Positions 1 through 64,000 of a stretch of 64,000 nucleotides of DNA are shown piece by piece. Made by a program: the position numbers and the translations under genes. The stretch is taken from NCBI GenBank assembly GCA_021772055.1, contig JAETNR010000004.1, forward strand, positions 89,424 to 153,423, in the 5' to 3' direction. Numbering within the stretch: the stretch's first letter is position 1; each line of letters starts with the position of its first letter. The DNA is from Blautia sp. Its GTDB lineage: Bacteria > Bacillota > Clostridia > Lachnospirales > Lachnospiraceae. The notes under the pieces were generated by a model. The model had not been told where the DNA came from, did not search any database, and was given only the letters and a program-made list of their open reading frames with translations.

Positions 1-677
1 TGGATCAGGAAGTGGCGGAACTGAAGGAAATGATGCAGGAGGTAAAGATCTCCAGAATCGCATCCAGGGAATTTTTTGAGGGACTTTTGGAAGGAAAAAA
101 GGTGGTTGTGGTAAAATCCGGAATCGGGAAAACCAATGCTGCAGCCTGTACGCAGATTCTGATTGATGTGTTCCACGCTGAGGTGGTGATTAATACAGGG
201 GTTGCGGGAAGTCTGAATGCGGAGATCAATATTGGGGATATTGTAGTTTCTACAGAAGTGCTTCATCATGATATGGACGGTACGGAGTTTGGCTATCCCA
301 AGGGACAGACTCCGGGAATGCAGGAGCTGGCTTTTCCGGCGGATGATGCCCTGCGCAGCCTGGCAGTACGGGTGTGCAGGGAAGTGAATCCGGAGATCCG
401 GGTTTTTGAAGGAAGGATTGCCTCCGGAGATCAGTTTATCTCTGACCAGAAGGTGAAGGATGAGATCGTAAAGAATTTCGGTGCATATGCTACGGAGATG
501 GAAGGGGCTGCCATCGGACAGGCTGCATATCTGAATCAGGTTCCGTTCCTGGTAATACGGGCCATTTCCGATAAGGCAGACGGCAGTGCCCATGTAGATT
601 ATGAAACCTTCGAAGCAGCAGCAATCCGGCATAGCGTGAAGCTTACCAGCCGCATGGTACACGAGCTGCAGGGCTGA
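1..677 (+). CDS. mtnN: 5'-methylthioadenosine/S-adenosylhomocysteine nucleosidase (5' end cut by window)
   Basis: Cytosolic nucleosidase that hydrolyses MTA and SAH to adenine plus the thioribose/homocysteine product, in methionine salvage and methyl-cycle detoxification. The frame is open to base 1: reading back from the track's GTG at 12 gives '..MDQEVAELKE', which matches the usual N-terminus 'GAMxEEV', so the real start lies about 8 codons upstream of the window. Three catalytic residues of the family are visible: the Glu of 'DQEV', the Glu of 'TEMEGAA' and the Asp of 'AISDKAD'. Size and end ('MVHELQG') fit a complete ~230-aa enzyme. A stem-loop follows the stop. Nothing else of its operon is visible upstream. 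Confidence 0.95.
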   Translation, partial: DQEVAELKEMMQEVKISRIASREFFEGLLEGKKVVVVKSGIGKTNAAACTQILIDVFHAEVVINTGVAGSLNAEINIGDIVVSTEVLHHDMDGTEFGYPKGQTPGMQELAFPADDALRSLAVRVCREVNPEIRVFEGRIASGDQFISDQKVKDEIVKNFGAYATEMEGAAIGQAAYLNQVPFLVIRAISDKADGSAHVDYETFEAAAIRHSVKLTSRMVHELQG

Positions 678-726
678 ACGGCCGCCGGATCATAAATGCT
701 TTGACAAAAGCAATGACAGAACTGGG

Positions 727-780
727 AGCCCCTGCATATACTGGAATAGATGATTTTGGAAGGGATACAGGGGCTTTTGT
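727..780 (+). terminator. Stem-loop after mtnN that contains the next gene's ribosome site
   Basis: AGCCCCTG at 727-734 pairs perfectly with CAGGGGCT at 768-775, followed by TTTGT. It could be a long-loop terminator for mtnN. The only Shine-Dalgarno-like sequence for the ORF at 781 (CAGGGG, 7 nt before the ATG) is the right arm of this stem, so pairing would hide it. Confidence 0.45.
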
Positions 781-1149
781 ATGTATTATGATAAATTTTA
801 TCCATTTTATACGACCTATGGGGACCCGATGATTTGGGGCGGGGAAAGGCTTCAGGAGAAAGAATTTGAAATGATGAAGTCCTATTATCCGGAGACAGCC
901 AGACAGATTCAGGAAAAAGTGGAAGCAGAATGCCAGCTTCTGGATTATGAGGGAAGCTGGCTTTATGACGAATGTCCGGATAAATGGATGCTTCATCACC
1001 TGTATCGCCGCATCCGGGACGAAATCGAACCGGAGATGGCTGCGCAGGAAATACCGGGCGGCTTTTTGGATGACCTGATCCAGGTGCTCTTGTTCCAGGA
1101 AATCTCCAGAAGAAGATGCCGCCGCCACAGATGCAGAAGATATTTTTGA
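781..1149 (+). CDS. Small conserved-looking hypothetical protein, Arg/Cys-rich tail
   Basis: I do not recognise a named family. The product is 122 aa, soluble and without a signal peptide. It has an aromatic N-terminus ('MYYDKFYPFYTTYGDP'), an acidic centre rich in Tyr/Trp ('EGSWLYDECPDKW') and a very basic C-terminus with an Arg/Cys/His pattern ('RRRCRRHRCRRYF'). The aromatic/acidic body with a basic tail resembles small Firmicutes proteins of unknown function, some spore-associated, but this is only an impression. The start at 781 has CAGGGG seven bases upstream inside a stem-loop. It lies 53 nt before the methyltransferase gene on the same strand and could be co-transcribed with it. The ORF is long for chance in this frame and its codon use matches its neighbours. 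Confidence 0.65.
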   Translation: MYYDKFYPFYTTYGDPMIWGGERLQEKEFEMMKSYYPETARQIQEKVEAECQLLDYEGSWLYDECPDKWMLHHLYRRIRDEIEPEMAAQEIPGGFLDDLIQVLLFQEISRRRCRRHRCRRYF

Positions 1150-1202
1150 GAAGAAGCTGATTAGAAGAAGCTGTAGTAGAAAGATGAATAGATAGAGGCA
1201 GA

Positions 1203-2408
1203 ATGAATAATTTAAATGACTTTTTTGATAAATTAATAAATGAGCAATTGGTCCAGGCAGTGTTAAGCGGCCAGAGAGAAAAAGAAAAACCGGAAAAGGT
1301 GAAAATCCGCCCTGTAGAATTAAAAGGCGAAGTCTGTTTTCAGGCATCTGCCCTGACGGGAACAAAAGTACTGCATTCCAATCATACAAGAGAGGGCATC
1401 TGCGAATATTTGAGGGAAGCTCTGGAAAACGGCTTTTCCCAGCTTCAGGTACAGGGGATAAAAACGGACGGAACGGTTCTGGTCAGCAAAAAGGGCAAAA
1501 TGACCATAAAAATAAAGGAGCATTCCTCTGCTTCGGTGCAGCCGGTGAGAATGCTGTCCCACAATCGGGTGAAGCGCTACATTCTGGAAGAGGGAATTCC
1601 GGTTCCGTTTCTTGTGGATCTGGGAGTAATGACGAAAGAAGGAAAAGTGGTGAATGCCAGGTATGATAAATTTCGCCAGATCAACCGCTTTCTGGAGTAC
1701 ATTGAGGATATCTTGCCGGAGCTTTCCAGAGAGCGGGAAGTGACGATTCTGGATTTTGGCTGCGGCAAGTCCTATCTGACATTTGCCATGTACTATTATC
1801 TGCGGGAACTGCGGGGATACGATGTGAATATCATCGGCCTGGATCTCAAAAAAGATGTGATTGAGAAATGCAGCCGTTTGGCGGAAAGCTATGGCTATGA
1901 AAAACTGCATTTTTATCAGGGGGACATCGCAGAATATGAAGGTGTCAGTGCCGTGGATATGGTGGTGACCCTTCATGCCTGTGATACTGCTACGGATTTT
2001 GCTCTTGCAAAAGCAGTGGACTGGGGGGCTAAGGTGATCCTTTCGGTTCCCTGCTGCCAGCATGAACTGAACCGCCAGATAAAAAATGAGATGCTTTCGC
2101 CAATCCTTCAGTATGGAATTTTAAAGGAGCGCATGGCTGCGCTGATCACGGATGGGATCCGGGCAGAGCTTTTAAGAGAACAGGGATATGAGACCCAAAT
2201 CCTGGAGTTTATTGATATGGAGCATACTCCTAAGAATCTCTTGATCCGCGGAGTAAAAAAGAAGAATGCGCAGGATAACGGAAAAGAAGTCAAAAACCTG
2301 GGAAAGGATGCCCTTTCCCTGCTCATGGAGTCCCTTCATGTATCTCCTGCCCTGGACAGGCTTTTGGATGAACAGACATCCGTACAGAAGGGGGATGAGG
2401 AGATTTGA
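1203..2408 (+). CDS. SAM-dependent methyltransferase, Methyltransf_32 (PF13679)-like
   Basis: 401-aa cytosolic class I methyltransferase; the substrate is unknown. Residues ~1-165 form an N-terminal region without a recognised domain. The Rossmann core starts near residue 180 with motif I 'ILDFGCGKSYLTFAMYYYL', then an acidic residue after the second strand ('IIGLDLKKDVIEKC'), and 'VTLHACDTATDFALAKA' followed by 'SVPCCQHELN'. The HACDTATD and PCCQHE elements are what I associate with the METTL25/PF13679 group rather than with standard rRNA or protein methylases. No RNA-binding THUMP or TRAM domain is evident. The stop overlaps the next gene's TTG start by four bases, so the two are probably translationally coupled. 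Confidence 0.8.
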   Translation: MNNLNDFFDKLINEQLVQAVLSGQREKEKPEKVKIRPVELKGEVCFQASALTGTKVLHSNHTREGICEYLREALENGFSQLQVQGIKTDGTVLVSKKGKMTIKIKEHSSASVQPVRMLSHNRVKRYILEEGIPVPFLVDLGVMTKEGKVVNARYDKFRQINRFLEYIEDILPELSREREVTILDFGCGKSYLTFAMYYYLRELRGYDVNIIGLDLKKDVIEKCSRLAESYGYEKLHFYQGDIAEYEGVSAVDMVVTLHACDTATDFALAKAVDWGAKVILSVPCCQHELNRQIKNEMLSPILQYGILKERMAALITDGIRAELLREQGYETQILEFIDMEHTPKNLLIRGVKKKNAQDNGKEVKNLGKDALSLLMESLHVSPALDRLLDEQTSVQKGDEEI

Positions 2409-4864
2409 TAAAAAGAATCCTTCGGAGGTTCCTGCTGTTTTTTGCTATTTTTGTACTGGGTGTTGCGGGAACCGCTTTTCTTTTGAACAGTGAGACAACA
2501 GACGACCGTTCTGATATGAATAATGCCACATTCCCGGAGGTTATGGTGGAATATGGCGGGACACTTTGCAACCGGATGTACGGCTACACACAGAAAATGC
2601 AGGCGGATTTTACCAGGGACAGTATCACGCCGCTGGATACCACCAGGCAGCTTACCTTTGCTGTGAATCCCTATGATACGAAGGTGAAAAGTCTTTCCTA
2701 CGAAATCCGGACTTCCGATGGAAGCAAGGTGCTGGAAAACAAAAAAATAAAAAATCTGAAGCAGTCGGAAGCGGACAAAATGCTGAGAGCTACCGTGGAG
2801 ATTGTAAGTGATCTTCGCATGAATCAGGAGTATTCCATGCAGATCACCCTGGAGACCGGAAAAGGCGAGGTATATTATTATACAAGGGTTATTTCCAGGT
2901 CGAACCTGAATGTGGAGAGCTACATAAAATTTGCCAAAAGCTTTTACGAAAAATGTATGGACAAGAATACGGCAGATGACCTGGCAAGCTACCTGGAGCC
3001 GGAGGATACCACGGCTTCTGTGAATTTTTCCAATATTACCATTAAATCCAGGCTTTCTGAGGTAAGCTGGGGTTCTTTAAGCCCAAAGATCTACAGAAGA
3101 GGGATTCCGGTCATTAAAGATATTAATGAAACAACAGCCAGTATTTCCATGGAATACCAGATTTCTGCAAAAGATGAGAACGGAAGTACGGAGATTTATA
3201 ATGTGACGGAATTTTACAGGCTCAGGTACCAGGAGTCCAGAATCCGCCTCTTGGATTTTGAGCGCTCTGCCCAGCAGGTGTTTGATCCCAATCTGCCTGT
3301 GACTTCCAGTGAAGGACTGCTTCTGGGGGTGCGGGATAAGAATATTTCCTACATGACGAATGAGGACAATAGTGTGATCGTATTTTCCCAGCAGGGAGAT
3401 TTATGGTCCTATTCTCCGCAAAACAGCAAAATTGTGAAGATTTTCAGCTTTCGCAAAGAGGAAAACGGGGATTTCCGGGATTCCAGAGTGAAACATGATA
3501 TGAAGATCATTCGTGTGGCGGATAATGGAGATGTGGATTTTGTGCTGTACGGCTACATGAACCGGGGAATCCGGGAGGGATACAGCGGAATTTGCGTATA
3601 TCATTATAACAGTGACCAGAATGTGCTGGAGGAAAAGGTCTTTATCCCAAGTACGGAATCCTATGAATTTCTGAAAGCGGATCTGGGGATTCTCTCTTAT
3701 GTGAATGAGCAAAATGATCTCTTCCTGCTTCTTGCGGAAAAACTGTACCTGATCGATATTGACGGCGGTACCTTTAAGATTCTGGAAGAGGGAATCAGCG
3801 GAGAGCATTTTGTGGTTTCCGAAACAAATGCCCATGCTGCGTGGAAGATCCAGGGAGGCGATGATGCGGGCAAGATCAAAGAAATAGATTTTGATACGCT
3901 GAATACAAGGCTGCTGGTGCCGGAGGCAGGGCAGACCCTTAAGGAATTGGGCTTTATGAATGAAGACCTTGTGTATGGAATCATTATGGACGGAGATATT
4001 CTGACCAATGATAATAACCGTACGATAGAAGGAATCTCCACCTTAAAAATAGAAGACTTTGATGGCAATGTAAAAAAGGAATACCATAAGGACGGACTTT
4101 ACATTACAAATGTTTCGGTAAAAAGCACCATTATGGAATTTAACCTGTCTGTAAAAAATAGGAACACCTATAAAACCAGCCAGAAAGATAACATTATGAA
4201 CAACAAAAAAGCTTCGGCCAACCGCGTTTCCGTGGAACTGACTGTTTCCAACAGATGCGGAGTGCGGATGAGGCTGGCTTTTGAGGAGAAGCCGAAAGCA
4301 GACAATCCTTTGGTGGTATATGCGAAAATGCGAAGTGTGGAGGAGCGAGTGGTTTCTCTTGATACCCAGATTCCCAAGGATGTGGTTTACTATGTATATG
4401 CCAAAGGCGGTCTGGACGGCATTTACCCGGATCCTGCAAAAGCAGTTCTGAGAGCAGATAAGCGGACCGGGGTCGTTTTGAACCGCAATCAGCAGTATGT
4501 CTGGGAGCGGGGCAATAAGAAAACCCAGAATCAGCTTAACACAGGGGAGGTTCCCGGAATCATACTTACCGGAACCATGGATCTTAATAAACTGCGGGAA
4601 GGCATGGGAGCGGAGTACACGGTTCTGGATCTTACAGGCTGCAGCCTGGACAGCGTTCTTTATGAAGTGAGTGCACAGCGCCCTGTGATTGCCAAAACAG
4701 GAAAAGGCACAAGCGTGGTGATTGTTGGATATGATGAATACAACACTTACCTTTATTATCCGGAAACCGGCGAAACCAAGCCTTATGGAATGAACGACAG
4801 CACAGAATTGTTTGAAAAGGCAGGAAATGTTTTTATAAGCTTTATGGAAAATGTGGAATATTAA
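2405..4864 (+). CDS. Large membrane-anchored extracytoplasmic protein, C39-like C-terminal fold (hypothetical)
   Basis: 819 aa. A single N-terminal transmembrane segment ('FLLFFAIFVLGVAGTAFLL', about residues 9-29) is followed by a large outside domain. The centre (about 300-560) has repeated short strands with alternating hydrophobic/Gly/Asp patterns, compatible with a beta-propeller. The last ~100 residues, with 'PVIAKTGKGTSVVIVGYDEY' and 'YYPETGE', look like the second half of a C39-type papain-fold peptidase, but the expected catalytic Cys region is replaced ('LTGCSLDSVLYEV') and the central His is Ser. I therefore read it as a probably inactive C39-like module. Start: TTG at 2405, overlapping the methyltransferase stop (TTGA); AAGGGGG lies ten bases upstream and no ATG is available. 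No family name is claimed. Confidence 0.75.
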   Translation: MIKRILRRFLLFFAIFVLGVAGTAFLLNSETTDDRSDMNNATFPEVMVEYGGTLCNRMYGYTQKMQADFTRDSITPLDTTRQLTFAVNPYDTKVKSLSYEIRTSDGSKVLENKKIKNLKQSEADKMLRATVEIVSDLRMNQEYSMQITLETGKGEVYYYTRVISRSNLNVESYIKFAKSFYEKCMDKNTADDLASYLEPEDTTASVNFSNITIKSRLSEVSWGSLSPKIYRRGIPVIKDINETTASISMEYQISAKDENGSTEIYNVTEFYRLRYQESRIRLLDFERSAQQVFDPNLPVTSSEGLLLGVRDKNISYMTNEDNSVIVFSQQGDLWSYSPQNSKIVKIFSFRKEENGDFRDSRVKHDMKIIRVADNGDVDFVLYGYMNRGIREGYSGICVYHYNSDQNVLEEKVFIPSTESYEFLKADLGILSYVNEQNDLFLLLAEKLYLIDIDGGTFKILEEGISGEHFVVSETNAHAAWKIQGGDDAGKIKEIDFDTLNTRLLVPEAGQTLKELGFMNEDLVYGIIMDGDILTNDNNRTIEGISTLKIEDFDGNVKKEYHKDGLYITNVSVKSTIMEFNLSVKNRNTYKTSQKDNIMNNKKASANRVSVELTVSNRCGVRMRLAFEEKPKADNPLVVYAKMRSVEERVVSLDTQIPKDVVYYVYAKGGLDGIYPDPAKAVLRADKRTGVVLNRNQQYVWERGNKKTQNQLNTGEVPGIILTGTMDLNKLREGMGAEYTVLDLTGCSLDSVLYEVSAQRPVIAKTGKGTSVVIVGYDEYNTYLYYPETGETKPYGMNDSTELFEKAGNVFISFMENVEY

Positions 4865-4963
4865 GAGGGCAGGAGCTTCTTTGATGAAACAGTTTTCGGA
4901 GCAATTCGTCAAAAGCTACAAAGAATCATGGAAAATATTTCTGTTTCTAAGCTTTACAATCAG

Positions 4964-5006
4964 GCGGCAGTCATTTAAAGTAAATAAGGATGGCAATGAC
5001 TGCCGC
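4964..5006. repeat. 12-bp perfect inverted repeat between the membrane protein gene and galT
   Basis: GCGGCAGTCATT at 4964-4975 and AATGACTGCCGC at 4995-5006 are exact reverse complements with a 19-nt loop. No T-run follows on either strand, so it is not a typical terminator. It lies 45 nt upstream of galT and may be an operator or an mRNA stem. The ORF called at 4851-5057 across this region is not convincing. Confidence 0.6.
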
Positions 5007-5050
5007 AAAAAGACACAGGCAACCAAAAATCAGATAAGGGGGATACGGCT

Positions 5051-6541
5051 ATGTTAAGCGAAAGTATCAGTAAACTGGTGCAGTATGGAATGGAATCGGG
5101 ATTGACACCGTCCTGTGAGAAGAATTATACCATCAATCTTCTTTTGGACATTTTCAAAGAGGATGAATATAAAGAGCCGGAACATACTTTTACAGATATT
5201 CAACTGGAGGAAGTGCTGGAAGAGCTTCTGGATGAAGCGGTAAAGAGGGGACTGATCACGGACAGTGTTGTTTATCGTGACTTGTTTGATACCAGGCTGA
5301 TGAACTGCCTGATGCCCCGTCCTTCCCAGGTGCAGAAGGAATTCTGGGACAGATATGCAGAGAGTCCGGAGGCGGCAACGGATTATTTCTATAAATTAAG
5401 CCAGGACAGCGACTATATCCGCCGCTATCGTGTGAAAAAGGATCAGAAGTGGACAGTGGAAGGCGAATATGGAGATATTGACATTACCATCAATCTTTCC
5501 AAGCCGGAAAAAGACCCGAAAGCCATCGCAGCAGCGAAGAATGCCAAAGCAAGCAGTTACCCAAAGTGCCTGCTTTGCCCGGAAAATGAGGGATATGCAG
5601 GAAGGGTGAATCATCCTGCAAGGGAGAACCACAGGATCATTCCCATCACGGTCAATGATTCCCCATGGGGCTTCCAGTATTCTCCGTATGTTTACTATAA
5701 TGAACACTGTATTGTATTTAACAGCCGGCATACGCCTATGAAAATTGAGCGGAACACCTTTGTGAAGCTGTTTGATTTTGTGAAACTGTTTCCGCACTAT
5801 TTCCTTGGCTCCAATGCGGATCTTCCCATTGTAGGCGGCTCTATCCTGAGCCATGACCATTTCCAGGGCGGGCATTATACCTTTGCCATGGCTAAGGCAC
5901 AGATTGAGAAGCATGTGACTATCCCGGGCTATGAAGATGTGGAAGCCGGAATTGTAAAATGGCCTTTGTCAGTTCTTCGGATCCGCCATAAAGATGAAAA
6001 GAGGCTGATCGACCTTGCAGCGCATGTGCTGGAGGTCTGGAGAGGATATACGGACGAAGCTGCCTTTGTTTTTGCAGAGACAGACGGAGAACCCCATAAC
6101 ACCATCACGCCTATTGCGCGCAAAGTGGGGGATACTTTTGAGCTGGATCTTACCCTCAGAAATAATATTACTACAGAGGAACATCCCCTTGGAGTATATC
6201 ATCCTCATGCACAGTATCATCATATTAAGAAAGAAAATATCGGTCTTATTGAGGTAATGGGACTTGCGGTGCTTCCGGCACGTCTGAAGGAGGAACTGGA
6301 ACTTCTGGAGGAATACATTCTGGAAGGAAAAGACATCGCATCCAACGAGAAGATCGAAAAACACGCAAAATGGGCAGCGAAATTCCTTCCGAAATACGAT
6401 TCTGTTACAAAAGAAAACATTCACGGAATCCTGCAGAAAGAAGTGGGGATTGTCTTTACCCATGTTTTGGAAGATGCAGGCGTATATAAATGTACGCCGG
6501 AAGGCAGAGAGGCATTCATGAGATTTATAGAAAAACTGTAA
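5051..6541 (+). CDS. galT: UDP-glucose--hexose-1-phosphate uridylyltransferase (Firmicutes GalT)
   Basis: Leloir-pathway enzyme that exchanges UMP between UDP-glucose and galactose-1-phosphate in the cytosol. At 496 aa it has the length of the Firmicutes GalT type, not the ~350-aa E. coli type. The signature 'SHDHFQGGHYTF' near residue 270 carries the His cluster expected around the nucleophile, and 'CLLCPENEGYAGR' and 'GVYHPHAQYHHIKKENIGL' are characteristic of this subfamily. ATG at 5051 follows GGGGG eight bases upstream. The gene stands alone: neither galK nor galE is in the window, and a strong terminator follows immediately. Confidence 0.95.
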   Translation: MLSESISKLVQYGMESGLTPSCEKNYTINLLLDIFKEDEYKEPEHTFTDIQLEEVLEELLDEAVKRGLITDSVVYRDLFDTRLMNCLMPRPSQVQKEFWDRYAESPEAATDYFYKLSQDSDYIRRYRVKKDQKWTVEGEYGDIDITINLSKPEKDPKAIAAAKNAKASSYPKCLLCPENEGYAGRVNHPARENHRIIPITVNDSPWGFQYSPYVYYNEHCIVFNSRHTPMKIERNTFVKLFDFVKLFPHYFLGSNADLPIVGGSILSHDHFQGGHYTFAMAKAQIEKHVTIPGYEDVEAGIVKWPLSVLRIRHKDEKRLIDLAAHVLEVWRGYTDEAAFVFAETDGEPHNTITPIARKVGDTFELDLTLRNNITTEEHPLGVYHPHAQYHHIKKENIGLIEVMGLAVLPARLKEELELLEEYILEGKDIASNEKIEKHAKWAAKFLPKYDSVTKENIHGILQKEVGIVFTHVLEDAGVYKCTPEGREAFMRFIEKL

Positions 6542-6547
6542 AAAGGG

Positions 6548-6583
6548 AACCCTTTTCTCTTAGCGGAGAGAAGGGTTTTTGTT
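6548..6583 (+). terminator. Intrinsic terminator of galT
   Basis: AACCCTTTTCTCT (6549-6561) pairs with GGAGAGAAGGGTT (about 6565-6577) over a TAGC loop (a thirteen-pair stem including wobble pairs), followed by TTTTGTT. The T-tract is also the left copy of the direct repeat that flanks palindromic element A. Confidence 0.85.
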
Positions 6584-6862
6584 ATATTTCACGGGGCAGG
6601 GAAGGGGCTGCGGGTCGGGGAAGGACACCTGTCTTAAGAGAACTGCGGTTTCAGAGCACAAGAAACAGTAAGTTTCCCGTACTTCTGCTAAAAGCGTTCA
6701 GAAAATCCGTGAACTCGCCTGGCGGCTCAGACAGCACGGATTTTCTGAACAACGCAGAAGCACAGGAAACAAACTGTTTCTAAGACTCCTGCAAATGCTG
6801 CTCTCTTAAGACAGGTGTCCTTCCCCGACCCGCATCCCCTTCCCTGCCCCGTGAAATGCAAC
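6581..6862. repeat. Palindromic element A: 55-bp inverted arms with a second palindrome inserted in the loop
   Basis: Outer arms 6586-6640 and 6803-6857 are reverse complements with one mismatch in 55 bp. They begin ATTTCACGGGGCAGGGAAGG and end inside CTTAAGAG. The loop carries a second palindrome, arms about 6661-6711 and 6735-6781. Removing 6653-6780 leaves a sequence almost identical to element B at 19.5 kb, with TTTC at both edges of the insert. The 16-mer GGTTTTTGTTATATTT occurs exactly at 6574-6589 and 6863-6878. The ORF at 6490-6783 runs through the palindrome and is spurious. Confidence 0.92.
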
Positions 6863-6900
6863 GGTTTTTGTTATATTTTTGTAAAATCTTTTTCATATAG

Positions 6901-6929
6901 TTGAAAGATTTCGGGGAATCATTTATACT
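6901..6929 (+). promoter_or_regulatory. Sigma-A type promoter of the SGNH/InlB-repeat gene
   Basis: TTGAAA (6901-6906), 17-nt spacer, TATACT (6924-6929). Transcription would start near 6936, about 42 nt before the ATG at 6978. Confidence 0.75.
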
Positions 6930-6977
6930 AAGGATATAGTAGGGATATTTTTGACAAAAATGCGGAAGGTGATTGCC

Positions 6978-9434
6978 ATGGAAAATAGAGAAAAGAAAAG
7001 AAATAGGAGAAAGGGTGTTTTATGCTGGCTTCTTGCAGTGGTTATGCTGCTGACAGGGCTGAATGTAAATGCCGCAGTGTTTGAGGCTTCCCAGAATTCT
7101 CCGGACTTCAGCGATGGAGAGTCCTTTGATGCAGTAATTCCGGAGGAAGAAACCGGGGAGATGATTCAGGAGCCGGAGACGCAGGATGCGGTATTTGCAC
7201 AGGAGGAGTCCGGGTTCGGAGAAATGCAGAACCGTGCCTTGGAAGAAGTACCGGATATTCAGCCAATTGAGACAGAAGATTCCGCCTTGTTTTTGGGAGA
7301 GGGACAGTCCCCGGAGGAAGAGACTCCGGCGGAAGCGGAAGAAATCAAACTTGTGTTTGCAGACTCGAAGGGAAACATCTATCAGAATCTTACGGCTGCC
7401 GTGCATATGGGGGATACAGTGACTCTCCCTGTTGTACCGGGCTTCGAGGATGTGAAGGGCAGCGGATGGAAGCTGGATCTGTCTGCCGCGGATTCTGATG
7501 TGGTGGTTTTGAGCGGCGGAAGTGCCTTTTGCCTTGACAGTAAGGAAGAGTATGTAACAGAGAAGATTAAGGACGGTACCCTGACATTTTATGCAGTCAC
7601 AGGAATGCTGACTGTGAATTTTTACAGCAACGGCGGTGCGACCCTGCTGAAAAGCATGCAGGTAAAACCGGGAACTACCATTAAGCTGCCGGATGTTCCG
7701 GACAGCAGATATGTCAATTTCGGCTGGACGGATATCCTGAGGGGGACGGCTGTAAAATATAAGATAGGAGCAGCCTGTACAGTTTCGGCAAATACCAGTT
7801 TTTATATTGTTCGCTATGCGGCAGCAAAGGTGAAAACCATTACTTTTCTGGGGCCAACAGGTGCCTCCGGTTCACAGTATAAAGCGTTAACACTTAAAGT
7901 AGTGGTAAATGGGAACTCGGGAACTACCGTGAAACTGCCGTCTGTTCCGGCTGCAGCAGGGTACAGCAATCTTGGATGGAGCCTGCAGAAAAATGCAAAA
8001 TCAGCCTCCTATGCACCGGGAAAAACAATCAAAGTTACCAAGAACATGACCTTTTACGCAGTGCGGAAGAAACTGGCATCCTATAGCGTGGCCTTTAACA
8101 ATAACAGCGGCACCAGCAAGAGCAAGGTATATACGGCTCTGAATAAAAAAGTATACGCAGGAGAATATATCACCCTTCCTGAGGTTCCGAAGGCAAGTGG
8201 CTATGTGAATCTGGGCTGGACAACCACCAAAAAGGGCACGAGGGCTTCCTATAAAGCCGGAAGCAGGATAAAGGTGACCAAAAACCTGAAATTCTACGCT
8301 GTCCGGAAAAAAGCAGTTTACTATACAGTTGCTTTTTATACAGGAACAGGCGCTTCCGGCAGCGTTTATAAAGCTTTGAGCAAGAGAGTTCTTTCCGGAA
8401 CGACCATTACCCTTCCTTCTGTACCTGACAGAAGCGGTTATGTGAACCTGGGATGGAGCACATCGAAGAATGCCGCATCAGCCAAATACAAGGCAGGAGC
8501 CAAGATTAAAATTACAAAAAACCTGAAGCTGTATGCAGTGCAGAAGCGGCAGGCAAAGGTGGTGCTTCGCCAGAAGAGCGGAGCTGTGTGGAAAACCTGT
8601 GTAATTGCAGAAGGTTCTTCATTAACCCTTCCGGGTGCAAAGAATAAACCCGGCTATACGATGATGGGATGGTCCAGAACTTCCGGACAGAGTGTAAATC
8701 CTGACTATCAGGTTGGCGCAGTCCTTAAAAATATCAAGGGAACCATCAACCTGTATGCAGTTGTGTTTAACCGCAGCTCGGAGCCGGATTATTCGGCGGC
8801 GGTTCTTCCCCAGGCAAATCTGAGAGCCTATAAGCAGGTGATTTTTGTAGGGGACTCCAGGACAAACCGTATGGCTAATACGCTGGAACGCCAGGGAGAT
8901 GCGTCCCTTACCAATGGAATTTCCTTTATTTATGAAGAGGGACAGGGATTATCCTGGTTCAAGGAGAAAGGATATAAAGCTCTTTTAAAGCAGGTTGGAA
9001 ATGGAACCAACAGTATCCTTGAGAAGAAAACCATTGTAATCTTCAACCTGGGCGTCAATGACCTTGGAAGTATCAATGATTATATTCTTTATATGCGAAG
9101 CATTGCGCCTGCGCTTCAGAAGAAGGGCTGTGAGCTTTATTATATGTCTGTAAATCCCATTAATAATGAGATGATCAAAGCATTGGGGAAAAATAAAGCC
9201 AGAAAAGAGTCAGATGTATGCCGTTTTAATGCGGCGATCAGATCCAATCTCTGCAGAGGGTCGGGAAAACTGTTCACTTATATTGACTGTTATAATTACC
9301 TGATGAAAACAGGATACGGGACGGACAGAAACCGGGACGGAGAAGATGAGGGGATTGATGACGGCCTTCATTACACGACCAAAACCTATAAACGGATTTA
9401 TCGATATTGTATGAATTCCCTTCCTTTAAGATAA
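6978..9434 (+). CDS. Secreted SGNH/GDSL hydrolase with InlB-type repeats
   Basis: 818-aa exported protein. The signal peptide ('MENREKKRNRRKGVLCWLLA..', about 33 aa) is followed by an acidic low-complexity stretch to about residue 120. Then come about six ~75-aa repeats with 'TxKLPxVP...GYxNLGW......A.YK.G..I.VTKNxxFYAV', the pattern of Listeria-Bacteroides (InlB B-type, Flg_new) repeats. From ~625 to the end is an SGNH esterase fold with block I 'VIFVGDSRTNRM', block III 'FNLGVND' and block V 'DDGLHY'. A carbohydrate- or peptidoglycan-de-esterifying role outside the cell is inferred; the substrate is unknown. No LPXTG motif is seen. I prefer ATG 6978 (GGAAGG seven to eight bases upstream) to the track's TTG at 6951. 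Confidence 0.85.
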   Translation: MENREKKRNRRKGVLCWLLAVVMLLTGLNVNAAVFEASQNSPDFSDGESFDAVIPEEETGEMIQEPETQDAVFAQEESGFGEMQNRALEEVPDIQPIETEDSALFLGEGQSPEEETPAEAEEIKLVFADSKGNIYQNLTAAVHMGDTVTLPVVPGFEDVKGSGWKLDLSAADSDVVVLSGGSAFCLDSKEEYVTEKIKDGTLTFYAVTGMLTVNFYSNGGATLLKSMQVKPGTTIKLPDVPDSRYVNFGWTDILRGTAVKYKIGAACTVSANTSFYIVRYAAAKVKTITFLGPTGASGSQYKALTLKVVVNGNSGTTVKLPSVPAAAGYSNLGWSLQKNAKSASYAPGKTIKVTKNMTFYAVRKKLASYSVAFNNNSGTSKSKVYTALNKKVYAGEYITLPEVPKASGYVNLGWTTTKKGTRASYKAGSRIKVTKNLKFYAVRKKAVYYTVAFYTGTGASGSVYKALSKRVLSGTTITLPSVPDRSGYVNLGWSTSKNAASAKYKAGAKIKITKNLKLYAVQKRQAKVVLRQKSGAVWKTCVIAEGSSLTLPGAKNKPGYTMMGWSRTSGQSVNPDYQVGAVLKNIKGTINLYAVVFNRSSEPDYSAAVLPQANLRAYKQVIFVGDSRTNRMANTLERQGDASLTNGISFIYEEGQGLSWFKEKGYKALLKQVGNGTNSILEKKTIVIFNLGVNDLGSINDYILYMRSIAPALQKKGCELYYMSVNPINNEMIKALGKNKARKESDVCRFNAAIRSNLCRGSGKLFTYIDCYNYLMKTGYGTDRNRDGEDEGIDDGLHYTTKTYKRIYRYCMNSLPLR

Positions 9435-9436
9435 CA

Positions 9437-9474
9437 GGAACCCGGGAGTCCGTCCCCGCCCTGTGAAATGTAAC
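9437..9474. repeat. Palindromic element C: one-sided fragment
   Basis: Begins three bases after the SGNH stop codon. It reads GGAACCCGGGAG..CCCTGTGAAATGTAAC, matching the right half of elements D (49.0 kb) and E (51.5 kb), including the GTGAAATGTAAC end. No matching left arm remains. Confidence 0.65.
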
Positions 9475-9513
9475 CAATACATGGGATTTTTTTAGGGAAA
9501 TCCAGATTACGCC

Positions 9514-9579
9514 TTGCACAGAGGGCATGAATCGTCTATACTATAAGGCGAAACAGTTTTAGCGGCTGTCTCGCCTTAT
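9514..9579 (+). promoter_or_regulatory. asnS promoter with a palindrome over the start site
   Basis: TTGCAC (9514-9519), 17-nt spacer, TATACT (9537-9542). Directly adjoining is ATAAGGCGA (9543-9551) with its exact inverse TCGCCTTAT (9571-9579) plus inner ACAG/CTGT. The expected start site (~9549) lies inside the left arm, so the element may be an operator or a 5'-terminal mRNA hairpin. No T-box sequence is present. Confidence 0.65.
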
Positions 9580-9607
9580 GTGATTAATATAGAAAGAGGA
9601 ATATATT

Positions 9608-10999
9608 ATGGAACTTACAACAGTAAAAGAAATTTACAGAGAACGGGAGAAATTCCTGGACAAGGAAGTGACAGTCGGAGGCTGGGTACGCAGCATTCGG
9701 GATTCCAAGACCTTCGGATTTATTGTACTTCATGACGGCTCCTTTTTTGAAACGCTGCAGATCGTTTACCATGACTCAATGGAAAACTTTTCCGAGATCA
9801 GCAAGCTGAACGTAGGCTCTGCCATTCTTGTAAAAGGAACCCTCGTAGCAACCCCTCAGGCGAAACAGCCATTTGAAATCCAGGCATCTGAAATTTCTGT
9901 GGAGGGAGCCTCCGCACCGGATTATCCGCTGCAGAAAAAACGCCACAGCATGGAATATTTAAGAACCATTACTCATCTGCGCCCAAGGACCAATACGTTC
10001 CAGGCGGTATTCCGTGTACGTTCTCTCTGCGCATATGCCATTCATCAGTTTTTCCAGGAGAGAGGCTTTGTATATGTTCATACTCCGCTAATCACCGGAA
10101 GTGACTGCGAGGGTGCAGGAGAGATGTTTCAGGTAACTACTCTGGATCTGAAGAACCCGCCTCTGGATGAGCAGGGAAATGTGGATTACAGCCAGGATTT
10201 CTTCTGCAAAGAGACCAACCTTACCGTAAGCGGACAGTTGAATGCAGAGACATTTGCCCAGGCATTCCGCAATGTATATACCTTTGGACCGACCTTCCGT
10301 GCAGAGAACTCCAATACCACACGCCATGCGGCTGAATTCTGGATGATTGAGCCGGAATGTGCATTTGCAGATCTGAAGGATAATATGGACCTTGCAGAAT
10401 CCATGCTGAAGTATGTGATTCGCTATGTGCTTGAGAATGCACCGGAAGAAATGAATTTCTTTAACTCTTTTGTAGATAAGGGGCTCCTTGACAGATTGAA
10501 CCATGTGATGAATTCAGAATTCGGACATGTTACTTATACGGAAGCCATTGAACTTCTTGAGAAGAACAATGACAAATTTGATTACAAGGTTTTCTGGGGA
10601 TGTGATCTCCAGACAGAGCATGAGCGCTATCTGACAGAGGAAATCTTTAAGAAACCGGTATTTGTAACCGATTATCCCAAGGAAATTAAAGCCTTCTACA
10701 TGAAGATGAACGAGGATGACAAGACGGTTGCTGCTATGGACTGCCTTGTTCCGGGGATTGGGGAGATCATCGGCGGAAGCCAGAGAGAGGACGATTTCCA
10801 GAAACTGGAGAACCGTATGAAAGAGTTGGGCTTAAAAGCCGAAGACTATGCGTTCTATACGGATCTTCGGAAATACGGCTCCACCCGTCATTCCGGATTC
10901 GGCCTTGGATTTGAGCGCTGCGTGATGTATCTTACAGGCATGGGCAATATCCGCGACGTTGTTCCGTTCCCGAGAACTGTGAAGAACTGTGATTTATAA
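9608..10999 (+). CDS. asnS: Asparaginyl-tRNA synthetase
   Basis: Class IIb aminoacyl-tRNA synthetase that charges tRNA-Asn. It is 463 aa, the normal length. The N-terminal OB-fold anticodon-binding domain (about 1-110, '[19 protein letters not shown]') is followed by the class II core: motif 2 region '[22 protein letters not shown]' and motif 3 '[22 protein letters not shown]'. The C-terminal '[11 protein letters not shown]' is typical of AsnRS rather than AspRS. ATG 9608 follows AAAGAGGAA. The two DNA-processing genes start 13 nt after its stop, so they may be read through from this promoter. Confidence 0.97.
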
Positions 11000-11012
11000 G
11001 GAGTTATACTGA

Positions 11013-12080
11013 ATGATTAGATTTATTCATCTTGCAGATGTGCATTTGGGATTTGCGCCGGATCGGGGCTTTCCATGGAGCGGCGAGCGGGAGGAAGAAA
11101 TCTGGGAAACATTCCGCCGGGTGATTGCATCAATCAGCAAGAATCCGGTGGATTGTTTATTTATAGCCGGAGATCTGTTTCACCGCCAGCCCCTTTTGCG
11201 GGAATTGAAAGAAGTAAATTATCTGTTTTCCACCATACCGGATACCCGCATCTTTTTGATGGCAGGAAATCACGATTATATAAGACGGGATTCTTTTTAC
11301 AGGGGATTTCCGTGGGAACCGAATGTTGTGTTCTACCAGGAGGAAAAGCCTTTGACAGTAAAGGCTGCCGGACTGGATGTTTATGTCACTGGTTTAAGCT
11401 ACCAGCATCAGGAAATCAGAGAACCTTTGTATGACGCCTTAACGCCTGTGGAGGAGGACGGTTTCCACGTTCTTCTTGCCCATGGGGGAGATGAGAAGCA
11501 TATTCCCATGAACAGGAAGGCTCTGGCTGCGTCTGGCTTTGATTATATTGCACTGGGGCACATTCATAAGCCGGAGGCTGTGCTTCGGGATAAAATGATC
11601 TATCCGGGAGATCTGGAGCCCCTGGAGAGAAATGATATGGGAGAGCGGGGCTATGTGGAAGGTCGTTTTGAGAACGGCAGGGTAAAGACCAGATTTGTTC
11701 CCTTTGCCTGCCGTTCCTATCAGAAGCTGGTGCTCACTGTCCGGGAGGATTCCACCCAGTTTTCTCTGGAAGAAATGATGAAGATGGATATCATGAAGCG
11801 GGGAGGAAGGAACATTTATAAGGTCATCCTTCAGGGGACGCGGGCTCCGGAGACTCTGCTCTTTCCGGAAAAGCTGATGGCTCTGGGAAATGTGGTGGAG
11901 GTTTTGGATGAGACCCGTCCGTCCTATGACCTTGAGGCACTTCTTCGTCGTTACGGAGGAACTCTAGTGGGGGAATATATTGCACATTTTCTGGAAAAAG
12001 ACCGTACCCTTGTGGAGGAAAAGGCATTGTATTATGGAATTCAGGCTCTTTTGGAAAATGGCTTTCCCACAGGAAAATAG
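11013..12080 (+). CDS. DNA repair exonuclease, SbcD/YhaO-like metallophosphoesterase
   Basis: 355-aa calcineurin-like phosphoesterase, predicted Mn2+-dependent nuclease partner of the ATPase encoded next. All metal-ligand blocks are visible in order: 'HLADVHLG' (~7-14), 'IAGDLFHR' (~51), 'MAGNHDY' (~85), 'LLAHGG' (~150) and 'LGHIHKPE' (~180). The C-terminal ~120 residues form the cap region of the YhaO/SbcD group. AAGGAG lies ten bases before ATG 11013. The pair with the ATPase gene 11 nt downstream is the usual Mre11/Rad50-type arrangement. The ORF track entry at 11075 is a shadow frame. Confidence 0.9.
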   Translation: MIRFIHLADVHLGFAPDRGFPWSGEREEEIWETFRRVIASISKNPVDCLFIAGDLFHRQPLLRELKEVNYLFSTIPDTRIFLMAGNHDYIRRDSFYRGFPWEPNVVFYQEEKPLTVKAAGLDVYVTGLSYQHQEIREPLYDALTPVEEDGFHVLLAHGGDEKHIPMNRKALAASGFDYIALGHIHKPEAVLRDKMIYPGDLEPLERNDMGERGYVEGRFENGRVKTRFVPFACRSYQKLVLTVREDSTQFSLEEMMKMDIMKRGGRNIYKVILQGTRAPETLLFPEKLMALGNVVEVLDETRPSYDLEALLRRYGGTLVGEYIAHFLEKDRTLVEEKALYYGIQALLENGFPTGK

Positions 12081-12091
12081 GGGAAGAAAAT

Positions 12092-13639
12092 ATGATTATC
12101 AGACGATTGACGATAAAAAATTTTGGAAAAATTCATGAAAAGACCATGAAATTATCTCCGGGAATCAATGTGCTTTACGGGGAAAATGAGAGCGGCAAAA
12201 CCACAGTGCATACCTTTTTGAAAAGTATGTTTTACGGCATTTCCAGGCTGCGGGGAAGGGCTGCAAAAACCGATGCCTACAGTACCTATGAACCCTGGGA
12301 AAATCCTTCTGTTTACGGCGGCACGGTGTGGTTCGAAAGCGGAGGGAAAAAATACCGCCTTAGCAGAAATTTTTCGAAAACCCATCAGGCCAGCGAGTTT
12401 TTCTGTGAAGATGACGGAGAGCTTCTGGATATAGAACGGGGGGATCTGGAGGCTGTTCTTGGCGGGATCAGTGAGATCGTGTATGAGAATACCGTTTCCG
12501 TGGCCCAGCTGAAAAGTGTGACCGGGCAGGATCTGGTAAGGGAACTGCAGAATTATATGGCAAGCTATCAGGGAACAGGAGACAGCTCCGTGGATCTGGG
12601 ACGTGCCATGCAGATACTGAAAATGACCAGAAAAGGCTTCCAGGTGCAGGCGCAGAAACGGAAAAAAGAGACGGAAAAAGAAAAAGAGAAAATAACGGTA
12701 AATATGGAATATGTCCGAAAAGACATGGATAAGCTGAGGGAACAGCAGGAGGAGGTGTTTGCCCAGGAGGAATCCCTTCAGATGACCAGGGAAGATGATG
12801 GGGAAGCGCTTCTGAATGAGAGAATCGAGAACGCTGAGAGGAAGCTTCGAACCTATGGAGGGTTGATGGCCATAACCTTTGCCGGGGCAGTGCTTGGGAC
12901 GACAGGTCTATGGCTTCTGTTCCCGGGGGTAATGTATCCGGGGGTTCTTTTGGGTGCAGCAGGTCTCTTTCTGCTCGCCTGGGAGTTCCTGCGGTACAGA
13001 AGGCTGCATGATGAGCTTGAGCGGCGTCAACGCACCAAAAACCGGTGGATGCAGAAACAGGAAAAGCTTCGCTGGAACCGTGACAGCATACAGGAGGCTT
13101 TTAAGGAAAAGGAGATTGCTCTTGGAAATCTGGAAGCAGACTACCGGGAGGTGGAGGAACGGGCATATCTGCCCCTTTCTGAGGAAATGGAAATCGAGGC
13201 TTTGAACCTGGCCATGGAGACTATCGAGACGATTTCCGGAAACATCCATAATCAGGTGGGAGAAAAGCTGCGGCTGCGCACCTCAAAGATCTTAAGTGAG
13301 ATCACGGGAGGAAGATATCAGGAAGTGCTGATGGACGCCGGTTTTCATATGATGGTGAATACGCAGGAGAGAACCATTCCTCTTGCCAGCCTAAGCAGAG
13401 GAACTATGGAACAGATTTATTTTGCCTTGCGTATGGCTGCCGGAGAGCTTCTGTGCGGCAAGGTGCGCTTTCCTGTCATACTGGACGATGTATTCGGCAT
13501 GTATGATGAGGAACGGCTGGCTGCAGTTTTACGTTGGCTTTATAAGGAACACCGCCAGGTGATTATCAGCACCTGCCACAGGAGGGAAATGGAAATTCTG
13601 GAAAAAGAGGGAATTCCCTATAAAAAACTTCCCCTTTAA
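12092..13639 (+). CDS. YhaN/SbcC-like AAA ATPase with central membrane hairpin, short version
   Basis: 515-aa SMC/Rad50-type ATPase. Walker A 'LYGENESGKTTVH' is at residues ~30-42, and the signature 'LSRGTMEQIYFALR' and Walker B 'FPVILDDVFGMYDEERL' are in the last 80 residues. The charged helical arms (~175-250 and ~300-380) are short. Between them lie two hydrophobic segments ('LMAITFAGAVLGTTGLWLLF', 'GVLLGAAGLFLLAWEF') that predict a membrane hairpin instead of a zinc-hook. Bacillus YhaN is about twice as long, so this is a compact form. It should act with the upstream nuclease, probably at the membrane; the function in repair is inferred from family and context. Confidence 0.85.
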   Translation: MIIRRLTIKNFGKIHEKTMKLSPGINVLYGENESGKTTVHTFLKSMFYGISRLRGRAAKTDAYSTYEPWENPSVYGGTVWFESGGKKYRLSRNFSKTHQASEFFCEDDGELLDIERGDLEAVLGGISEIVYENTVSVAQLKSVTGQDLVRELQNYMASYQGTGDSSVDLGRAMQILKMTRKGFQVQAQKRKKETEKEKEKITVNMEYVRKDMDKLREQQEEVFAQEESLQMTREDDGEALLNERIENAERKLRTYGGLMAITFAGAVLGTTGLWLLFPGVMYPGVLLGAAGLFLLAWEFLRYRRLHDELERRQRTKNRWMQKQEKLRWNRDSIQEAFKEKEIALGNLEADYREVEERAYLPLSEEMEIEALNLAMETIETISGNIHNQVGEKLRLRTSKILSEITGGRYQEVLMDAGFHMMVNTQERTIPLASLSRGTMEQIYFALRMAAGELLCGKVRFPVILDDVFGMYDEERLAAVLRWLYKEHRQVIISTCHRREMEILEKEGIPYKKLPL

Positions 13640-13689
13640 AATCACATGTCTGCTGATGCAGACAATACCATGAATGAAAGGATCGTTGC

Positions 13690-14193
13690 ATGAAAGAAAA
13701 GCTTAGAGTTGGATTAATGGTTCTTCTGGTGCTCACCCTTCTGGCTATGGCGGGAGGATTCTGGACCTTTGTAGGAGTACAGGCAGAAAAAGAAAAGGCT
13801 GCCGAGCTGGTCGAAAATGCAGGGCAGGCAGAAGAGGAGGGCGGAATCGAGGCCATGTTTATTCCTGTAGGCACCCAGGGCGATTCCTGGATGTTTGCTG
13901 ATGAGAACGGGCTGTTTGAAGCAGAGATACCGGAGGGAGAGCTTTATAATGAAGCAGGTGATAAGATTACTGCAGAGGAGCTTTATACAGGGGATGTATT
14001 GAAGATTTACGGAAATATCATTTCCACCAGGAGCCTTCCCCCACAGTATTCCGGCATCGAAAAAATGATCCGCATCCGCAGGGGAACCGTAGAAGATGCG
14101 GCCCCCTATTCCACAGAAATACAAAAATATACGGGGAAACCCATCTGCGCAAAGGAGAGGGAAGATCGTTCTCTTTTGGAGGAAAAGAAATAG
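13690..14193 (+). CDS. Membrane-anchored small extracytoplasmic protein (hypothetical)
   Basis: 167 aa. The N-terminal transmembrane or signal-anchor segment is 'VGLMVLLVLTLLAMAGGFWTFVG' (residues ~7-29). The outside part is acidic, with a beta-rich region 'EELYTGDVLKIYGNIISTRS' and 'GIEKMIRIRRGT' that resembles OB-like domains in small Firmicutes lipoproteins and anchored proteins (DUF3221-like); this is a weak similarity by eye. There is no lipobox Cys. It starts 50 nt after the YhaN-like gene with AAAGGATCG before the ATG. A small perfect palindrome (TGTCTGC-TGAT-GCAGACA, 13647-13664) lies in the gap. A bidirectional terminator follows. Confidence 0.65.
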   Translation: MKEKLRVGLMVLLVLTLLAMAGGFWTFVGVQAEKEKAAELVENAGQAEEEGGIEAMFIPVGTQGDSWMFADENGLFEAEIPEGELYNEAGDKITAEELYTGDVLKIYGNIISTRSLPPQYSGIEKMIRIRRGTVEDAAPYSTEIQKYTGKPICAKEREDRSLLEEKK

Positions 14194-14197
14194 AAAT

Positions 14198-14229
14198 AAA
14201 AAAAGCAGGTCCTTTGGGCCTGCTTTTTT
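14198..14229. terminator. Bidirectional terminator between convergent genes
   Basis: A-run, then GCAGGTCC-TTT-GGGCCTGC and a T-run: a stem with A/T tracts on both sides, so it can end transcription of the 13690 gene and of the minus-strand prs operon. Confidence 0.85.
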
Positions 14230-14235
14230 GGACTC

Positions 14236-15420
14236 TTATTTTTCGTATCGTGCCATATAGTTGCTGACACAGCGTTTGATCCTGTCTACCGGGTTGAGCA
14301 GATGGCTTACAGATAAGTCATGGTTCAGTGTGTCAATGATCAATGCGATATATTTGCTCATGTCACAGCTGATGTAATACTTTTTCTCAAGGAGCTCCGG
14401 ACTCTGGTAGACCAGATTGGTGGTAAGGAGCTTGTCAAAGACACCCTGCTCGTAGGCTTCGTCAAATTTGTCCATTCCGTCAGTGAAGATGCCGAAGGTA
14501 GCACAAATATAGATCCTGCCCGCACCTCTTTCTTTTAGAAGAGAAGCGATCTGGAGAATCGTACCGCCGGAGGAAATCATGTCATCGATCAGGATCATAT
14601 CCTTGCCCTGGAGCTTCGGTCCGAGGAATTCATAGGCTGCAATCGGATGGCGGCCATTGACACGGCGGGAATAGTCAAGACGCTTATAATACATCCCCAT
14701 ATCAACACCGAGGATATTGGCAAGATAAATAGCACGTCCCATACTTCCTTCATCAGGGCTGATGATCATAAAATGTTCATTGTCAATATGAAGTCCTTCT
14801 TCATGGTTTAAAAGAGCCTTCATAAACTGATAAGCAGGCTGTACAGTCTCAAAGCCGTGGAGAGGAGTTGCATTCTGGACACGGGAATCATGGGCATCAA
14901 AGGTAATGATGTTCTCAACCCCCATACTGGTCAGCTCCTGCAGGGCGGTAGCACAGTCTAAGGACTCTCTTCCGATACGTTTGCTTTGACGGCTTTCATA
15001 AAGATATGGCATGATTACATTGATCCTGCGCGCCTTACCGCCGATAGCGCCGATGACACGTTTTAAATCCTGAAAATGGTCATCCGGAGACATAAGGTTG
15101 GTATAAGGCCCCATCCGGTAAGTAAGACTGTAATTGCATACATCCACCATCACGTAAATATCATCGCCGCGGACGGATTCTGCAACAACGCATTTGCCTT
15201 CCCCGGAACCAAAACGGGGAGTCTCTACATGGATCTTGTAATTGTCACGCTGATATCCCTCGAAAGCGAAGGGATCAATGTAACTGTGGACTCTTTCCTT
15301 ACGCCACTGAACCAGCCAGTCATTCACTTTCTGGCCTAGTTCACTGCAGCTCTCAAGGGGAATCAGTCCAAGCCTTCCTACAGGGAGTGTAGCCAAATCT
15401 TTGGTATTTAACTGTGGCAT
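14236..15420 (-). CDS. prs: Ribose-phosphate pyrophosphokinase, long divergent form
   Basis: Makes PRPP from ribose-5-phosphate and ATP for nucleotide, His and Trp synthesis. At 394 aa it is longer than standard Prs (~315). The family marks are the flexible-loop region 'MPYLYESRQSKRIGRESLD', 'FDAHDSRVQNA' and the PRPP-binding loop 'MILIDDMISSGGTI'. Extra sequence lies at the N-terminus (~50 aa) and in the C-terminal third. The start ATG (15418-15420) has AGGAGG ten bases upstream within the last codons of dnaC; the gap between stop and start is three bases, so translation is probably coupled to the helicase loader. Confidence 0.88.
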   Translation of the reverse strand: MPQLNTKDLATLPVGRLGLIPLESCSELGQKVNDWLVQWRKERVHSYIDPFAFEGYQRDNYKIHVETPRFGSGEGKCVVAESVRGDDIYVMVDVCNYSLTYRMGPYTNLMSPDDHFQDLKRVIGAIGGKARRINVIMPYLYESRQSKRIGRESLDCATALQELTSMGVENIITFDAHDSRVQNATPLHGFETVQPAYQFMKALLNHEEGLHIDNEHFMIISPDEGSMGRAIYLANILGVDMGMYYKRLDYSRRVNGRHPIAAYEFLGPKLQGKDMILIDDMISSGGTILQIASLLKERGAGRIYICATFGIFTDGMDKFDEAYEQGVFDKLLTTNLVYQSPELLEKKYYISCDMSKYIALIIDTLNHDLSVSHLLNPVDRIKRCVSNYMARYEK

Positions 15421-15423
15421 TCT

Positions 15424-16413
15424 CTATTTTCCTCCTAAAAAAATTTTCTCAATGCGGATGTCCTTTCCAATCAGCTTTACCATGCGGTAATTGCTGGCAA
15501 TGCGGGAAAAGGTTCTTTCGGAATAAGTATCAGAGAAATCCTCCAGTTTCATATTGGTTGAAATAATGGTGGATTTCTGACGCATGATCCGCTCATTGAT
15601 GCACAAAAACAACTGGGACGATACAAAGCTGTTGGTAAGCTCTGTGCCAAGGTCATCAATGATCAAAAGGTCGCAGTCAAAAATAAAATTTTCTTCGTTG
15701 GTATGATCTGCTTTTTTGGAAAAGGCTGATCTGGCAAGCAGATCAAACAGATCGAAAGCAGAAAAATACAGGACACAGTGCGCACTCTTAAGAAGCTCAC
15801 CGGCAATACAGTGGGAGAGGAAAGTCTTTCCGACACCGGTATTTCCATAAATAAACAGATTCTGGAAACGGCTGTCAAATTCCTTCACAAAGCACGTCGC
15901 TGCCTGATAGGCGTGAAGCGCCGTCTCTCTGGCAGTAAGTCCTGTAGCATCATTCTTTATTGTATCAGAATAACAGTCAAAAGAAAAGTGGTCAAAGTTT
16001 TCTTTTTCAAGAATTTCTTTGAGATTTGACTGGGCATAAAGGAGCTCAATCTCTGCTTTCTTAAAACAGGAGCATTTCCGGCTCCCGATATAACCGGTGT
16101 CCTGGCAATGGGGACAAACATACCGGGGTTCCAGGTAATCTGCCGGATAACCGCCTTCGTCAAGCAGTTCTGTACGCTCATGGGAGAGAACGGAAATCGC
16201 GGCTTTTAGATCCTCTACTCCGGGAGTGCCGCCTCCAAGGAGCGCACGGGCTTTGGCTGCGCTCAGGGACGCAACCTCCTCATCAATTTCCTTAAGCCGC
16301 GGAATTTCTCTGTAGACCGCCCTGCGGCGCTGCTCCAGGTCGTAGCGGCTCTGCGCCTGCCTGCGGCTGTATTCCCTCATAATGGTATCGTACTGATAAT
16401 TTTGTAAAGACAC
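15424..16413 (-). CDS. dnaC: Replicative helicase loader (DnaC/DnaI-like AAA+ ATPase)
   Basis: 329-aa primosomal ATPase predicted to load DnaB helicase. The N-terminal helical region (1-~110) is followed by a zinc-binding-like cluster 'CPHCQDTGYIGSRKCSC' (~112-130) as in DnaI-type loaders. The AAA+ core has Walker A 'LFIYGNTGVGKTFLSH' (~190), Walker B 'LLIIDDLGTE' (~248) and sensor 'IISTNMKLEDF'. The start is GTG at 16413 with GAAGGAG upstream. It sits 43 nt after dnaD and 3 nt before prs on the minus strand. Confidence 0.92.
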   Translation of the reverse strand: MSLQNYQYDTIMREYSRRQAQSRYDLEQRRRAVYREIPRLKEIDEEVASLSAAKARALLGGGTPGVEDLKAAISVLSHERTELLDEGGYPADYLEPRYVCPHCQDTGYIGSRKCSCFKKAEIELLYAQSNLKEILEKENFDHFSFDCYSDTIKNDATGLTARETALHAYQAATCFVKEFDSRFQNLFIYGNTGVGKTFLSHCIAGELLKSAHCVLYFSAFDLFDLLARSAFSKKADHTNEENFIFDCDLLIIDDLGTELTNSFVSSQLFLCINERIMRQKSTIISTNMKLEDFSDTYSERTFSRIASNYRMVKLIGKDIRIEKIFLGGK

Positions 16414-16456
16414 GTTTTTCTCCTTCTTTAGAACAGGAATCTCTGTTCCTCATGTT

Positions 16457-17545
16457 TTACTGGTTCAGCAAACGCTTCTCATATTCGTCAAAATTATATT
16501 CTCTCTGCTGGAAATTATTAAAACGGTTCGGCGCACTGCTCTGGGGTGTCCTGGGCTGCGCGGCCTTTAAAAGCTTGCGCTGCTTATGTTCTGCATCCAG
16601 CACACGAATGTCATCTAAAGTTTTGACTTTCTTTTTCATCCAACCTGTCAGGATCTTGTCTGCGTACTGGAAGCTGGGCTGGCCGGTCTGGAGCACGGTC
16701 CTGCTGCAGGCCTCCTGGATCAGATCCATGGTAAAACCGAAATCCTTAAGCCATTTGTCCATCAGGACGATCTCGCTGTCAATGGGGTTGCGGCTGCTGA
16801 TCCCAAGGGCCTTCAGGATGGTAAAATATTCTTTGCTGTAGCGGGAGTTGGCCTCCTTGGCCATCTGAACCGTAGTGATGCCGGCTTCTGCCCAGGCAAG
16901 CGCCACAGTCTCAATATAACGGATGCTCTTATGGTTCCGGCTGACGCAGTATTCGATCAGATATTCGATCAGATCGGCAGAAAGGCTGAGACCGTCATAA
17001 AAGAAGAGAATCTTCTGCATTTCTGTGGAGGTCAGGGTTTTCCCGAGGTATTGTTCCGCAATGTAGAGAAGCTGGACAATATCTTCATTCTGCTTCAATT
17101 CCTGGATCCGGTCGGGGGTGAGGGCGGAAGGCTCGGGCTTCGGCTGGGAAGCATCTGCCGGATATTGCGGGGCCTCCCGGATCTCTATACTTTCAGAGGA
17201 AACAGGTTCTGTTTCTTTTGTATATGAGAAAGAAGATGCGGGAGTGCCGTTTATGGCCAGAATCGTAATTCCGCACAGCGTTTTCTCAGCGTCGTAATCC
17301 AGGGAAATCAGCTCCTGCTTTACCCAGTATTTCAGCGCACGAATCACGTCCCGCTCTGTACAGAGCAGGTTGTCAGCCATTTTCTCCAGGCTGAAGGAAA
17401 TGGGGGCATTGGAGAGCATTCGCACAAGGTAGATATAAACCTTCACAAATTCCCCGTTTGCTTCCGGCATGAAACGGTCGATAAAGTAATTGGACAATAC
17501 CGTAACTTCTGCTTTGGAAGAATTATGTAATGTAATCATATTCAT
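16457..17545 (-). CDS. dnaD: DnaD-domain primosome protein
   Basis: Replication-initiation/restart protein that helps recruit helicase and loader. It has ~360 aa. The N-terminal winged-helix region ('LSNYFIDRFMPEANGEFVKVYIYLVRML', 'RDVIRALKYWVKQELISLD') is followed by a DnaD-type domain pair around residues 155-330 ('EQYLGKTLTSTEMQKILFFYDGL', 'AWAEAGITTVQMAKEANSR', 'KILTGWMKKKVKTLDDI'). The C-terminus is polar and basic. The track starts at a GTG (17554); ATG 17545, nine bases inside, has a better upstream GAGTG and is used here. It leads a dnaD-dnaC-prs transcription unit whose upstream region carries a cluster of DnaA boxes. Confidence 0.87.
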   Translation of the reverse strand: MNMITLHNSSKAEVTVLSNYFIDRFMPEANGEFVKVYIYLVRMLSNAPISFSLEKMADNLLCTERDVIRALKYWVKQELISLDYDAEKTLCGITILAINGTPASSFSYTKETEPVSSESIEIREAPQYPADASQPKPEPSALTPDRIQELKQNEDIVQLLYIAEQYLGKTLTSTEMQKILFFYDGLSLSADLIEYLIEYCVSRNHKSIRYIETVALAWAEAGITTVQMAKEANSRYSKEYFTILKALGISSRNPIDSEIVLMDKWLKDFGFTMDLIQEACSRTVLQTGQPSFQYADKILTGWMKKKVKTLDDIRVLDAEHKQRKLLKAAQPRTPQSSAPNRFNNFQQREYNFDEYEKRLLNQ

Positions 17546-17635
17546 GAATATCACTCGCTTTCAAAATCCATTTGCTAAGTGCTCACATTATAGCACAACC
17601 ATTTTCAAAAGAGAACCACTTTTTTCCTGCACAAT

Positions 17636-17902
17636 TCATCCACATTCTGAATGTGGATAATGTGGATAATGTGGAAAGAGAATTTCCTCCAATGATTATT
17701 GCAAACCTTTCAAAACCTGCAGAAATCAAGAATTTTGGAAGAAAATGAAGAATTTTGACGAAATAGAATGGAGAATTATGTCAATCATATATTGTGGAAA
17801 AGAATCCACAAAGAGTGGGAGGAGGAAATGTGTATAAACCTGTGGATAATGTGGATAACTATGGTGAAACCCGATAAATACGGACTTTTTGAATGTGTAT
17901 AA
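17636..17902. promoter_or_regulatory. DnaA-box cluster upstream of dnaD
   Basis: TGTGGATAA, the exact complement of the TTATCCACA DnaA box, occurs at 17652-17660, 17661-17669, 17841-17849 and 17850-17858: two head-to-tail pairs 189 bp apart. One-mismatch boxes are TCATCCACA (17636-17644), TGTGTATAA (17829-17837 and 17894-17902) and TGTGGAAAA (17793-17801). The surroundings are AT-rich. This 450-bp gene-free stretch (17546-18002) also holds the murC terminator. It may be DnaA-controlled regulation of dnaD-dnaC or a DnaA-titration site; neither dnaA nor dnaN is nearby. Confidence 0.8.
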
Positions 17903-17910
17903 AAAAATTT

Positions 17911-17951
17911 AAAAAAAAGCCACTGCCTGTGTAAAAAACACAGGTAATGGC
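17911..17951 (-). terminator. Terminator of murC
   Basis: On the minus strand GCCATTACCTGTG pairs with CACAGGCAGTGGC across a T-rich loop and is followed by eight Ts. It lies 52 nt past the murC stop. Confidence 0.85.
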
Positions 17952-18002
17952 TGAAAAAGGCGGATGGTAGCAATGGTTCGGCCGAGACGGAACCATTAGG
18001 AT

Positions 18003-19382
18003 CTACTGCCCAAGGAGATGCTCTCCTATCTTAACCACGTCACCGGCACCCATGGTGATGAGCAGATCTCCCCTGGTACAATGTTCCAGAAGGTAGTTTT
18101 CAATCTCATCAAATGTGGAAAAGTATTCGCAGGGAGTTCCCAGAGCCCGGATCTGTTTCATCAGATCTTCTGAGGAGATTCCCAGAGTATCCGTTTCACG
18201 TGCAGCATAAATATCTGCCAGTACCACATGATCCGCAAGGGTAAGGGCCTTTGCAAACTCCGGAAGGAGCGCTTTTGTGCGGGAATATGTATGGGGCTGG
18301 AAAACGCACCAGGTTGTCTTGTGGGGATAATTCTTCGCTGCATGAAGGGTTGCCTCAATTTCGGTAGGATGATGGGCATAATCATCAATGATGGTGACGC
18401 CGGCCACCTCGCCCTTATGCTGGAAACGGCGGTCTGTACCTGTAAAGCCGTTGAGGCCTTCCGTAATATCCTGCTCTCTGATATTCAGGAGCTGCGCCAC
18501 TGCAATGGAGGCAAGGGCATTGGAAACATTGTGGATTCCGGGAACCTTCAGGCTGAAATGTCCGACCGGCATACCTTTGAAAAGTGCAGTAAAGGATGCG
18601 TGCCCGAATGCATCATAGGTAATGTTGCTGGCAGTATAGTCTGCTTCTCCTTCCAGACTGTAGGTGATAACCCGGCAGGGCAGATCTTTGATGATCTTTT
18701 CATAAGCAGGCGTATCCTTGTTGATGACCAGAGTTCCGTCTTCAGGAAGAAGCTCTGCAAATTTGCGGAAGGAATGGCGGATATCCTCAATATCTTTAAA
18801 GAAATCCAGATGGTCAGCGTCAATGTTCAGGATCACACTGATCTTCGGGAAAAAGCTTAAAAAGCTGTTGGTATACTCACATGCTTCCGTTAGGAAGGTT
18901 TCGGATCGGCCGACACGGATATTGCCCCCAATGGCAGGAAGAATTCCGCCTACACTGATGGTAGGGTCACAGTTTCCTGCCAGAAGAATGTGGGAGATCA
19001 TGGATGTTGTCGTGGTTTTTCCGTGAGTACCGGAAACGGCAATGGGGGTATGGTAGTTGCGCATAATCTGGCCCAGAAGCTGGGCGCGGGTAAGCATGGG
19101 AAGCCCTTTTGAGGCTGCACAGGCAAACTCCGGATTGTCCGGATGAATGGCTGCGGTATATACTACCACCTGAACAGATTCTTCTATATTAGATGCACGC
19201 TGCCCATAAAAAATCCTGGCGCCGCGTTCTTCAAGAGCTTTGGTCAGGGGGCTTTCTTTGGCATCGGAACCGGAAACGGTAAAATTCTCTTCCAGAAGGA
19301 TTTCCGCAAGACCGCTCATGCTGATGCCGCCGATGCCAATAAAATGGATGTGCAGCGGTTTATGAAAGTCTATCTGATACAT
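18003..19382 (-). CDS. murC: UDP-N-acetylmuramate--L-alanine ligase
   Basis: ATP-dependent ligase that adds the first amino acid (L-Ala) of the peptidoglycan stem peptide, in the cytosol. 459 aa, normal for MurC. The N-terminal UDP-binding Rossmann domain has 'HFIGIGGISMSGLAEIL', the central ATPase 'VSGTHGKTTTTSMISHIL' (P-loop), 'LTEACEYTNSFL' and 'ILNIDADHLDFF', and the C-terminal domain 'IDDYAHHPTEIEATL' and 'FQPHTYSRT'. ATG 19382 follows AAGGAG with nine bases between. It is a single-gene unit with its own terminator; palindromic element B lies 95 nt upstream, between it and the divergent MATE gene. Confidence 0.97.
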   Translation of the reverse strand: MYQIDFHKPLHIHFIGIGGISMSGLAEILLEENFTVSGSDAKESPLTKALEERGARIFYGQRASNIEESVQVVVYTAAIHPDNPEFACAASKGLPMLTRAQLLGQIMRNYHTPIAVSGTHGKTTTTSMISHILLAGNCDPTISVGGILPAIGGNIRVGRSETFLTEACEYTNSFLSFFPKISVILNIDADHLDFFKDIEDIRHSFRKFAELLPEDGTLVINKDTPAYEKIIKDLPCRVITYSLEGEADYTASNITYDAFGHASFTALFKGMPVGHFSLKVPGIHNVSNALASIAVAQLLNIREQDITEGLNGFTGTDRRFQHKGEVAGVTIIDDYAHHPTEIEATLHAAKNYPHKTTWCVFQPHTYSRTKALLPEFAKALTLADHVVLADIYAARETDTLGISSEDLMKQIRALGTPCEYFSTFDEIENYLLEHCTRGDLLITMGAGDVVKIGEHLLGQ

Positions 19383-19476
19383 AATCTTAATCTCCTTGAT
19401 TTTTTGTCCTTTTATTATACGCCCAATGAGCGGAAATGAAAAGTGTTTCTTTCAGAGGGGGGCTTTGCGGGGGGAC

Positions 19477-19642
19477 GGGCGGTCTGCATTTCACTGGGCA
19501 GGGAAGGGGCTGCGGGGCGGGGAAGGACACCTGTCTTAAGAGTGCTGCGGTTTCTAAGGCTCCTGCAAATGCAGCGCTCTTAAGACAGGTGTCCTTCCCC
19601 GCCCCGCAGCCCCTTCCCTGCCCAGTGAAATGCAGACCGCCC
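19477..19642. repeat. Palindromic element B: 72-bp inverted arms
   Basis: Arms 19477-19548 and 19571-19642 are reverse complements with a single mismatch in 72 bp; the loop is 22 nt. It contains the same ATTTCACTGGGCAGGGAAGG and GACACCTGTCTTAAGAG blocks as element A. It lies between the divergent murC and MATE genes. The two ORFs called here (19387-19653 and 19436-19645) read the palindrome from opposite strands and are not genes. Confidence 0.95.
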
Positions 19643-19787
19643 TGATATTTCAAAGTTCTACTATACTTTTCGTGAGATTCAAAGTATAATATAGGGCAGT
19701 GTCAGTATATAGAGGGTAATACGTCCATTTGCGCTGATACTCCTTTGGACGAAAAATATGTAAGATAAGAAGAGAAAGGATATTATT

Positions 19788-21146
19788 GTGAGAGACCGCA
19801 TTTTTTCCGACAAACGATTTAACAGACAGCTTTTCAGGCTGGCTATGCCCATTGTGATTCAGAGCCTTATGCTTGCATCTGTAGCGGCAGCCGATGCTTT
19901 TATGCTGGGAGGCGTGGATCAGAATTCCATGTCTGCCGTTTCTCTGGCATCGCAGATCCAGTTTATTCAGAATATGGCAATTTCAGCTATTGTGGCTGCT
20001 GCAGCTATTTTAGGCGCGCAGTACTGGGGGAAAGGCGACCGGGACACGATTGGAAAGATATTTTGCCTGTGTATCCGTATTTGTTTTTTGCTTTCCTTCG
20101 TTTTTTTTATAGGATGCGTTTTTTTTCCGCGTTATCTGATGTTTCTGTTTACCAATGAAGAAACGCTGATCGCTATCGGGATCCGCTATCTTCGGATTGC
20201 AGGATGGTCTTATTTGCTGACCGGGATTTCCCAGTGTTATCTTACGATCCTGAAAGTAACAGATCACACGGCAGATTCCGCAAAGATCAGTACTGCTGCA
20301 GTTCTCATCAATATTGTATTAAATGCGGTTCTGATCTTCGGACTTTTTGGAGTAACGGCTATGGGGGTTCAGGGTGCTGCCGTTGCCACACTGACAGCAC
20401 GTGCGATTGAGCTTATCTGGTGTATCCTGCTGTCGTTAAAAAAAGGCTATATCCGTCTGAACCTGGGGGGACTTCTGAAGCGCTATCCTTTGCTGACAAA
20501 AGACTTTACCCGCTGTTTCCTGCCGCTTTTGGGTGCGTCACTTCTGTGGGGAATCGGGTTTACCTCTTATACCGCGTTCATGGGACATATGGGGACTGAC
20601 GCAGCCGCTGCCAACTCCATCGCATCGGTTGTCCGTGACCTTGTATGCTGTATGTGCAACGGTATTTCCAGCGGCGGAGGCATTCTGGTGGGGAATGAAC
20701 TTGGAGCGGGCAATCTGGAACGGGGAAAACTGTACGGTGACCGTCTGATGAAGATCAGCTTTCTTTTAGGGCTCGCATCTACGGCGATCATGTTTGCGGT
20801 AACGCCCCTGCTCCTTAAGGCAGTCAGGCTGACGGATCAGGCACAGAAATATCTGCTGGGGATGATGTGTGTCATGGCTGTTTATATGATCGGCCGTACG
20901 GTCAATACAGTGATTATCAACGGTATTTTCGCCGCAGGGGGAGATACGATGTTTGATATGTACAGCCTTGTTGTTACCATGTGGATGCTGGCAGTTCCGC
21001 TGGCTGCCCTGGGCTGCTTTGTGTTCCACTGGCCTGTGATAGTAGTATATGCATGTACCTGCCTCGATGAGGTCGGTAAAATTCCCTGGGTAATGCATCA
21101 TTACAAGAAATACAAATGGGTGAAGGACCTGACGAGAGAAATGTAA
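19788..21146 (+). CDS. MATE family efflux transporter (first copy)
   Basis: 452-aa inner-membrane exporter of the MATE/NorM type, expected to use a cation gradient to expel drugs or metabolites. About twelve hydrophobic segments form two similar halves; 'LAMPIVIQSLMLASVAAADAFMLGGV' at the N-terminus and 'GISSGGGILVGNELGAGNLERGKLYG' at the start of the second half are typical of MatE domains. The start is GTG at 19788 with AGAAAGGA upstream. A strong terminator follows. Substrate cannot be told. It is a different protein from the second MATE gene at 50.1 kb. Confidence 0.9.
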   Translation: MRDRIFSDKRFNRQLFRLAMPIVIQSLMLASVAAADAFMLGGVDQNSMSAVSLASQIQFIQNMAISAIVAAAAILGAQYWGKGDRDTIGKIFCLCIRICFLLSFVFFIGCVFFPRYLMFLFTNEETLIAIGIRYLRIAGWSYLLTGISQCYLTILKVTDHTADSAKISTAAVLINIVLNAVLIFGLFGVTAMGVQGAAVATLTARAIELIWCILLSLKKGYIRLNLGGLLKRYPLLTKDFTRCFLPLLGASLLWGIGFTSYTAFMGHMGTDAAAANSIASVVRDLVCCMCNGISSGGGILVGNELGAGNLERGKLYGDRLMKISFLLGLASTAIMFAVTPLLLKAVRLTDQAQKYLLGMMCVMAVYMIGRTVNTVIINGIFAAGGDTMFDMYSLVVTMWMLAVPLAALGCFVFHWPVIVVYACTCLDEVGKIPWVMHHYKKYKWVKDLTREM

Positions 21147-21167
21147 AATAGCAATAAGACGAGTTGT

Positions 21168-21214
21168 AAAATCCCGGCAGAGCTGCTGTGAGCGGCTGAT
21201 CTGCCGGGATTTTT
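21168..21214 (+). terminator. Intrinsic terminator of the MATE gene
   Basis: AAATCCCGGCAG (21168-21179) pairs with CTGCCGGGATTT (21201-21212), followed by TTTG. Confidence 0.85.
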
Positions 21215-21393
21215 GTCGGGCCGGGAAGTGACTGCCCCAATATTTGAAACCATATTTCAGAAAATATGTCGAAAAAAGTCAAAATATGTAAAAAATGCAC
21301 AATAAAGGCGGCGAAAACATTTTGGATGCGTGATTTTCGTATACAATAATAATAAAAAAAGGAAAAAAGAGGGTAAAATTATTGTAAAAAATG

Positions 21394-21422
21394 TTCACTA
21401 TTCTGGTAGAGTATGGTATAAT
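21394..21422 (+). promoter_or_regulatory. glgCD promoter
   Basis: TTCACT (21394-21399), 17-nt spacer, TATAAT (21417-21422) preceded by TGG (extended -10). The ATG of glgC is about 26 nt after the expected start site. Confidence 0.65.
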
Positions 21423-21453
21423 GTTGTAATCATAACATACAAGAGGTGATTGC

Positions 21454-22731
21454 ATGATCAAGAAAGAAATGATTGCCATGCTTTTAGCCGGAGGACAAGG
21501 AAGCCGGCTGGGAGTTCTGACAGAAAAAGTGGCTAAACCGGCAGTCGCTTTCGGCGGAAAATATCGTATTATAGACTTCCCCTTAAGTAATTGCATCAAT
21601 TCAGGCATAGATACGGTAGGTGTTTTAACGCAATATCAGCCATTGCGCCTCAATACACACATAGGGATCGGTATTCCGTGGGACCTGGACAGAAATGAAG
21701 GCGGTGTAACCGTACTTCCTCCTTATGAGAAGAGCTCCAATAGCGAATGGTATACGGGAACCGCCAATGCAATTTACCAGAACCTGGATTATATGGAACA
21801 GTACAATCCGGATTATGTCCTGATACTTTCCGGAGACCATATTTATAAAATGGATTACGAAGTGATGCTGGATTTTCATAAGGCGAATAAGGCAGACATT
21901 ACCATTGCATGTATGCCCGTTCCAATGGAAGAAGCCAGCCGTTTCGGCATCATGGTAACAGATGAGACCAGCCGCATTTTAGAATTTGAAGAAAAGCCTG
22001 AGAAGCCGAGCAGTAATCTGGCTTCCATGGGAATTTATATTTTTAGCTGGCGTGTTCTGAAAGAGGCCCTGATCGCCTTGAAAGACCAGAGCAACTGTGA
22101 CTTTGGCAAACATATCCTTCCTTATTGTAAGGAACATGGGCAGAACCTTTTTGCATATGAGTACAATGGCTACTGGAAGGATGTGGGGACCCTGGGCTCC
22201 TATTGGGAAGCCAATATGGAACTGATCGACATTATTCCGGAATTTAATTTATATGAAGAATTCTGGAGAATCTATACAAAAGGAGATATTATTCCTCCCC
22301 AGTATATTTCTAATGAGGCTGTGACAGACAGATGCCTTATTGGAGAAGGTGCTGAAGTTTACGGTGAAGTGCGCAACTCCGTGATAGGTCCCAATGTTGT
22401 CATTGGAAAAGGCAGTATTGTGAGAGATTCCATTATCATGAGAAACTCCGTGGTAGGAGAGAACGTTGTAATGGACAAGGCCATCGTTGCAGAGGATGTT
22501 GTAATTGGCAACCAGGTTGTCCTCGGATGCGGTGAGGAAGCCCCCAATGTGTTGAAGCCGGCAGTATATGCTTTCGGCATTGCGACGATCGGAGAGAAGA
22601 GCGTGATTCCCGACAATGTAAGAATCGGCAAAAATACGGCCATATCCGGTGTGACGACTCCTGCGGACTATCCGGGGGGAATGCTGCCAAGCGGACAGGT
22701 AATTGCGGTAAAGGACGGTGATGAGGCATGA
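21454..22731 (+). CDS. glgC: Glucose-1-phosphate adenylyltransferase
   Basis: Makes ADP-glucose from glucose-1-phosphate and ATP, the committed step of bacterial glycogen synthesis. 425 aa. The N-terminal nucleotidyltransferase domain has '[24 protein letters not shown]', '[13 protein letters not shown]' and '[13 protein letters not shown]'; '[17 protein letters not shown]' is the sugar-phosphate region. The C-terminal left-handed beta-helix shows hexapeptide repeats ('[21 protein letters not shown]'). AGAGGTGAT lies before ATG 21454. It overlaps glgD by four bases (ATGA). No glycogen synthase or branching enzyme is in the window. Confidence 0.96.
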
Positions 22732-23846
22732 GAGCAATCGGAATTATTTTGGCAGGCGGCAATAATAACCGTATGAGGGAGCTATCCAACAAGAGAGCAA
22801 TCGCAGCGATGCCTGTGGGAGGAAGCTACAGAAGCATTGATTTTGCATTGAGCAACATGGCCAATTCTCATATCCAGAAGGTTGCCGTGCTGACACAATA
22901 CAATGCCCGTTCCCTGAATGAGCATTTAAGCTCTTCCAAATGGTGGGATTTCGGCAGAAAACAGGGAGGACTCTTTGTCTTCACCCCTACGATTACCAAA
23001 GAAAACAGCCTGTGGTATCAGGGGACTGCAGATGCAATCTACCAGAACCTGAACTTTTTGAAGAACAGCCATGAACCCTATGCGGTAATCGCTTCCGGCG
23101 ACTGTGTTTATAAACTGGACTATAACAAAGTTCTGGAATACCACATTGCCAAAAGAGCAGACATTACCGTGGTATGTACCACCTGTAAAGATCAGAACGA
23201 AGTAGAACGTTTCGGCGTGCTTCGGATGAATGAGGACAACAGGATCGAAGAATTTGAAGAAAAGCCTATTGTTTCCGCTTATAATACGATCTCGGCAGGA
23301 ATTTATGTGATCCGCAGAAGACAGCTTATTGAAATGATCGAGCGGGCTGCCATGGAGGGCAGAAATGATTTTGTAAGGGATATTCTGATCCGCTACAAAA
23401 ATCTAAAGAGAATTTACGGTTATAAGATTGACAGCTACTGGAATAATATCTCCACTGCAGAAGCATATTTTAAAACCAATATGGATTTCCTGAAGCCGGA
23501 GATCCGGAATTATTTCTTCAAACAGGAACCTTCTATTAAGACCAAGATTGACGATCTACCGCCCGCGAAATACAATCCCGGCGCTGCGGTGAAAAACAGT
23601 CTGATCTCCAGCGGATGTATTATTAATGGTGTTGTGGAGAATTCTGTTCTGTTTAAAGATGTATTTATAGGCAATAATTGCGTGATTAAAAATTCGGTAA
23701 TTCTCAACAATGTTTATATAGGTGATAATACTCATATTGAGAATTGCATTGTAGAAAGCCGGGATACGATCAAAGCTAATTCGTATTACCGTGGCGACGG
23801 CGAAATTAAGATTGTTGTGGAAAAAAACGAGCGCTACAGCATATAG
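22728..23846 (+). CDS. glgD: GlgD, non-catalytic/regulatory paralogue of GlgC
   Basis: 372 aa, co-translated with glgC through an ATGA overlap. It keeps the GlgC layout (N-terminal '[20 protein letters not shown]', '[15 protein letters not shown]', C-terminal hexapeptide helix) but departs from catalytic consensus: the GxGxRL loop reads '[10 protein letters not shown]', and '[13 protein letters not shown]' replaces the [10 protein letters not shown] box. In Firmicutes, GlgC and GlgD form a mixed ADP-glucose pyrophosphorylase in which GlgD boosts activity; that role is assumed here from the family. spoVG follows 39 nt downstream. Confidence 0.92.
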
Positions 23847-23885
23847 CTTTGGAATAGTGGCGAAAAAGGAAAGGGGAAAGCAAGG

Positions 23886-24167
23886 ATGAACATAACTGAT
23901 GTACGCGTGAGAAAAGTTGCAAAAGAGGGAAAGATGAAGGCTGTTGTTTCGATTACCATTGATGAGGAGTTTGTAGTACACGACATCAAGGTGATTGAAG
24001 GGGAAAAAGGCCTCTTTATTGCGATGCCCAGCCGTAAGGCAACGGATGGAGAATATCGCGATATCGCGCATCCAATCAATTCTGCTACAAGAGACCGGAT
24101 CCAGACCATAATTCTGGAGAAATACCAGGAAGTCATGGCAGAAGAACCGGAAGCGGCTGCGGAGTGA
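23886..24167 (+). CDS. spoVG: Septation/RNA-binding regulator SpoVG
   Basis: 93-aa small basic/acidic protein, full length for the family, with the invariant start '[11 protein letters not shown]', central '[19 protein letters not shown]' and '[22 protein letters not shown]'. SpoVG binds nucleic acid and influences sporulation septum timing and many regulons in Firmicutes; which targets apply here is not visible. AAGG directly precedes the ATG with GGGGAAAG further upstream. It ends in a strong terminator and probably shares the glgCD promoter. Confidence 0.97.
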
Positions 24168-24217
24168 TCCGTATTTTCCGTCTGCAGGAAGAAACGCAGC
24201 ATTTTATGATAAGTGTC

Positions 24218-24254
24218 AAATACGGTGTCCCGGGGTATGGGACACCGTATTTTA
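24218..24254 (+). terminator. Terminator of the glgC-glgD-spoVG unit
   Basis: AAATACGGTGTCCC pairs perfectly (14 bp) with GGGACACCGTATTT over a short loop, then TATT. Confidence 0.85.
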
Positions 24255-24296
24255 TTGGTAAATGTTACATACTTGTTACAAAATATAAATAAAATA

Positions 24297-24326
24297 TTGA
24301 TTTTTTAATATAGTATGTGTTATACT
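24297..24326 (+). promoter_or_regulatory. Promoter of the 3D-domain protein gene
   Basis: TTGATT (24297-24302), 18-nt spacer, TATACT (24321-24326) in an AT-rich region; the ATG is at 24364 behind TGGAGG. Confidence 0.65.
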
Positions 24327-24363
24327 TAACCTGCGGAAAATCATAACATTCTGGAGGTTATTT

Positions 24364-25656
24364 ATGAAGATAAAGAGAATTCTTTCACTGTTGCTTGCCG
24401 GTGTTTTGACTGTTTCCATTGGGACTTCTGCATGGGCTTCCACAGAAGATGAAATCGCTTATGCGAGGGAACAGAAGCAGCAGGCGGAAAACGGACTTGC
24501 ACAGACCGAGGCATCCATTAGCAGCCTGGAAGGCAAGAAACAGGAGCTGGAAAGCTATCTGGCGAATCTGGATGCCCAATATCAGGAATTAACGAACAGT
24601 CTGGCAGAGCTTGATGCAGAAGCATCCGCAAAGAAGAAAGAACTGAAGCAGGTAAAAAAAGATTTGGAGAAAGCCCGTAAGACTGCCCAGAAGCAGTACG
24701 AAGCTATGAAGCTGCGGATAGTTTATATGTATGAGAATGGTGGAGGCACCATGCTGGAACGGCTGCTATCTGCCAAAAGCATTGCGGATTTTTTGAATCA
24801 GGCGGAAAATGTATCGCAGCTTTCCCAATATGACAGAGACATGCTGAGAAAATATGAGGAAATCCGGGAAAACGTCAAAGAACAGGAACAGCAGGTGATT
24901 GAGGAAGCCAATGCCATAAAGGCGCTTCAGGAAGAAAAAACAGCGAAGCAGCAGGAAGTGCAGGCAATGGCGGAAAGCACAAGCGCGGATATTACTACAT
25001 ATGTGAATGAAATCAGCGCTACAAGAGCAGAAGCCAGTGCTTTGATGGCAGAAATCAATCAGGCGGACAACAATATTTCTGCACTGCTGGAGCAGGCAGA
25101 AGCAGAAAAAGCCGCAGCGGCCGCAGCAGCAGAAGCGGAGAGAGCAGCGGCAGAGGCAGAAAGAGAAGCTGCCCAGGAAGTTCCGGAAGAGGAGGAAAGC
25201 CAGAGCATGGCCGAATATGACCCGGAAACAGATACCACAGAATCCTCCAGCAGTTCCACAAGCAGTGCAATCATTGTGGAAGAAGAGGATGACGAGGATG
25301 AGGAACGTTACAGAGATTCCTACGATGGCAGCACAGGCGGGGATGCCTGGGAGGAAACCTCTTCCGGCTCCGCTCAGGGAACCTATCTTGGAAATTTCCG
25401 TCTTACCGGCTACTGTAACTGCGCACAGTGCTGCGGAACTGCCGGAAATGCAACTGCCAGCGGTGTGATGCCTACCTCCGGCCATACAGTTGCCATGGCA
25501 GGAGTACCTTTCGGAACCCAGCTTTCCATCAATGGTACTATTTATACAGTAGAAGATTTGGGAACACCCTATGGTCATGTTGATATTTATTTTGACAGCC
25601 ATGAGGCAGCTTTGAGCTTCGGTTCCCAGTACGCAGATGTGTATCAGGTAAATTAA
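24364..25656 (+). CDS. Secreted coiled-coil protein with C-terminal 3D domain
   Basis: 430-aa exported cell-wall protein. The signal peptide ends near 'GTSAWAS' (residue ~27). Residues ~30-265 are a long coiled coil of the PcsB/CwlO type ('EQKQQAENGLAQTEASISSLE..', 'RIVYMYENGGGTMLERLLSAKS'). Then come an Ala/Glu-rich stretch, an acidic Ser/Asp linker, and from ~340 a 3D (double-psi beta-barrel) domain: 'GNFRLTGYCNCAQCCG', 'VAMAGVPFGTQLSI' and 'VEDLGTPYGHVDIYFDSHEAA'. The final HVDIYFDSH element carries the Asp residues that name the 3D family, implicated in lytic transglycosylase-like activity. PcsB/CwlO proteins normally end in CHAP or NlpC/P60, so this is a different catalytic end. Monocistronic. 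Confidence 0.88.
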   Translation: MKIKRILSLLLAGVLTVSIGTSAWASTEDEIAYAREQKQQAENGLAQTEASISSLEGKKQELESYLANLDAQYQELTNSLAELDAEASAKKKELKQVKKDLEKARKTAQKQYEAMKLRIVYMYENGGGTMLERLLSAKSIADFLNQAENVSQLSQYDRDMLRKYEEIRENVKEQEQQVIEEANAIKALQEEKTAKQQEVQAMAESTSADITTYVNEISATRAEASALMAEINQADNNISALLEQAEAEKAAAAAAAEAERAAAEAEREAAQEVPEEEESQSMAEYDPETDTTESSSSSTSSAIIVEEEDDEDEERYRDSYDGSTGGDAWEETSSGSAQGTYLGNFRLTGYCNCAQCCGTAGNATASGVMPTSGHTVAMAGVPFGTQLSINGTIYTVEDLGTPYGHVDIYFDSHEAALSFGSQYADVYQVN

Positions 25657-25675
25657 AGAGAGACGGGGAAATCCG

Positions 25676-25718
25676 GCAAACAAAAAAGATGGCTGTCACA
25701 GCCATCTTTTTTGTTTGC
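25676..25718. terminator. Bidirectional terminator, perfect 20-bp stem
   Basis: GCAAACAAAAAAGATGGCTG - TCA - CAGCCATCTTTTTTGTTTGC: a perfect palindrome with T-runs on both strands, placed between convergent genes. Confidence 0.93.
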
Positions 25719-25757
25719 TGTAAACTGCAGCCCGGCAGGAGGACAATCTGATGAAGG

Positions 25758-27875
25758 TCAGCAGCACACCGAGCGCTGAGGAAATTCCTTGCTGATAATC
25801 TCTGCCTCCATGGGCCTTTCAAAATAAAATCCCTGGATCATGGAAATACCCATATGATTGAGAAAATCCAGTTCATCCTGCATTTCCACCCCTTCTGCAC
25901 AAAGCTCCAGATCCATATTCTCGGAAAGTTCATGAAGGAACGAAACAACCACCTGATTATACTGATTCACAGGCAGACGGCTGGTATATTCCCGGTCTAC
26001 CTTGATCTGGCTGATGGGAAGCCCCTTCAGATAACGGAAGCCGGAATAGCCTGTACCAAAATCATCCAGTGCAACGCCGATTCCCAGATTGCGAAGCTCC
26101 TGGCAGAAATGGATTGCAGTTTCAAGGTTATTCAGGATCGAGGTTTCGGTGAGCTCCAGGGTCAGGTTGGAAGGATCAAGCCCGGAGGTCTCACACTGCT
26201 TTTTTACATATTGCACCAGGCTTGCGTCGGAAACCTGTTGGGCCGCAATGTTGGCGTGGACAACTACATGATTGCTGCCATTGTTCCACCTGGAACACTC
26301 CCGAATGGCTTTCTTCAGGACCCATCTTCCAATTGGGAGAATAAGCCCGGAATATTCCAGGGTCTGAATCATTTCCATCTGTCCGAGTCCGGGGAATGCC
26401 GGATTGCTGTATCGAAGCAGGGCCTCCGCCCCAATCCAGCGTGAAGTGCCGTTTTCGTGTTTTACAATAGGCTGGTAAACAACACGGAAATGCCGGAAAT
26501 CATGCTCAATATCCAGGCGCATTTCATTTTCCAGCTGGTATTGTTTGGAAAAATCAATGCTGTTCTGTTTGGCAAAAAAGCTGACATCGCGTTTATCTTC
26601 CCTGGAAATACGGTACAGGCAGAGATTGGCATTGCTGAGAAGCTCTTCTGCTGTGTGCCCGTGTTCAGGATACAGGAGAGCAGCGGTAAAGGTATCTACA
26701 TAAATAATGTGCCCATCCAGTTCTCTGGGCCTGCTCACAATGTGCTGAAATGGAGTAAGCTTCTCTAGCACTTTCTCTTTTTGGTGTTCTTTCAGATGAA
26801 TCAGGAACTCGTCCCCTCCGAAACGGTAAATTCCCAGTGCTTGGGGAAAATACAGCTTCAGCATATTTCCAAACTCTTTTAATACATGGTCGCCGAATTT
26901 GTGGCCGAACATTTCATTATAGGATTTGAACTTGCGGATATCCATATAAAGAATACAGCCCTTTGCATTCGGATCCTGAAGAACCGCATCCATTTCGGTC
27001 AGGAAAGAGCGCCTGTTCTTCAGACCTGTGAGGATATCGTAATAAAGCATATGATGGATCTTCTGCTCCTTTTCTTTTTGCTCTGTAATATCAAGAAGGG
27101 AGCCTGCAAGAAGAAGGGGCTTCCCCTGGGCATCGTGGAGGCCTTTTCCCTGACAGCGGACCCAGATGACCCTTCCGTCCCTGGTCTGCAGACGGAATTC
27201 CGCATACTGATCTTCCGAACTGCCGGAAAAAAAGGGAGTTATGGAATCCAGGAAAATCTGACGGTCCTCCATTACTACGAAAGAAAGCAGACGATCAAGG
27301 GCATCCGAAAAAGTGGGGGAATCCAAAGAGAGAACTTCCAGTGCTTTCGGGGAAAGAGTACAGGTATTCTCTGCAAAATTAAGCTGGAATATGTAGTCTG
27401 CTGCGCCTTCAAGAATGAGCTGATTTACGGATTGAGCGTGCTCAAGCTCACTGATGATCTGCTCCAGATGACGATCATATTCCCTGGTCGGCTCATAGTC
27501 AACGGAAAGGAAGCCTAAAAGATGATCAGAATCTCCGAAATGATACATATACGAAACCGCACTTAAGCACCCCTGCGCTGCATCAAGGGCTACATGGCAA
27601 TTTTCCCGGCTGGTATGGCCGGTTCTCAGGCGCTGGATTTCCTGCCGGAATACCATACGGCTTTTCTCCGGGAAAAAAGTTTCGAATTCCTCCATGGGAA
27701 TCCTGGCTGGCACCTCAGCTTTCTTATAATATAAAAGATCCGCCAGTTTTTTCGAAAGCCAGATTTTATTTTCTTTTAGATCCAGTAAGTAGATTTCTCC
27801 GATGGCATCGACTGAAAAATGAAAATTTTCATGCTCATTCACAAAGGAATTCCATTCAAAGTATTGTTTTTCCAT
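25758..27875 (-). CDS. PAS-GGDEF-EAL cyclic-di-GMP enzyme
   Basis: 705-aa soluble signalling protein. The N-terminal ~140 residues look like a divergent sensor. A PAS/PAC module follows (~150-272, ending 'SLLDITEQKEKEQK'), then GGDEF (~275-440, 'YDILTGLKNRRSFL', signature 'RFGGDEF') and EAL (~450-695). Both signatures are intact. EAL metal and catalytic residues are all visible: 'GAEALLRY', 'VHANIAAQQV', 'LELTETSI', 'DDFGTGYSGF', 'QIKVDREY', 'CAEGVE' and 'MIQGFYF'. It could therefore make and degrade c-di-GMP; a net phosphodiesterase role is a guess. No transmembrane segment is seen. It is divergent from the membrane GGDEF gene at 28087. Confidence 0.93.
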   Translation of the reverse strand: MEKQYFEWNSFVNEHENFHFSVDAIGEIYLLDLKENKIWLSKKLADLLYYKKAEVPARIPMEEFETFFPEKSRMVFRQEIQRLRTGHTSRENCHVALDAAQGCLSAVSYMYHFGDSDHLLGFLSVDYEPTREYDRHLEQIISELEHAQSVNQLILEGAADYIFQLNFAENTCTLSPKALEVLSLDSPTFSDALDRLLSFVVMEDRQIFLDSITPFFSGSSEDQYAEFRLQTRDGRVIWVRCQGKGLHDAQGKPLLLAGSLLDITEQKEKEQKIHHMLYYDILTGLKNRRSFLTEMDAVLQDPNAKGCILYMDIRKFKSYNEMFGHKFGDHVLKEFGNMLKLYFPQALGIYRFGGDEFLIHLKEHQKEKVLEKLTPFQHIVSRPRELDGHIIYVDTFTAALLYPEHGHTAEELLSNANLCLYRISREDKRDVSFFAKQNSIDFSKQYQLENEMRLDIEHDFRHFRVVYQPIVKHENGTSRWIGAEALLRYSNPAFPGLGQMEMIQTLEYSGLILPIGRWVLKKAIRECSRWNNGSNHVVVHANIAAQQVSDASLVQYVKKQCETSGLDPSNLTLELTETSILNNLETAIHFCQELRNLGIGVALDDFGTGYSGFRYLKGLPISQIKVDREYTSRLPVNQYNQVVVSFLHELSENMDLELCAEGVEMQDELDFLNHMGISMIQGFYFERPMEAEIISKEFPQRSVCC

Positions 27876-27922
27876 AGGCTGCTGTCCTTTTTTTGTGCAT
27901 AATTCCCCACTATTATACTTTA

Positions 27923-28042
27923 ACTATACTGCATTCTTTTTCGAAATACAATACGGCAATATGGATAAAAAAATCCGAAATAGCGAAAACTGTTTCGGTT
28001 ACAGAAATAAAAATTGTAATTCAGCCCCAAATCCATTATACT
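27923..28042. promoter_or_regulatory. Divergent promoters of the two c-di-GMP genes
   Basis: Minus strand: TTGTAT (27946-27951) - 17 nt - TATAGT (27923-27928). Plus strand: TTGTAA (28014-28019) - 17 nt - TATACT (28037-28042). The 211-bp intergenic region contains no c-di-GMP riboswitch that I can recognise. Confidence 0.6.
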
Positions 28043-28086
28043 ATTCATAATACACGTCTTTATTCCAGCGAAAACAGGAGGAGCCA

Positions 28087-29988
28087 ATGCGTACATTACA
28101 AAAAATAATCAGCAGATATATGTACCGGGTATCCGGGATTTTAGTAGTTTTGATATTGGGCTCTGTATTACTGGTTGAGGTTATAAATGAGCGTGAACTG
28201 GCCTGTGAAAGTGCTATGAGAACTTTTTCGCAGATGGAGCAGGTATTAGAAGAAAACCAGAAAGAGCTTGAGGAGATTCAGGAAGAATACAGGCAGACAT
28301 GTCTGCATAATGCGGAAGTAATTGCCCGTATTATAGAAGGTGCCCCTGAGGTATTGGAGGATGTAGAGGAATTAAAAAAAATTGCGGAATCTTTGGAGGT
28401 GGATGAAATCCATATTTTTGATTCCGCAGGCCGTATTTTTGCGGGAACGCATCCCCAGTATTATGATTATACATTTGATTCCGGTGAACAAATGATGTTT
28501 TTTAAGCCAATGTTGGAGGATAAAACATTAAAGCTTGTCCAGGATATCACCCCCAATACTGCTGAGGGAAAGCAGATGCAGTATTCTGCACTTTGGAGTA
28601 ATAACGGGGAGTTTATCGTTCAGGTAGGAATGGAGCCTGTGAATGTCATTAAGGTTACAAAAAAGAATGAGCTGTCTTATATTTTCTCTTTGTTCTGCGT
28701 GAATACGGAGATTAATTATTACGCGATCGACTGTGAAACAGGGGATGTTGCAGGCTGCTCTGCCCAGGAAATGATAGGACGTAATATTACCGAAATTGGT
28801 CTCAACCTGGAAGATATCAAAAACGGAGAAACCGGCTTTGACGCAAAAATCAACGGCAGGAATTCTTTTTGCGTATTTAAAAAAATAGGGGACAATTACA
28901 TTGGCCGGGTGGCCTTGGGCAGAAATCTTTACCGCCGGATTCCCATGACAATGTTTCTTCTTTTGGTCTGCCTGACCATGATCGCGCTTTTTCTGGCAAA
29001 TGCGGTCATACGTTATATGAACAGATATGTGGTGGATGAAATCCATGATGTGAACAAAAAACTGAAGGCAATTGCCAACGGGAGTCTTGAGGAGACGGTA
29101 GACAGCAGGGACAGCATTGAATTTTCGGAATTAAGCAACTACATTAACATGATGGTAAAAAGCCTGGTGGACAGCAAGAAAAAAATGTCCTATGTTCTGA
29201 GCAAAACGGATATGTATATTGGCGTGTACGAATATAACAGGCAAGTGGGAAAATTCCATTTCACGGATTATATTTCAAAAATACTGCCGCTGGATGGAAA
29301 GAAGATGGAAGAACTGTTTTCGGATGTGGAAAAATTCAGGAAATTTATCAGTGAAATACGTGCAAATCCCATACCGGACGAACCGGGAGTATACCAGGTA
29401 GGGGAACGGTATATCAGGCTGGAGGAAATAGAAGAAAATCAGGCGGTCCTGGGCGTTTTGGCTGATGTGACTGCTGAAATGATAAGACGCAGGAAGATTG
29501 AAGAGGAAAGAGATATTGATCAGCTGACAGGACTGTATAACAGACGGGGGCTGGATACACAGCTTGCTGTTTTGTTTGAGAATCCGGAACAGCTTGGATA
29601 CAGCGCCATGATCATGATAGATACCGATGATCTGAAAGAAATCAATGACACATACGGACATGAAATGGGAGACATTTATCTGAAAGAAATATCCAGGCTT
29701 TTTAAGCATTTCGGATCAAAAAGCAGCATCGTATCCAGGCAGGGAGGCGATGAGTTTGTACTATTTTTATATGCTTATGAAAGTGAGGAGTCACTTCATA
29801 AAGAAATCGAAGCCTTTACCGATCTTCAGGACCATAGTTTTACACAGCTTGGGGAGAAAGAAAGGGTTCCCCTGCGGTTTTCCTTTGGCTGCTGCTTCAC
29901 AGACGGAAGTACAGATTATCAGATGCTGTTAAAAGAGGCTGATAAAAAAATGTATTTGAATAAACTGAAGCGGAAAAGCAAATTTTAA
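28087..29988 (+). CDS. Membrane-bound diguanylate cyclase with extracellular sensor
   Basis: 633 aa. TM1 ('VSGILVVLILGSVLLVEV', ~10-30), an outside sensor domain of ~260 residues with a helical start and dCache-like mixed composition, TM2 ('TMFLLLVCLTMIALFLANAVI', ~282-305), a HAMP-like linker, a short PAS-like region (~370-470), and a C-terminal GGDEF domain: 'DIDQLTGLYNRRGLD', 'IDTDDLKEINDTYGHEMGD', 'RQGGDEFVLFL'. The signature is intact, so c-di-GMP synthesis is likely; no EAL domain. AGGAGG lies eight bases before ATG 28087. The ligand is unknown; the peptide-transport operon begins only 175 nt downstream but has its own promoter. Confidence 0.9.
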   Translation: MRTLQKIISRYMYRVSGILVVLILGSVLLVEVINERELACESAMRTFSQMEQVLEENQKELEEIQEEYRQTCLHNAEVIARIIEGAPEVLEDVEELKKIAESLEVDEIHIFDSAGRIFAGTHPQYYDYTFDSGEQMMFFKPMLEDKTLKLVQDITPNTAEGKQMQYSALWSNNGEFIVQVGMEPVNVIKVTKKNELSYIFSLFCVNTEINYYAIDCETGDVAGCSAQEMIGRNITEIGLNLEDIKNGETGFDAKINGRNSFCVFKKIGDNYIGRVALGRNLYRRIPMTMFLLLVCLTMIALFLANAVIRYMNRYVVDEIHDVNKKLKAIANGSLEETVDSRDSIEFSELSNYINMMVKSLVDSKKKMSYVLSKTDMYIGVYEYNRQVGKFHFTDYISKILPLDGKKMEELFSDVEKFRKFISEIRANPIPDEPGVYQVGERYIRLEEIEENQAVLGVLADVTAEMIRRRKIEEERDIDQLTGLYNRRGLDTQLAVLFENPEQLGYSAMIMIDTDDLKEINDTYGHEMGDIYLKEISRLFKHFGSKSSIVSRQGGDEFVLFLYAYESEESLHKEIEAFTDLQDHSFTQLGEKERVPLRFSFGCCFTDGSTDYQMLLKEADKKMYLNKLKRKSKF

Positions 29989-29999
29989 GGCAATTGGAG

Positions 30000-30029
30000 T
30001 TGACAACTTATTTCCTGCTGTAATATAAT
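30000..30029 (+). promoter_or_regulatory. Promoter of the opp-pxp operon
   Basis: TTGACA (30000-30005), 18-nt spacer, TATAAT (30024-30029). The ~130-nt leader contains GGCACTTT..AAAGTGTCC (about 30045-30071), a short stem whose role is unknown. Confidence 0.8.
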
Positions 30030-30163
30030 AATGACTATGCAACGGGGCACTTTGGATTCTGTGAAAGTGTCCTTTTCTGTTAATAAGGAGTTTAGGATGG
30101 TAAAGTGGAACAGTAAAGCCCTTTGCCGGAATACGCCAAACCAAAGAAAGAGGAGGAAAAGAG

Positions 30164-31777
30164 ATGAAGAAAAAAATAACCGCAGCGATTATGTGTACTC
30201 TGATGGCTGCAACCACCATGTTTGGTTCTGTGCCTGTGATGGCAGAAGGAGAGCAGGTGCTGAATACCTACCGCAGGAACGAACCTGCAACACTGGACCG
30301 TGTAGCTCCCACCATTGATGAGTCAGGCAAATATATCCTTCACGATGCTTCGGAACCGCTGGTTCGTATTGTGAATGGAGTGACAACAGAGGCAGGCTGT
30401 GAATCCTACGAATATGATGAAGAGAACCTGACTTACACCTTTAAGCTTCGTGAGAATTACTGGGAGGATGGTGTTCAGGTAAAGGCTGCTGATTATTTGT
30501 ATTCCTTCCAGCGTATGGTTGATCCGGATACTGCTTACGGCTATGTGTCTGATCTGTACTGCATTGAAAATGCAGAGGCAATCAATGCAGGTGAGAAAGA
30601 AGTTTCCGAGCTTGGGGTGACCGCTCCGGATGATATGACCCTTGTTGTTAAGCTTAACGAGGTAACCCCGGCGTTTCTGCAAGTAGTTCCTTTGTACCCT
30701 CAGAGACAGGATTTTGTAGAGCAGTGCGGCGATTCTTATGGAATTGATGCAGATAAATTCTTAAGCTGCGGTCCTTTCCGGGTAACGGAATGGGAGCACA
30801 ACAGCTATATTGATATGGTTCCCAACGAAAAGTACTGGGATGCTGCAAACGTAAAACTGGAAAAGGTTCATGTTGCTCTGACAAATGACGCCAATACCCT
30901 TTACAGCTCTATGCTGGCCGGAACTCTGGATTATATGGAAACATCCACACCGGAGTACATAGAGACATTTGAAGGAATGGATGATCTGGTAGTTCAGGAC
31001 AACGTGAGCCCTGCCCTTGGATTTATCGTATTTAACTGTGAAGATGAGCTGATGTCCAATGTTAAGGTACGTCAGGCATTCTCTCTGGCAATTAACAGAG
31101 AATTGTTTACAGAGATGATCTATCATGGACTTTCCTACCCGGCATACGGACTTCTTTCCAGCGCCAACGGTATTGACGGCGTTTCCTTCCGGGATAAAGT
31201 GGAAGAGCCGCTGAAGGCTTTTGCAGAAGAGTCAGCAGATCCCAAGGAATTACTGATTGAAGGCCTTACAGAGCTTGGCATGGATCCGGATCCGGCGAAC
31301 CTGACGGTGACCTTAAGCACTGGCTCCACCTCTGCAGCTGCTCAGAACAGTATGGCGGTATTCCAGCAGTGTTTCCTGGAAACACTTGGCGTAACAATGG
31401 TTTCGGATGCTACAGAATGGGCTACCTTCTGGAATGACTGCAAGGGCGGCGATTTCCAGATGGCATATCTGGCATGGTCCGGCGAAGTGGATGTCTCCTT
31501 CCTGTTTAATCTGTTCTTAAGTGATTCCGCACAGATGCCCTGCTTCTACTACACAGAAGAATTTGATGAAATTGTGAAAAAAGCCAACAAATCAACTGAT
31601 GCGGAAGAACGCTTCCAGTTATACGGCGAGGCTGAAAAAATGATTATTGTTGACCAGTGCCAGATTGCGCCGGTTTATTATGAAGTAAACAGATCTGTGC
31701 TTCGCTCCAAAGTGAAAAACTGGGATTACAATGTATTTTCCACTGCAGGACGTAAGGACGTTTATATTGAAGAATAA
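30164..31777 (+). CDS. oppA: Peptide ABC transporter substrate-binding protein
   Basis: 537-aa extracytoplasmic solute-binding protein of family 5 (SBP_bac_5), expected to capture oligopeptides. The family patterns are 'YTFKLRENYWEDGVQVKAADYLYSFQRMVDP' (seen at ~90-120), 'YPQRQDFVEQCGD', 'GPFRVTEWEHNSYIDMVPNEKYW' and 'VRQAFSLAINREL'. The signal peptide has a cleavage-like 'PVMAEG' but no lipobox cysteine, unusual for a Gram-positive binding protein that must stay at the membrane. GGAGG lies nine bases before ATG 30164. It is the first gene of the transporter operon, and a double stem-loop separates it from oppB. Confidence 0.93.
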   Translation: MKKKITAAIMCTLMAATTMFGSVPVMAEGEQVLNTYRRNEPATLDRVAPTIDESGKYILHDASEPLVRIVNGVTTEAGCESYEYDEENLTYTFKLRENYWEDGVQVKAADYLYSFQRMVDPDTAYGYVSDLYCIENAEAINAGEKEVSELGVTAPDDMTLVVKLNEVTPAFLQVVPLYPQRQDFVEQCGDSYGIDADKFLSCGPFRVTEWEHNSYIDMVPNEKYWDAANVKLEKVHVALTNDANTLYSSMLAGTLDYMETSTPEYIETFEGMDDLVVQDNVSPALGFIVFNCEDELMSNVKVRQAFSLAINRELFTEMIYHGLSYPAYGLLSSANGIDGVSFRDKVEEPLKAFAEESADPKELLIEGLTELGMDPDPANLTVTLSTGSTSAAAQNSMAVFQQCFLETLGVTMVSDATEWATFWNDCKGGDFQMAYLAWSGEVDVSFLFNLFLSDSAQMPCFYYTEEFDEIVKKANKSTDAEERFQLYGEAEKMIIVDQCQIAPVYYEVNRSVLRSKVKNWDYNVFSTAGRKDVYIEE

Positions 31778-31785
31778 TTTATGAA

Positions 31786-31836
31786 GGTATCAAAAAGCCA
31801 GGGGGACCGAAAATGGTTCCTCCTGGTTTTTGTACC
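31786..31836 (+). terminator. Stem-loop 1 after oppA (partial terminator)
   Basis: GGTATCAAAAAGCCAGG.. pairs with ..CCTGGTTTTTGTACC; the T-run lies within the right arm. It probably attenuates read-through from the highly needed binding-protein gene to the permease genes. Confidence 0.65.
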
Positions 31837-31838
31837 TT

Positions 31839-31885
31839 GGAGCATATTTGAAAGCCGGCCGCCCGGATGGCTTTCAAATGTGCTC
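31839..31885 (+). promoter_or_regulatory. Stem-loop 2 just before the oppB ribosome site
   Basis: GGAGCATATTTGAAAGCC (31839-31856) and GGCTTTCAAATGTGCTCC (31868-31885) are inverted repeats with one mismatch in 18 bp. It ends five bases before the AGAAAGGAGG ribosome site. An mRNA-stability or processing element is likely. Confidence 0.7.
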
Positions 31886-31908
31886 CGATAAGAAAGGAGG
31901 AGCGCAGA

Positions 31909-32841
31909 ATGAAAAAATATGTGGGAAAAAGAATTATTTACATGTTTTTCGTTTTGCTTGTTGTAACAACGATTACATTCTTTATGATGCATAATATCCC
32001 CGGGGATCCTTTGACGGCTCTTGTGCAGAAACTTCCGGAACAGACGAAGGCAAACTATTATGCAAAATACGGTCTGGATAAACCGGTATGGGAACAGTTT
32101 CTTTTGTTTCTGAAAGGGATCTTTACCGAGGGCTCCCTGGGAGAATCCATCCGTTATCCCGGACGAATGGTAAATGATATGCTGGCAAAATACTCCGTAA
32201 GCTCAGGAGAGATCGGACTGACTGCTGTTGCAGTGGGCTTTTTGCTTGGGATTATGATGGGTGTGGTATCAGCTCTTAAGAGAAACAAACTGCCGGACAA
32301 GCTGATCAGTGTCATTGCGATTATTGGCGTTTCCCTTCCCACCTTCGTGGTGGCATCCGTACTTCAGTATGTCTTTACTGTAAAGTTTCCCATCCTTCCG
32401 ACTATGGGCTGGGGAAGCCCCAAACATATGGTTCTTCCGATTATCTGCATGGCGCTGTCCCCTCTGGCAACCTATACGAGATATATGCGTTCCAGTGTAT
32501 TGGATGTGGTAAATCAGGATTATATTACTATGGCAGAAGCCAAGGGCATGAGCTTTGGAATGATCGTCAGAAGACATATCCTCAGGAATTCCATTCTTCC
32601 GTCACTGACGATTCTGGGGCCGAACATCGCGGATGTATTCACCGGTTCTTTTATTATTGAATCCATATTTAGTATTCCCGGTCTGGGAAGCTATTATATT
32701 ACCGCAGTCACGGACAGAGATTTCCCCATGATCATTGGTTCCACTATGTTCTATACAGGAATTTATATTCTCGCTCTTTTGATCGTGGACATCCTGTATG
32801 TAGTCATTGACCCGAGAATCCGGCTGTCTGAGCCAAACTAA
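31909..32841 (+). CDS. oppB: Peptide ABC transporter permease 1
   Basis: 310-aa inner-membrane permease with about six helices. The typical DppB/OppB start is 'MKKYVGKRIIYMFFVLLVVTTITFFMMHNIPGDP', and the EAA loop 'MAEAKGMSFGMIVRRHILRNSILPSLTILG' contacts the ATPases. The track's start at 31867 lies inside stem-loop 2; ATG 31909, with AAAGGAGG six to eight bases upstream, is the real start. It pairs with OppC to form the channel. Confidence 0.93.
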   Translation: MKKYVGKRIIYMFFVLLVVTTITFFMMHNIPGDPLTALVQKLPEQTKANYYAKYGLDKPVWEQFLLFLKGIFTEGSLGESIRYPGRMVNDMLAKYSVSSGEIGLTAVAVGFLLGIMMGVVSALKRNKLPDKLISVIAIIGVSLPTFVVASVLQYVFTVKFPILPTMGWGSPKHMVLPIICMALSPLATYTRYMRSSVLDVVNQDYITMAEAKGMSFGMIVRRHILRNSILPSLTILGPNIADVFTGSFIIESIFSIPGLGSYYITAVTDRDFPMIIGSTMFYTGIYILALLIVDILYVVIDPRIRLSEPN

Positions 32842-32878
32842 AGTGAGCATGTTTTGAGAAAGGCGGATAGAAAGTTTT

Positions 32879-33802
32879 ATGGAAGATAAGCATTTTACAG
32901 ATGCCCAGTTTGAGATCGTGGGCTGCAGCGATGCAGATGCGGAGAAACTGGGCAGACCTCAGACAACCTACTGGAAGGATGCCTGGAGAAGACTGAAGAA
33001 AAATCATCTGGCAATGATCGCTATGATACTTCTGATCCTGATCATTGCTTTGACGATATTCGGGCCTGCCATCAGCGGCTATGAATATGAAAAAATGAGT
33101 GCTGATATGAACCAGGGACCCAGCATGAAGCATTGGTTTGGGACAGATTCTCTGGGAAGGGATTTATTTGCCCGGGTATGGGCAGGCGGCCGTGTTTCCA
33201 TCATTATCGGTGTCGTGGGCGCGGTGATCACGACCATCATCGGCAGCATTTATGGCAGCATCTCTGCCTTTATAGGGGGAAGAACAGATTCTGTTATGAT
33301 GCGTATCGTGGAGATCATCAGCAGTATTCCTTACCTGATCGTGGTAATCCTGCTTTCTCTGATGCTGAATGATTCCGGCATAGGAAGTATTCTCCTGGCT
33401 TTGTGCCTGGTAGGATGGTGCCCTACGGCCCGTCTTGTGCGGGGACAGATCCTTCAGCTTTCCAGTGCGGAATATGTGACAGCAGCCAAAACTTTAGGGG
33501 TTCCCGGCTGGAAGATCATTACGCGGCACATGATTCCCAATACCCTAAGTGTGATCATTGTCAATCTGACATTCCGAATCCCGGGATATATTTTCAGCGA
33601 ATCCTTTTTAAGTTATGTAGGTCTTGGAATTAAAACACCGGACACCAGCTGGGGTATGCTGGCAGCTAGTGCGCAGCCCAATATTTTCTTTTACCCGTAT
33701 CAGCTGTTTTTTCCAGCGTTGATGATCGGCCTTACGATGCTGTCCTTCACCCTGTTCGGTGACGGACTCAGGGATGCGCTGGATCCGAAGCTTCGTCGAT
33801 AG
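32879..33802 (+). CDS. oppC: Peptide ABC transporter permease 2
   Basis: 307-aa second permease. The cytosolic N-terminus (~50 aa, containing 'TTYWKDAWRRLKKNHLAMIAM') is followed by TM1 and a further five helices; 'HWFGTDSLGRDLFARVWAGGRVSIIIG' is the OppC/DppC signature and 'TAAKTLGVPGWKIITRHMIPN' the EAA loop. The ribosome site is weak (AAAGGCGGAT more than 15 bases upstream, or TAGAAAG). It is 37 nt after oppB and 11 nt before oppD. Confidence 0.93.
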   Translation: MEDKHFTDAQFEIVGCSDADAEKLGRPQTTYWKDAWRRLKKNHLAMIAMILLILIIALTIFGPAISGYEYEKMSADMNQGPSMKHWFGTDSLGRDLFARVWAGGRVSIIIGVVGAVITTIIGSIYGSISAFIGGRTDSVMMRIVEIISSIPYLIVVILLSLMLNDSGIGSILLALCLVGWCPTARLVRGQILQLSSAEYVTAAKTLGVPGWKIITRHMIPNTLSVIIVNLTFRIPGYIFSESFLSYVGLGIKTPDTSWGMLAASAQPNIFFYPYQLFFPALMIGLTMLSFTLFGDGLRDALDPKLRR

Positions 33803-33813
33803 GAGGTAGGAAA

Positions 33814-34833
33814 ATGAGTCGTTTGCTGGAAGTAGAAAATTTACAGGTATCTTTTCACACATATGCCGGTGAGGTAAAGGCAGTAAGAGGTGTGACGTTT
33901 GGAGTAGAAAAAGGAGAGACGCTGGCAATGGTGGGAGAATCCGGATGCGGAAAATCCGTAACAGCCAAGGCCTTGATGCGTCTGTTTGAACGGACTGCCG
34001 GTGAGATCATGCCGGGTTCCGGGATCACGTTCGACGGAACGGATGTCCTGGCTTTGAATAAGAAGGCGCTGCATGCATTCCGGGGTGCGGAAATCGGCAT
34101 GATCTTTCAGGATCCCATGACTTCTCTTGATCCTACAATGACTGTGGGAAAACAGGTGGGAGAGTGCCTGATGGTACATAAGGGAATCAGCATGAAGGAG
34201 GCAGTGAAGCAGGCGGTGGATCTGCTGCGCCTGGTGGAAATCCCAAATCCGGAAGAAAGAGTCAAGGCCTATCCTCATCAGCTTTCCGGGGGAATGCGGC
34301 AGAGAGTTGTGATTGCCACTGCACTGGCCTGCAGCCCGAAGCTTCTGATCGCGGATGAGCCCACCACAGCACTTGACGTAACCATACAGGCGCAGGTGCT
34401 GGATTTGTTAAGAAATTTAAAAGAGAAACTTGGCACTGCCATTATACTGGTTACCCATGATCTGGGAATCGTGGCTGATTTTGCAGACCGCATCCAGGTA
34501 ATGTATGCGGGGGTAATTGTGGAAGAAGGAACAAAACAGGAGATTTTCAAGGAGTGTGACCATCCCTATACCTGGGCATTGCTTCGCTCCATTCCTACGG
34601 ATGATTCCTCGAAGGAGATGCTTTATTCCCTGAAGGGAACACCGCCGGATTTGATTATGGAACAGAAGGGCTGTCCTTTTGCGTCACGTTGTGAATACTG
34701 TATGCCTGTCTGCAAGGAATATGCACCGGAGTTTACGGTAAAAAGCCGGACACACAGGGTAGCCTGCTGGCTGCAGCATGAGAAGGCCCCAAGGATTCGG
34801 CGGCCTGTGGGACTGGGAGGTGAAATACGATGA
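33814..34833 (+). CDS. oppD: Peptide ABC transporter ATPase 1
   Basis: 339-aa ATP-binding subunit. Walker A '[17 protein letters not shown]', Q-loop '[19 protein letters not shown]', signature '[16 protein letters not shown]', Walker B '[13 protein letters not shown]' and H-loop 'ILVTHDLG' are all intact. The C-terminal oligopeptide extension has '[15 protein letters not shown]', whose cysteine pattern (C-x6-C-x2-C-x3-C) is that of the Fe-S/zinc motif in Opp/Dpp ATPases. AGGAGG precedes the ATG; it overlaps oppF by four bases. Confidence 0.95.
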
Positions 34834-35792
34834 GTGACATGATTTTGCAGGTAGAAAACCTGAAGCAATATTTTTCCATTGGAAAGAACCGGGTTGTAAA
34901 GGCAGTGGATGACATTAGTTTTTCTATCAGACGGGGAGAAACCTTCGGCCTGGTAGGAGAATCGGGCTGCGGAAAATCCACCACAGGACGGAGTGTTCTG
35001 GGAATCACGAAGCCAACGGCAGGAAGGATCCTGTATGACGGGACAGACATTGCCGCTTACACCAAAGCCCAGAAGCTCCAGTTTAAGAAAAGGGCGCAGA
35101 TGATCTTTCAGGATCCCTATGCCTGTCTGGATCCCCGTATGACGATAGGAAGCATCATCAAGGAGGGAATGGACGTCCATTTCCATTATTCCAGGAAAGA
35201 ATCGGATGAAAAGGTGGGTGACCTTCTGAATAAGGTGGGACTGACGGAGGATTATGCTTCCCGGTTTCCTCATGAGCTTTCCGGAGGACAGAGGCAGAGA
35301 ATCGGAATCGCAAGGGCACTGGCCGTGGAACCGGAATTTATTGTGTGCGATGAGCCGATTGCAGCGCTGGATGTTTCCATCCAGGCACAGGTGGTGAACT
35401 TGATGATGAAGGTGCAGAGGGAGCGCGGGCATGCCTACCTCTTTATCTCCCACGATCTGTCCATGGTGCGTTATATTTCCGACCACATCGGGGTGATGTA
35501 TCTCGGATCCCTGGTGGAGATGGCGCCGAAGGATGAGATTTACGGACATCCCCTGCATCCGTATACAAAAGCATTGTTTTCTGCTATTCCAAAGCCTGAT
35601 CCGGATCTGAATTGGGCAAAGACCAGAGTGAAGCTGGAAGGAGAAGTTCCAAGCCCTATTAATACACCGGCGGGTTGTAAATTCTGTGCCCGCTGTCCTT
35701 ATGGGGATGAACGGTGCAGACAGGAAACACCGAAGCTTCTTGATGTAGGAGGCGGCCATATGGTGGCATGCCATAAGTTAGAGGAAATGTAG
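34830..35792 (+). CDS. oppF: Peptide ABC transporter ATPase 2
   Basis: 320-aa second ATPase. Walker A '[17 protein letters not shown]', '[20 protein letters not shown]', signature '[16 protein letters not shown]', Walker B '[14 protein letters not shown]' and 'ISHDLSMV' are all present. The C-terminal cysteine motif is '[15 protein letters not shown]'. It is translated from an ATGA overlap with oppD. The 5-oxoprolinase genes begin 22 nt downstream with no terminator between, so they are part of the same transcript. Confidence 0.95.
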
Positions 35793-35814
35793 AAATCCGG
35801 GGACAGAGGATAAC

Positions 35815-36531
35815 ATGAACGATACATATGAAATCAGGCCTGTGGGTGATCGGGCCCTTCAGGTGGTTTTTGAACAGAAAATAGAGGAAAAGGTGAATGA
35901 AAAGGTCATGGCATTGCGGGAAAAGCTTACCTGCAATCCCAGGGCCTTTTTGGGTGTTCCAGCCGGAGCAGTCCTTGAGATGATCCCGGCGTTTGCCTCT
36001 CTTTTGATCTATTATGATCCCTTAAGAACAGACTATCAGTCCATGAAGGAAATGCTGGAGTTTCTGCTTTTGGACATGGGAGACCAAAAGCAGTCGAAAG
36101 GCCGTCTCATAGAGATTCCGGTGTGCTACGGAGGAAGGTACGGAGAGGATTTAGACTTTGTTGCAAAGCATGCCGGCTTGTCAAAAGAGGAAGTCATACA
36201 GATCCACAGCGGCCGTGACTACCGCATCTATATGCTGGGTTTTTTGCCGGGCTTTCCGTATCTTGGGGGAATGGATGAGCGCATTTTTACACCAAGGCTT
36301 GAAAGTCCCAGAACCAGAATCCCTGCGGGAAGTGTAGGCATCGGCGGGGAGCAGACCGGTATTTACCCAATGGAATCTCCCGGAGGATGGCAGCTGATCG
36401 GACGTACCCCGGTGAAGCTTTTTAATCCGCAGAAAAACGGAGAGCTGCCTTATGAGGCAGGGGATTGGATACGGTTTATTCCTATCAGTGAGAAGGAATA
36501 TGAGAAATTATATCAGGAAGAGCATGAATAA
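35815..36531 (+). CDS. pxpB: 5-oxoprolinase subunit B (KipI-like)
   Basis: 238 aa, Allophanate hydrolase subunit 1/KipI family. It is one of three subunits of the ATP-dependent PxpABC 5-oxoprolinase, which opens pyroglutamate to glutamate. Visible family features are 'RPVGDRALQVVFEQ' at the N-terminus, 'IEIPVCYGG' and 'YMLGFLPGFPYLGGMDERI', then 'RIPAGSVGIGGEQTGIYPMESPGGWQLIGRTP'. ATG 35815 has a modest GGGGACAGAGGA upstream. It stands in the order pxpB-pxpC-pxpA directly after oppF. Confidence 0.92.
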   Translation: MNDTYEIRPVGDRALQVVFEQKIEEKVNEKVMALREKLTCNPRAFLGVPAGAVLEMIPAFASLLIYYDPLRTDYQSMKEMLEFLLLDMGDQKQSKGRLIEIPVCYGGRYGEDLDFVAKHAGLSKEEVIQIHSGRDYRIYMLGFLPGFPYLGGMDERIFTPRLESPRTRIPAGSVGIGGEQTGIYPMESPGGWQLIGRTPVKLFNPQKNGELPYEAGDWIRFIPISEKEYEKLYQEEHE

Positions 36532-36557
36532 ACAAGGAAAACAGGACGGGAAAAACA

Positions 36558-37682
36558 ATGGAGTTGGAAATTTTGTCTGTGGGCCCCATGGCAACGATAC
36601 AGGATCTGGGACGGCATGGATTTGGAAGCAGGGGGTACCGGGTATGCGGTGCATGTGATAAATATGCCATGCGCCTGGCAAACCTTCTGGCATGGAATCT
36701 GGAAGAGGACGGGAATCGTCCGGTAGTGGAATTTACTTTGTTCGGGGGCAGGATCCGGTTTTGGGAGGATGGCCTGATCGCATTGACAGGGGCGGATATG
36801 GAACCGGCTCTGGACGGAAAGCCGATTCCCATGTACCGGACGATATCTGTTTCTTCCGGGCAGGTGCTGGAGCTTAAGACGGCAAAAAGCGGCCTTCGCA
36901 CGTATCTGGCTGTCAATGGAGGAATGGACGTTCCTATGGTTATGGGAAGCTGTTCCACAGATCTGGTCTGCGGTATCGGCGGCCTGAACGGAAGAGCACT
37001 GAAGGCGGGAGACCGGCTGAAAACTTTTTTTGCATCACAGCCATGGCGTGATGGGAAACAGGCACTGCGTTTATTTGACAGCCTGCTTAAAAAGAATGCG
37101 GAATTTATTTTGACAGAGAATCTTTTCTGGGTGAAGAACGCTTCCTTCCGCTATCGCTGTATGGGGCAGGAACTGATTCCGGTTCTGCGCTCAGTGCCCG
37201 GTCCTCAGGAGGATGCCTTTTCCGGGGAGACCCTGGATGTGCTGAGACGAAGCATTTACCATGTTGGAAAGGATTCTGACCGGATGGCCTGCAGGCTTTC
37301 AGGCCCGCTGCTGGAAGCAAAGGATGGATATGATATTGTATCAGATGGTATTGTGGAGGGGTCTGTACAGGTTTCTGCCAATGGGCAGCCTATGGTGATG
37401 CTGGCGGATCATCAGACCACCGGAGGGTATGCAAAGATCGGTACTGTGATCAGCCCGGATATCTCCGCCATTGCCCAGAGAAAACCGGGAGAACCGATTG
37501 GATTCTCCCTGATTTCCCCAAAGGAGGCAAACGAGGCCTGCAGACTGGAGGAGAAAAAGCTTCGATGGCTGAGGGAAAAGCTGCTGGTACATTTAAAAAG
37601 ACATGCAGCTCACAGCGATGCAGAGATTTTTCGAAATGTAAAAAGGAGGATGGAAAATGATTTCAATCGATTTGAACTGTGA
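36558..37682 (+). CDS. pxpC: 5-oxoprolinase subunit C (KipA-like)
   Basis: 374 aa, KipA/allophanate hydrolase subunit 2 family (biotin-dependent carboxyltransferase-like fold). Typical features are 'ILSVGPMATIQDLGRHGFGSRGY', 'DKYAMRLANLLAWNLEED', 'VEFTLFGG', 'TYLAVNGGMDVPMVMGS' and 'DHQTTGGYAKIGTVIS'. It works with PxpB and PxpA. The 3' end overlaps the start of pxpA by 26 bases in another frame; the pxpA ribosome site (AAAAGGAGGA) lies inside it. The C-terminus is ~30 residues longer than I expect, with basic content. Confidence 0.92.
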   Translation: MELEILSVGPMATIQDLGRHGFGSRGYRVCGACDKYAMRLANLLAWNLEEDGNRPVVEFTLFGGRIRFWEDGLIALTGADMEPALDGKPIPMYRTISVSSGQVLELKTAKSGLRTYLAVNGGMDVPMVMGSCSTDLVCGIGGLNGRALKAGDRLKTFFASQPWRDGKQALRLFDSLLKKNAEFILTENLFWVKNASFRYRCMGQELIPVLRSVPGPQEDAFSGETLDVLRRSIYHVGKDSDRMACRLSGPLLEAKDGYDIVSDGIVEGSVQVSANGQPMVMLADHQTTGGYAKIGTVISPDISAIAQRKPGEPIGFSLISPKEANEACRLEEKKLRWLREKLLVHLKRHAAHSDAEIFRNVKRRMENDFNRFEL

Positions 37683-38391
37683 TCTGGGAGAGAGTTTTGG
37701 CGCCTACCGGATCGGTATGGATGAGCAGGTAATCCCCTATATCACTTCTGCCAATATTGCCTGCGGCTTTCATGCAGGGGATCCCCAGGTCATGGCAAAA
37801 ACCGTAGCCATGTGCAGGAAATACGGTGTCCATGTTGGCGCCCATCCCGGTTATCCTGACCTGAATGGGTTTGGAAGAAGGGACATGAATGTGAGCCCGG
37901 AAGAGGTAAGGAATGATGTCATATATCAGGTCGGCGCTTTGAAGGCTTTTTGTGACAGTGAAGGCGTTCCTCTTTGCCATGTGAAGCCTCATGGAGCGTT
38001 ATATAACAGAGCCGGGAAGGATTATTCTCTGGCTCTTGCGATTTGTCAGGGAATCCGGGCAGTTGATCCGGAGCTGAAGATTATGGCTCTCAGCGGAAGC
38101 TGCATGATTCGGGCAGCGGAAGAAATATCCCTTCCTTATATCAGCGAGGTATTTGCAGACAGAGGGTATCAGGCAGACGGTTCCCTGGTACCGAGAAGCC
38201 TGCCGGGTGCCATGATCCTGGATGAGGACGAAGCGCTGAACCGCGTTCTCCGCATGGCAAGGGAAGGAAAGGTAACGGCTGTAACCGGGGAAGATATTTC
38301 AATCCGGGCGGATTCCGTATGCGTCCACGGAGACGGTGAAAAAGCCCTGGCCTTTGTCAGGAAAATTCGCCAGGCACTTTTGGAAGGATAA
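37657..38391 (+). CDS. pxpA: 5-oxoprolinase subunit A (LamB/YcsF family)
   Basis: 244-aa LamB/YcsF protein, catalytic partner of PxpB/PxpC. It starts 'MISIDLNCDLGESFGAYRIGMDE', with 'SANIACGFHAGDPQVM', 'VHVGAHPGYPDLNGFGRRDM', 'HVKPHGALYN' and 'EVFADRGYQADGSLVPR', all strongly conserved in the family. ATG 37657 follows AGGAGG by seven bases, inside the end of pxpC. It is the last gene of the opp-pxp operon. No pyroglutamyl peptidase is in the window. Confidence 0.95.
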   Translation: MISIDLNCDLGESFGAYRIGMDEQVIPYITSANIACGFHAGDPQVMAKTVAMCRKYGVHVGAHPGYPDLNGFGRRDMNVSPEEVRNDVIYQVGALKAFCDSEGVPLCHVKPHGALYNRAGKDYSLALAICQGIRAVDPELKIMALSGSCMIRAAEEISLPYISEVFADRGYQADGSLVPRSLPGAMILDEDEALNRVLRMAREGKVTAVTGEDISIRADSVCVHGDGEKALAFVRKIRQALLEG

Positions 38392-38469
38392 AAATCTGTA
38401 TGGAAATCTCTTTGCCCTTTTTTAGAAAAAAATGTTACAAAAAAATGTATGGAAAATTGAAATGAACTA

Positions 38470-38498
38470 TTGGCTGTTTGAAAAGGTTGTATTATAAT
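38470..38498 (+). promoter_or_regulatory. Promoter of the SH3-domain protein gene
   Basis: TTGGCT (38470-38475), 17 nt, TATAAT (38493-38498). It implies a ~130-nt leader before the ATG at 38637. The gene-free stretch 38392-38636 shows nothing else. Confidence 0.65.
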
Positions 38499-38636
38499 AA
38501 ATGTATTCCAGAAGATTTTTTATCCGGCAGTGATGTCTGGGCTACAGATGGGGAATACTGCTGGTGTAAAATAGATTCAGGTAATTGTTTTTCTAGGAAT
38601 AAGGGGATTATTTTTTTAAGAGAGGAGAAGTTACAG

Positions 38637-39299
38637 ATGAGAACAGACTTGGAAAAGCCGCGGGGAAATGGCTGGGAGCAGTCCAGCAATTTTGTGAGAC
38701 AGCAGAGTGCTGAGGAGGTTATCAAGAGAAGAAAACCCAGTGATTCGTCCAAAAAAAGACCCAGCAGAAATTCATCTCAGAAGTTCAGCGGCGACAGGGA
38801 TAAAATGTTCCTGATTGCGGGAATCGTGGGAGTTTTTCTGGTAATCATATTAATTTTTACTGCAGGTAAGAGCTGGCAGCGAAGAACGGATAAAAAGGAA
38901 ATTGAACTTCTGAGCCAGCAGAATCAGGAGATGCAGACGAAGATTCAGGAACTGGAGAAGAGTAATACAGAACTGCAGAATACAGTTGCTTCCATTGATA
39001 AGAAGGAGACAACTTCTGAGAATAAGGGAACATCCGCAGCAGGTGAGAACCACGTTCTTCAGACTGCATACAACATGCGGGAGGAGCCGAGTGTGGACTC
39101 CGATGTTCTTGCAGAGGTAGACGAGGGTGCTACAGTGAAGATCATTAAGATGCAGGATGCAGACTGGGCACAGGTGGAGTACAATGGTGTAATCGGCTAT
39201 ATGAAGTGCGGAGACGAATTGCCAGGCATCGGTTCAGGCAGCACCGGTTCTTCCGGAAACAATAGTCCTGAGGATGGATCCGAGCCGTCTGAAGAATAA
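38637..39299 (+). CDS. Membrane protein with coiled coil and extracellular SH3b domain
   Basis: 220 aa. The cytosolic basic N-terminus (~60 aa, 'KRRKPSDSSKKRPSRNSS') precedes a single TM ('MFLIAGIVGVFLVIILIFTAG', ~60-80), a short coiled coil ('IELLSQQNQEMQTKIQELEKSNTELQ') and a bacterial SH3 domain from ~140 ('AYNMREEPSVDSDVLAEVDEGATVKII', 'WAQVEYNGVIGYMK'). It ends in a Gly/Ser-rich tail. SH3b domains often bind cell-wall peptides; the role here is unknown. The track's start at 38478 lies on the promoter; ATG 38637 with AGAGGAGAAG upstream is better. Confidence 0.8.
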   Translation: MRTDLEKPRGNGWEQSSNFVRQQSAEEVIKRRKPSDSSKKRPSRNSSQKFSGDRDKMFLIAGIVGVFLVIILIFTAGKSWQRRTDKKEIELLSQQNQEMQTKIQELEKSNTELQNTVASIDKKETTSENKGTSAAGENHVLQTAYNMREEPSVDSDVLAEVDEGATVKIIKMQDADWAQVEYNGVIGYMKCGDELPGIGSGSTGSSGNNSPEDGSEPSEE

Positions 39300-39325
39300 A
39301 AGAACGAAATATATTATATGTAATC

Positions 39326-39382
39326 AAAAGCTTTCAGCCGGATATTCCATTTCGGAGATGTCCGGCTGAAAGCTTTTTGTAC
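39326..39382. terminator. Bidirectional terminator between the SH3 gene and carB
   Basis: AAAAGCTTTCAGCCGGA (39326-39342) pairs perfectly with TCCGGCTGAAAGCTTTT (39361-39377); A/T tracts serve both strands. Confidence 0.92.
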
Positions 39383-39387
39383 GGTAT

Positions 39388-42300
39388 TTATTCTTTGTCG
39401 TGAATTTCGCTGTGGAGCTGCTGGAGGGATTTGACTTCTTCGCTTCCGTGGGTCTTTACATATTTGATGCCGCTGGCAGTTGCTTTTGCTGCAGCGATGG
39501 TGGTCATGTAAGGAATTTTGGCCTTGATGGCTGCCTTGCGCAGATAACTGTCATCGTGGCGGCTGTCTTTTCCAACCGGGGAGTTTACGATCAGGTCGAT
39601 TTTTCCATTAGTGATCATATCCAGGATGTTGGGACGGCCTTCATAAAGCTTCTTCACCTTTTCTGCAGGGATGCCAGCTTCACTGATGAGTTCATAGGTA
39701 TTGCCTGTGGCAATGATACGGAACCCGTCTTCATAAAAGCTTCTTGCTACGTCCACAACCTCTGCTTTATCCTTGCGGTTTACGGAAATGAGAACCGTAC
39801 CTTCCAGAGGAAGTTTGGACTGGGTTGCTTCCTGCGCTTTATAAAAAGCTTCGCCGTAGGAGCGGGACAAGCCAAGTACTTCGCCTGTGGAGCGCATTTC
39901 CGGTCCAAGGATCGGGTCTACCTCCTGGAACATATTGAAGGGGAATACCGCTTCTTTTACGCCGTAGTTGGGAATCTCCTGTTCTTTTAAGCCAGGTACA
40001 GGAGATGGACGACCTGTCAGTTCGGAGGTAATAATGTCTGTAGCCAAAGGCACCATGCGGATGTTGCATACCTTGGAAACCAGCGGAACCGTACGGGAGG
40101 CTCTCGGGTTTGCTTCCAGTACGTAAACCTTTCCGTTTTCGATGGCATACTGCATATTCATGAGACCTTTGACATGCATTTCTTCCGCGATCTTTCTGGT
40201 GTATTCCTTAATTGTTTCCACATTCTCAGGGGAGATGTGAACAGAAGGAATAATACATGCAGAGTCGCCGGAATGTACGCCTGCAAGTTCAATATGCTCC
40301 ATAACGGCAGGTACAAAAGCGTGTGTGCCGTCGCTGATGGCGTCTGCTTCGCATTCGGTTGCATGATTCAGGAAACGGTCAATGAGGATGGGGCGGTCAG
40401 GCGTTACGCCTACAGCAGCCTTCATATAACCGGTCATGCTTTCTTCATCATAGACTACTTCCATGCCTCGTCCGCCAAGTACATAAGAAGGACGAACCAT
40501 AACCGGATAGCCGATCTTTTCTGCGATTGCGATCGCTTCTTCCACTGTGGTGGCCATACCGGACTCAGGCATTGGAATTTCAAGTTTCTCCATCATGGCG
40601 CGGAACAGATCGCGGTCTTCCGCCAGGTCAATGACGGATGGCGAGGTGCCGAGGATCTTTACGCCGTTTTTCTCAAGCTCGGAGGCCAGGTTCAAAGGAG
40701 TCTGTCCGCCGAACTGGGCGATCACCCCAAGGGGTTTTTCTTTCTTATAAATGCTTAAAACATCCTCTAAGGTTAATGGTTCGAAATACAGTTTATCGGA
40801 AGTATCGTAGTCGGTAGATACAGTTTCCGGGTTGCAGTTGACAATAATGGTTTCAAAACCAAGCTTCTTTAAAGCAAGAGAAGCGTGTACGCAGCAATAG
40901 TCAAATTCGATACCCTGGCCGATACGGTTAGGACCGCCTCCCAGGATCATAATCTTAGGCTTTTCTTCGGAAATGGGGTTTTTATCCGGAGCATTGTAGG
41001 TGGAGTAGTAGTAAGCGCTGTCCTGTGTTCCGCTTACATGAACGCCTTCCCATGTTTCCTCGATGCCAAGGGAAATCCTGTGATTGCGAATGGTCTCTTC
41101 CGGGATTTCCAGAATCTGGCTTAAATATTTGTCGGAAAATCCGTCTTTCTTAGCTGTGATCAGAAGTTGGTCGGAAGGAAGGGAGCCTTTGCTCTTTAAA
41201 AGTTCTTCTTCTTCCTCTACCAATTCCTTCATCTGCTCAATAAAATAAGTTTTTACTTTGGTAAGTTCAAAAATTTCTTCTGTGGTTGCTCCCTTGCGAA
41301 GGGCTTCGTACATAATGAAGTGACGTTCGCTGGAGGGAGTGATGAGGAGCTTTAGAAGCTCTTCTTTGGTCATGGAGTCAAAATTTTTGGCGTGACCCAG
41401 ACCGTAGCGGCCTGTTTCCAGGCTTCGGATGGCCTTCTGGAATGCTTCCTTGTAGGTTTTGCCGATACTCATGACTTCTCCTACCGCACGCATCTGTGTA
41501 CCAAGCTTGTCTTCTACGCCTTTGAATTTCTCAAAAGCCCAGCGGGCGAACTTGATTACAACGTAGTCGCCGTCGGGAACGTATTTATCCAGAGTTCCGT
41601 ATTTGCCGCAGGGGATATCTTTCAGAGTCAGGCCTGTTGCCAGCATAGCGGATACCAGGGCAATGGGGAAACCGGTTGCTTTGGAAGCCAGTGCGGAAGA
41701 ACGGGATGTTCTCGGGTTGATTTCGATAACAATAATTCTGTCGGAAACCGGGTCGTGGGCAAACTGTACGTTTGTACCGCCGATAACCTGTACGGATTCT
41801 ACGATTTTATAAGCCTGCTCCTGGAGGCGCTTCTGGCATTCCTCAGAAATGGTCAGCATTGGTGCGGAGCAGAAGGAATCGCCTGTGTGGACACCGAGAG
41901 GGTCAATGTTTTCGATGAAGCATACGGTGATCATGTTGTTGTCTGCATCCCGGACAACCTCCAGCTCCAGTTCTTCCCATCCGAGAATGGATTCTTCTAC
42001 AAGAACCTGGCCTACCAGGCTGGCCTGCAGGCCTCGTGCACAAACAGTTTTCAGCTCCTCTTTGTTATAAACAAGACCGCCGCCTGCACCTCCCATGGTA
42101 TAAGCAGGGCGCAGAACTACAGGATAGCCAAGCTGATCTGCAATGGCAAGAGCTTCCTCTACAGAGTAGGCAACTTCGCTTCGTGCCATTTCAATGCCAA
42201 GCTTGTCCATGGCTTTTTTAAATTCAATACGGTCCTCCCCACGTTCTATGGCATCTACCTGTACACCGATGACTTTCACCTGATATTTGTCAAGGATTCC

Positions 42301-42615
42301 GGCTTTATTTAATTCTGCACACAGGTTCAGACCGGACTGGCCTCCCAGGTTAGGCAGAAGAGCGTCCGGACGTTCTTTTTGGATGATCTGTTCCAGACGG
42401 TCTACATTCAGAGGCTCAATGTAGGTAACGTCTGCTGTTTCCGGGTCTGTCATGATAGTGGCCGGGTTGGAATTTACCAGCACGATCTCATAACCAAGCT
42501 TCTTGAGTGCCTTGCAAGCCTGTGTCCCCGAATAGTCAAACTCACAGGCCTGTCCGATCACAATAGGACCGGAGCCGATGATGAGTACTTTATGAATGTC
42601 TGTTCTTTGTGGCAT
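39388..42615 (-). CDS. carB: Carbamoyl-phosphate synthase large subunit
   Basis: Makes carbamoyl phosphate from bicarbonate, ATP and ammonia supplied by CarA, for pyrimidines and arginine. 1075 aa with the expected tandem ATP-grasp halves: the first starts 'KVLIIGSGPIVIGQACEFDYSG', the second 'KIMILGGGPNRIGQGIEFDYCC'. The C-terminal MGS-like allosteric domain (~940-1075) ends in a short tail. The track's first 12 residues come from an upstream ATG; 'MPQRTDIHKV' at 42615 follows AAAGGAGG and is chosen. carA is not adjacent on either side, unlike most Firmicutes. No PyrR-type attenuator is recognised in the leader. Confidence 0.96.
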   Translation of the reverse strand: MPQRTDIHKVLIIGSGPIVIGQACEFDYSGTQACKALKKLGYEIVLVNSNPATIMTDPETADVTYIEPLNVDRLEQIIQKERPDALLPNLGGQSGLNLCAELNKAGILDKYQVKVIGVQVDAIERGEDRIEFKKAMDKLGIEMARSEVAYSVEEALAIADQLGYPVVLRPAYTMGGAGGGLVYNKEELKTVCARGLQASLVGQVLVEESILGWEELELEVVRDADNNMITVCFIENIDPLGVHTGDSFCSAPMLTISEECQKRLQEQAYKIVESVQVIGGTNVQFAHDPVSDRIIVIEINPRTSRSSALASKATGFPIALVSAMLATGLTLKDIPCGKYGTLDKYVPDGDYVVIKFARWAFEKFKGVEDKLGTQMRAVGEVMSIGKTYKEAFQKAIRSLETGRYGLGHAKNFDSMTKEELLKLLITPSSERHFIMYEALRKGATTEEIFELTKVKTYFIEQMKELVEEEEELLKSKGSLPSDQLLITAKKDGFSDKYLSQILEIPEETIRNHRISLGIEETWEGVHVSGTQDSAYYYSTYNAPDKNPISEEKPKIMILGGGPNRIGQGIEFDYCCVHASLALKKLGFETIIVNCNPETVSTDYDTSDKLYFEPLTLEDVLSIYKKEKPLGVIAQFGGQTPLNLASELEKNGVKILGTSPSVIDLAEDRDLFRAMMEKLEIPMPESGMATTVEEAIAIAEKIGYPVMVRPSYVLGGRGMEVVYDEESMTGYMKAAVGVTPDRPILIDRFLNHATECEADAISDGTHAFVPAVMEHIELAGVHSGDSACIIPSVHISPENVETIKEYTRKIAEEMHVKGLMNMQYAIENGKVYVLEANPRASRTVPLVSKVCNIRMVPLATDIITSELTGRPSPVPGLKEQEIPNYGVKEAVFPFNMFQEVDPILGPEMRSTGEVLGLSRSYGEAFYKAQEATQSKLPLEGTVLISVNRKDKAEVVDVARSFYEDGFRIIATGNTYELISEAGIPAEKVKKLYEGRPNILDMITNGKIDLIVNSPVGKDSRHDDSYLRKAAIKAKIPYMTTIAAAKATASGIKYVKTHGSEEVKSLQQLHSEIHDKE

Positions 42616-42671
42616 GTCGATTTCCTCCTTTTCACCCGCAGTAACGGGCATGTTGGTACACCTTTCTCTAT

Positions 42672-42699
42672 ATTATATAGAAAATAAAAAAAAGCTCAA
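42672..42699 (-). promoter_or_regulatory. carB promoter
   Basis: On the minus strand TTGAGC (42694-42699), 16 nt, TATAAT (42672-42677). It leaves a ~50-nt leader. Confidence 0.65.
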
Positions 42700-43046
42700 G
42701 TATTTTGTTTGGAGAAATCGACAATCCTTTTGAGGAATAGAGGGAAATTTGCTTTACAGTTTTGGGGGAATAAAGGGATTTGTATAAAATCTTTTTGTAT
42801 TTCGGGAAAATAATCCAGTTATTCCGTTTATCTCCAAATAAAAAATGTAAAGCTCGTGAAAATGAAATGGGCTTTACATTCTGGCAGGTACGGTTATTGG
42901 GTTATGCTAATGCTAACTTTTCTTTTATCTTTCTGATTTCGTTTTCAAGAATGTTTACTTTAATAGCCAACATTTCTGTTTCGGTATCAGACCTTAAAGC
43001 TGCATCAAGCTTTCAGCTAAGATCTAAATGACCTTTGGCAATTACT
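42700..43046. other. Gene-poor start of the accessory island
   Basis: No intact gene. On the minus strand 42902-43012 is an open remnant of 36 codons ending '..NILENEIRKIKEKLALA', a coiled-coil tail with no start of its own, probably the end of a lost gene. The plus-strand ORF at 42780 is its shadow. Confidence 0.4.
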
Positions 43047-43394
43047 GGCGGCTTTATGCATAGTCAGATTAACGGGAATATATACTTTGCACTGGTGAAG
43101 CAACTCAAGAACAGTATATGTGCTGTGTTCATGGAAAATCTTGACCTTTATTTATCAGATGATGAATATGTGATACCAGATATTATGTTGATTTGTGACA
43201 GGAACTAGATTAAAAAAGACACATATAGAGGTGTTCCAGGATTTGTTGTAGAAACTCTGAGTCCTGCTACGTCTCTAAAAGATAAAACGGTTAAGAAAGA
43301 AAAGTATGCACAACTGGGCATTGACGAATACTGGATTGTATCTCCAAAATAGAGGTCAGTAGAGGTTCATTATTTAGAAGAATTTGTGCAGTAA
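43047..43394 (+). pseudogene. Uma2-family (DUF820) nuclease pseudogene with two TAG stops
   Basis: One continuous frame reads GGFMHSQINGNIYF.., then 'YVIPDIMLICDRN', a TAG stop (43206-43208), 'VPGFVVETLSPATSLKDKTV', 'YAQLGIDEYWIVSPK', a second TAG (43350-43352), and 'RSVEVHYLE' to a TAA. The order PD..., VE-x-LSPxT, K-x3-YA-x2-G-x-x-EYWIV-x-P is that of Uma2 restriction-like nucleases. The N-terminal ~30 residues are missing. With two in-frame ambers and no start, I call it dead. Uma2 genes are common in the mobile fraction of Firmicutes and cyanobacterial genomes; their function is unsettled. Confidence 0.8.
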
Positions 43395-43711
43395 TGGTAA
43401 TTGCAATGTTTGCATGCGGAGTTTCGGCGGAACAAATCTCAACAGAAGATTTAGATAAAATGAAAGAATATTATGCAGATGCAATTAGGGAAGATCAACT
43501 TTCGTGTAATTTAGCTGAGTATAACTTATCTGACTTTAAGGGGGATGCAGAGCTAACGGAATGCATTATGAGGGCATTATATACGTTTTGCATAACTGCT
43601 GGTGGTGATCCGGCAGATTTTTGGACGGGAAGAGATTTCGAAACATTTTATGGACTTTACCCAGATAAAATAACTTTCTCTGAAGAACAGCTGCACTATT
43701 TTGATGATTAA
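43394..43711 (+). CDS. Hypothetical 105-aa protein, possibly a fragment
   Basis: Not recognised. The ATG overlaps the Uma2 remnant's TAA by one base, and no good ribosome site is visible. The N-terminus 'MVIAMFACGVSA' looks like the end of a signal peptide cut short; the rest is acidic and helical ('EDLDKMKEYYADAIRED', 'FYGLYPDKITFSEEQLHYFDD'). It may be the mature part of a small secreted protein whose true start has been lost. The surrounding DNA is decayed and more AT-rich than the flanks. Confidence 0.4.
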   Translation: MVIAMFACGVSAEQISTEDLDKMKEYYADAIREDQLSCNLAEYNLSDFKGDAELTECIMRALYTFCITAGGDPADFWTGRDFETFYGLYPDKITFSEEQLHYFDD

Positions 43712-43828
43712 TTTCTTTCTGCTTCTTTGTTTGTGCAAAATTATAAATGGGATTGCAACGTTGCAAATGAAATGGATGTAATTGTGCAGGAATACAATCA
43801 CTATCAGTGCAGGGAGAGTTACATTCAT

Positions 43829-44014
43829 TTAGAGAAGGTTCTTAGCAATCTCTTTGGTGATTACTTTTGGAACCTTTCTCTCGTATTCTTCAATAGAAAT
43901 GTATCTGGACGGGATATTCAAAAATGCTATTGTCACCCCTTCTAATTCTGCAGCAGTCCTTGCATGACAACTTATGCAATATACAAATGCCGTCTTATGG
44001 CCGAATGCATTATT
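43829..44014 (-). pseudogene. Minus-strand gene remnant, unidentified
   Basis: Open for 61 codons with no start codon in context: reads ..AFVYCISCHARTAAELE and ends ISIEEYERKVPKVITKEIAKNLL-stop. The composition is protein-like, more so than the plus-strand ORF (43727-43945) over the same bases. It is the C-terminal end of an unknown protein. Confidence 0.4.
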
Positions 44015-44046
44015 TCAATATTTTTACTGCTTTATTATTACTCCAT

Positions 44047-44250
44047 TCAGAATAGTAGTTCTTTTTGGAGACAGTTTTGTAAGTACGAATTTGCATGTAC
44101 TTTCCTGATGTCCAGCATCCGCAGGCCTGCTTCAGCATCTTCCGGGAAGAACATCCCGGCCTGTGCTAGGTTCCCCAGTTCTTCCTCAAGCTCCGGGATC
44201 GTATCTTTCGTCAGGCTCTTTATCCCGATTCCGAAATGGATACGTGATTT
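44047..44250 (-). pseudogene. Minus-strand gene remnant, unidentified
   Basis: A 67-codon open stretch, reads ..HFGIGIKSLTKDTIPELEEELGNLAQAGMFFPEDAEAG.. and ends LQKELLF-stop. Its codon use looks real and its GC content is higher than the adjacent island DNA. No start and no recognised family. The plus-strand ORF at 43964 uses these bases as a spurious N-terminus. Confidence 0.4.
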
Positions 44251-44269
44251 TTATAAAAAGACTGACGGA

Positions 44270-44929
44270 ATGAGGGGGATTTCAGTGTCAACCAGTACTA
44301 CTATCCAGGGCGGATGGATCGCGACCAATACGATCACGGCGGAAAAGATTGCGTTGGGGGATTTTACAAATTACTGTACGGTAAATACAGGATATCCGGC
44401 AAGAATGCTTCCGACCAATATCTTCGGTGGAACGAAAGTAAGCGGAACCGCTGATACCGGAAGTATGGTTATTCGAAAGGTGACGGAATCACAGCAATAT
44501 CTGATGTTTTGCAATTACACGCCATTTTGCTTTAATGCGGGGGACGAGATATATTTCTACGGAAATATACCGAATTATTCGAGTACGGATTGTAGTGCAG
44601 CTATAAGAATCTGGTTCAACGGTATAAAAGTCTCAGGGCAATGGAATGTTGCCGGGGCGGCATATACGTCAAAGACATTTACGGCGGCATCCTCGGATAT
44701 CCGCTTGAAAACCAATATCTGCCCCACAGAGGTGGAAGTCTTACCGCTGTTCAACCAGATCGGCATCTACCAATTCGATTGGAAGCGCGATGGAGTCCAT
44801 CAAAAAATTGGATTTATTGCGGATTATCTGGAGCAGCAGGACAGCAATCTCTCGATTGGCGGTGGATATGATGAGCACGGCATGATGGACGAGAAAGTAG
44901 TCAATGATTTTTACCAGACGGCGAAATGA
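44270..44929 (+). pseudogene. Phage tail fibre remnant with S74-type chaperone end
   Basis: The C-terminal two thirds of ORF 43964-44929 are phage-derived. 'TTIQGGWIATNTITAEKIALGDFTNY' is typical of tail/minor-structural proteins of Clostridia phages. The last ~75 residues, starting 'SSDIRLKTNI' and with 'FNQIGIYQFDWKRDGVHQKIGFIADYLEQ', are an S74-type intramolecular chaperone, where the Ser of 'SSDIRLK' is the usual self-cleavage site. The N-terminus is missing: the ORF continues upstream into unrelated sequence, so ATG 44270 only marks where homology begins. It is the first of three phage lysis/tail remnants in natural order. Confidence 0.75.
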
Positions 44930-44962
44930 AGAACATGGAGTATTTGTATAAAGGATAAAATC

Positions 44963-45097
44963 ATGAGAAATTGGAAGAAATGGATTAAAGCTGCAGGAGT
45001 TAGAGCAGTCAAGACGGTTGCACAGACAGCGGTAGCAACCATCGGCACATCTGCAGCACTGGGGGAGGTCAACAGTAACCGTGTTACAAGGTGGTAA
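44963..45097 (+). pseudogene. Truncated phage holin
   Basis: 44 codons starting 'MRNWKKWIKAAGVRAVKTVA' with AAAGGA before the ATG, matching the start of holins common in Firmicutes phages (~70-85 aa). After 'TSAALGEVN' the homology ends and a foreign tail (SNRVTRW) leads to a stop, so the second transmembrane half is lost. The break lies where the toxin locus begins. Confidence 0.7.
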
Positions 45098-45134
45098 GTC
45101 TCCCTAACTTGAAAAAGAAGGGAGGTGGTGCGAA

Positions 45135-45230
45135 ATGAGTACATACGAAGCAATCTCTTTGATGATTACTTTTGGAACATTCATAGTAGCGCTGCTTGCC
45201 TATATTGATAGGAAGAACAAGCGAAAATAA
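45135..45230 (+). CDS. Holin-like toxin peptide of a type I toxin-antitoxin system
   Basis: 31 aa: 'MSTYEAISLMITFGTFIVAL' then a charged end 'LAYIDRKNKRK'. The one-helix hydrophobic peptide starting M-S-T-x-E-A-x-S-L-M-x-x-F-G-T matches the putative holin-like toxin family (Hol_Tox, PF16935). It is too short for the ORF track. GGGAGGTGG lies nine bases before the ATG. CTCCCT (45100-45105) pairs with AGGGAG (45119-45124), which is the ribosome site itself, so translation can be blocked by mRNA structure, as is usual for type I toxins. A 14-bp terminator hairpin starts at the stop codon, and an antisense promoter lies downstream. Confidence 0.8.
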   Translation: MSTYEAISLMITFGTFIVALLAYIDRKNKRK

Positions 45231-45276
45231 ATAAACCTACCTTGTAATCTTGGCGGATGAAGGTAGGTTTATTATA
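45230..45276. terminator. Shared terminator of toxin mRNA and antisense RNA
   Basis: AATAAACCTACCTT (45230-45243) pairs perfectly with AAGGTAGGTTTATT (45260-45273), T/A-rich on both sides, so it can end transcripts from either strand. Confidence 0.85.
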
Positions 45277-45323
45277 AACTCTATTTTGGGAAGCTAACCA
45301 CTTTGTGGGCGGTTGTTCCTTAT
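45231..45323 (-). ncRNA. Predicted antisense antitoxin RNA
   Basis: A minus-strand promoter TTGAAT (45353-45358) - 17 nt - TATATT (45330-45335) faces the toxin. Transcription from about 45323 to the shared hairpin gives a ~90-nt RNA complementary to the 3' end of the toxin mRNA, the TxpA/RatA-like arrangement. Inferred from promoter and terminator only. Confidence 0.6.
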
Positions 45324-45358
45324 ACCTATAATATAGCATCACAAAACATAATATTCAA

Positions 45359-45440
45359 GCATAAGAGCAAAGAGAACGCCCAGGCCATGGTGGAAAAGCT
45401 GAAAGCAGCCGGGTTTGATGCAATTATCAAAGAGGTGTAA
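45359..45440 (+). pseudogene. C-terminal SPOR-domain remnant of a phage amidase
   Basis: Reads 'SKENAQAMVEKLKAAGFDA' then IIKEV-stop, the last helix/strand of the SPOR domain that ends many Firmicutes phage N-acetylmuramoyl-L-alanine amidases. The catalytic part is gone. A hairpin TCCCGGCA..TGCCGGGA (45447-45474) follows, as after phage lysis genes. Confidence 0.7.
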
Positions 45441-45598
45441 AAATATCCCGGCAGGAATCGGGTCTTGCCGGGAGGAATGACTTAGAATCTTTCAAGCTAC
45501 ATTTTGTATATCTTTGTGTAACTTTGTTAGTCAAATGTTAGTCAATAGGAAAGAAGAAATCTTAACTGTAATCAATAAAGATACAAGTATAAAATTAG

Positions 45599-45637
45599 AA
45601 AACCTTGGAAAATGAATATTTTCCAAGGTTTTTTTCT
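45599..45637. terminator. Terminator downstream of tRNA-Pro
   Basis: AAACCTTGGAAAAT..ATTTTCCAAGGTTT with flanking A and T runs; it can end the minus-strand tRNA transcript three bases after the tRNA 3' end and also plus-strand island transcription. Confidence 0.85.
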
Positions 45638-45639
45638 AG

Positions 45640-45713
45640 TCGAAGCGACAGGATTCGAACCTGCGGCCTCTGCGTCCCGAACGCAGCGCTCTACCAAACT
45701 GAGCCACGCTTCG
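45640..45713 (-). tRNA. tRNA-Pro (CGG anticodon)
   Basis: Minus strand: acceptor CGAAGCG/CGCTTCG, D-arm GCTCAGTTTGGTAGAGC, anticodon arm CTGCG-TTCGGGA-CGCAG giving CGG, T-arm GCAGGTTCGAATCCTGT, discriminator A; the CCA end is not encoded. 74 nt. The 3' end faces the phage remnants, the usual side for integration at a tRNA gene. Confidence 0.95.
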
Positions 45714-45785
45714 CCAACTGCAAGAGCTATTATATTAATTTTTATCCTATTTGTCAATACCCAAAATGAAAAAAGTCATTTTTTT

Positions 45786-46721
45786 TCATCGGGTGATGAC
45801 GGACAGCTTTTCGTTATGAAGCGTAAAGGTTACATTCTGGTACATAGCCGGGGTTTCTCCGTCAGTGTGGAAGCGGATATTTTTGGTTGTGCGGATATTA
45901 ACTTTTTTACAGCGGAGAACATGGATGCCCCTGCAGCCTGTGTGTTTGCCGAAAAGTGCCAGCGGGAGAACTCCCAACGCTTTAAGACGGGGGATGCCGC
46001 AGGCGATAATCAGATCCAGATAGTCATCTCCCGGGAGGGCAGCAGGGCAGAACATAAAACCGCCCCCTTCGTAGCGCAGATTCATAGCAGCGGAAAAATA
46101 TACTTTTTTATAGACTTCAGGCTTTCTGCCGTCTACAGTGATTTCCATGGTCCGGCGTTTCATGGTCAGAAGCAGCCACAGCGCTGTCAGTAAGTAGATC
46201 AGTTTGCCGGAGTGGAAAAGATTCAGCATCTTTTTTACTTTTGATCTTTGTACAGAATAGCAAACAGCAGCATCAAAGCCTACTCCTGAACTGACTGCGA
46301 AGGAGTGGCGGGTGCGTTTCGGAGAGGAAGGGTTACAGCAGGAAGCACAGCCAATATTCAATTTGTCAATCTGCCGGGGATTCAGAATCATATGTAATGC
46401 GGCAACGGGATCCTTGGGCAGCTTCAGCCCCCGGACAAAGTCATTGCCGGAACCGGTGGGAATGCATGCAAATGTAATATTCTGAAAAGAGGTAAAACCA
46501 TTGATCACATTATTTATAGTGCCGTCCCCGCCTACGACAATGACAGTGATGGGATGGGAAGGGCTGGAGAGACTCTTTGCCAGTTTTTGCGCATCTTTTG
46601 AGCCTGTGAGGAGAAAAGCACGGTAATCGATCTTAAGACAGTCAAGCTCTGCTTTTACGTTGGACCACACTTTCAATCCTTTTCCTGAACCGGAAACGGG
46701 GTTTATTATAAAATAGTACAT
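45786..46721 (-). CDS. Diacylglycerol kinase-family lipid kinase (YegS/DgkB-like)
   Basis: 311-aa cytosolic or membrane-associated lipid kinase, expected to phosphorylate diacylglycerol or a related lipid during phospholipid turnover. The catalytic-domain marks are 'YYFIINPVSGSGKG', the 'VVGGDGTINNVINGF' nucleotide loop (~63-77) and 'IPTGSGNDFVRGL' (~97). The C-terminal all-beta domain includes 'FCPAALPGDDYLDLIIACG' and 'FHTDGETPAMY', matching the DGETP motif of the family. ATG 46721 follows GGAGG by eight bases. The tRNA-Pro lies 72 nt downstream on the same strand and could share its transcript. Confidence 0.93.
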   Translation of the reverse strand: MYYFIINPVSGSGKGLKVWSNVKAELDCLKIDYRAFLLTGSKDAQKLAKSLSSPSHPITVIVVGGDGTINNVINGFTSFQNITFACIPTGSGNDFVRGLKLPKDPVAALHMILNPRQIDKLNIGCASCCNPSSPKRTRHSFAVSSGVGFDAAVCYSVQRSKVKKMLNLFHSGKLIYLLTALWLLLTMKRRTMEITVDGRKPEVYKKVYFSAAMNLRYEGGGFMFCPAALPGDDYLDLIIACGIPRLKALGVLPLALFGKHTGCRGIHVLRCKKVNIRTTKNIRFHTDGETPAMYQNVTFTLHNEKLSVITR

Positions 46722-46880
46722 TAGATTTTCCTCCGGAGTATCTGCGGATTTTGTAAATTCCGCTTATATTGGTATTTTACCAGTTTTAGGGGGACGGGGC
46801 AACTATATCCGGACAAATATGAATGAAACAGTTTTTTTTTCATATATATTAGGGAAACATAATTTTATGGAGGGAGCTGC

Positions 46881-48266
46881 TTGGCTGGATATCGGCGTTT
46901 TGTTGCATATGTATATGAATATGTGAAAGGGAAAAAAGGAACAAACTGCGGCTTCATTAAGGTAGAGGTGAAAGAACAGCGATGCAGACTGGAACTGCAC
47001 CTACGGTGTCCGGGAATACCGGAACAAGGGGAAGGGAAGGTTTACGGATTTGTAAGAAACAGCGGACTGATGGATGGATATCTCCTGGGAAGCTGCAAAA
47101 CCGAAGAAGGATCCATGCAGTGCATGGTCGAGACGGATGAACAGAATATGGGAAATTCCGGAATAGCCTTAGGAAGAATGGGAGGTCTGATTCTTGAGAC
47201 GGACGGGGGTGCATTTTTCGGAACGGAATGGGATGATATTCCAATCCGGCCGGAAAACTTCCGTAAGGTTAGGCAAAGCGCGGAAAGGAATGCAGAGGAG
47301 CAAAAGTCGGAAAAGAAGCCAAATGTGATGCAGGAGAAGGAAAGATCACAGGTAACAGAGGAGGCGGACAAAATGGAACCCGAAAGGGCAGAGGAGACAG
47401 AGCAGGCGAATGCACCGGGTCCCGAGAAAGCTGAGACTGCGGAAAGCGGAAACGATCCGGAACAGGAGGAGCAGCCTGAACGTGAGGAGCAGCAGGAAGA
47501 GAGTGAAGAAAACATTCCTGACAAAGAGGAGCTTAGGCCTGAACTTGTTTCCCAGTCAGTCTCAGGAGCAGAAAATGCCGAAGCTATAAACGAAATGTTT
47601 CAGCAGGAAGATGCAGGAATGGATGGCTTGCAGAAGGATGAGCAGCCAATGCCGCCGGAAACGCTGAATGCCCAACGCTCGATGCGGCCGGGGATGCCAG
47701 ATACTCAGCGCCCGATGCCGCCGGAGATGCCGGATACTCAGCGCCCGGAGCCGCCGGAGATGCCGGATACTCAGCGCCCGGAGCCACCGGAGATGCCGAA
47801 CACCCGTCATTCGATGCCGCCGGAGATGTCAGGCAGGCAGAACCCAATGCCGTCGGAAATGCAGAATCGAACTCCTTCAGCCGCTCCGCGCAATCCCCGT
47901 CCGAAGTCGTCTGGCCGGCCAGCCAGGGAACGTCCTGGAGAAATATTTCAGCCCTTTGAGGATGAGGAAATCACGGACTGCCGCAAGGTTCACATAAAGG
48001 ATCTGTCACATCTTAACAGACGTGACATGCCTCTTAGGAATAACCGATTCCTGCAGTATGGCTATTATAATTTCGGACATCTTTTGATCTGCTGCAGGGC
48101 AGACGGACGGTACATCCTGGGAGTCCCGGGCGGTTATGACCAGCAGGAACGCTTTATGGCAAATATGTTCGGATTCCCCTATTTTAAGGAAAGCCGCCAC
48201 ATTCAGGTCCCTCAGGGAAGAGGCGGCTACTGGTACCGTCTAATCAATACCCCGGATTTCCACTAG
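46881..48266 (+). CDS. DUF6128-like Lachnospiraceae protein with Pro/Met-rich repeats
   Basis: 461 aa. The globular N-terminal domain (~1-140; 'YRRFVAYVYEYVKGKKGTN..GFIKVEV', 'GKVYGFVR') and C-terminal domain (~370-461; 'HLLICCRADGRYILGVPGGYDQQERFMA', 'ESRHIQVPQGRGGYWYRLI') resemble the Lachnospiraceae DUF6128 group as I remember it. The middle is disordered: acidic (~150-240), then repeats of about 13 residues, 'MPDTQRPEPPE'-like, at 47640-47840. The start is TTG 46881 with GGAGGGAG seven bases upstream; no ATG fits. Function unknown. Its last 27 bases overlap the end of the convergent activase gene. Confidence 0.78.
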   Translation: MAGYRRFVAYVYEYVKGKKGTNCGFIKVEVKEQRCRLELHLRCPGIPEQGEGKVYGFVRNSGLMDGYLLGSCKTEEGSMQCMVETDEQNMGNSGIALGRMGGLILETDGGAFFGTEWDDIPIRPENFRKVRQSAERNAEEQKSEKKPNVMQEKERSQVTEEADKMEPERAEETEQANAPGPEKAETAESGNDPEQEEQPEREEQQEESEENIPDKEELRPELVSQSVSGAENAEAINEMFQQEDAGMDGLQKDEQPMPPETLNAQRSMRPGMPDTQRPMPPEMPDTQRPEPPEMPDTQRPEPPEMPNTRHSMPPEMSGRQNPMPSEMQNRTPSAAPRNPRPKSSGRPARERPGEIFQPFEDEEITDCRKVHIKDLSHLNRRDMPLRNNRFLQYGYYNFGHLLICCRADGRYILGVPGGYDQQERFMANMFGFPYFKESRHIQVPQGRGGYWYRLINTPDFH

Positions 48267-48944
48267 AGGGATGGTTTGCAGAAGGATACTTCGAAAATGT
48301 TCCAGTTCTTCTAACGAGTAGCTGCAAAATCCAGGCTGCAGGACTTCCGGGGAGTCTTTGTAAGCCTGGAGATAATAGGATCTGGCTCCTGCAAGCCACT
48401 GGCCGATCTCTAAGAAATCCTTTTCTGTATGCAGTTCTTTCACAACGGTAGTACGGAATTCATAATCCACAGGCTCTTTCATGAGGAAATCCACACTTTC
48501 CTGTATAGGCTCAAGATTTGGATATTGAAGTCCTGAAAGGGTTCCGTAATTTTCGGGACAAGCCTTAATATCCATAGCAATTTTATCCACAAGCCCTCTC
48601 TGCACCAGGTCCTTAATTACAGAAGGACGTGAACCATTGGTATCCAGCTTGATGGAATATCCCAGCGCCCGTATTTTCTCCAGAAATTCATCCAGTTCCG
48701 GGCTTAAAGTAGGTTCGCCCCCGGTAATGCAAACTCCCTCCAGAATTCCACGACGCTTTTTTAAAAAGGACAGAACTTCCTCCTGGGAAATTTCAGGTTC
48801 TTTCCCTGCGTGAAGAACCAGGGAACTATTATGACAAAATGGGCAGCGGAAATTGCAGCTTCCAAGAAATATGGTGGCCGCCACCTTTCCTGGATAATCC
48901 AGCAGAGTTGTTTTATTTAATCCACATATTTTCACAGTAATCAT
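48240..48944 (-). CDS. nrdG: Radical-SAM activating protein, anaerobic RNR activase type
   Basis: 234-aa radical SAM enzyme. The 4Fe-4S motif is CxxxCxxC in 'FLGSCNFRCPFCHNSS' near residue 30, followed by 'GVCITGGEPTLSPEL' (the GGE motif) and 'IKLDTNGSRPSVIKDLV'. The start 'GLNKTTLLDYPGKVAATIF' is characteristic of the NrdG2-type activase (anaerobic ribonucleoside-triphosphate reductase activation), as opposed to pyruvate formate-lyase activase. The reductase gene (nrdD) is not in the window, so the partner is inferred. The ATG at 48944 has AAGGA directly against it; a GTG four codons in has better spacing. The 3' end overlaps a convergent gene. Confidence 0.85.
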   Translation of the reverse strand: MITVKICGLNKTTLLDYPGKVAATIFLGSCNFRCPFCHNSSLVLHAGKEPEISQEEVLSFLKKRRGILEGVCITGGEPTLSPELDEFLEKIRALGYSIKLDTNGSRPSVIKDLVQRGLVDKIAMDIKACPENYGTLSGLQYPNLEPIQESVDFLMKEPVDYEFRTTVVKELHTEKDFLEIGQWLAGARSYYLQAYKDSPEVLQPGFCSYSLEELEHFRSILLQTIPLVEIRGID

Positions 48945-48960
48945 TCCTTCCTGTTTTTTT

Positions 48961-49022
48961 GTTACATTTCACTGGGTGGGGAAGGGCTCCCGGGAACCCT
49001 TCCCCACCCAGTAAAATGTAAC
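48961..49022. repeat. Palindromic element D: 62-bp hairpin
   Basis: GTTACATTTCACTGGGTGGG.. and ..CCCACCCAGTAAAATGTAAC are inverted over 31 bp each with two mismatches and practically no loop. It is flanked on both sides by the 8-mer GTTTTTTT (48953-48960, 49023-49030). It lies between the divergent activase and tadA genes. Confidence 0.92.
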
Positions 49023-49129
49023 GTTTTTTTATTTCTTTTTTCATTTTAATTCTCATTCATTGATTTTACAAGGCAAATTCTATATAATGGACAGCGGAAA
49101 ATAGAAAACGAAATGAGGAGGTATTTTTG

Positions 49130-49624
49130 GTGACAGAACAGGAACGGTTCATGAAGAAAGCCATCGTCCAGGCAAAAAAAGCGCTTGCCCTTAATGAGGT
49201 GCCTATCGGATGTGTGATCGTATATGACGGGAAAATCATCGCCCGGGGTTATAACCGAAGAAATACAGACAAAAACACCCTTTCTCATGCAGAATTGAAT
49301 GCTATCCGCCGTGCCAGTAAAAAGCTGGGAGACTGGAGGCTGGAAGGGTGCAGCATGTATGTGACTCTGGAGCCCTGTCAGATGTGTGCAGGAGCGCTGG
49401 TGCAGTCCAGAATCGATGAGGTAATCATCGGCAGTATGAACCCCAAGGCCGGCTGTGCAGGTTCGGTGCTGAATCTTTTGGAAATGGACGGCTTTAATCA
49501 CAAAGTAAAGGTTACAAGAGGCGTTTTGGAAGAGGAATGTTCTAAAATGCTGTCGGATTTTTTTAGAGAATTACGGGAAAAGAAAAAGCTTCAAAAGGAA
49601 GCCCGCAAAGCAGAAGAATCTTAG
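49130..49624 (+). CDS. tadA: tRNA-specific adenosine deaminase
   Basis: Deaminates A34 to inosine in tRNA-Arg(ACG). 164 aa, normal length. Zinc/catalytic motifs of the cytidine-deaminase fold are intact: 'SHAELNAIRRA' (HAE) and 'TLEPCQMCAGALVQSRI' (PCxxC). 'NEVPIGCVIVYDGKIIARGYNRR' and 'NPKAGCAGSVLNLL' are TadA-specific. GTG 49130 is eight bases after GAGGAGG; the track's TTG at 49127 is possible but less well spaced. The C-terminal tail is Lys/Glu-rich. Confidence 0.95.
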   Translation: MTEQERFMKKAIVQAKKALALNEVPIGCVIVYDGKIIARGYNRRNTDKNTLSHAELNAIRRASKKLGDWRLEGCSMYVTLEPCQMCAGALVQSRIDEVIIGSMNPKAGCAGSVLNLLEMDGFNHKVKVTRGVLEEECSKMLSDFFRELREKKKLQKEARKAEES

Positions 49625-49649
49625 ATGTAGTATCCATGAATGTTTTTAT

Positions 49650-49914
49650 TCACGCGCGCCGCACTTTGAAATGCACTCACAGACGTTACCTTTACAGTTA
49701 ACTCAGCCCAGGCACCCCTACGGCACACAAGAGCTTCTGCTTAGTGCTGCTGCATTCCTGCCCTGACACGGTTCACAGATTCCTGTTGCGTAAGACCCAA
49801 ACGTCAACGCCACTTATAAAGGGCAGCTCCACAAGGAACATCCCTCAGATTGGCATCACCCCTGCTGTAGCGGATTGCAGGTACAGGGCACCGCTATCTC
49901 CCCGGCTGCGCGCA
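49650..49914 (-). ncRNA. ffs: Signal recognition particle RNA, large type
   Basis: About 265 nt. The minus strand carries the Alu-domain hallmark GGTGCCCTGTACCTGCAATCC and, near the middle, the domain IV core GTGTCAGGGCAGGAATGCAG with its GGAA tetraloop and flanking AGCAGC. The ends pair (GCGCGC near 49913 with GCGCGC near 49653). It follows a consensus promoter. The length and Alu domain match the Bacillus/Clostridium scRNA, not the short 4.5S form. The ORF at 49744 is spurious. Confidence 0.88.
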
Positions 49915-49919
49915 TTCAA

Positions 49920-49948
49920 ATTATAAGTGGTTTCCGGGAATTTGTCAA
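49920..49948 (-). promoter_or_regulatory. SRP RNA promoter, fully consensus
   Basis: Minus strand: TTGACA (49943-49948), exactly 17 nt, TATAAT (49920-49925). The start site is expected near 49913-49914. This is the only 6/6 + 6/6 promoter with 17-nt spacing that I found in the window. Confidence 0.92.
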
Positions 49949-50063
49949 GGCGCAAAATGCATCAAATGAATAGTAGAAATAAGCAGAAGAATATGATAGA
50001 ATAAAGCCGGCAATCTGCATAGAACGATGCATAAAATGATAGAATAAAGAGGAATGAACCGAA

Positions 50064-51446
50064 ATGCTGCATATTCATGGTATGATAAAAAATTCGGAAG
50101 ATAATCAAGAAAGAAACCTGTCAAACTGTCTGTTTACCAATCAGGATCTGAAGCGTCTGATCGTACCTCTGATCATAGAGCAGATCCTTGCAGTGACGGT
50201 GGGAATGGCGGATACCATGATGGTATCCAGCGTGGGAGAGGCAGCAACCTCCGGGGTATCGCTGGTGGATATGATCAACAATCTGTTGATCAACCTGTTT
50301 GCGGCAATTTCCACAGGCGGTGCGGTGGTGTCCTCACAATTTCTGGGGCAGAAGAATAAGGACAGGGCATGTGAGGCAGCCAATCAGCTTTTGATGGTCA
50401 CAGGACTGATTTCAGTGGTGGTGATGGCAGTGACCATCCTGTTCCGGCGGAGTTTTCTGGGGCTTTTATACGGAAGTATCGAAGCGGATGTTATGAAAAA
50501 CGCTCTGATCTACCTTGTGCTGTCAGCAGTATCTTATCCGTTTCTGGCAGTTTATAATTCCTGCGCGGCGCTGTTCCGTTCCATGGGAAATTCCAAAATT
50601 TCCATGCAGGTCTCGATCATTATGAATATGCTGAATGTTTTCGGAAATGCACTTTTTATTTTTGTGCTGCATATGGGCGTGGCAGGAGCTGCATCTGCAT
50701 CTCTGATTTCCAGAATGGTGGCCAGCCTGATTCTGGTGATGCGCCTTCGAAACAAAGGCCTGGAGATTCATATCATGCCAAAGCATTTTAAATGGAACCG
50801 CATCCTGGTTCGTAAAATCTTACACATCGGTATTCCCAGCGGCGTGGAAAACAGTGTCTTCCAGCTTGGACGTGTCCTTGTGGTAGGAATCATTGCCATG
50901 TTTGGTACTGCCCAGATTGCCGCAAATGCAGTGGCAAATAATCTGGACAGCCTTGGCGTCCTTCCGGGGCAGGCCATGAGCCTGGTTATGATTACGGTAA
51001 TCGGCAGATGTGTGGGAGCAGGCGATTTTGACCAGGCGGATTATTATGCGAAAAAACTGATGAAGCTTACGTATCTCATCAATGGCCTGTGCTGCGCTGG
51101 AGTTCTTCTTACCATGCCTTTGACACTCAGGCTGTACGGCCTTCCGGACACAACACTGAAGCTGGCGGCGCTGCTGGTTCTCATTCATGATGGCTGCGCG
51201 ATCTTCCTCTGGCCTGCATCTTTTACACTGACCAATGTCCTGCGTGCGGCAAATGATGTAAGATTCCCCATGGTGGTATCTATTATGTCCATGGTGATTG
51301 TTCGAATCGGAGGAGGATATATACTGGCTGTAATTCTGGGGATGGGAGCCGTGGGAATATGGTTTGCCATGGTCCTGGACTGGATTATGCGGGTCATCTT
51401 TTTCGTAAGACGGTATTGCAGCGGAAAATGGAAAAACATTGTCTAA
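50064..51446 (+). CDS. MATE family efflux transporter (second copy)
   Basis: 460-aa multidrug/metabolite exporter with about twelve membrane helices. The N-terminal half has 'LIVPLIIEQILAVTVGMADTMMVSSVGEAA' and 'AISTGGAVVSSQFLGQKNKDRA'; the second half has 'IAANAVANNLDSLGVLPGQAMSLVMITVIGRCVGAGDFDQA'. GAGGAATG lies ahead of ATG 50064. It differs in sequence from the MATE at 19.8 kb and appears to belong to another branch. Monocistronic; palindromic element E sits just after its stop. Confidence 0.9.
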   Translation: MLHIHGMIKNSEDNQERNLSNCLFTNQDLKRLIVPLIIEQILAVTVGMADTMMVSSVGEAATSGVSLVDMINNLLINLFAAISTGGAVVSSQFLGQKNKDRACEAANQLLMVTGLISVVVMAVTILFRRSFLGLLYGSIEADVMKNALIYLVLSAVSYPFLAVYNSCAALFRSMGNSKISMQVSIIMNMLNVFGNALFIFVLHMGVAGAASASLISRMVASLILVMRLRNKGLEIHIMPKHFKWNRILVRKILHIGIPSGVENSVFQLGRVLVVGIIAMFGTAQIAANAVANNLDSLGVLPGQAMSLVMITVIGRCVGAGDFDQADYYAKKLMKLTYLINGLCCAGVLLTMPLTLRLYGLPDTTLKLAALLVLIHDGCAIFLWPASFTLTNVLRAANDVRFPMVVSIMSMVIVRIGGGYILAVILGMGAVGIWFAMVLDWIMRVIFFVRRYCSGKWKNIV

Positions 51447-51450
51447 GCTA

Positions 51451-51529
51451 ATTTCACGGGGAGGGATCCGAGACCGCAGCATGCACAGATAGGAATCCGG
51501 GAACCCTCCCCCGTCCAGTGAAATGCAAC
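51451..51529. repeat. Palindromic element E: degenerate copy
   Basis: The left end ATTTCACGGGGAGGGATCCG (51451) and right end GAACCCTCCCCCGTCCAGTG-AAATGCAAC pair imperfectly around a ~30-nt loop. The right end shares CCGGGAACCC and GTGAAATGCAAC with elements A, C and D. Confidence 0.7.
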
Positions 51530-51536
51530 TTTCCTA

Positions 51537-51566
51537 TTGCGGGAAATGGGTAAAATATTATATAAT
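51537..51566 (+). promoter_or_regulatory. pfkA promoter
   Basis: TTGCGG (51537-51542), 18 nt, TATAAT (51561-51566); the leader before ATG 51641 is about 70 nt. Confidence 0.6.
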
Positions 51567-51640
51567 AACTACGATAAGTGTTAATTTTTATTTCACAAAT
51601 ACTCAATTTCATATTGAAATGAGAAGCGGGGTGCAGAATC

Positions 51641-52723
51641 ATGATTAAAAGAATCGGTTTATTAACAAGCGGCGGTGACTGTCAGGCATTAAATGCGACT
51701 ATGCGAGGCGTAGTAAAGGGATTATCCAACTCCATTGACGAGCTGGAGGTCTACGGCTTTGATGATGGCTATAAGGGCCTCATTTATGGCAAATACCGCA
51801 TGCTTACCTCCAGAGATTTTTCCGGTATCCTGACACAGGGCGGGACGATCCTCGGTACATCCAGACAGCCGTTTAAACTGATGCGTGTGCCGGATGAGAA
51901 GGGTCTTGATAAGGTAGAAGCCATGAAGCAGACCTACTACAAGCTTTGTCTGGACTGCCTGGTAATCCTGGGCGGCAATGGAACTCAGAAGACAGCCAAT
52001 CTTTTGAGAGAAGAGGGACTGAATATCATTCATCTTCCCAAGACCATTGACAATGACATCTATGGAACGGACATGACCTTTGGTTTCCAGAGTGCAGTAA
52101 ATATTGCGACCAATGCAATTGACTGTATTCACACAACAGCAGCATCCCACGGACGAGTATTTATCGTAGAAATCATGGGTCATAAAGTAGGAAGTCTGAC
52201 ACTGCATGCAGGGCTTGCAGGCGGCGCGGATATCATCCTGATTCCGGAGATTCCATATGATATTAAAAAGGTGGGAGAAGCAATCAAGAAACGTAATAAA
52301 GCAGGCAAGAGATTTACCATCCTTGCAGTTGCGGAAGGTGCTATCTCCAAAGAAGACGCTGAACTTCCAAAGAAAAAATACAAAGAAAAACTGGAAGCAA
52401 GAGCAAAGAAATATCCGTCTGTTTCCTATGAGATCGCAGACGAGATCTTCAAAGAAACCGGAAGTGAAGTGCGTGTTACCGTTCCCGGCCATACACAGCG
52501 GGGCGGTGAGCCATGTGCATATGACCGTGTGCTTTCTACCAGGATCGGTGCCGGTGCTGCGGAAGCTATCCTGGATGAAGAGTATGGTGTCATGATCGGT
52601 ATCGTAAACGGCAAGATCAAACGTGTGCCCCTGGCTGAATGTGCAGGCAAGCTGAAAATGGTATCTCCGAAAGACCAGACTGTAAAAGCAGCAAAACAGA
52701 TTGGCATCAGCTTCGGCGATTGA
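51641..52723 (+). CDS. pfkA: 6-phosphofructokinase, mixed-substrate-type sequence
   Basis: 360-aa glycolytic enzyme that phosphorylates fructose-6-phosphate. It starts 'KRIGLLTSGGDCQALNATMRGVV', and has 'GGTILGTSRQPF', 'LGGNGTQKTANLL', 'LPKTIDNDIYGTDMTFGF', 'IVEIMGHKVGSLTLHAGLAGGADIILIPE' and 'PGHTQRGGEP'. It is longer than E. coli PfkA (320). The nucleotide loop is GGNG: Gly at the position that is Asp in PPi enzymes (pointing to ATP), but Asn replaces the usual Mg-binding Asp. 'PKTIDND' has the Lys found in PPi-type and mixed enzymes, where ATP enzymes have Gly. Phosphoryl donor therefore uncertain. Monocistronic with GAAGCGGGGTG before the ATG. Confidence 0.9.
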   Translation: MIKRIGLLTSGGDCQALNATMRGVVKGLSNSIDELEVYGFDDGYKGLIYGKYRMLTSRDFSGILTQGGTILGTSRQPFKLMRVPDEKGLDKVEAMKQTYYKLCLDCLVILGGNGTQKTANLLREEGLNIIHLPKTIDNDIYGTDMTFGFQSAVNIATNAIDCIHTTAASHGRVFIVEIMGHKVGSLTLHAGLAGGADIILIPEIPYDIKKVGEAIKKRNKAGKRFTILAVAEGAISKEDAELPKKKYKEKLEARAKKYPSVSYEIADEIFKETGSEVRVTVPGHTQRGGEPCAYDRVLSTRIGAGAAEAILDEEYGVMIGIVNGKIKRVPLAECAGKLKMVSPKDQTVKAAKQIGISFGD

Positions 52724-52878
52724 TCTTAAGACAGGAAACTGCCGGCCGCGGCGTCTTTATAGTATAAAATGATATAGAACATCACTCCGCCGCGGGACAT
52801 TCTCCTGCGGCGGCTTGGTGCCAAGCATACCTTCAGGAAGGTCCGGAAGGCCTTCTTCGGGTAAAGAGGAGTTTGCTC

Positions 52879-54495
52879 ATGAGTTATACAGCCTTATATA
52901 GAAAATTCCGCCCTGACAATTTTGCAGATGTAAAAGGACAGGATCATATTGTGACAACTTTGACCAACCAGATTAAGGCGAATCGTATCGGTCATGCGTA
53001 CCTGTTCTGCGGCACCCGTGGCACCGGTAAAACTACTGTCGCCAAGATTCTGGCAAAGGCGGTCAACTGCCAGCACCCGGTAAACGGAAGCCCCTGCAAT
53101 GAATGCGAAATGTGCAGGGCTATCCAGGCAGGAACATCTATGAATGTGATTGAGATCGATGCTGCCTCCAACAATGGCGTGGACAATATCCGTGAAATCA
53201 GGGAAGAGGTTTCCTACCGGCCAACAGAGGGAAATTACAAGGTCTATATCATTGACGAGGTCCATATGCTTTCTACAGGAGCATTCAACGCCCTGCTGAA
53301 AACACTGGAAGAGCCTCCGTCCTATGTGATTTTTATCCTGGCTACAACTGAGGCCCATAAGATTCCTATCACTATTTTGTCCCGCTGCCAGCGCTACGAT
53401 TTCCATAGGATTTCCATAGACACCATTGCTGCAAGGCTTGAGGAGCTTTTGAAGGCAGAAAAGGTTGAGGCCGAAGAAAAAGCAGTACGCTATGTGGCAA
53501 AAGCGGGGGATGGATCCATGAGAGACGCCTTAAGTCTTTTGGATCAGTGCATTGCTTTTTATCTGGGAGAAACACTGACGTATGATAAAGTGCTGGATGT
53601 CCTGGGTGCAGTGGACAATGAGGTATTCAGCAAACTTTTGCGCAGGGTTCTTGCAGGAGATGTGACAGGTGCCATCCGTGTGCTGGAGGACCTGATCGTA
53701 GGCGGCCGGGAACTGGGGCAGTTTGTAGCGGATTTTACCTGGTATATGCGGAACCTGCTTTTGGTAAAGACATCCGAAAATCCGGAAGAAGCCATAGACG
53801 CATCCTCCGAGAATCTGAAACTTCTGAAAGAAGAAAGCGAAATGGTGGATGCAGAAACTCTGATGCGCTATATCCGTATCTTTTCGGATTTATCCAATCA
53901 GATTCGCTTTGCAGCGCAGAAAAGGGTTTTGGTGGAGATCGCGCTGATTAAATTATGCCGTCCCGCGATGGAAACCAATCTGGATTCCGTACTGGACAGA
54001 ATCCGTGTACTGGAAAAGCAGATGGAAGAGCGTCCGATGCAGCAGGTGATCGTGCAGCCGGGGACACAGGGAATGGCAAAAGCTCCGTCGGAGCCGGAGA
54101 CCAAGGAGCAGAAGCCGGAAAAGGCAGCCCCGGAGGATCTGCAGAAAATCGTTGCAGGCTGGAAAGCAATTGTAGGCCAGACCTCCGCAGTATTTAAGCA
54201 GATGCTTCAAAAAGCAATCCCTAAGTATAACGGCCAGACCGGAGAACCTGTTTTATTTGTGGAATTTCAGGATTTTCTCGGCCAGACCTACGTGGATAAT
54301 CCGGAATATAAGCAGGAACTGCAGGAAATTATCCGCAGTCAGACAGGCAAAACCGTAGAGATTCAGATGCTGGTAGCCAATAAGCACCAGCACACAAATT
54401 TGGCACAGATCACAGTGGACCAGGCCATACGGGATAATATCCATATGGATGTTGTGATCGAGGAAGATCCCGGGGAATTAGAAGAAAAAGAATAA
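52879..54495 (+). CDS. dnaX: DNA polymerase III subunits gamma/tau
   Basis: Clamp-loader ATPase of the replisome. 538 aa. The N-terminal AAA+ domain has 'ALYRKFRPDNFADVKGQDHI', Walker A 'FCGTRGTGKTTVAKILAKA', a four-Cys zinc module 'CNECEMC' with Cys at ~63, Walker B 'VYIIDEVHMLSTGAFNALLKTLEEPP' and sensor 'FILATTEAHKIP' plus 'SRCQRYDFHRI'. Domain III is followed by a short tau tail (~400-538). The track's TTG at 52873 is two codons early; ATG 52879, seven bases after GAGGAG, gives the usual 'MSYTALYRKF'. No slippery A-run for gamma production is apparent. Head of dnaX-ebfC-recR-lacI. Confidence 0.96.
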   Translation: MSYTALYRKFRPDNFADVKGQDHIVTTLTNQIKANRIGHAYLFCGTRGTGKTTVAKILAKAVNCQHPVNGSPCNECEMCRAIQAGTSMNVIEIDAASNNGVDNIREIREEVSYRPTEGNYKVYIIDEVHMLSTGAFNALLKTLEEPPSYVIFILATTEAHKIPITILSRCQRYDFHRISIDTIAARLEELLKAEKVEAEEKAVRYVAKAGDGSMRDALSLLDQCIAFYLGETLTYDKVLDVLGAVDNEVFSKLLRRVLAGDVTGAIRVLEDLIVGGRELGQFVADFTWYMRNLLLVKTSENPEEAIDASSENLKLLKEESEMVDAETLMRYIRIFSDLSNQIRFAAQKRVLVEIALIKLCRPAMETNLDSVLDRIRVLEKQMEERPMQQVIVQPGTQGMAKAPSEPETKEQKPEKAAPEDLQKIVAGWKAIVGQTSAVFKQMLQKAIPKYNGQTGEPVLFVEFQDFLGQTYVDNPEYKQELQEIIRSQTGKTVEIQMLVANKHQHTNLAQITVDQAIRDNIHMDVVIEEDPGELEEKE

Positions 54496-54540
54496 TTTTT
54501 CTGATCAAAGTGATAAATATCTTTAAAGGAGGAATGATCC

Positions 54541-54897
54541 ATGGCAAAACGTGGAGGTTTTCCTGGCATGGGAATGCCGGGAAATATGAATAATTTAATG
54601 AAACAGGCGCAGAAAATGCAGCGCCAGATGGAAGAAAACCAGAAAGCACTGGAAGAAAAGGAATTTACCGCAGCAGCAGGCGGCGGAGCTGTTGAAGTGA
54701 CCATTTCAGGAAAAAGAGAAGTGGTAAGGGTGAAGCTGGCTGAAGAAGTGGTAGATCCGGATGATATTGAAATGCTGGAAGATCTGATCGTAGCCGCTAC
54801 AAACGAAGCTTTGCGTAAAGTAGAAGAAGAAAGCTCCCAGGTGATGTCAAAATTAACCGGAGGACTTGGGAGCATGGGCGGAGGCTTCCCGTTCTGA
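54541..54897 (+). CDS. ebfC: YbaB/EbfC nucleoid-associated protein
   Basis: 118-aa small DNA-binding protein of the YbaB family, tweezer-like dimer. '[26 protein letters not shown]' (helix 1), '[23 protein letters not shown]' (beta sheet) and '[34 protein letters not shown]' are the usual pieces. The Gly/Met-rich N-terminus '[14 protein letters not shown]' is typical. The standard dnaX-ybaB-recR order is kept; its stop overlaps recR by one base. Confidence 0.95.
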
Positions 54898-55496
54898 TGG
54901 AATACTACAGTACACATATTAACAAACTGATCGAGCAGCTTTCCCATTTGCCCGGAATCGGTGCGAAATCTGCCCAGCGTCTGGCTTTTCATATTATGAA
55001 CATGCCGAAGGATCAGGTGCAGCAGCTTACAGGCGCCATACTGGGTGCGCGGGAAAATGTTCAGTACTGTAAAAACTGCTATACCCTTACAGATAAGGAG
55101 CTTTGCCCTATCTGCAGCAATCCCAGCCGTGATGGAAAGACCATTATGGTTGTGGAGAATACCAGGGATCTGGCAGCATATGAAAAAACAGGCAAATATG
55201 AGGGCGTTTATCATGTGCTTCACGGGGCTATTTCTCCCATGCTGGGAATCGGTCCGGATGATATCAAATTAAAAGAATTGATGCAGCGTCTTCAAAATGA
55301 TGTGCAGGAGGTCATTATCGCCACAAATTCAAGCCTGGAGGGCGAGACGACTGCCATGTACATAAGCAAGCTGATCAAACCGACAGGAATCAAGGTTACC
55401 AGAATCGCCAGCGGTGTGCCTGTAGGGGGAGATCTGGAATATATTGATGAGGTTACGCTCCTTCGGGCGTTAGAAGGCAGGGTGGAACTGAAGTGA
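54897..55496 (+). CDS. recR: Recombination mediator RecR
   Basis: 199-aa component of RecFOR, loading RecA on gapped DNA. The N-terminal helix-hairpin-helix is '[19 protein letters not shown]', the zinc finger '[16 protein letters not shown]', and the Toprim domain '[28 protein letters not shown]', '[18 protein letters not shown]' and '[21 protein letters not shown]'. The start overlaps the ebfC stop (TGATG). Its own stop overlaps the next gene's GTG by four bases, tying an unrelated LacI-type regulator to the recombination operon. Confidence 0.97.
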
Positions 55497-56578
55497 CAAA
55501 GAAAAAAGCAACATCCTCGGATGTGGCAGAGCTTGCAGGGTTTTCCCAGGCAACCGTATCCATGGTGCTGAACCGCAAATACAATGTATCCTTTTCCAGG
55601 GAAACTGTGGAACGTGTGGAGCAGGCTGCGCGGGAACTGGGATATGAGCTTCCGAAACATAAAACCCAGAAAAAAAATAAAAAAGAAAAGCTGATCGTGG
55701 TTTTTTGCCCGACAATCACAAGCCCTTACTATGTTTTGCTTCTGGAGGGGATTGAGTCCATTGCAAACGAGCAGGGCTACAGTGTTTTTATCTGCAATAC
55801 CCAGCGAGATGCAGGATTGGAGGAAAAATACCTCCGGATGATGCGCACCCTACGTCCCCAGGGAATTATCTATGCCTGTAACCCCAACCCGGATTTCCAG
55901 AAACAGGTAGAGGAAATGGCAAAAGAGATTCCCCTGGTCATTATCAGCAATAAAGAGAAAACCACCACAGTGGATGCCATTAACCAGAACAATACAGAGG
56001 TTGGAAAGCTGATGGCACGTCACCTGCTGGAACTGGGGCACAGGGATGTGGCCTTTATCACTCCGCCTCTGACGAGACGCCAGTGGCAGCGCTCCCGCCG
56101 CATTGAGGGCTTTGTAAAAGTCTTTGAGCAGGAGGGGCTGAAAGATCATGTGATTATTAAAGCAGCAGATGAATCTTTTGACCGGCACATTCCCCGGACA
56201 GATTCGGAGTATTCCATGGGTTATCAGCTTACGACGGAGCTTTTATCTGAGGGAAGAAAATTTACTGCCATTGCAGGGCAAAATGACATGATGGCTTATG
56301 GGGCTATTGATGCCCTTGGAGCCGCAAAGCTGCATGTTCCAAGGGATGTTTCGGTAATTGGCTGTGATAATATTTTTTATTCCGGTATCCGGAGGATTTC
56401 TCTTACCACCATCGACCATTTTGTGGCATTAAAAGGCAGAGATGCTTGTGATATCATCATCCGCAAGATCGGGATGAACTCTCAGCTTTACGGCGGACTT
56501 CGCCCAACCAGCCTGTACAATATCGAGTACACCCCGAAATTGATTGTGCGAAAAACCACCGCATATGCCAGAAATTAG
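55493..56578 (+). CDS. LacI-family transcriptional regulator
   Basis: 361 aa. The N-terminal HTH is '[20 protein letters not shown]' with hinge helix '[13 protein letters not shown]'. A basic linker (~55-65, '[12 protein letters not shown]') precedes the periplasmic-binding-protein-like sensor ('[32 protein letters not shown]', '[16 protein letters not shown]', '[17 protein letters not shown]', 'ISLTTIDHF'). It begins at GTG 55493, overlapping the recR stop. The likely ligand is a sugar or sugar phosphate. The pentose-phosphate genes just downstream are possible targets, but no classic CG-centred LacI operator is seen at their promoter. Confidence 0.9.
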
Positions 56579-56624
56579 TATTTTCTGAATGCGGAAACAG
56601 AAAATTAAATAAATATGGCATGAA

Positions 56625-56811
56625 AAAATATTAATAATAATTTGAAGTGAGATGGTGTTGAATCTCTGAATTGACAGCGGACGAGACACCCTTTTTATTT
56701 CATACATCCTTGTTTCAGGCAAGATGATAATTAATAATCACCAAAATATTAATAATATATTTATTAATAGAATGTAGCATGTCTTGACCTTGCCGCTGAT
56801 TTTGCTATAAT
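56625..56811 (+). promoter_or_regulatory. Promoter and AT-rich repeats before the transaldolase gene
   Basis: TTGACC (56784-56789), 16 nt, TATAAT (56806-56811) with TGC before it (extended -10). Upstream AAAATATTAATAATA occurs exactly twice (56625-56639, 56743-56757), and the second runs into a near-palindrome ATTAATAATATATTTATTAAT. GGTGTT..GACACC-CTTTTT (about 56653-56698) may end the lacI transcript. Confidence 0.7.
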
Positions 56812-56853
56812 GTGATTAACAAGTAAACGTGCAAAGACACAGGAGGTCAAAAC

Positions 56854-57507
56854 ATGAAATTTTTTATTGATACAGCAAAAGTAGAAGATATCCGTAAAGC
56901 CAATGACATGGGAATCATCTGCGGCGTAACTACAAACCCTTCTCTGATCGCAAAAGAGGGAAGAGACTTTACAGAGGTTATTAAGGAGATCACCAGCATT
57001 GTAGACGGTCCTATCAGCGGTGAGGTAAAAGCTACTACCACAGATGCAGAAGGAATGATTGCAGAAGGCCGTGAAATCGCAAAGATCCATCCGAACATGG
57101 TTGTGAAGATCCCTATGACAGGTGAAGGCTTAAAAGCAGTTAAGGTTCTGGCAAAAGAAGGAATCAAGACAAATGTGACTCTTATATTTACTGCAAATCA
57201 GGCACTTCTTGCAGCAAGAGCAGGTGCAACTTATGTATCCCCATTCCTTGGAAGACTTGACGATATCTCTACAGACGGACTTCCGCTGATCCGCCAGATT
57301 GCTGAAATGTTTGCCATCGCTGACATTCCTACCGAGATCATTGCAGCCAGCGTACGTCATCCTGTACATGTAACCGAATGTGCTCTTGCCGGAGCTGATA
57401 TCGCTACTGTACCGTATAAAGTACTGGAGCAGATGCTGCATCATCCTCTTACTGACGCAGGAATCGTAAAATTCCAGCAGGACTACAAGGCTGTATTTGG
57501 TGAATAA
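56854..57507 (+). CDS. fsa: Transaldolase / fructose-6-phosphate aldolase-like (TalC/FSA)
   Basis: 217-aa class I aldolase of the small transaldolase group. '[36 protein letters not shown]' and '[18 protein letters not shown]' hold the Schiff-base Lys (VVKIP, residue ~85). '[31 protein letters not shown]' and '[16 protein letters not shown]' are diagnostic. With the split transketolase that follows it forms the non-oxidative pentose-phosphate branch. AGGAGG lies eight bases before ATG 56854. Transaldolase versus F6P aldolase cannot be settled by eye. Confidence 0.93.
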
Positions 57508-57560
57508 GAAGGCTTTGGTGAACCGAGCTTCTTTGACAAATCTATAAGGAGAATAGAAAC

Positions 57561-58400
57561 ATGGACAAATTAGAGCTTCAGAAAATTGCAAACGAGGTCC
57601 GCAAAGGCATCGTAACAGCAGTTCATGCAGCAAAGGCCGGACATCCGGGCGGTTCTTTATCTGCTGCTGATTTATTTACCTATCTGTACTTTGAAGAAAT
57701 GAACATTGACCCGAAGGATCCTAAGAAAGCAGACCGTGACCGTTTTGTATTGTCCAAAGGCCATACTGCTCCGGGACTTTATTCCGTACTGGCAAACAGA
57801 GGTTATTTCCCGGTAGAAGACTTAAAGACCCTTCGTCACTTAGGCTCTTATCTGCAGGGACATCCGGATATGAAGCATATTCCTGGTGTTGATATGTCAA
57901 GCGGTTCTCTTGGACAGGGAATCTCCGCAGCAGTTGGAATGGCTCTTTCCGGGAAATTAAGCGGCGACTCCTACAGAGTATACACTCTTCTGGGCGACGG
58001 CGAGATAGAGGAAGGTCAGGTTTGGGAGGCTGCTATGTTTGCAGGCCACAGAAAACTGGATAACCTTGTTGTGATCGTTGACAACAATGGCCTCCAGATT
58101 GACGGTGCCATTGATGAGGTATGCTCCCCATATCCCATTGACAAAAAATTTGAAGCATTTAATTTCCATGTGATCAATGTTGCTGACGGAAATGACATGG
58201 ATCAGTTAAAAGCAGCCTTTGACGAGGCAAGGGTTACCAAAGGAATGCCTACAGTGATCATCATGAAAACCGTAAAGGGCAAAGGTGTATCCTTCATGGA
58301 AAACCAGGTAGGATGGCACGGCAAGGCTCCTAATGATGAGGAGTATGCACAGGCAATGGAAGACTTAAAAAAGGCAGGTGAAGCATTATGTCAGATGTAA
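57561..58400 (+). CDS. Transketolase, N-terminal subunit
   Basis: 279-aa thiamine-diphosphate-binding half of a split transketolase. 'RKGIVTAVHAAKAGHPGGSLSAADLFTYLY' at the N-terminus, 'RDRFVLSKGHTAPGLYSVLA', and the TPP motif 'GDGEIEEGQVWEAAMFAGHRKLDNLVVIVDNN' (GDG-x~26-NN). It lacks the pyrimidine-binding domain, which is on the next gene. AAGGAG lies before ATG 57561. A weak stem (AAGAAGGCT..AGCTTCTT) in the 53-nt gap from fsa may attenuate. It overlaps the second subunit by 13 bases. Confidence 0.96.
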   Translation: MDKLELQKIANEVRKGIVTAVHAAKAGHPGGSLSAADLFTYLYFEEMNIDPKDPKKADRDRFVLSKGHTAPGLYSVLANRGYFPVEDLKTLRHLGSYLQGHPDMKHIPGVDMSSGSLGQGISAAVGMALSGKLSGDSYRVYTLLGDGEIEEGQVWEAAMFAGHRKLDNLVVIVDNNGLQIDGAIDEVCSPYPIDKKFEAFNFHVINVADGNDMDQLKAAFDEARVTKGMPTVIIMKTVKGKGVSFMENQVGWHGKAPNDEEYAQAMEDLKKAGEALCQM

Positions 58401-59326
58401 AGAAAATAGCTACAAGAGCCAGCTATGGCAATGCCCTGGTAGAGCTGGGCAAAAAGCATGAGAATGTAATCGTTCTGGACGCTGACCTTGCTGCAGCTAC
58501 CCAGACAGGAATCTTTAAGAAAGAATTCCCTGAGCGTCACATTGACTGTGGTATTGCGGAATGTAATATGGTAGGTATCGGCGCTGGAATTGCAACTACA
58601 GGCAAGGTTCCTTTTGTGAGCACATTTGCCATGTTTGCAGCAGGACGTGCTTATGAACAGGTTCGTAACTCTGTGGGATATCCGAAGCTGAATGTAAAGA
58701 TCGGTGCTACCCACGGCGGTATTTCTGTTGGAGAAGACGGTGCAACCCATCAGTGCTGTGAGGATTTTGCCCTTATGAGAAGCATTCCGGGAATGGTAGT
58801 AGCCTGCCCGTCTGATGATATTGAAGCCAAAGCAATGGTAGAGGCAGCTTACGAACATGTAGGCCCTGTTTATATGAGATTCGGACGTCTTGCAGTTCCA
58901 GTGATCAATGACAGACCGGATTATAAATTTGAACTTGGCAAAGGAATCGTTTTACGGGAAGGCAAGGACCTTACCATTATTGCCAATGGCCTTTGTGTTG
59001 CTCCTTCTCTGGAAGCAGCAGAAAAGCTGGCAGCAGAGGGCATTGACGCAAAAGTAATCAATATCCACACCATCAAACCGTTGGATGAAGAGCTGGTAGT
59101 TGCAGCAGCAAAAGAAACAGGCAAAGTGGTTACTGTAGAAGAACACTCCATTATTGGCGGTCTTGGCGGCGCAGTTTGCGAATGTCTGTCCGAAAAAGCC
59201 CCTGTTCCGGTAAAACGTATTGGTGTAAGAGACGTATTTGGCGAATCAGGCCCTGCAGCAGCACTTCTTCAGAAGTATGAACTGGATGCAGAAGGCATTT
59301 ATAAGCAGATTAAAGCGTTTGTATAA
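58388..59326 (+). CDS. Transketolase, C-terminal subunit
   Basis: 312-aa second half of the split transketolase (pyrimidine-binding and C-terminal domains). 'ASYGNALVELGKKHENVIVLDADL', 'RHIDCGIAECNMVGIGAGIATTGKVPFVSTFAMF' (containing the catalytic Glu of the 'AECNM' segment), 'GATHGGISVGEDGATHQC' and C-terminal 'VTVEEHSIIGGLGGAV'. It is translated from inside the end of the first subunit gene. Its 3' end overlaps the convergent yyaC by 17 bases, with no terminator between them. Confidence 0.96.
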   Translation: MSDVKKIATRASYGNALVELGKKHENVIVLDADLAAATQTGIFKKEFPERHIDCGIAECNMVGIGAGIATTGKVPFVSTFAMFAAGRAYEQVRNSVGYPKLNVKIGATHGGISVGEDGATHQCCEDFALMRSIPGMVVACPSDDIEAKAMVEAAYEHVGPVYMRFGRLAVPVINDRPDYKFELGKGIVLREGKDLTIIANGLCVAPSLEAAEKLAAEGIDAKVINIHTIKPLDEELVVAAAKETGKVVTVEEHSIIGGLGGAVCECLSEKAPVPVKRIGVRDVFGESGPAAALLQKYELDAEGIYKQIKAFV

Positions 59327-59882
59327 GACTTTCTGACGGGAGAATATTTCCGGCAGGAATCAGGCTTAAAATTCCCTGTGTGATGGTATCTGCCAGGGAA
59401 ATTACAGTTGATAGACGGGTTGTCTGAAGCGTAAATTGCTCCAGCATACCGCCGATGTTTACAATACCGGTAATATGAATATCTCCCACAGGAGGCAATT
59501 CTTTGTGCACCCCTGCACCTGGGTAGAGTGCACCATTTCCGATGGTCACATAACCCAGGTGCTTTTTTTGTCCGAGAGAGGCGTCTATGGCGATCACCAG
59601 GGCATGGGGATGCCGCTCTTCAATAGAGGAAGACATTTGTTCCAGGTTCATTGCATGTACAGGTTCATTTAAGGTGCCGTATACAGAAATTCCGGGTCCT
59701 CTGTAAGCGCTTAACTGTTGGCCGACATAGGGCCCAAGGCAGTCTCCTGTCATCCTGTCACTTCCGATGCAGAGAAAAACAAGCTCCTCCCAGAAGCCCT
59801 GATGATGCCGGATACATTTTTTTAAAAGAAAAGCAATTTCCTGTGATGAACTTTCTTTTTTCGTATCAATATAAAACGTCAT
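59310..59882 (-). CDS. yyaC: Spore protease YyaC (GPR-like, DUF1256)
   Basis: 190 aa. YyaC proteins are sporulation-expressed and share the germination-protease fold. Conserved pieces: 'VFLCIGSDRMTGDCLGPYVGQQL' (~35), 'GTLNEPVHAMNLE' (~70), 'VIAIDASLG' (~93) and 'GYVTIGNGALYPGAGVHKELPPVGDIHITGIVNIGG' (~105). The 'CIGSDRMTGD' and 'IDASLG' Asp residues correspond to the GPR catalytic aspartates as I know the family. I choose ATG 59882 with GAGGG upstream instead of the track's TTG five codons earlier. It marks a spore-forming lineage. Confidence 0.9.
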   Translation of the reverse strand: MTFYIDTKKESSSQEIAFLLKKCIRHHQGFWEELVFLCIGSDRMTGDCLGPYVGQQLSAYRGPGISVYGTLNEPVHAMNLEQMSSSIEERHPHALVIAIDASLGQKKHLGYVTIGNGALYPGAGVHKELPPVGDIHITGIVNIGGMLEQFTLQTTRLSTVISLADTITQGILSLIPAGNILPSESLIQTL

Positions 59883-60058
59883 AATTTTCCCTCGCAAATT
59901 TTTTCAGTCAAAAAACCGCTTTGTTTCATCATATCCAGAAACAGGACAGATTATGCACCGTGCAAAATCTGTCGCTAAATTCTTGGAAAAGCCTCTTACA
60001 TTCCGGCAAAATCTGCGTTTCTCATATGCTATTCTGATACCCGAAGGGGTGATATAAC

Positions 60059-61534
60059 ATGATTGAGGTTATTTATAAGGAAGAGAAGCAGGAGGCAAAG
60101 GGGAATGAGGGATTATTTGCCGTCCCAAGAAATATACGTCAGATAGGGCTTCCGGGAGAAGACTATAGAATTTATGTGGAAGACTATGTGTACACGTTTC
60201 TGGTGCGGCTGGCCGGAGCGGATACAGGCGGAGAAAACGAGAGAGGACATCTGGCCGTACTGACAGGGGAGTCAAAATGGCAGGCAGGAGTTACGTACGT
60301 GTTTGTGCGGGGAGCCCTTACCATAGATAAGGCGGAAGCTGCGGCAGATCATATTGATTTTTCGGAAAAGGTCTGGGCAAAAGTCCACGATGAACAGGAA
60401 TTGTATTTTCCCGGGCAGGAAATTGTAGGCTGGTTTTTTGCACAGCAGGAATTGCAGCTGGAAATCACAGAAGTATTTAGGAGAGTACATTTAAAGCATT
60501 TTGGAGGCGGAGAAAAGGTTCTGCTGCTGATGGATCCGGCAGAACGGGAAGACGCCTTTTTTCGCTATGAGAACAACTTTTTGGTACGGCAGCCAGGATA
60601 TTATCTTTTTTATGAAAAAAATCCGCTGATGCAGAATTATATGCTGGATAAAAATCAGGAAATTCCTGCTGAACAGACAGAGGAGGTGCCGGATGAGGCT
60701 GTAGTCGCTTTCCGGAAAATTATCAGGTCTAAGAAAAAGAAAAACGGGGATGAGAAGACAGAGGAAGTGGTTCCGGAGCAGAATGAGGAAAAGCCCTCGA
60801 TATTTTCTTATGCGGCAACAGCATGCCTGGCAATCTCCGTGCTTGCGGTAGGTGTGAGCTTTTATCGGAATTATCAGGAAGGCTATAGCCTGGAACAGCA
60901 GATCCAGACGGCATCTACTGTCATAAAAGGAAGAAATTCAGAAGATGTCTCGGAGCCCCCTGTAAAAGGGGCTGTGCCGACCCCTGTTTTAAAAGAGAAA
61001 ACAGGGACCCCCACACAATCGCCGGAAAAGGAGCGAAAGAATACGGCGGAAGATCAGTCTTCCGATGAAGGGGATGGAAAGCAGAAAGCAAATGTATCAG
61101 ACAGTGCCTCCGGGCAGGTAAGCGGCAAAACGGACGGAGACGGCACAAATGCTGTGACAGAGACTATGAATGCCGGCGCGGAAGAAGAAAATGGCGGAAC
61201 GCAGCAGACAGAAGCTACAGTTCAGGCACAGGAAGAAGATCCGATCACACGGGAGGAATCGGATTTACGTAAAGCAAAACGGAGGCAGGAGCTTGCGGCG
61301 CAGGAAGATGAGAAAACGCAAAGTGCTGCAGAGACAGCCAATGGATCAGAAACGAATCAACCGGCCTCCAGTACTTCAGCCCATGCTTCTTATGTAATAC
61401 GACCGGGAGATACACTGTATCAGATTAGTATTGAGAAGTATGGAAGCATGGATGCAATTGCAGAGATTTGCCGCTTAAACGGTCTTTCTGAAAATGAAAT
61501 TATTTATCCGGGACAAATAATTGTATTACCATAA
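60059..61534 (+). CDS. Membrane LysM protein with MPN/JAB-like N-terminal domain (inactive)
   Basis: 491 aa. The N-terminal ~200 residues have a layout like the Mov34/MPN (JAB) fold: a strand-rich region, then 'GQEIVGWFFAQQELQLEITE' where active JAMM enzymes have GWxHSHP, and 'VLLLMDPAEREDAFFRYENN' where MPN proteins have vxxVxDP. Neither the HxH nor the Ser/Asp metal residues are kept, so a pseudo-protease is predicted. Then a charged stretch, one TM ('ATACLAISVLAVGVSFY', ~247-264), a long Glu/Thr-rich linker, and a C-terminal LysM domain (~446-491, 'YVIRPGDTLYQISIEKYG') that should bind peptidoglycan outside. AAGGGGTG before ATG 60059. The MPN assignment is my inference. Confidence 0.72.
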   Translation: MIEVIYKEEKQEAKGNEGLFAVPRNIRQIGLPGEDYRIYVEDYVYTFLVRLAGADTGGENERGHLAVLTGESKWQAGVTYVFVRGALTIDKAEAAADHIDFSEKVWAKVHDEQELYFPGQEIVGWFFAQQELQLEITEVFRRVHLKHFGGGEKVLLLMDPAEREDAFFRYENNFLVRQPGYYLFYEKNPLMQNYMLDKNQEIPAEQTEEVPDEAVVAFRKIIRSKKKKNGDEKTEEVVPEQNEEKPSIFSYAATACLAISVLAVGVSFYRNYQEGYSLEQQIQTASTVIKGRNSEDVSEPPVKGAVPTPVLKEKTGTPTQSPEKERKNTAEDQSSDEGDGKQKANVSDSASGQVSGKTDGDGTNAVTETMNAGAEEENGGTQQTEATVQAQEEDPITREESDLRKAKRRQELAAQEDEKTQSAAETANGSETNQPASSTSAHASYVIRPGDTLYQISIEKYGSMDAIAEICRLNGLSENEIIYPGQIIVLP

Positions 61535-61550
61535 AGAAGTATGCTATAAT
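61521..61550 (+). promoter_or_regulatory. Promoter of the DUF5711-like/cvpA pair
   Basis: TTGTAT (61521-61526), 18 nt, TATAAT (61545-61550) with TGC before the -10; the -35 lies within the last codons of the LysM gene. Confidence 0.65.
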
Positions 61551-61597
61551 AGGGACATTGGACACTTGGCAGAGAATACATAAGGTAAGGTTAGGTT

Positions 61598-62833
61598 ATG
61601 GCAAATACAATCAAAAAAATCAGAAAGAAACTCAGACGTCGTAAAATGCTGGCGGAGAAGGCCAGACTGGAAAGAAAGCAGGGCATTGCAGAAGGAACCC
61701 GCAGGTCAAGATTGAGCCGACGTGAAAGAGAGACATTAAAGAAAGTGCTCACAGCTGCAGCACTTGTGATTCTGCTGGCTCTTGCGCTGACACTTTTCTT
61801 CGAAAAATACAGATACAATAGTTATAAGGTCCTGAAAACAAGTGAACAGGAGGACATTGTTTCTACGAAATATGTGGAATTGGACGGAAGAATCCTTCGC
61901 TATAGTCCGGAGGGGGCATCTCTTGTGAACCGCAAGCTGGAAACTGTGTGGAACGATATTTATGAAATGCAGAATCCTGTTGCAGATGTTTGCGGCAGCC
62001 AGGCGGTGATTGCTGACAGGGACGGTACCACACTTCGAATTTATGATAAGGATGGTATGTCAGGTTCTGTTACGACATCATACAGCATTATAAAAGCCCG
62101 TGTTTCCCAAAACGGACTTGTGGCAGCGATTCTGGATGGGGGAGATGACACATGGATTAATTTTTATACTTCAAATGGCAGCCTGATTGCAGAAAATCAG
62201 ACGAAGGTAGATGATCCGGGATTTCCAATGGATGTAGCGATTTCAGATGACGGGATGATTATGATGGTTGCGTTCCAGTTCGTGGATGGAAGTGATACCA
62301 CCAGCTACGTTGCCTTTTACAATTTTGGAGATGTGGGACAAAATGAGGATGACAGGATCGTCAGCGGCTACCGTTATGAAGGCGTAGTGATTCCCCAGAT
62401 TCAGTATCTGGAAAATTCCAGCTCTGTGGCGCTTCGGGATAACGGCTTTACACTTTACAGCGGCAAGCAGATTCCAAAAGAAAATAAAACCGTCCAGGTG
62501 GATAAAGAAATCGTCAGCACGTTTTATGACGATGACACGATTGGCCTGGTCTTTAAGAATGACAGCAAAGATAAACTGTACACAATGGAAGTATATACCG
62601 CTGGTGGAAAACTGAAATTTCGGAAGGATTTCAGCATTCCTTATACCACCATTCGTATGAGCGACGGTAATATTTTAATGTATAACAGTGCGCAGATTGC
62701 TGTTTGGAATGATAAAGGAACAGAGAAATACAGCGGAACGATCGATGGAACTGTGAATGATTTCTTTAAGATAGGCTGGAATAAATATCTTCTGGTATTG
62801 GACAGCGGTGTAAATATCATTAAATTAAGCTAG
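61598..62833 (+). CDS. DUF5711-like membrane-anchored beta-propeller protein
   Basis: 411 aa. The very basic cytosolic N-terminus ('KKIRKKLRRRKMLAEKARLERK', ~1-50) is followed by one TM ('VLTAAALVILLALALTLFF') and an extracellular all-beta domain with repeated 'W/F-x-x-x-G' and 'DxDG' strands ('VADVCGSQAVIADRDGTTLRIYDKDG', 'RVSQNGLVAAILDG', 'AISDDGMIMMVAFQ'), consistent with a seven-bladed propeller. It resembles the Clostridia DUF5711 group. Function unknown. It is 9 nt from cvpA, so they are co-expressed. A weak ribosome site (TAAGGTAAGG). Confidence 0.75.
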   Translation: MANTIKKIRKKLRRRKMLAEKARLERKQGIAEGTRRSRLSRRERETLKKVLTAAALVILLALALTLFFEKYRYNSYKVLKTSEQEDIVSTKYVELDGRILRYSPEGASLVNRKLETVWNDIYEMQNPVADVCGSQAVIADRDGTTLRIYDKDGMSGSVTTSYSIIKARVSQNGLVAAILDGGDDTWINFYTSNGSLIAENQTKVDDPGFPMDVAISDDGMIMMVAFQFVDGSDTTSYVAFYNFGDVGQNEDDRIVSGYRYEGVVIPQIQYLENSSSVALRDNGFTLYSGKQIPKENKTVQVDKEIVSTFYDDDTIGLVFKNDSKDKLYTMEVYTAGGKLKFRKDFSIPYTTIRMSDGNILMYNSAQIAVWNDKGTEKYSGTIDGTVNDFFKIGWNKYLLVLDSGVNIIKLS

Positions 62834-62842
62834 GAGGAGCAG

Positions 62843-63553
62843 ATGAACATAACGTGGCTTGGCATTGGAATGGCTGGCATTCTGGTGCTGTTCGGATGGT
62901 TTGGCTATAAACGTGGATTTATAAGAGAAGTAATGTCCATGTTTTTTGTGGTGTTGTCCATTGCTCTTGTCTGGCTCATTAACCCATATGTGAACGATTT
63001 CCTGAAAGATAATACACATCTGTATGAAAGCGTTCAGGACACGACCAAAGGTTTTGTAGAAACACAGCTTAACGGACAAGTATCTCTTGACCAGCAGGGA
63101 CAGGGCAGTTTGATTGAATCATTGGGTCTTCCTGCATTTCTGGCAAAGGGATTGACAGAAAACAATAATGCAGCAGTTTATGAATATCTGGCGGTCAGTA
63201 CTTTTACAGACTATGTGTCAGACTATATTGCAGTTGCGGTTGTGAACGGCGTTTCCTTTCTTCTGTCATTCTTTTTGACAACACTTATGATCAGGATGCT
63301 CACATACGCACTTAATATTATAGCGCGGCTTCCGATTATAAAAGGAGTAAACAGGCTGGGGGGTCTGTTTGTGGGAGGGATGAAAGGTCTGTTGTTTATC
63401 TGGGTTGCACTTTTGCTGCTGACTGTATTTTGTAATACAGAACTCGGACGGCAGGGATTATATTTTGTTGAAAACGATGATATTGCAAACTTCATTTACG
63501 AAAAGGACGTTTTTGTGAAAATATTTATGAGTATTTTTTACGGAAAAGCATAA
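62843..63553 (+). CDS. CvpA-family membrane protein
   Basis: 236 aa with four to five membrane segments: 'MNITWLGIGMAGILVLFGWFGYKRGFIREVMSMFFVVLSIAL' at the N-terminus (the CvpA opening), a linker with an extracellular loop (~55-105), then 'YIAVAVVNGVSFLLSFFLTTLMIRML' and 'RLGGLFVGGMKGLLFIWVALLLL'. The family is named from colicin V production in E. coli; its role in Firmicutes is not settled, possibly envelope-related. AGGAGG lies seven bases before ATG 62843. It ends in a terminator and precedes the rrn operon. Confidence 0.88.
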   Translation: MNITWLGIGMAGILVLFGWFGYKRGFIREVMSMFFVVLSIALVWLINPYVNDFLKDNTHLYESVQDTTKGFVETQLNGQVSLDQQGQGSLIESLGLPAFLAKGLTENNNAAVYEYLAVSTFTDYVSDYIAVAVVNGVSFLLSFFLTTLMIRMLTYALNIIARLPIIKGVNRLGGLFVGGMKGLLFIWVALLLLTVFCNTELGRQGLYFVENDDIANFIYEKDVFVKIFMSIFYGKA

Positions 63554-63589
63554 AAAGGTCTTGACTAGAAAAGAACAGAGTGATATACT

Positions 63590-63622
63590 AAATCCGCTTC
63601 TCAATTGAAGCGGATTTTTTTT
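63590..63622 (+). terminator. Terminator after cvpA
   Basis: AAATCCGCTTC - TCAATT - GAAGCGGATTT with trailing Ts. A second inverted repeat, CACTATTTT..AAAATAGTG (63623-63651), follows directly. Confidence 0.9.
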
Positions 63623-63652
63623 CACTATTTTATAAGCCAATAAAAATAGTGA

Positions 63653-63778
63653 AAAAAGTTGTTGACAAGCACTCGGTTATATGATAAAGTAATTGAGTTG
63701 CTAAAAACAACAAAGCACAACAAAAAATCTAAAAAACTTAAAAAAGTTGTTGACAAAGATGGAAAGTTGTGGTAATCT
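63653..63778 (+). promoter_or_regulatory. Tandem ribosomal RNA promoters P1 and P2
   Basis: P1: TTGACA (63662-63667), 17 nt, TAAAGT (63685-63690). P2: TTGACA (63750-63755), 17 nt, TAATCT (63773-63778). Both lie within the repeated context AAAAAAGTTGTTGACAA, 88 bp apart. Perfect -35 with weak -10 hexamers is the usual design of growth-rate-controlled rrn promoters. Confidence 0.85.
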
Positions 63779-63784
63779 AATAAA

Positions 63785-64000
63785 GCTGTCGCAAGACAGA
63801 AACCTTGATAACTAAACAGTGAAACACATACGATTCTCGAAAATTCTTTACACATGAACACTTAACGAAGCAAAGCTGAGTTTAGTGTGAATGCGGTTCG
63901 GTTCGTAAGAAGCGAACTTCATTAATTGCGGAGAGAAATCTTCAAAAACAGTAAAAACGAGAGATAGCTAGTAGGTTGTCTTGAGTGAATCAAACACATT
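63785..64000 (+). other. rRNA operon leader (16S gene beyond the edge)
   Basis: The stretch contains no ORF and shows leader-type stems (CACTTAACG..AGTTTAGTGTG; GTTCGGTTCGTAAGAAGCGAAC) upstream of where 16S rRNA should begin. The 16S start itself (AGAGTTTGATC) has not been reached by base 64000. Confidence 0.75.

Follow-up and report, generated by a model that had tools for sequence, protein, structure and literature searches.

The window analyzed here is a stretch of 64,000 nucleotides from a genome whose nearest named relatives are Blautia. On its minus strand, it contains murC (18003..19382; TIGR01082, 477.7 bits), followed by dnaD (16457..17554; TIGR01446 DnaD_dom and PF07261), for which a GTG start is annotated at 17554 and a conserved ATG is found at 17545. 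Downstream of dnaD, on the same strand, are a dnaC/dnaI-like helicase loader gene (15424..16413; NF005304 ATP-binding protein; the DnaI and DnaC profiles match less strongly) and prs, encoding phosphoribosylpyrophosphate synthetase (14236..15420; NF005299); the profile matches bear out the order dnaD-dnaC-prs, downstream of a group of DnaA boxes, that was given in the original prediction. Between positions 14000 and 19600, there is no Rfam match, i.e., no known RNA element. A near-perfect inverted repeat lies upstream of murC (19477-19642), with two 72 nt arms that are 99% complementary and 22 nt apart.

The interval between murC and dnaD contains four exact copies of the DnaA box TGTGGATAA on the plus strand (starts at 17652, 17661, 17841 and 17850; span of 207 bp), arranged, as had been predicted, in two end-to-end tandem pairs, 189 bp apart. 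The left pair, at the murC side (17841-17849 and 17850-17858, plus strand; TTATCCACATTATCCACA on the dnaD strand), is kept in relatives; the right pair (17652-17660 and 17661-17669, plus strand) lies 59 bp upstream of the dnaD -10 element. Where at least three one-mismatch boxes had been predicted, four flank the exact pairs: TGTGTATAA at 17829..17837 (plus strand), which is the third left box, 3 bp past the left pair; TGTGTATAA at 17894..17902 (plus strand); TGTGGAAAA at 17793..17801 (plus strand); and TGTGGATGA at 17636..17644 (minus strand), with the orientation opposite to the others. The number of exact boxes on both strands of the window is 5, compared to 0.55 predicted and a maximum of 3 in 100 shuffles; in the 450 bp upstream of dnaD, it is 4, compared to 0.0098 predicted and a maximum of 1 in 5000 shuffles. 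The chance rate of one box per approximately 130 kb per strand that accompanied the original prediction is really that of both strands together. Thus, several boxes lie close together, outside oriC and above chance, as in a DnaA-box cluster (DBC). The fifth exact box of the window stands alone at 48583-48591 on the minus strand, and one-mismatch boxes occur at 48463 and 48918. The whole genome (4.64 Mb) contains 113 copies of TGTGGATAA, compared to 15 of the same pattern read backwards.

For the comparison across genomes, loci were sampled by DnaD or MurC similarity, and boxes were never a selection criterion. It should be noted that the family sample leans toward genomes with better DnaD scores, a bias softened by the addition of 20 more divergent genera, that the counts overstate the number of independent events because the loci are related by descent, and that a few genomes entered under two locus numbers (e.g., L064 and L222, both from G020). 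Each of the 29 Blautia loci contains 2-5 exact boxes; one or more are found in 60 of the 70 family-wide loci (the window's own included) and in 15 of the 20 more divergent genera, so that 75 of the 90 sampled genera of Lachnospiraceae have at least one in the murC-dnaD arrangement, and some genera of the family sample have no exact box upstream of dnaD. A second, named collection has boxes in 71 of 78 loci, and the same arrangement, with boxes between murC and dnaD, occurs in six sister families of the order. Among 26 other Clostridia loci, almost all outside the order, neither an exact box within 700 bp upstream of dnaD nor an upstream murC was found. Over 126 dnaD upstream regions, we counted 317 exact boxes, compared to 0.66 in shuffles, and an exact tandem pair in 72, compared to none in shuffles. 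In 98 of 99 loci, dnaD is preceded by murC on the same strand; this synteny is nearly absolute, and where the two genes seem to be split, in G081 and G044, contig ends are the likely cause. The boxes are therefore kept across Lachnospiraceae, and the dnaD promoter is conserved along with them, rather than being kept while the boxes are lost, which is the outcome that would speak against the original prediction.

Outside Blautia, the pairwise identity of the two box pairs is 0.93 and 0.91, and that of the spacer beside the right pair is 0.316, compared to 0.295 expected from composition. These values bear on the explanation that the boxes, without any role for DnaA, are a side effect of common ancestry and of terminator palindromes. 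The richness of the genome in this word and the nearly absolute synteny are in line with such an origin, but neither nearly identical pairs next to a spacer near chance in different genera nor the almost complete lack of boxes in shuffles would be expected from it, and we consider this explanation very improbable. The boxes between murC and dnaD almost certainly constitute a selected DnaA-box element.

The original prediction overlooked the polarity of the boxes, a second conserved motif and the terminator of murC. On the dnaD strand, 314 boxes read TTATCCACA, and only 3 are in the opposite orientation. The prominent start-to-start spacings are 9 and 12, with 0 bp between the boxes inside tandem pairs and a third box 3 bp from the left pair in 56 of the 80 loci with both clusters. 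Most often, no more than a few bases separate the start of the left cluster from the murC stop codon. In the same 80 loci, the distance between the left and right clusters is 165.7 bp, with the standard deviation of 13.5 (189 in the source genome), whereas the flanking distances are loose (standard deviation of 70 for murC to the left cluster, and 67 for the right cluster to dnaD). Hence, between the clusters, length is kept where sequence is not. Inter-cluster and box-to-(-10) distances look stepped by approximately 9-11 bp; we do not claim helical phasing because the 9 bp tandem repeat and common ancestry confound these steps.

The second motif, TTnACATAA, was detected in 58 of the 126 upstream regions, compared to 4.2 in shuffles, and between the clusters in 54 of the 80 loci, where its usual distance from the left pair is 61-62 or 73-74 bp; in the window, the instance TTGACATAA (17776..17784, minus strand) is 74 bp from the start of the left pair. 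We consider this motif a candidate site for a partner protein. Several other assignments were tried. As a degenerate DnaA box (TTATGTnAA), it would have at least two mismatches to TTATCCACA, which we judged unlikely; as a -35 element, it has no matching -10 that could be discerned by eye; and the Spo0A box words TTCGACA and TGTCGAA, which stand beside the motif in some loci, are present in 14 and 6 of 121 intergenic regions, compared to 2.4 and 1.3 expected, a modest excess. Ahead of dnaA, too, a word of the form TTnACRTAA precedes the first DnaA box by 11-12 bp (L352, L356, L359, L360), and the motif may be more widely linked to DnaA clusters.

The promoter of dnaD consists of a -35 region TTCTCT (17610..17615, minus strand) and, 17 bp away, a -10 element TATAAT (17587..17592, minus strand) in the extended context TGTGCTATAAT; across loci, the conserved elements are TATTCTC and TGCTATAAT. 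The assignment rests on this conservation because a generic promoter scan gives no call at this position. In 91 of 109 loci, 40-110 bp separate the -10 from the nearest box upstream, and the right cluster usually lies in this range too; that is, the boxes lie at a preferred, conserved distance, as in a DnaA-regulated promoter. Even murC-dnaD gaps of only approximately 120-150 bp retain a box, in most cases with 42-54 or 77-89 bp between it and the downstream -10. The right pair is farther away, at 115-156 bp from the -10, in several loci of the families f72 and f73. The regular box-promoter distance supports promoter control, and with the right boxes lying upstream, activation or repression through a loop would be a better fit than a simple block of the promoter.

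In 61 of 113 loci, both arms of the best hairpin close to where murC ends contain the box core, and a T run follows. Beyond the six-base core, 312 of 426 stem positions are paired, compared to 217 (standard deviation of 7.2) when the arms are dealt anew; outside Blautia, the numbers are 219 and 136 (standard deviation of 6.9). Because pairing beyond the core exceeds that of the re-dealt arms, the stem is under selection at the RNA level while its foot stays a DnaA box. In relatives, the left cluster thus combines a stem-loop, a T run and compensating changes, as an intrinsic terminator does. The window itself, like part of the Blautia lineage, has a dedicated murC terminator instead, a hairpin with a T run at 17918..17952 (minus strand; -21 kcal/mol, z of -6.33), and the box stem, whose 3' foot in relatives corresponds to TGTGGATT on the dnaD strand (17803..17810, minus strand), is here short and decayed and folds weakly (z of -1.61). 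Nonetheless, the left boxes are exact, which separates their role in DNA from the terminator. It can be proposed that the main role of the element is insulation, with DnaA on the box-containing terminator as a roadblock that keeps murC transcripts from reaching dnaD; the covarying stems, the one-way orientation of the boxes and the DnaA roadblock termination in E. coli, as cited in PMC11317965, are all compatible with it. However, the right cluster is outside any terminator, and in the window's lineage, the left boxes are still exact where a separate hairpin ends murC; we regard insulation as an improbable main role.

Rearranged loci supply single cases pointing both ways. In L223, an inserted stretch has parted the two genes, and the boxes are found on the dnaD side; exact boxes are missing where murC and dnaD touch or almost touch (L058, L137, L247). 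Together with the boxes kept in short gaps, these observations were counted in favor of dnaD control, as were the precedents in E. coli (PMC11317965) and Caulobacter (PMC8203912). Counted against it were G164, in which dnaD has moved elsewhere without exact boxes while four exact boxes remain behind murC, the lower spread of the inter-cluster distance compared to the distance to dnaD, the remote right pairs of f72 and f73, and the genera with no exact box. The module is tied to the murC-dnaD junction, not only to one gene.

The strongest rival explanation is pure titration, i.e., the main role would be titration or inactivation of DnaA, like that of the B. subtilis clusters or of E. coli datA, with the two clusters forming one complex that sequesters DnaA and delays initiation, and dnaD would be a mere neighbor. 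It owes this standing to the inter-cluster spacing, fixed over an unconserved spacer, to G164, and to further recurring clusters. Tandem box pairs are found beside an hpf-like gene, mostly next to secA (L172-L174, L176, L177, L187, L190, L191; gene names from translations), and beside an NlpC/P60-type peptidase gene and trmB (L179-L183, L188, L189, L072 5722-5834); in the source genome, the latter site (C46:65722-65833) is the only exact tandem pair outside murC-dnaD. Furthermore, in 14 genomes with both genes on one contig (G200, G236, G250, G203, G227, G242, G194, G160, G070, G117, G156, G026, G036, G004), dnaD is 138-708 kb from dnaA, and in B. subtilis, clusters outside oriC delay initiation, which is advanced by their removal (PMC5295017). 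Conversely, pure titration does not predict boxes at a preferred distance from the dnaD promoter or the boxes of L223 that stayed with dnaD, and their loss where genes abut is unexpected for a free-standing titrator, although lack of space could explain it. Titration as the main role is possible but, in our estimate, doubtful. Judging by match strands, transcription of dnaD opposes the replication fork in 12 of the 14 genomes, which is unusual for an essential operon.

The same distances to dnaA bear on the explanation that the site is a second or former replication origin, for which the tandem DnaA boxes adjoining AT-rich DNA could be taken as a sign. The GC skew, a check proposed along with the original prediction, is positive overall across the window and shows no reversal at the boxes, placing the site away from the origin; an origin would be expected at a skew switch next to dnaA. 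On another contig, dnaA has an oriC-like cluster of its own upstream (5 exact boxes in 220 bp), and the boxes there are of mixed orientation, in contrast to the one-way boxes analyzed here. On the grounds of skew, dnaA location and polarity, we reject this explanation as hardly tenable.

Taken together, the module most likely tunes dnaD-dnaC-prs transcription and also titrates DnaA, and we lean slightly toward predicted DnaA control of the dnaD operon as its main role. We infer DnaA binding, looping and regulation of dnaD as follows. DnaA would load in one orientation on two clusters approximately 166 bp apart, one near the end of murC and the other just upstream of the dnaD promoter, and the bound complex would tune dnaD-dnaC-prs transcription to the DnaA status of the cell, probably by contacting RNA polymerase from upstream or through a loop between the clusters. 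In many relatives, the left boxes would double as the feet of the murC terminator, keeping the operons apart, and several DnaA molecules would of necessity be occupied by the site as a whole. The original prediction had offered either DnaA feedback on the primosome genes or titration. The box-promoter distance supports the former in part, the feedback itself being deduced, and promoter control cannot be the whole story because the inter-cluster distance is fixed and G164 keeps boxes after murC without dnaD.

A literature search for DnaA boxes in Lachnospiraceae yielded no relevant paper, and no description of a DnaA element at murC-dnaD was found. By analogy, the element resembles the B. subtilis DnaA-box clusters and the DnaA-regulated promoters of E. 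coli. Like the B. subtilis DBCs (ywlC, ywcI-vpr, gcp, yqeG-sda and others), it has several intergenic boxes away from oriC, at more than one locus per genome and in some cases beside promoters; unlike them, it has two one-way clusters at a conserved spacing, a box-built terminator and TTnACATAA. The top 20 DnaA regions of B. subtilis include none at dnaD, dnaB-dnaI or murC, and such a feedback is thus absent among the strongest regions of that species (PMC4447404). E. coli DnaA, a regulator of replication and nucleotide genes, favors double boxes with 2-3 bp between them, and in the left cluster, box 2 and box 3 are separated by such a spacing, of 3 bp (PMC11317965). The nrdA, mioC and purH promoters of E. 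coli similarly have close same-direction boxes upstream of replication or nucleotide genes, whereas the module differs from these double-box promoters in the 0 bp inside its tandem pairs, which is outside the 2-3 bp optimum, in having two clusters, and in the genes concerned. The E. coli datA locus, which contains an IHF site, is also comparable in that DnaA boxes surround a possible partner site, at a distance of several hundred kb from oriC. The E. coli asnC roadblock terminator, cited in PMC11317965, shares DnaA boxes at a transcript end but differs from the module, in which the box core is inside an intrinsic terminator stem with covariation. In Caulobacter crescentus, dnaB and dnaQ belong to the DnaA regulon, and boxes are predicted before dnaB, the replicative helicase gene (PMC8203912); there, the gene encodes the helicase rather than DnaD and the loader, and the lineage is unrelated.

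A more far-reaching reading is that of an order-wide replication-control module, in which the two one-way clusters at their conserved spacing, the box-built terminator and a partner protein bound at TTnACATAA would form one complex that times initiation and sets helicase-loader supply. We consider it unlikely. At the origin, DnaD and the helicase loader come into play immediately after DnaA, and if DnaA controls their operon across this major group of gut bacteria, initiator activity would be wired to the supply of the loader. Thanks to the conserved spacing and TTnACATAA, the architecture can be tested by mutation, and the clusters that recur at murC-dnaD, hpf-secA and NlpC/P60-trmB may serve as a starting map of a DnaA regulon of Lachnospiraceae.
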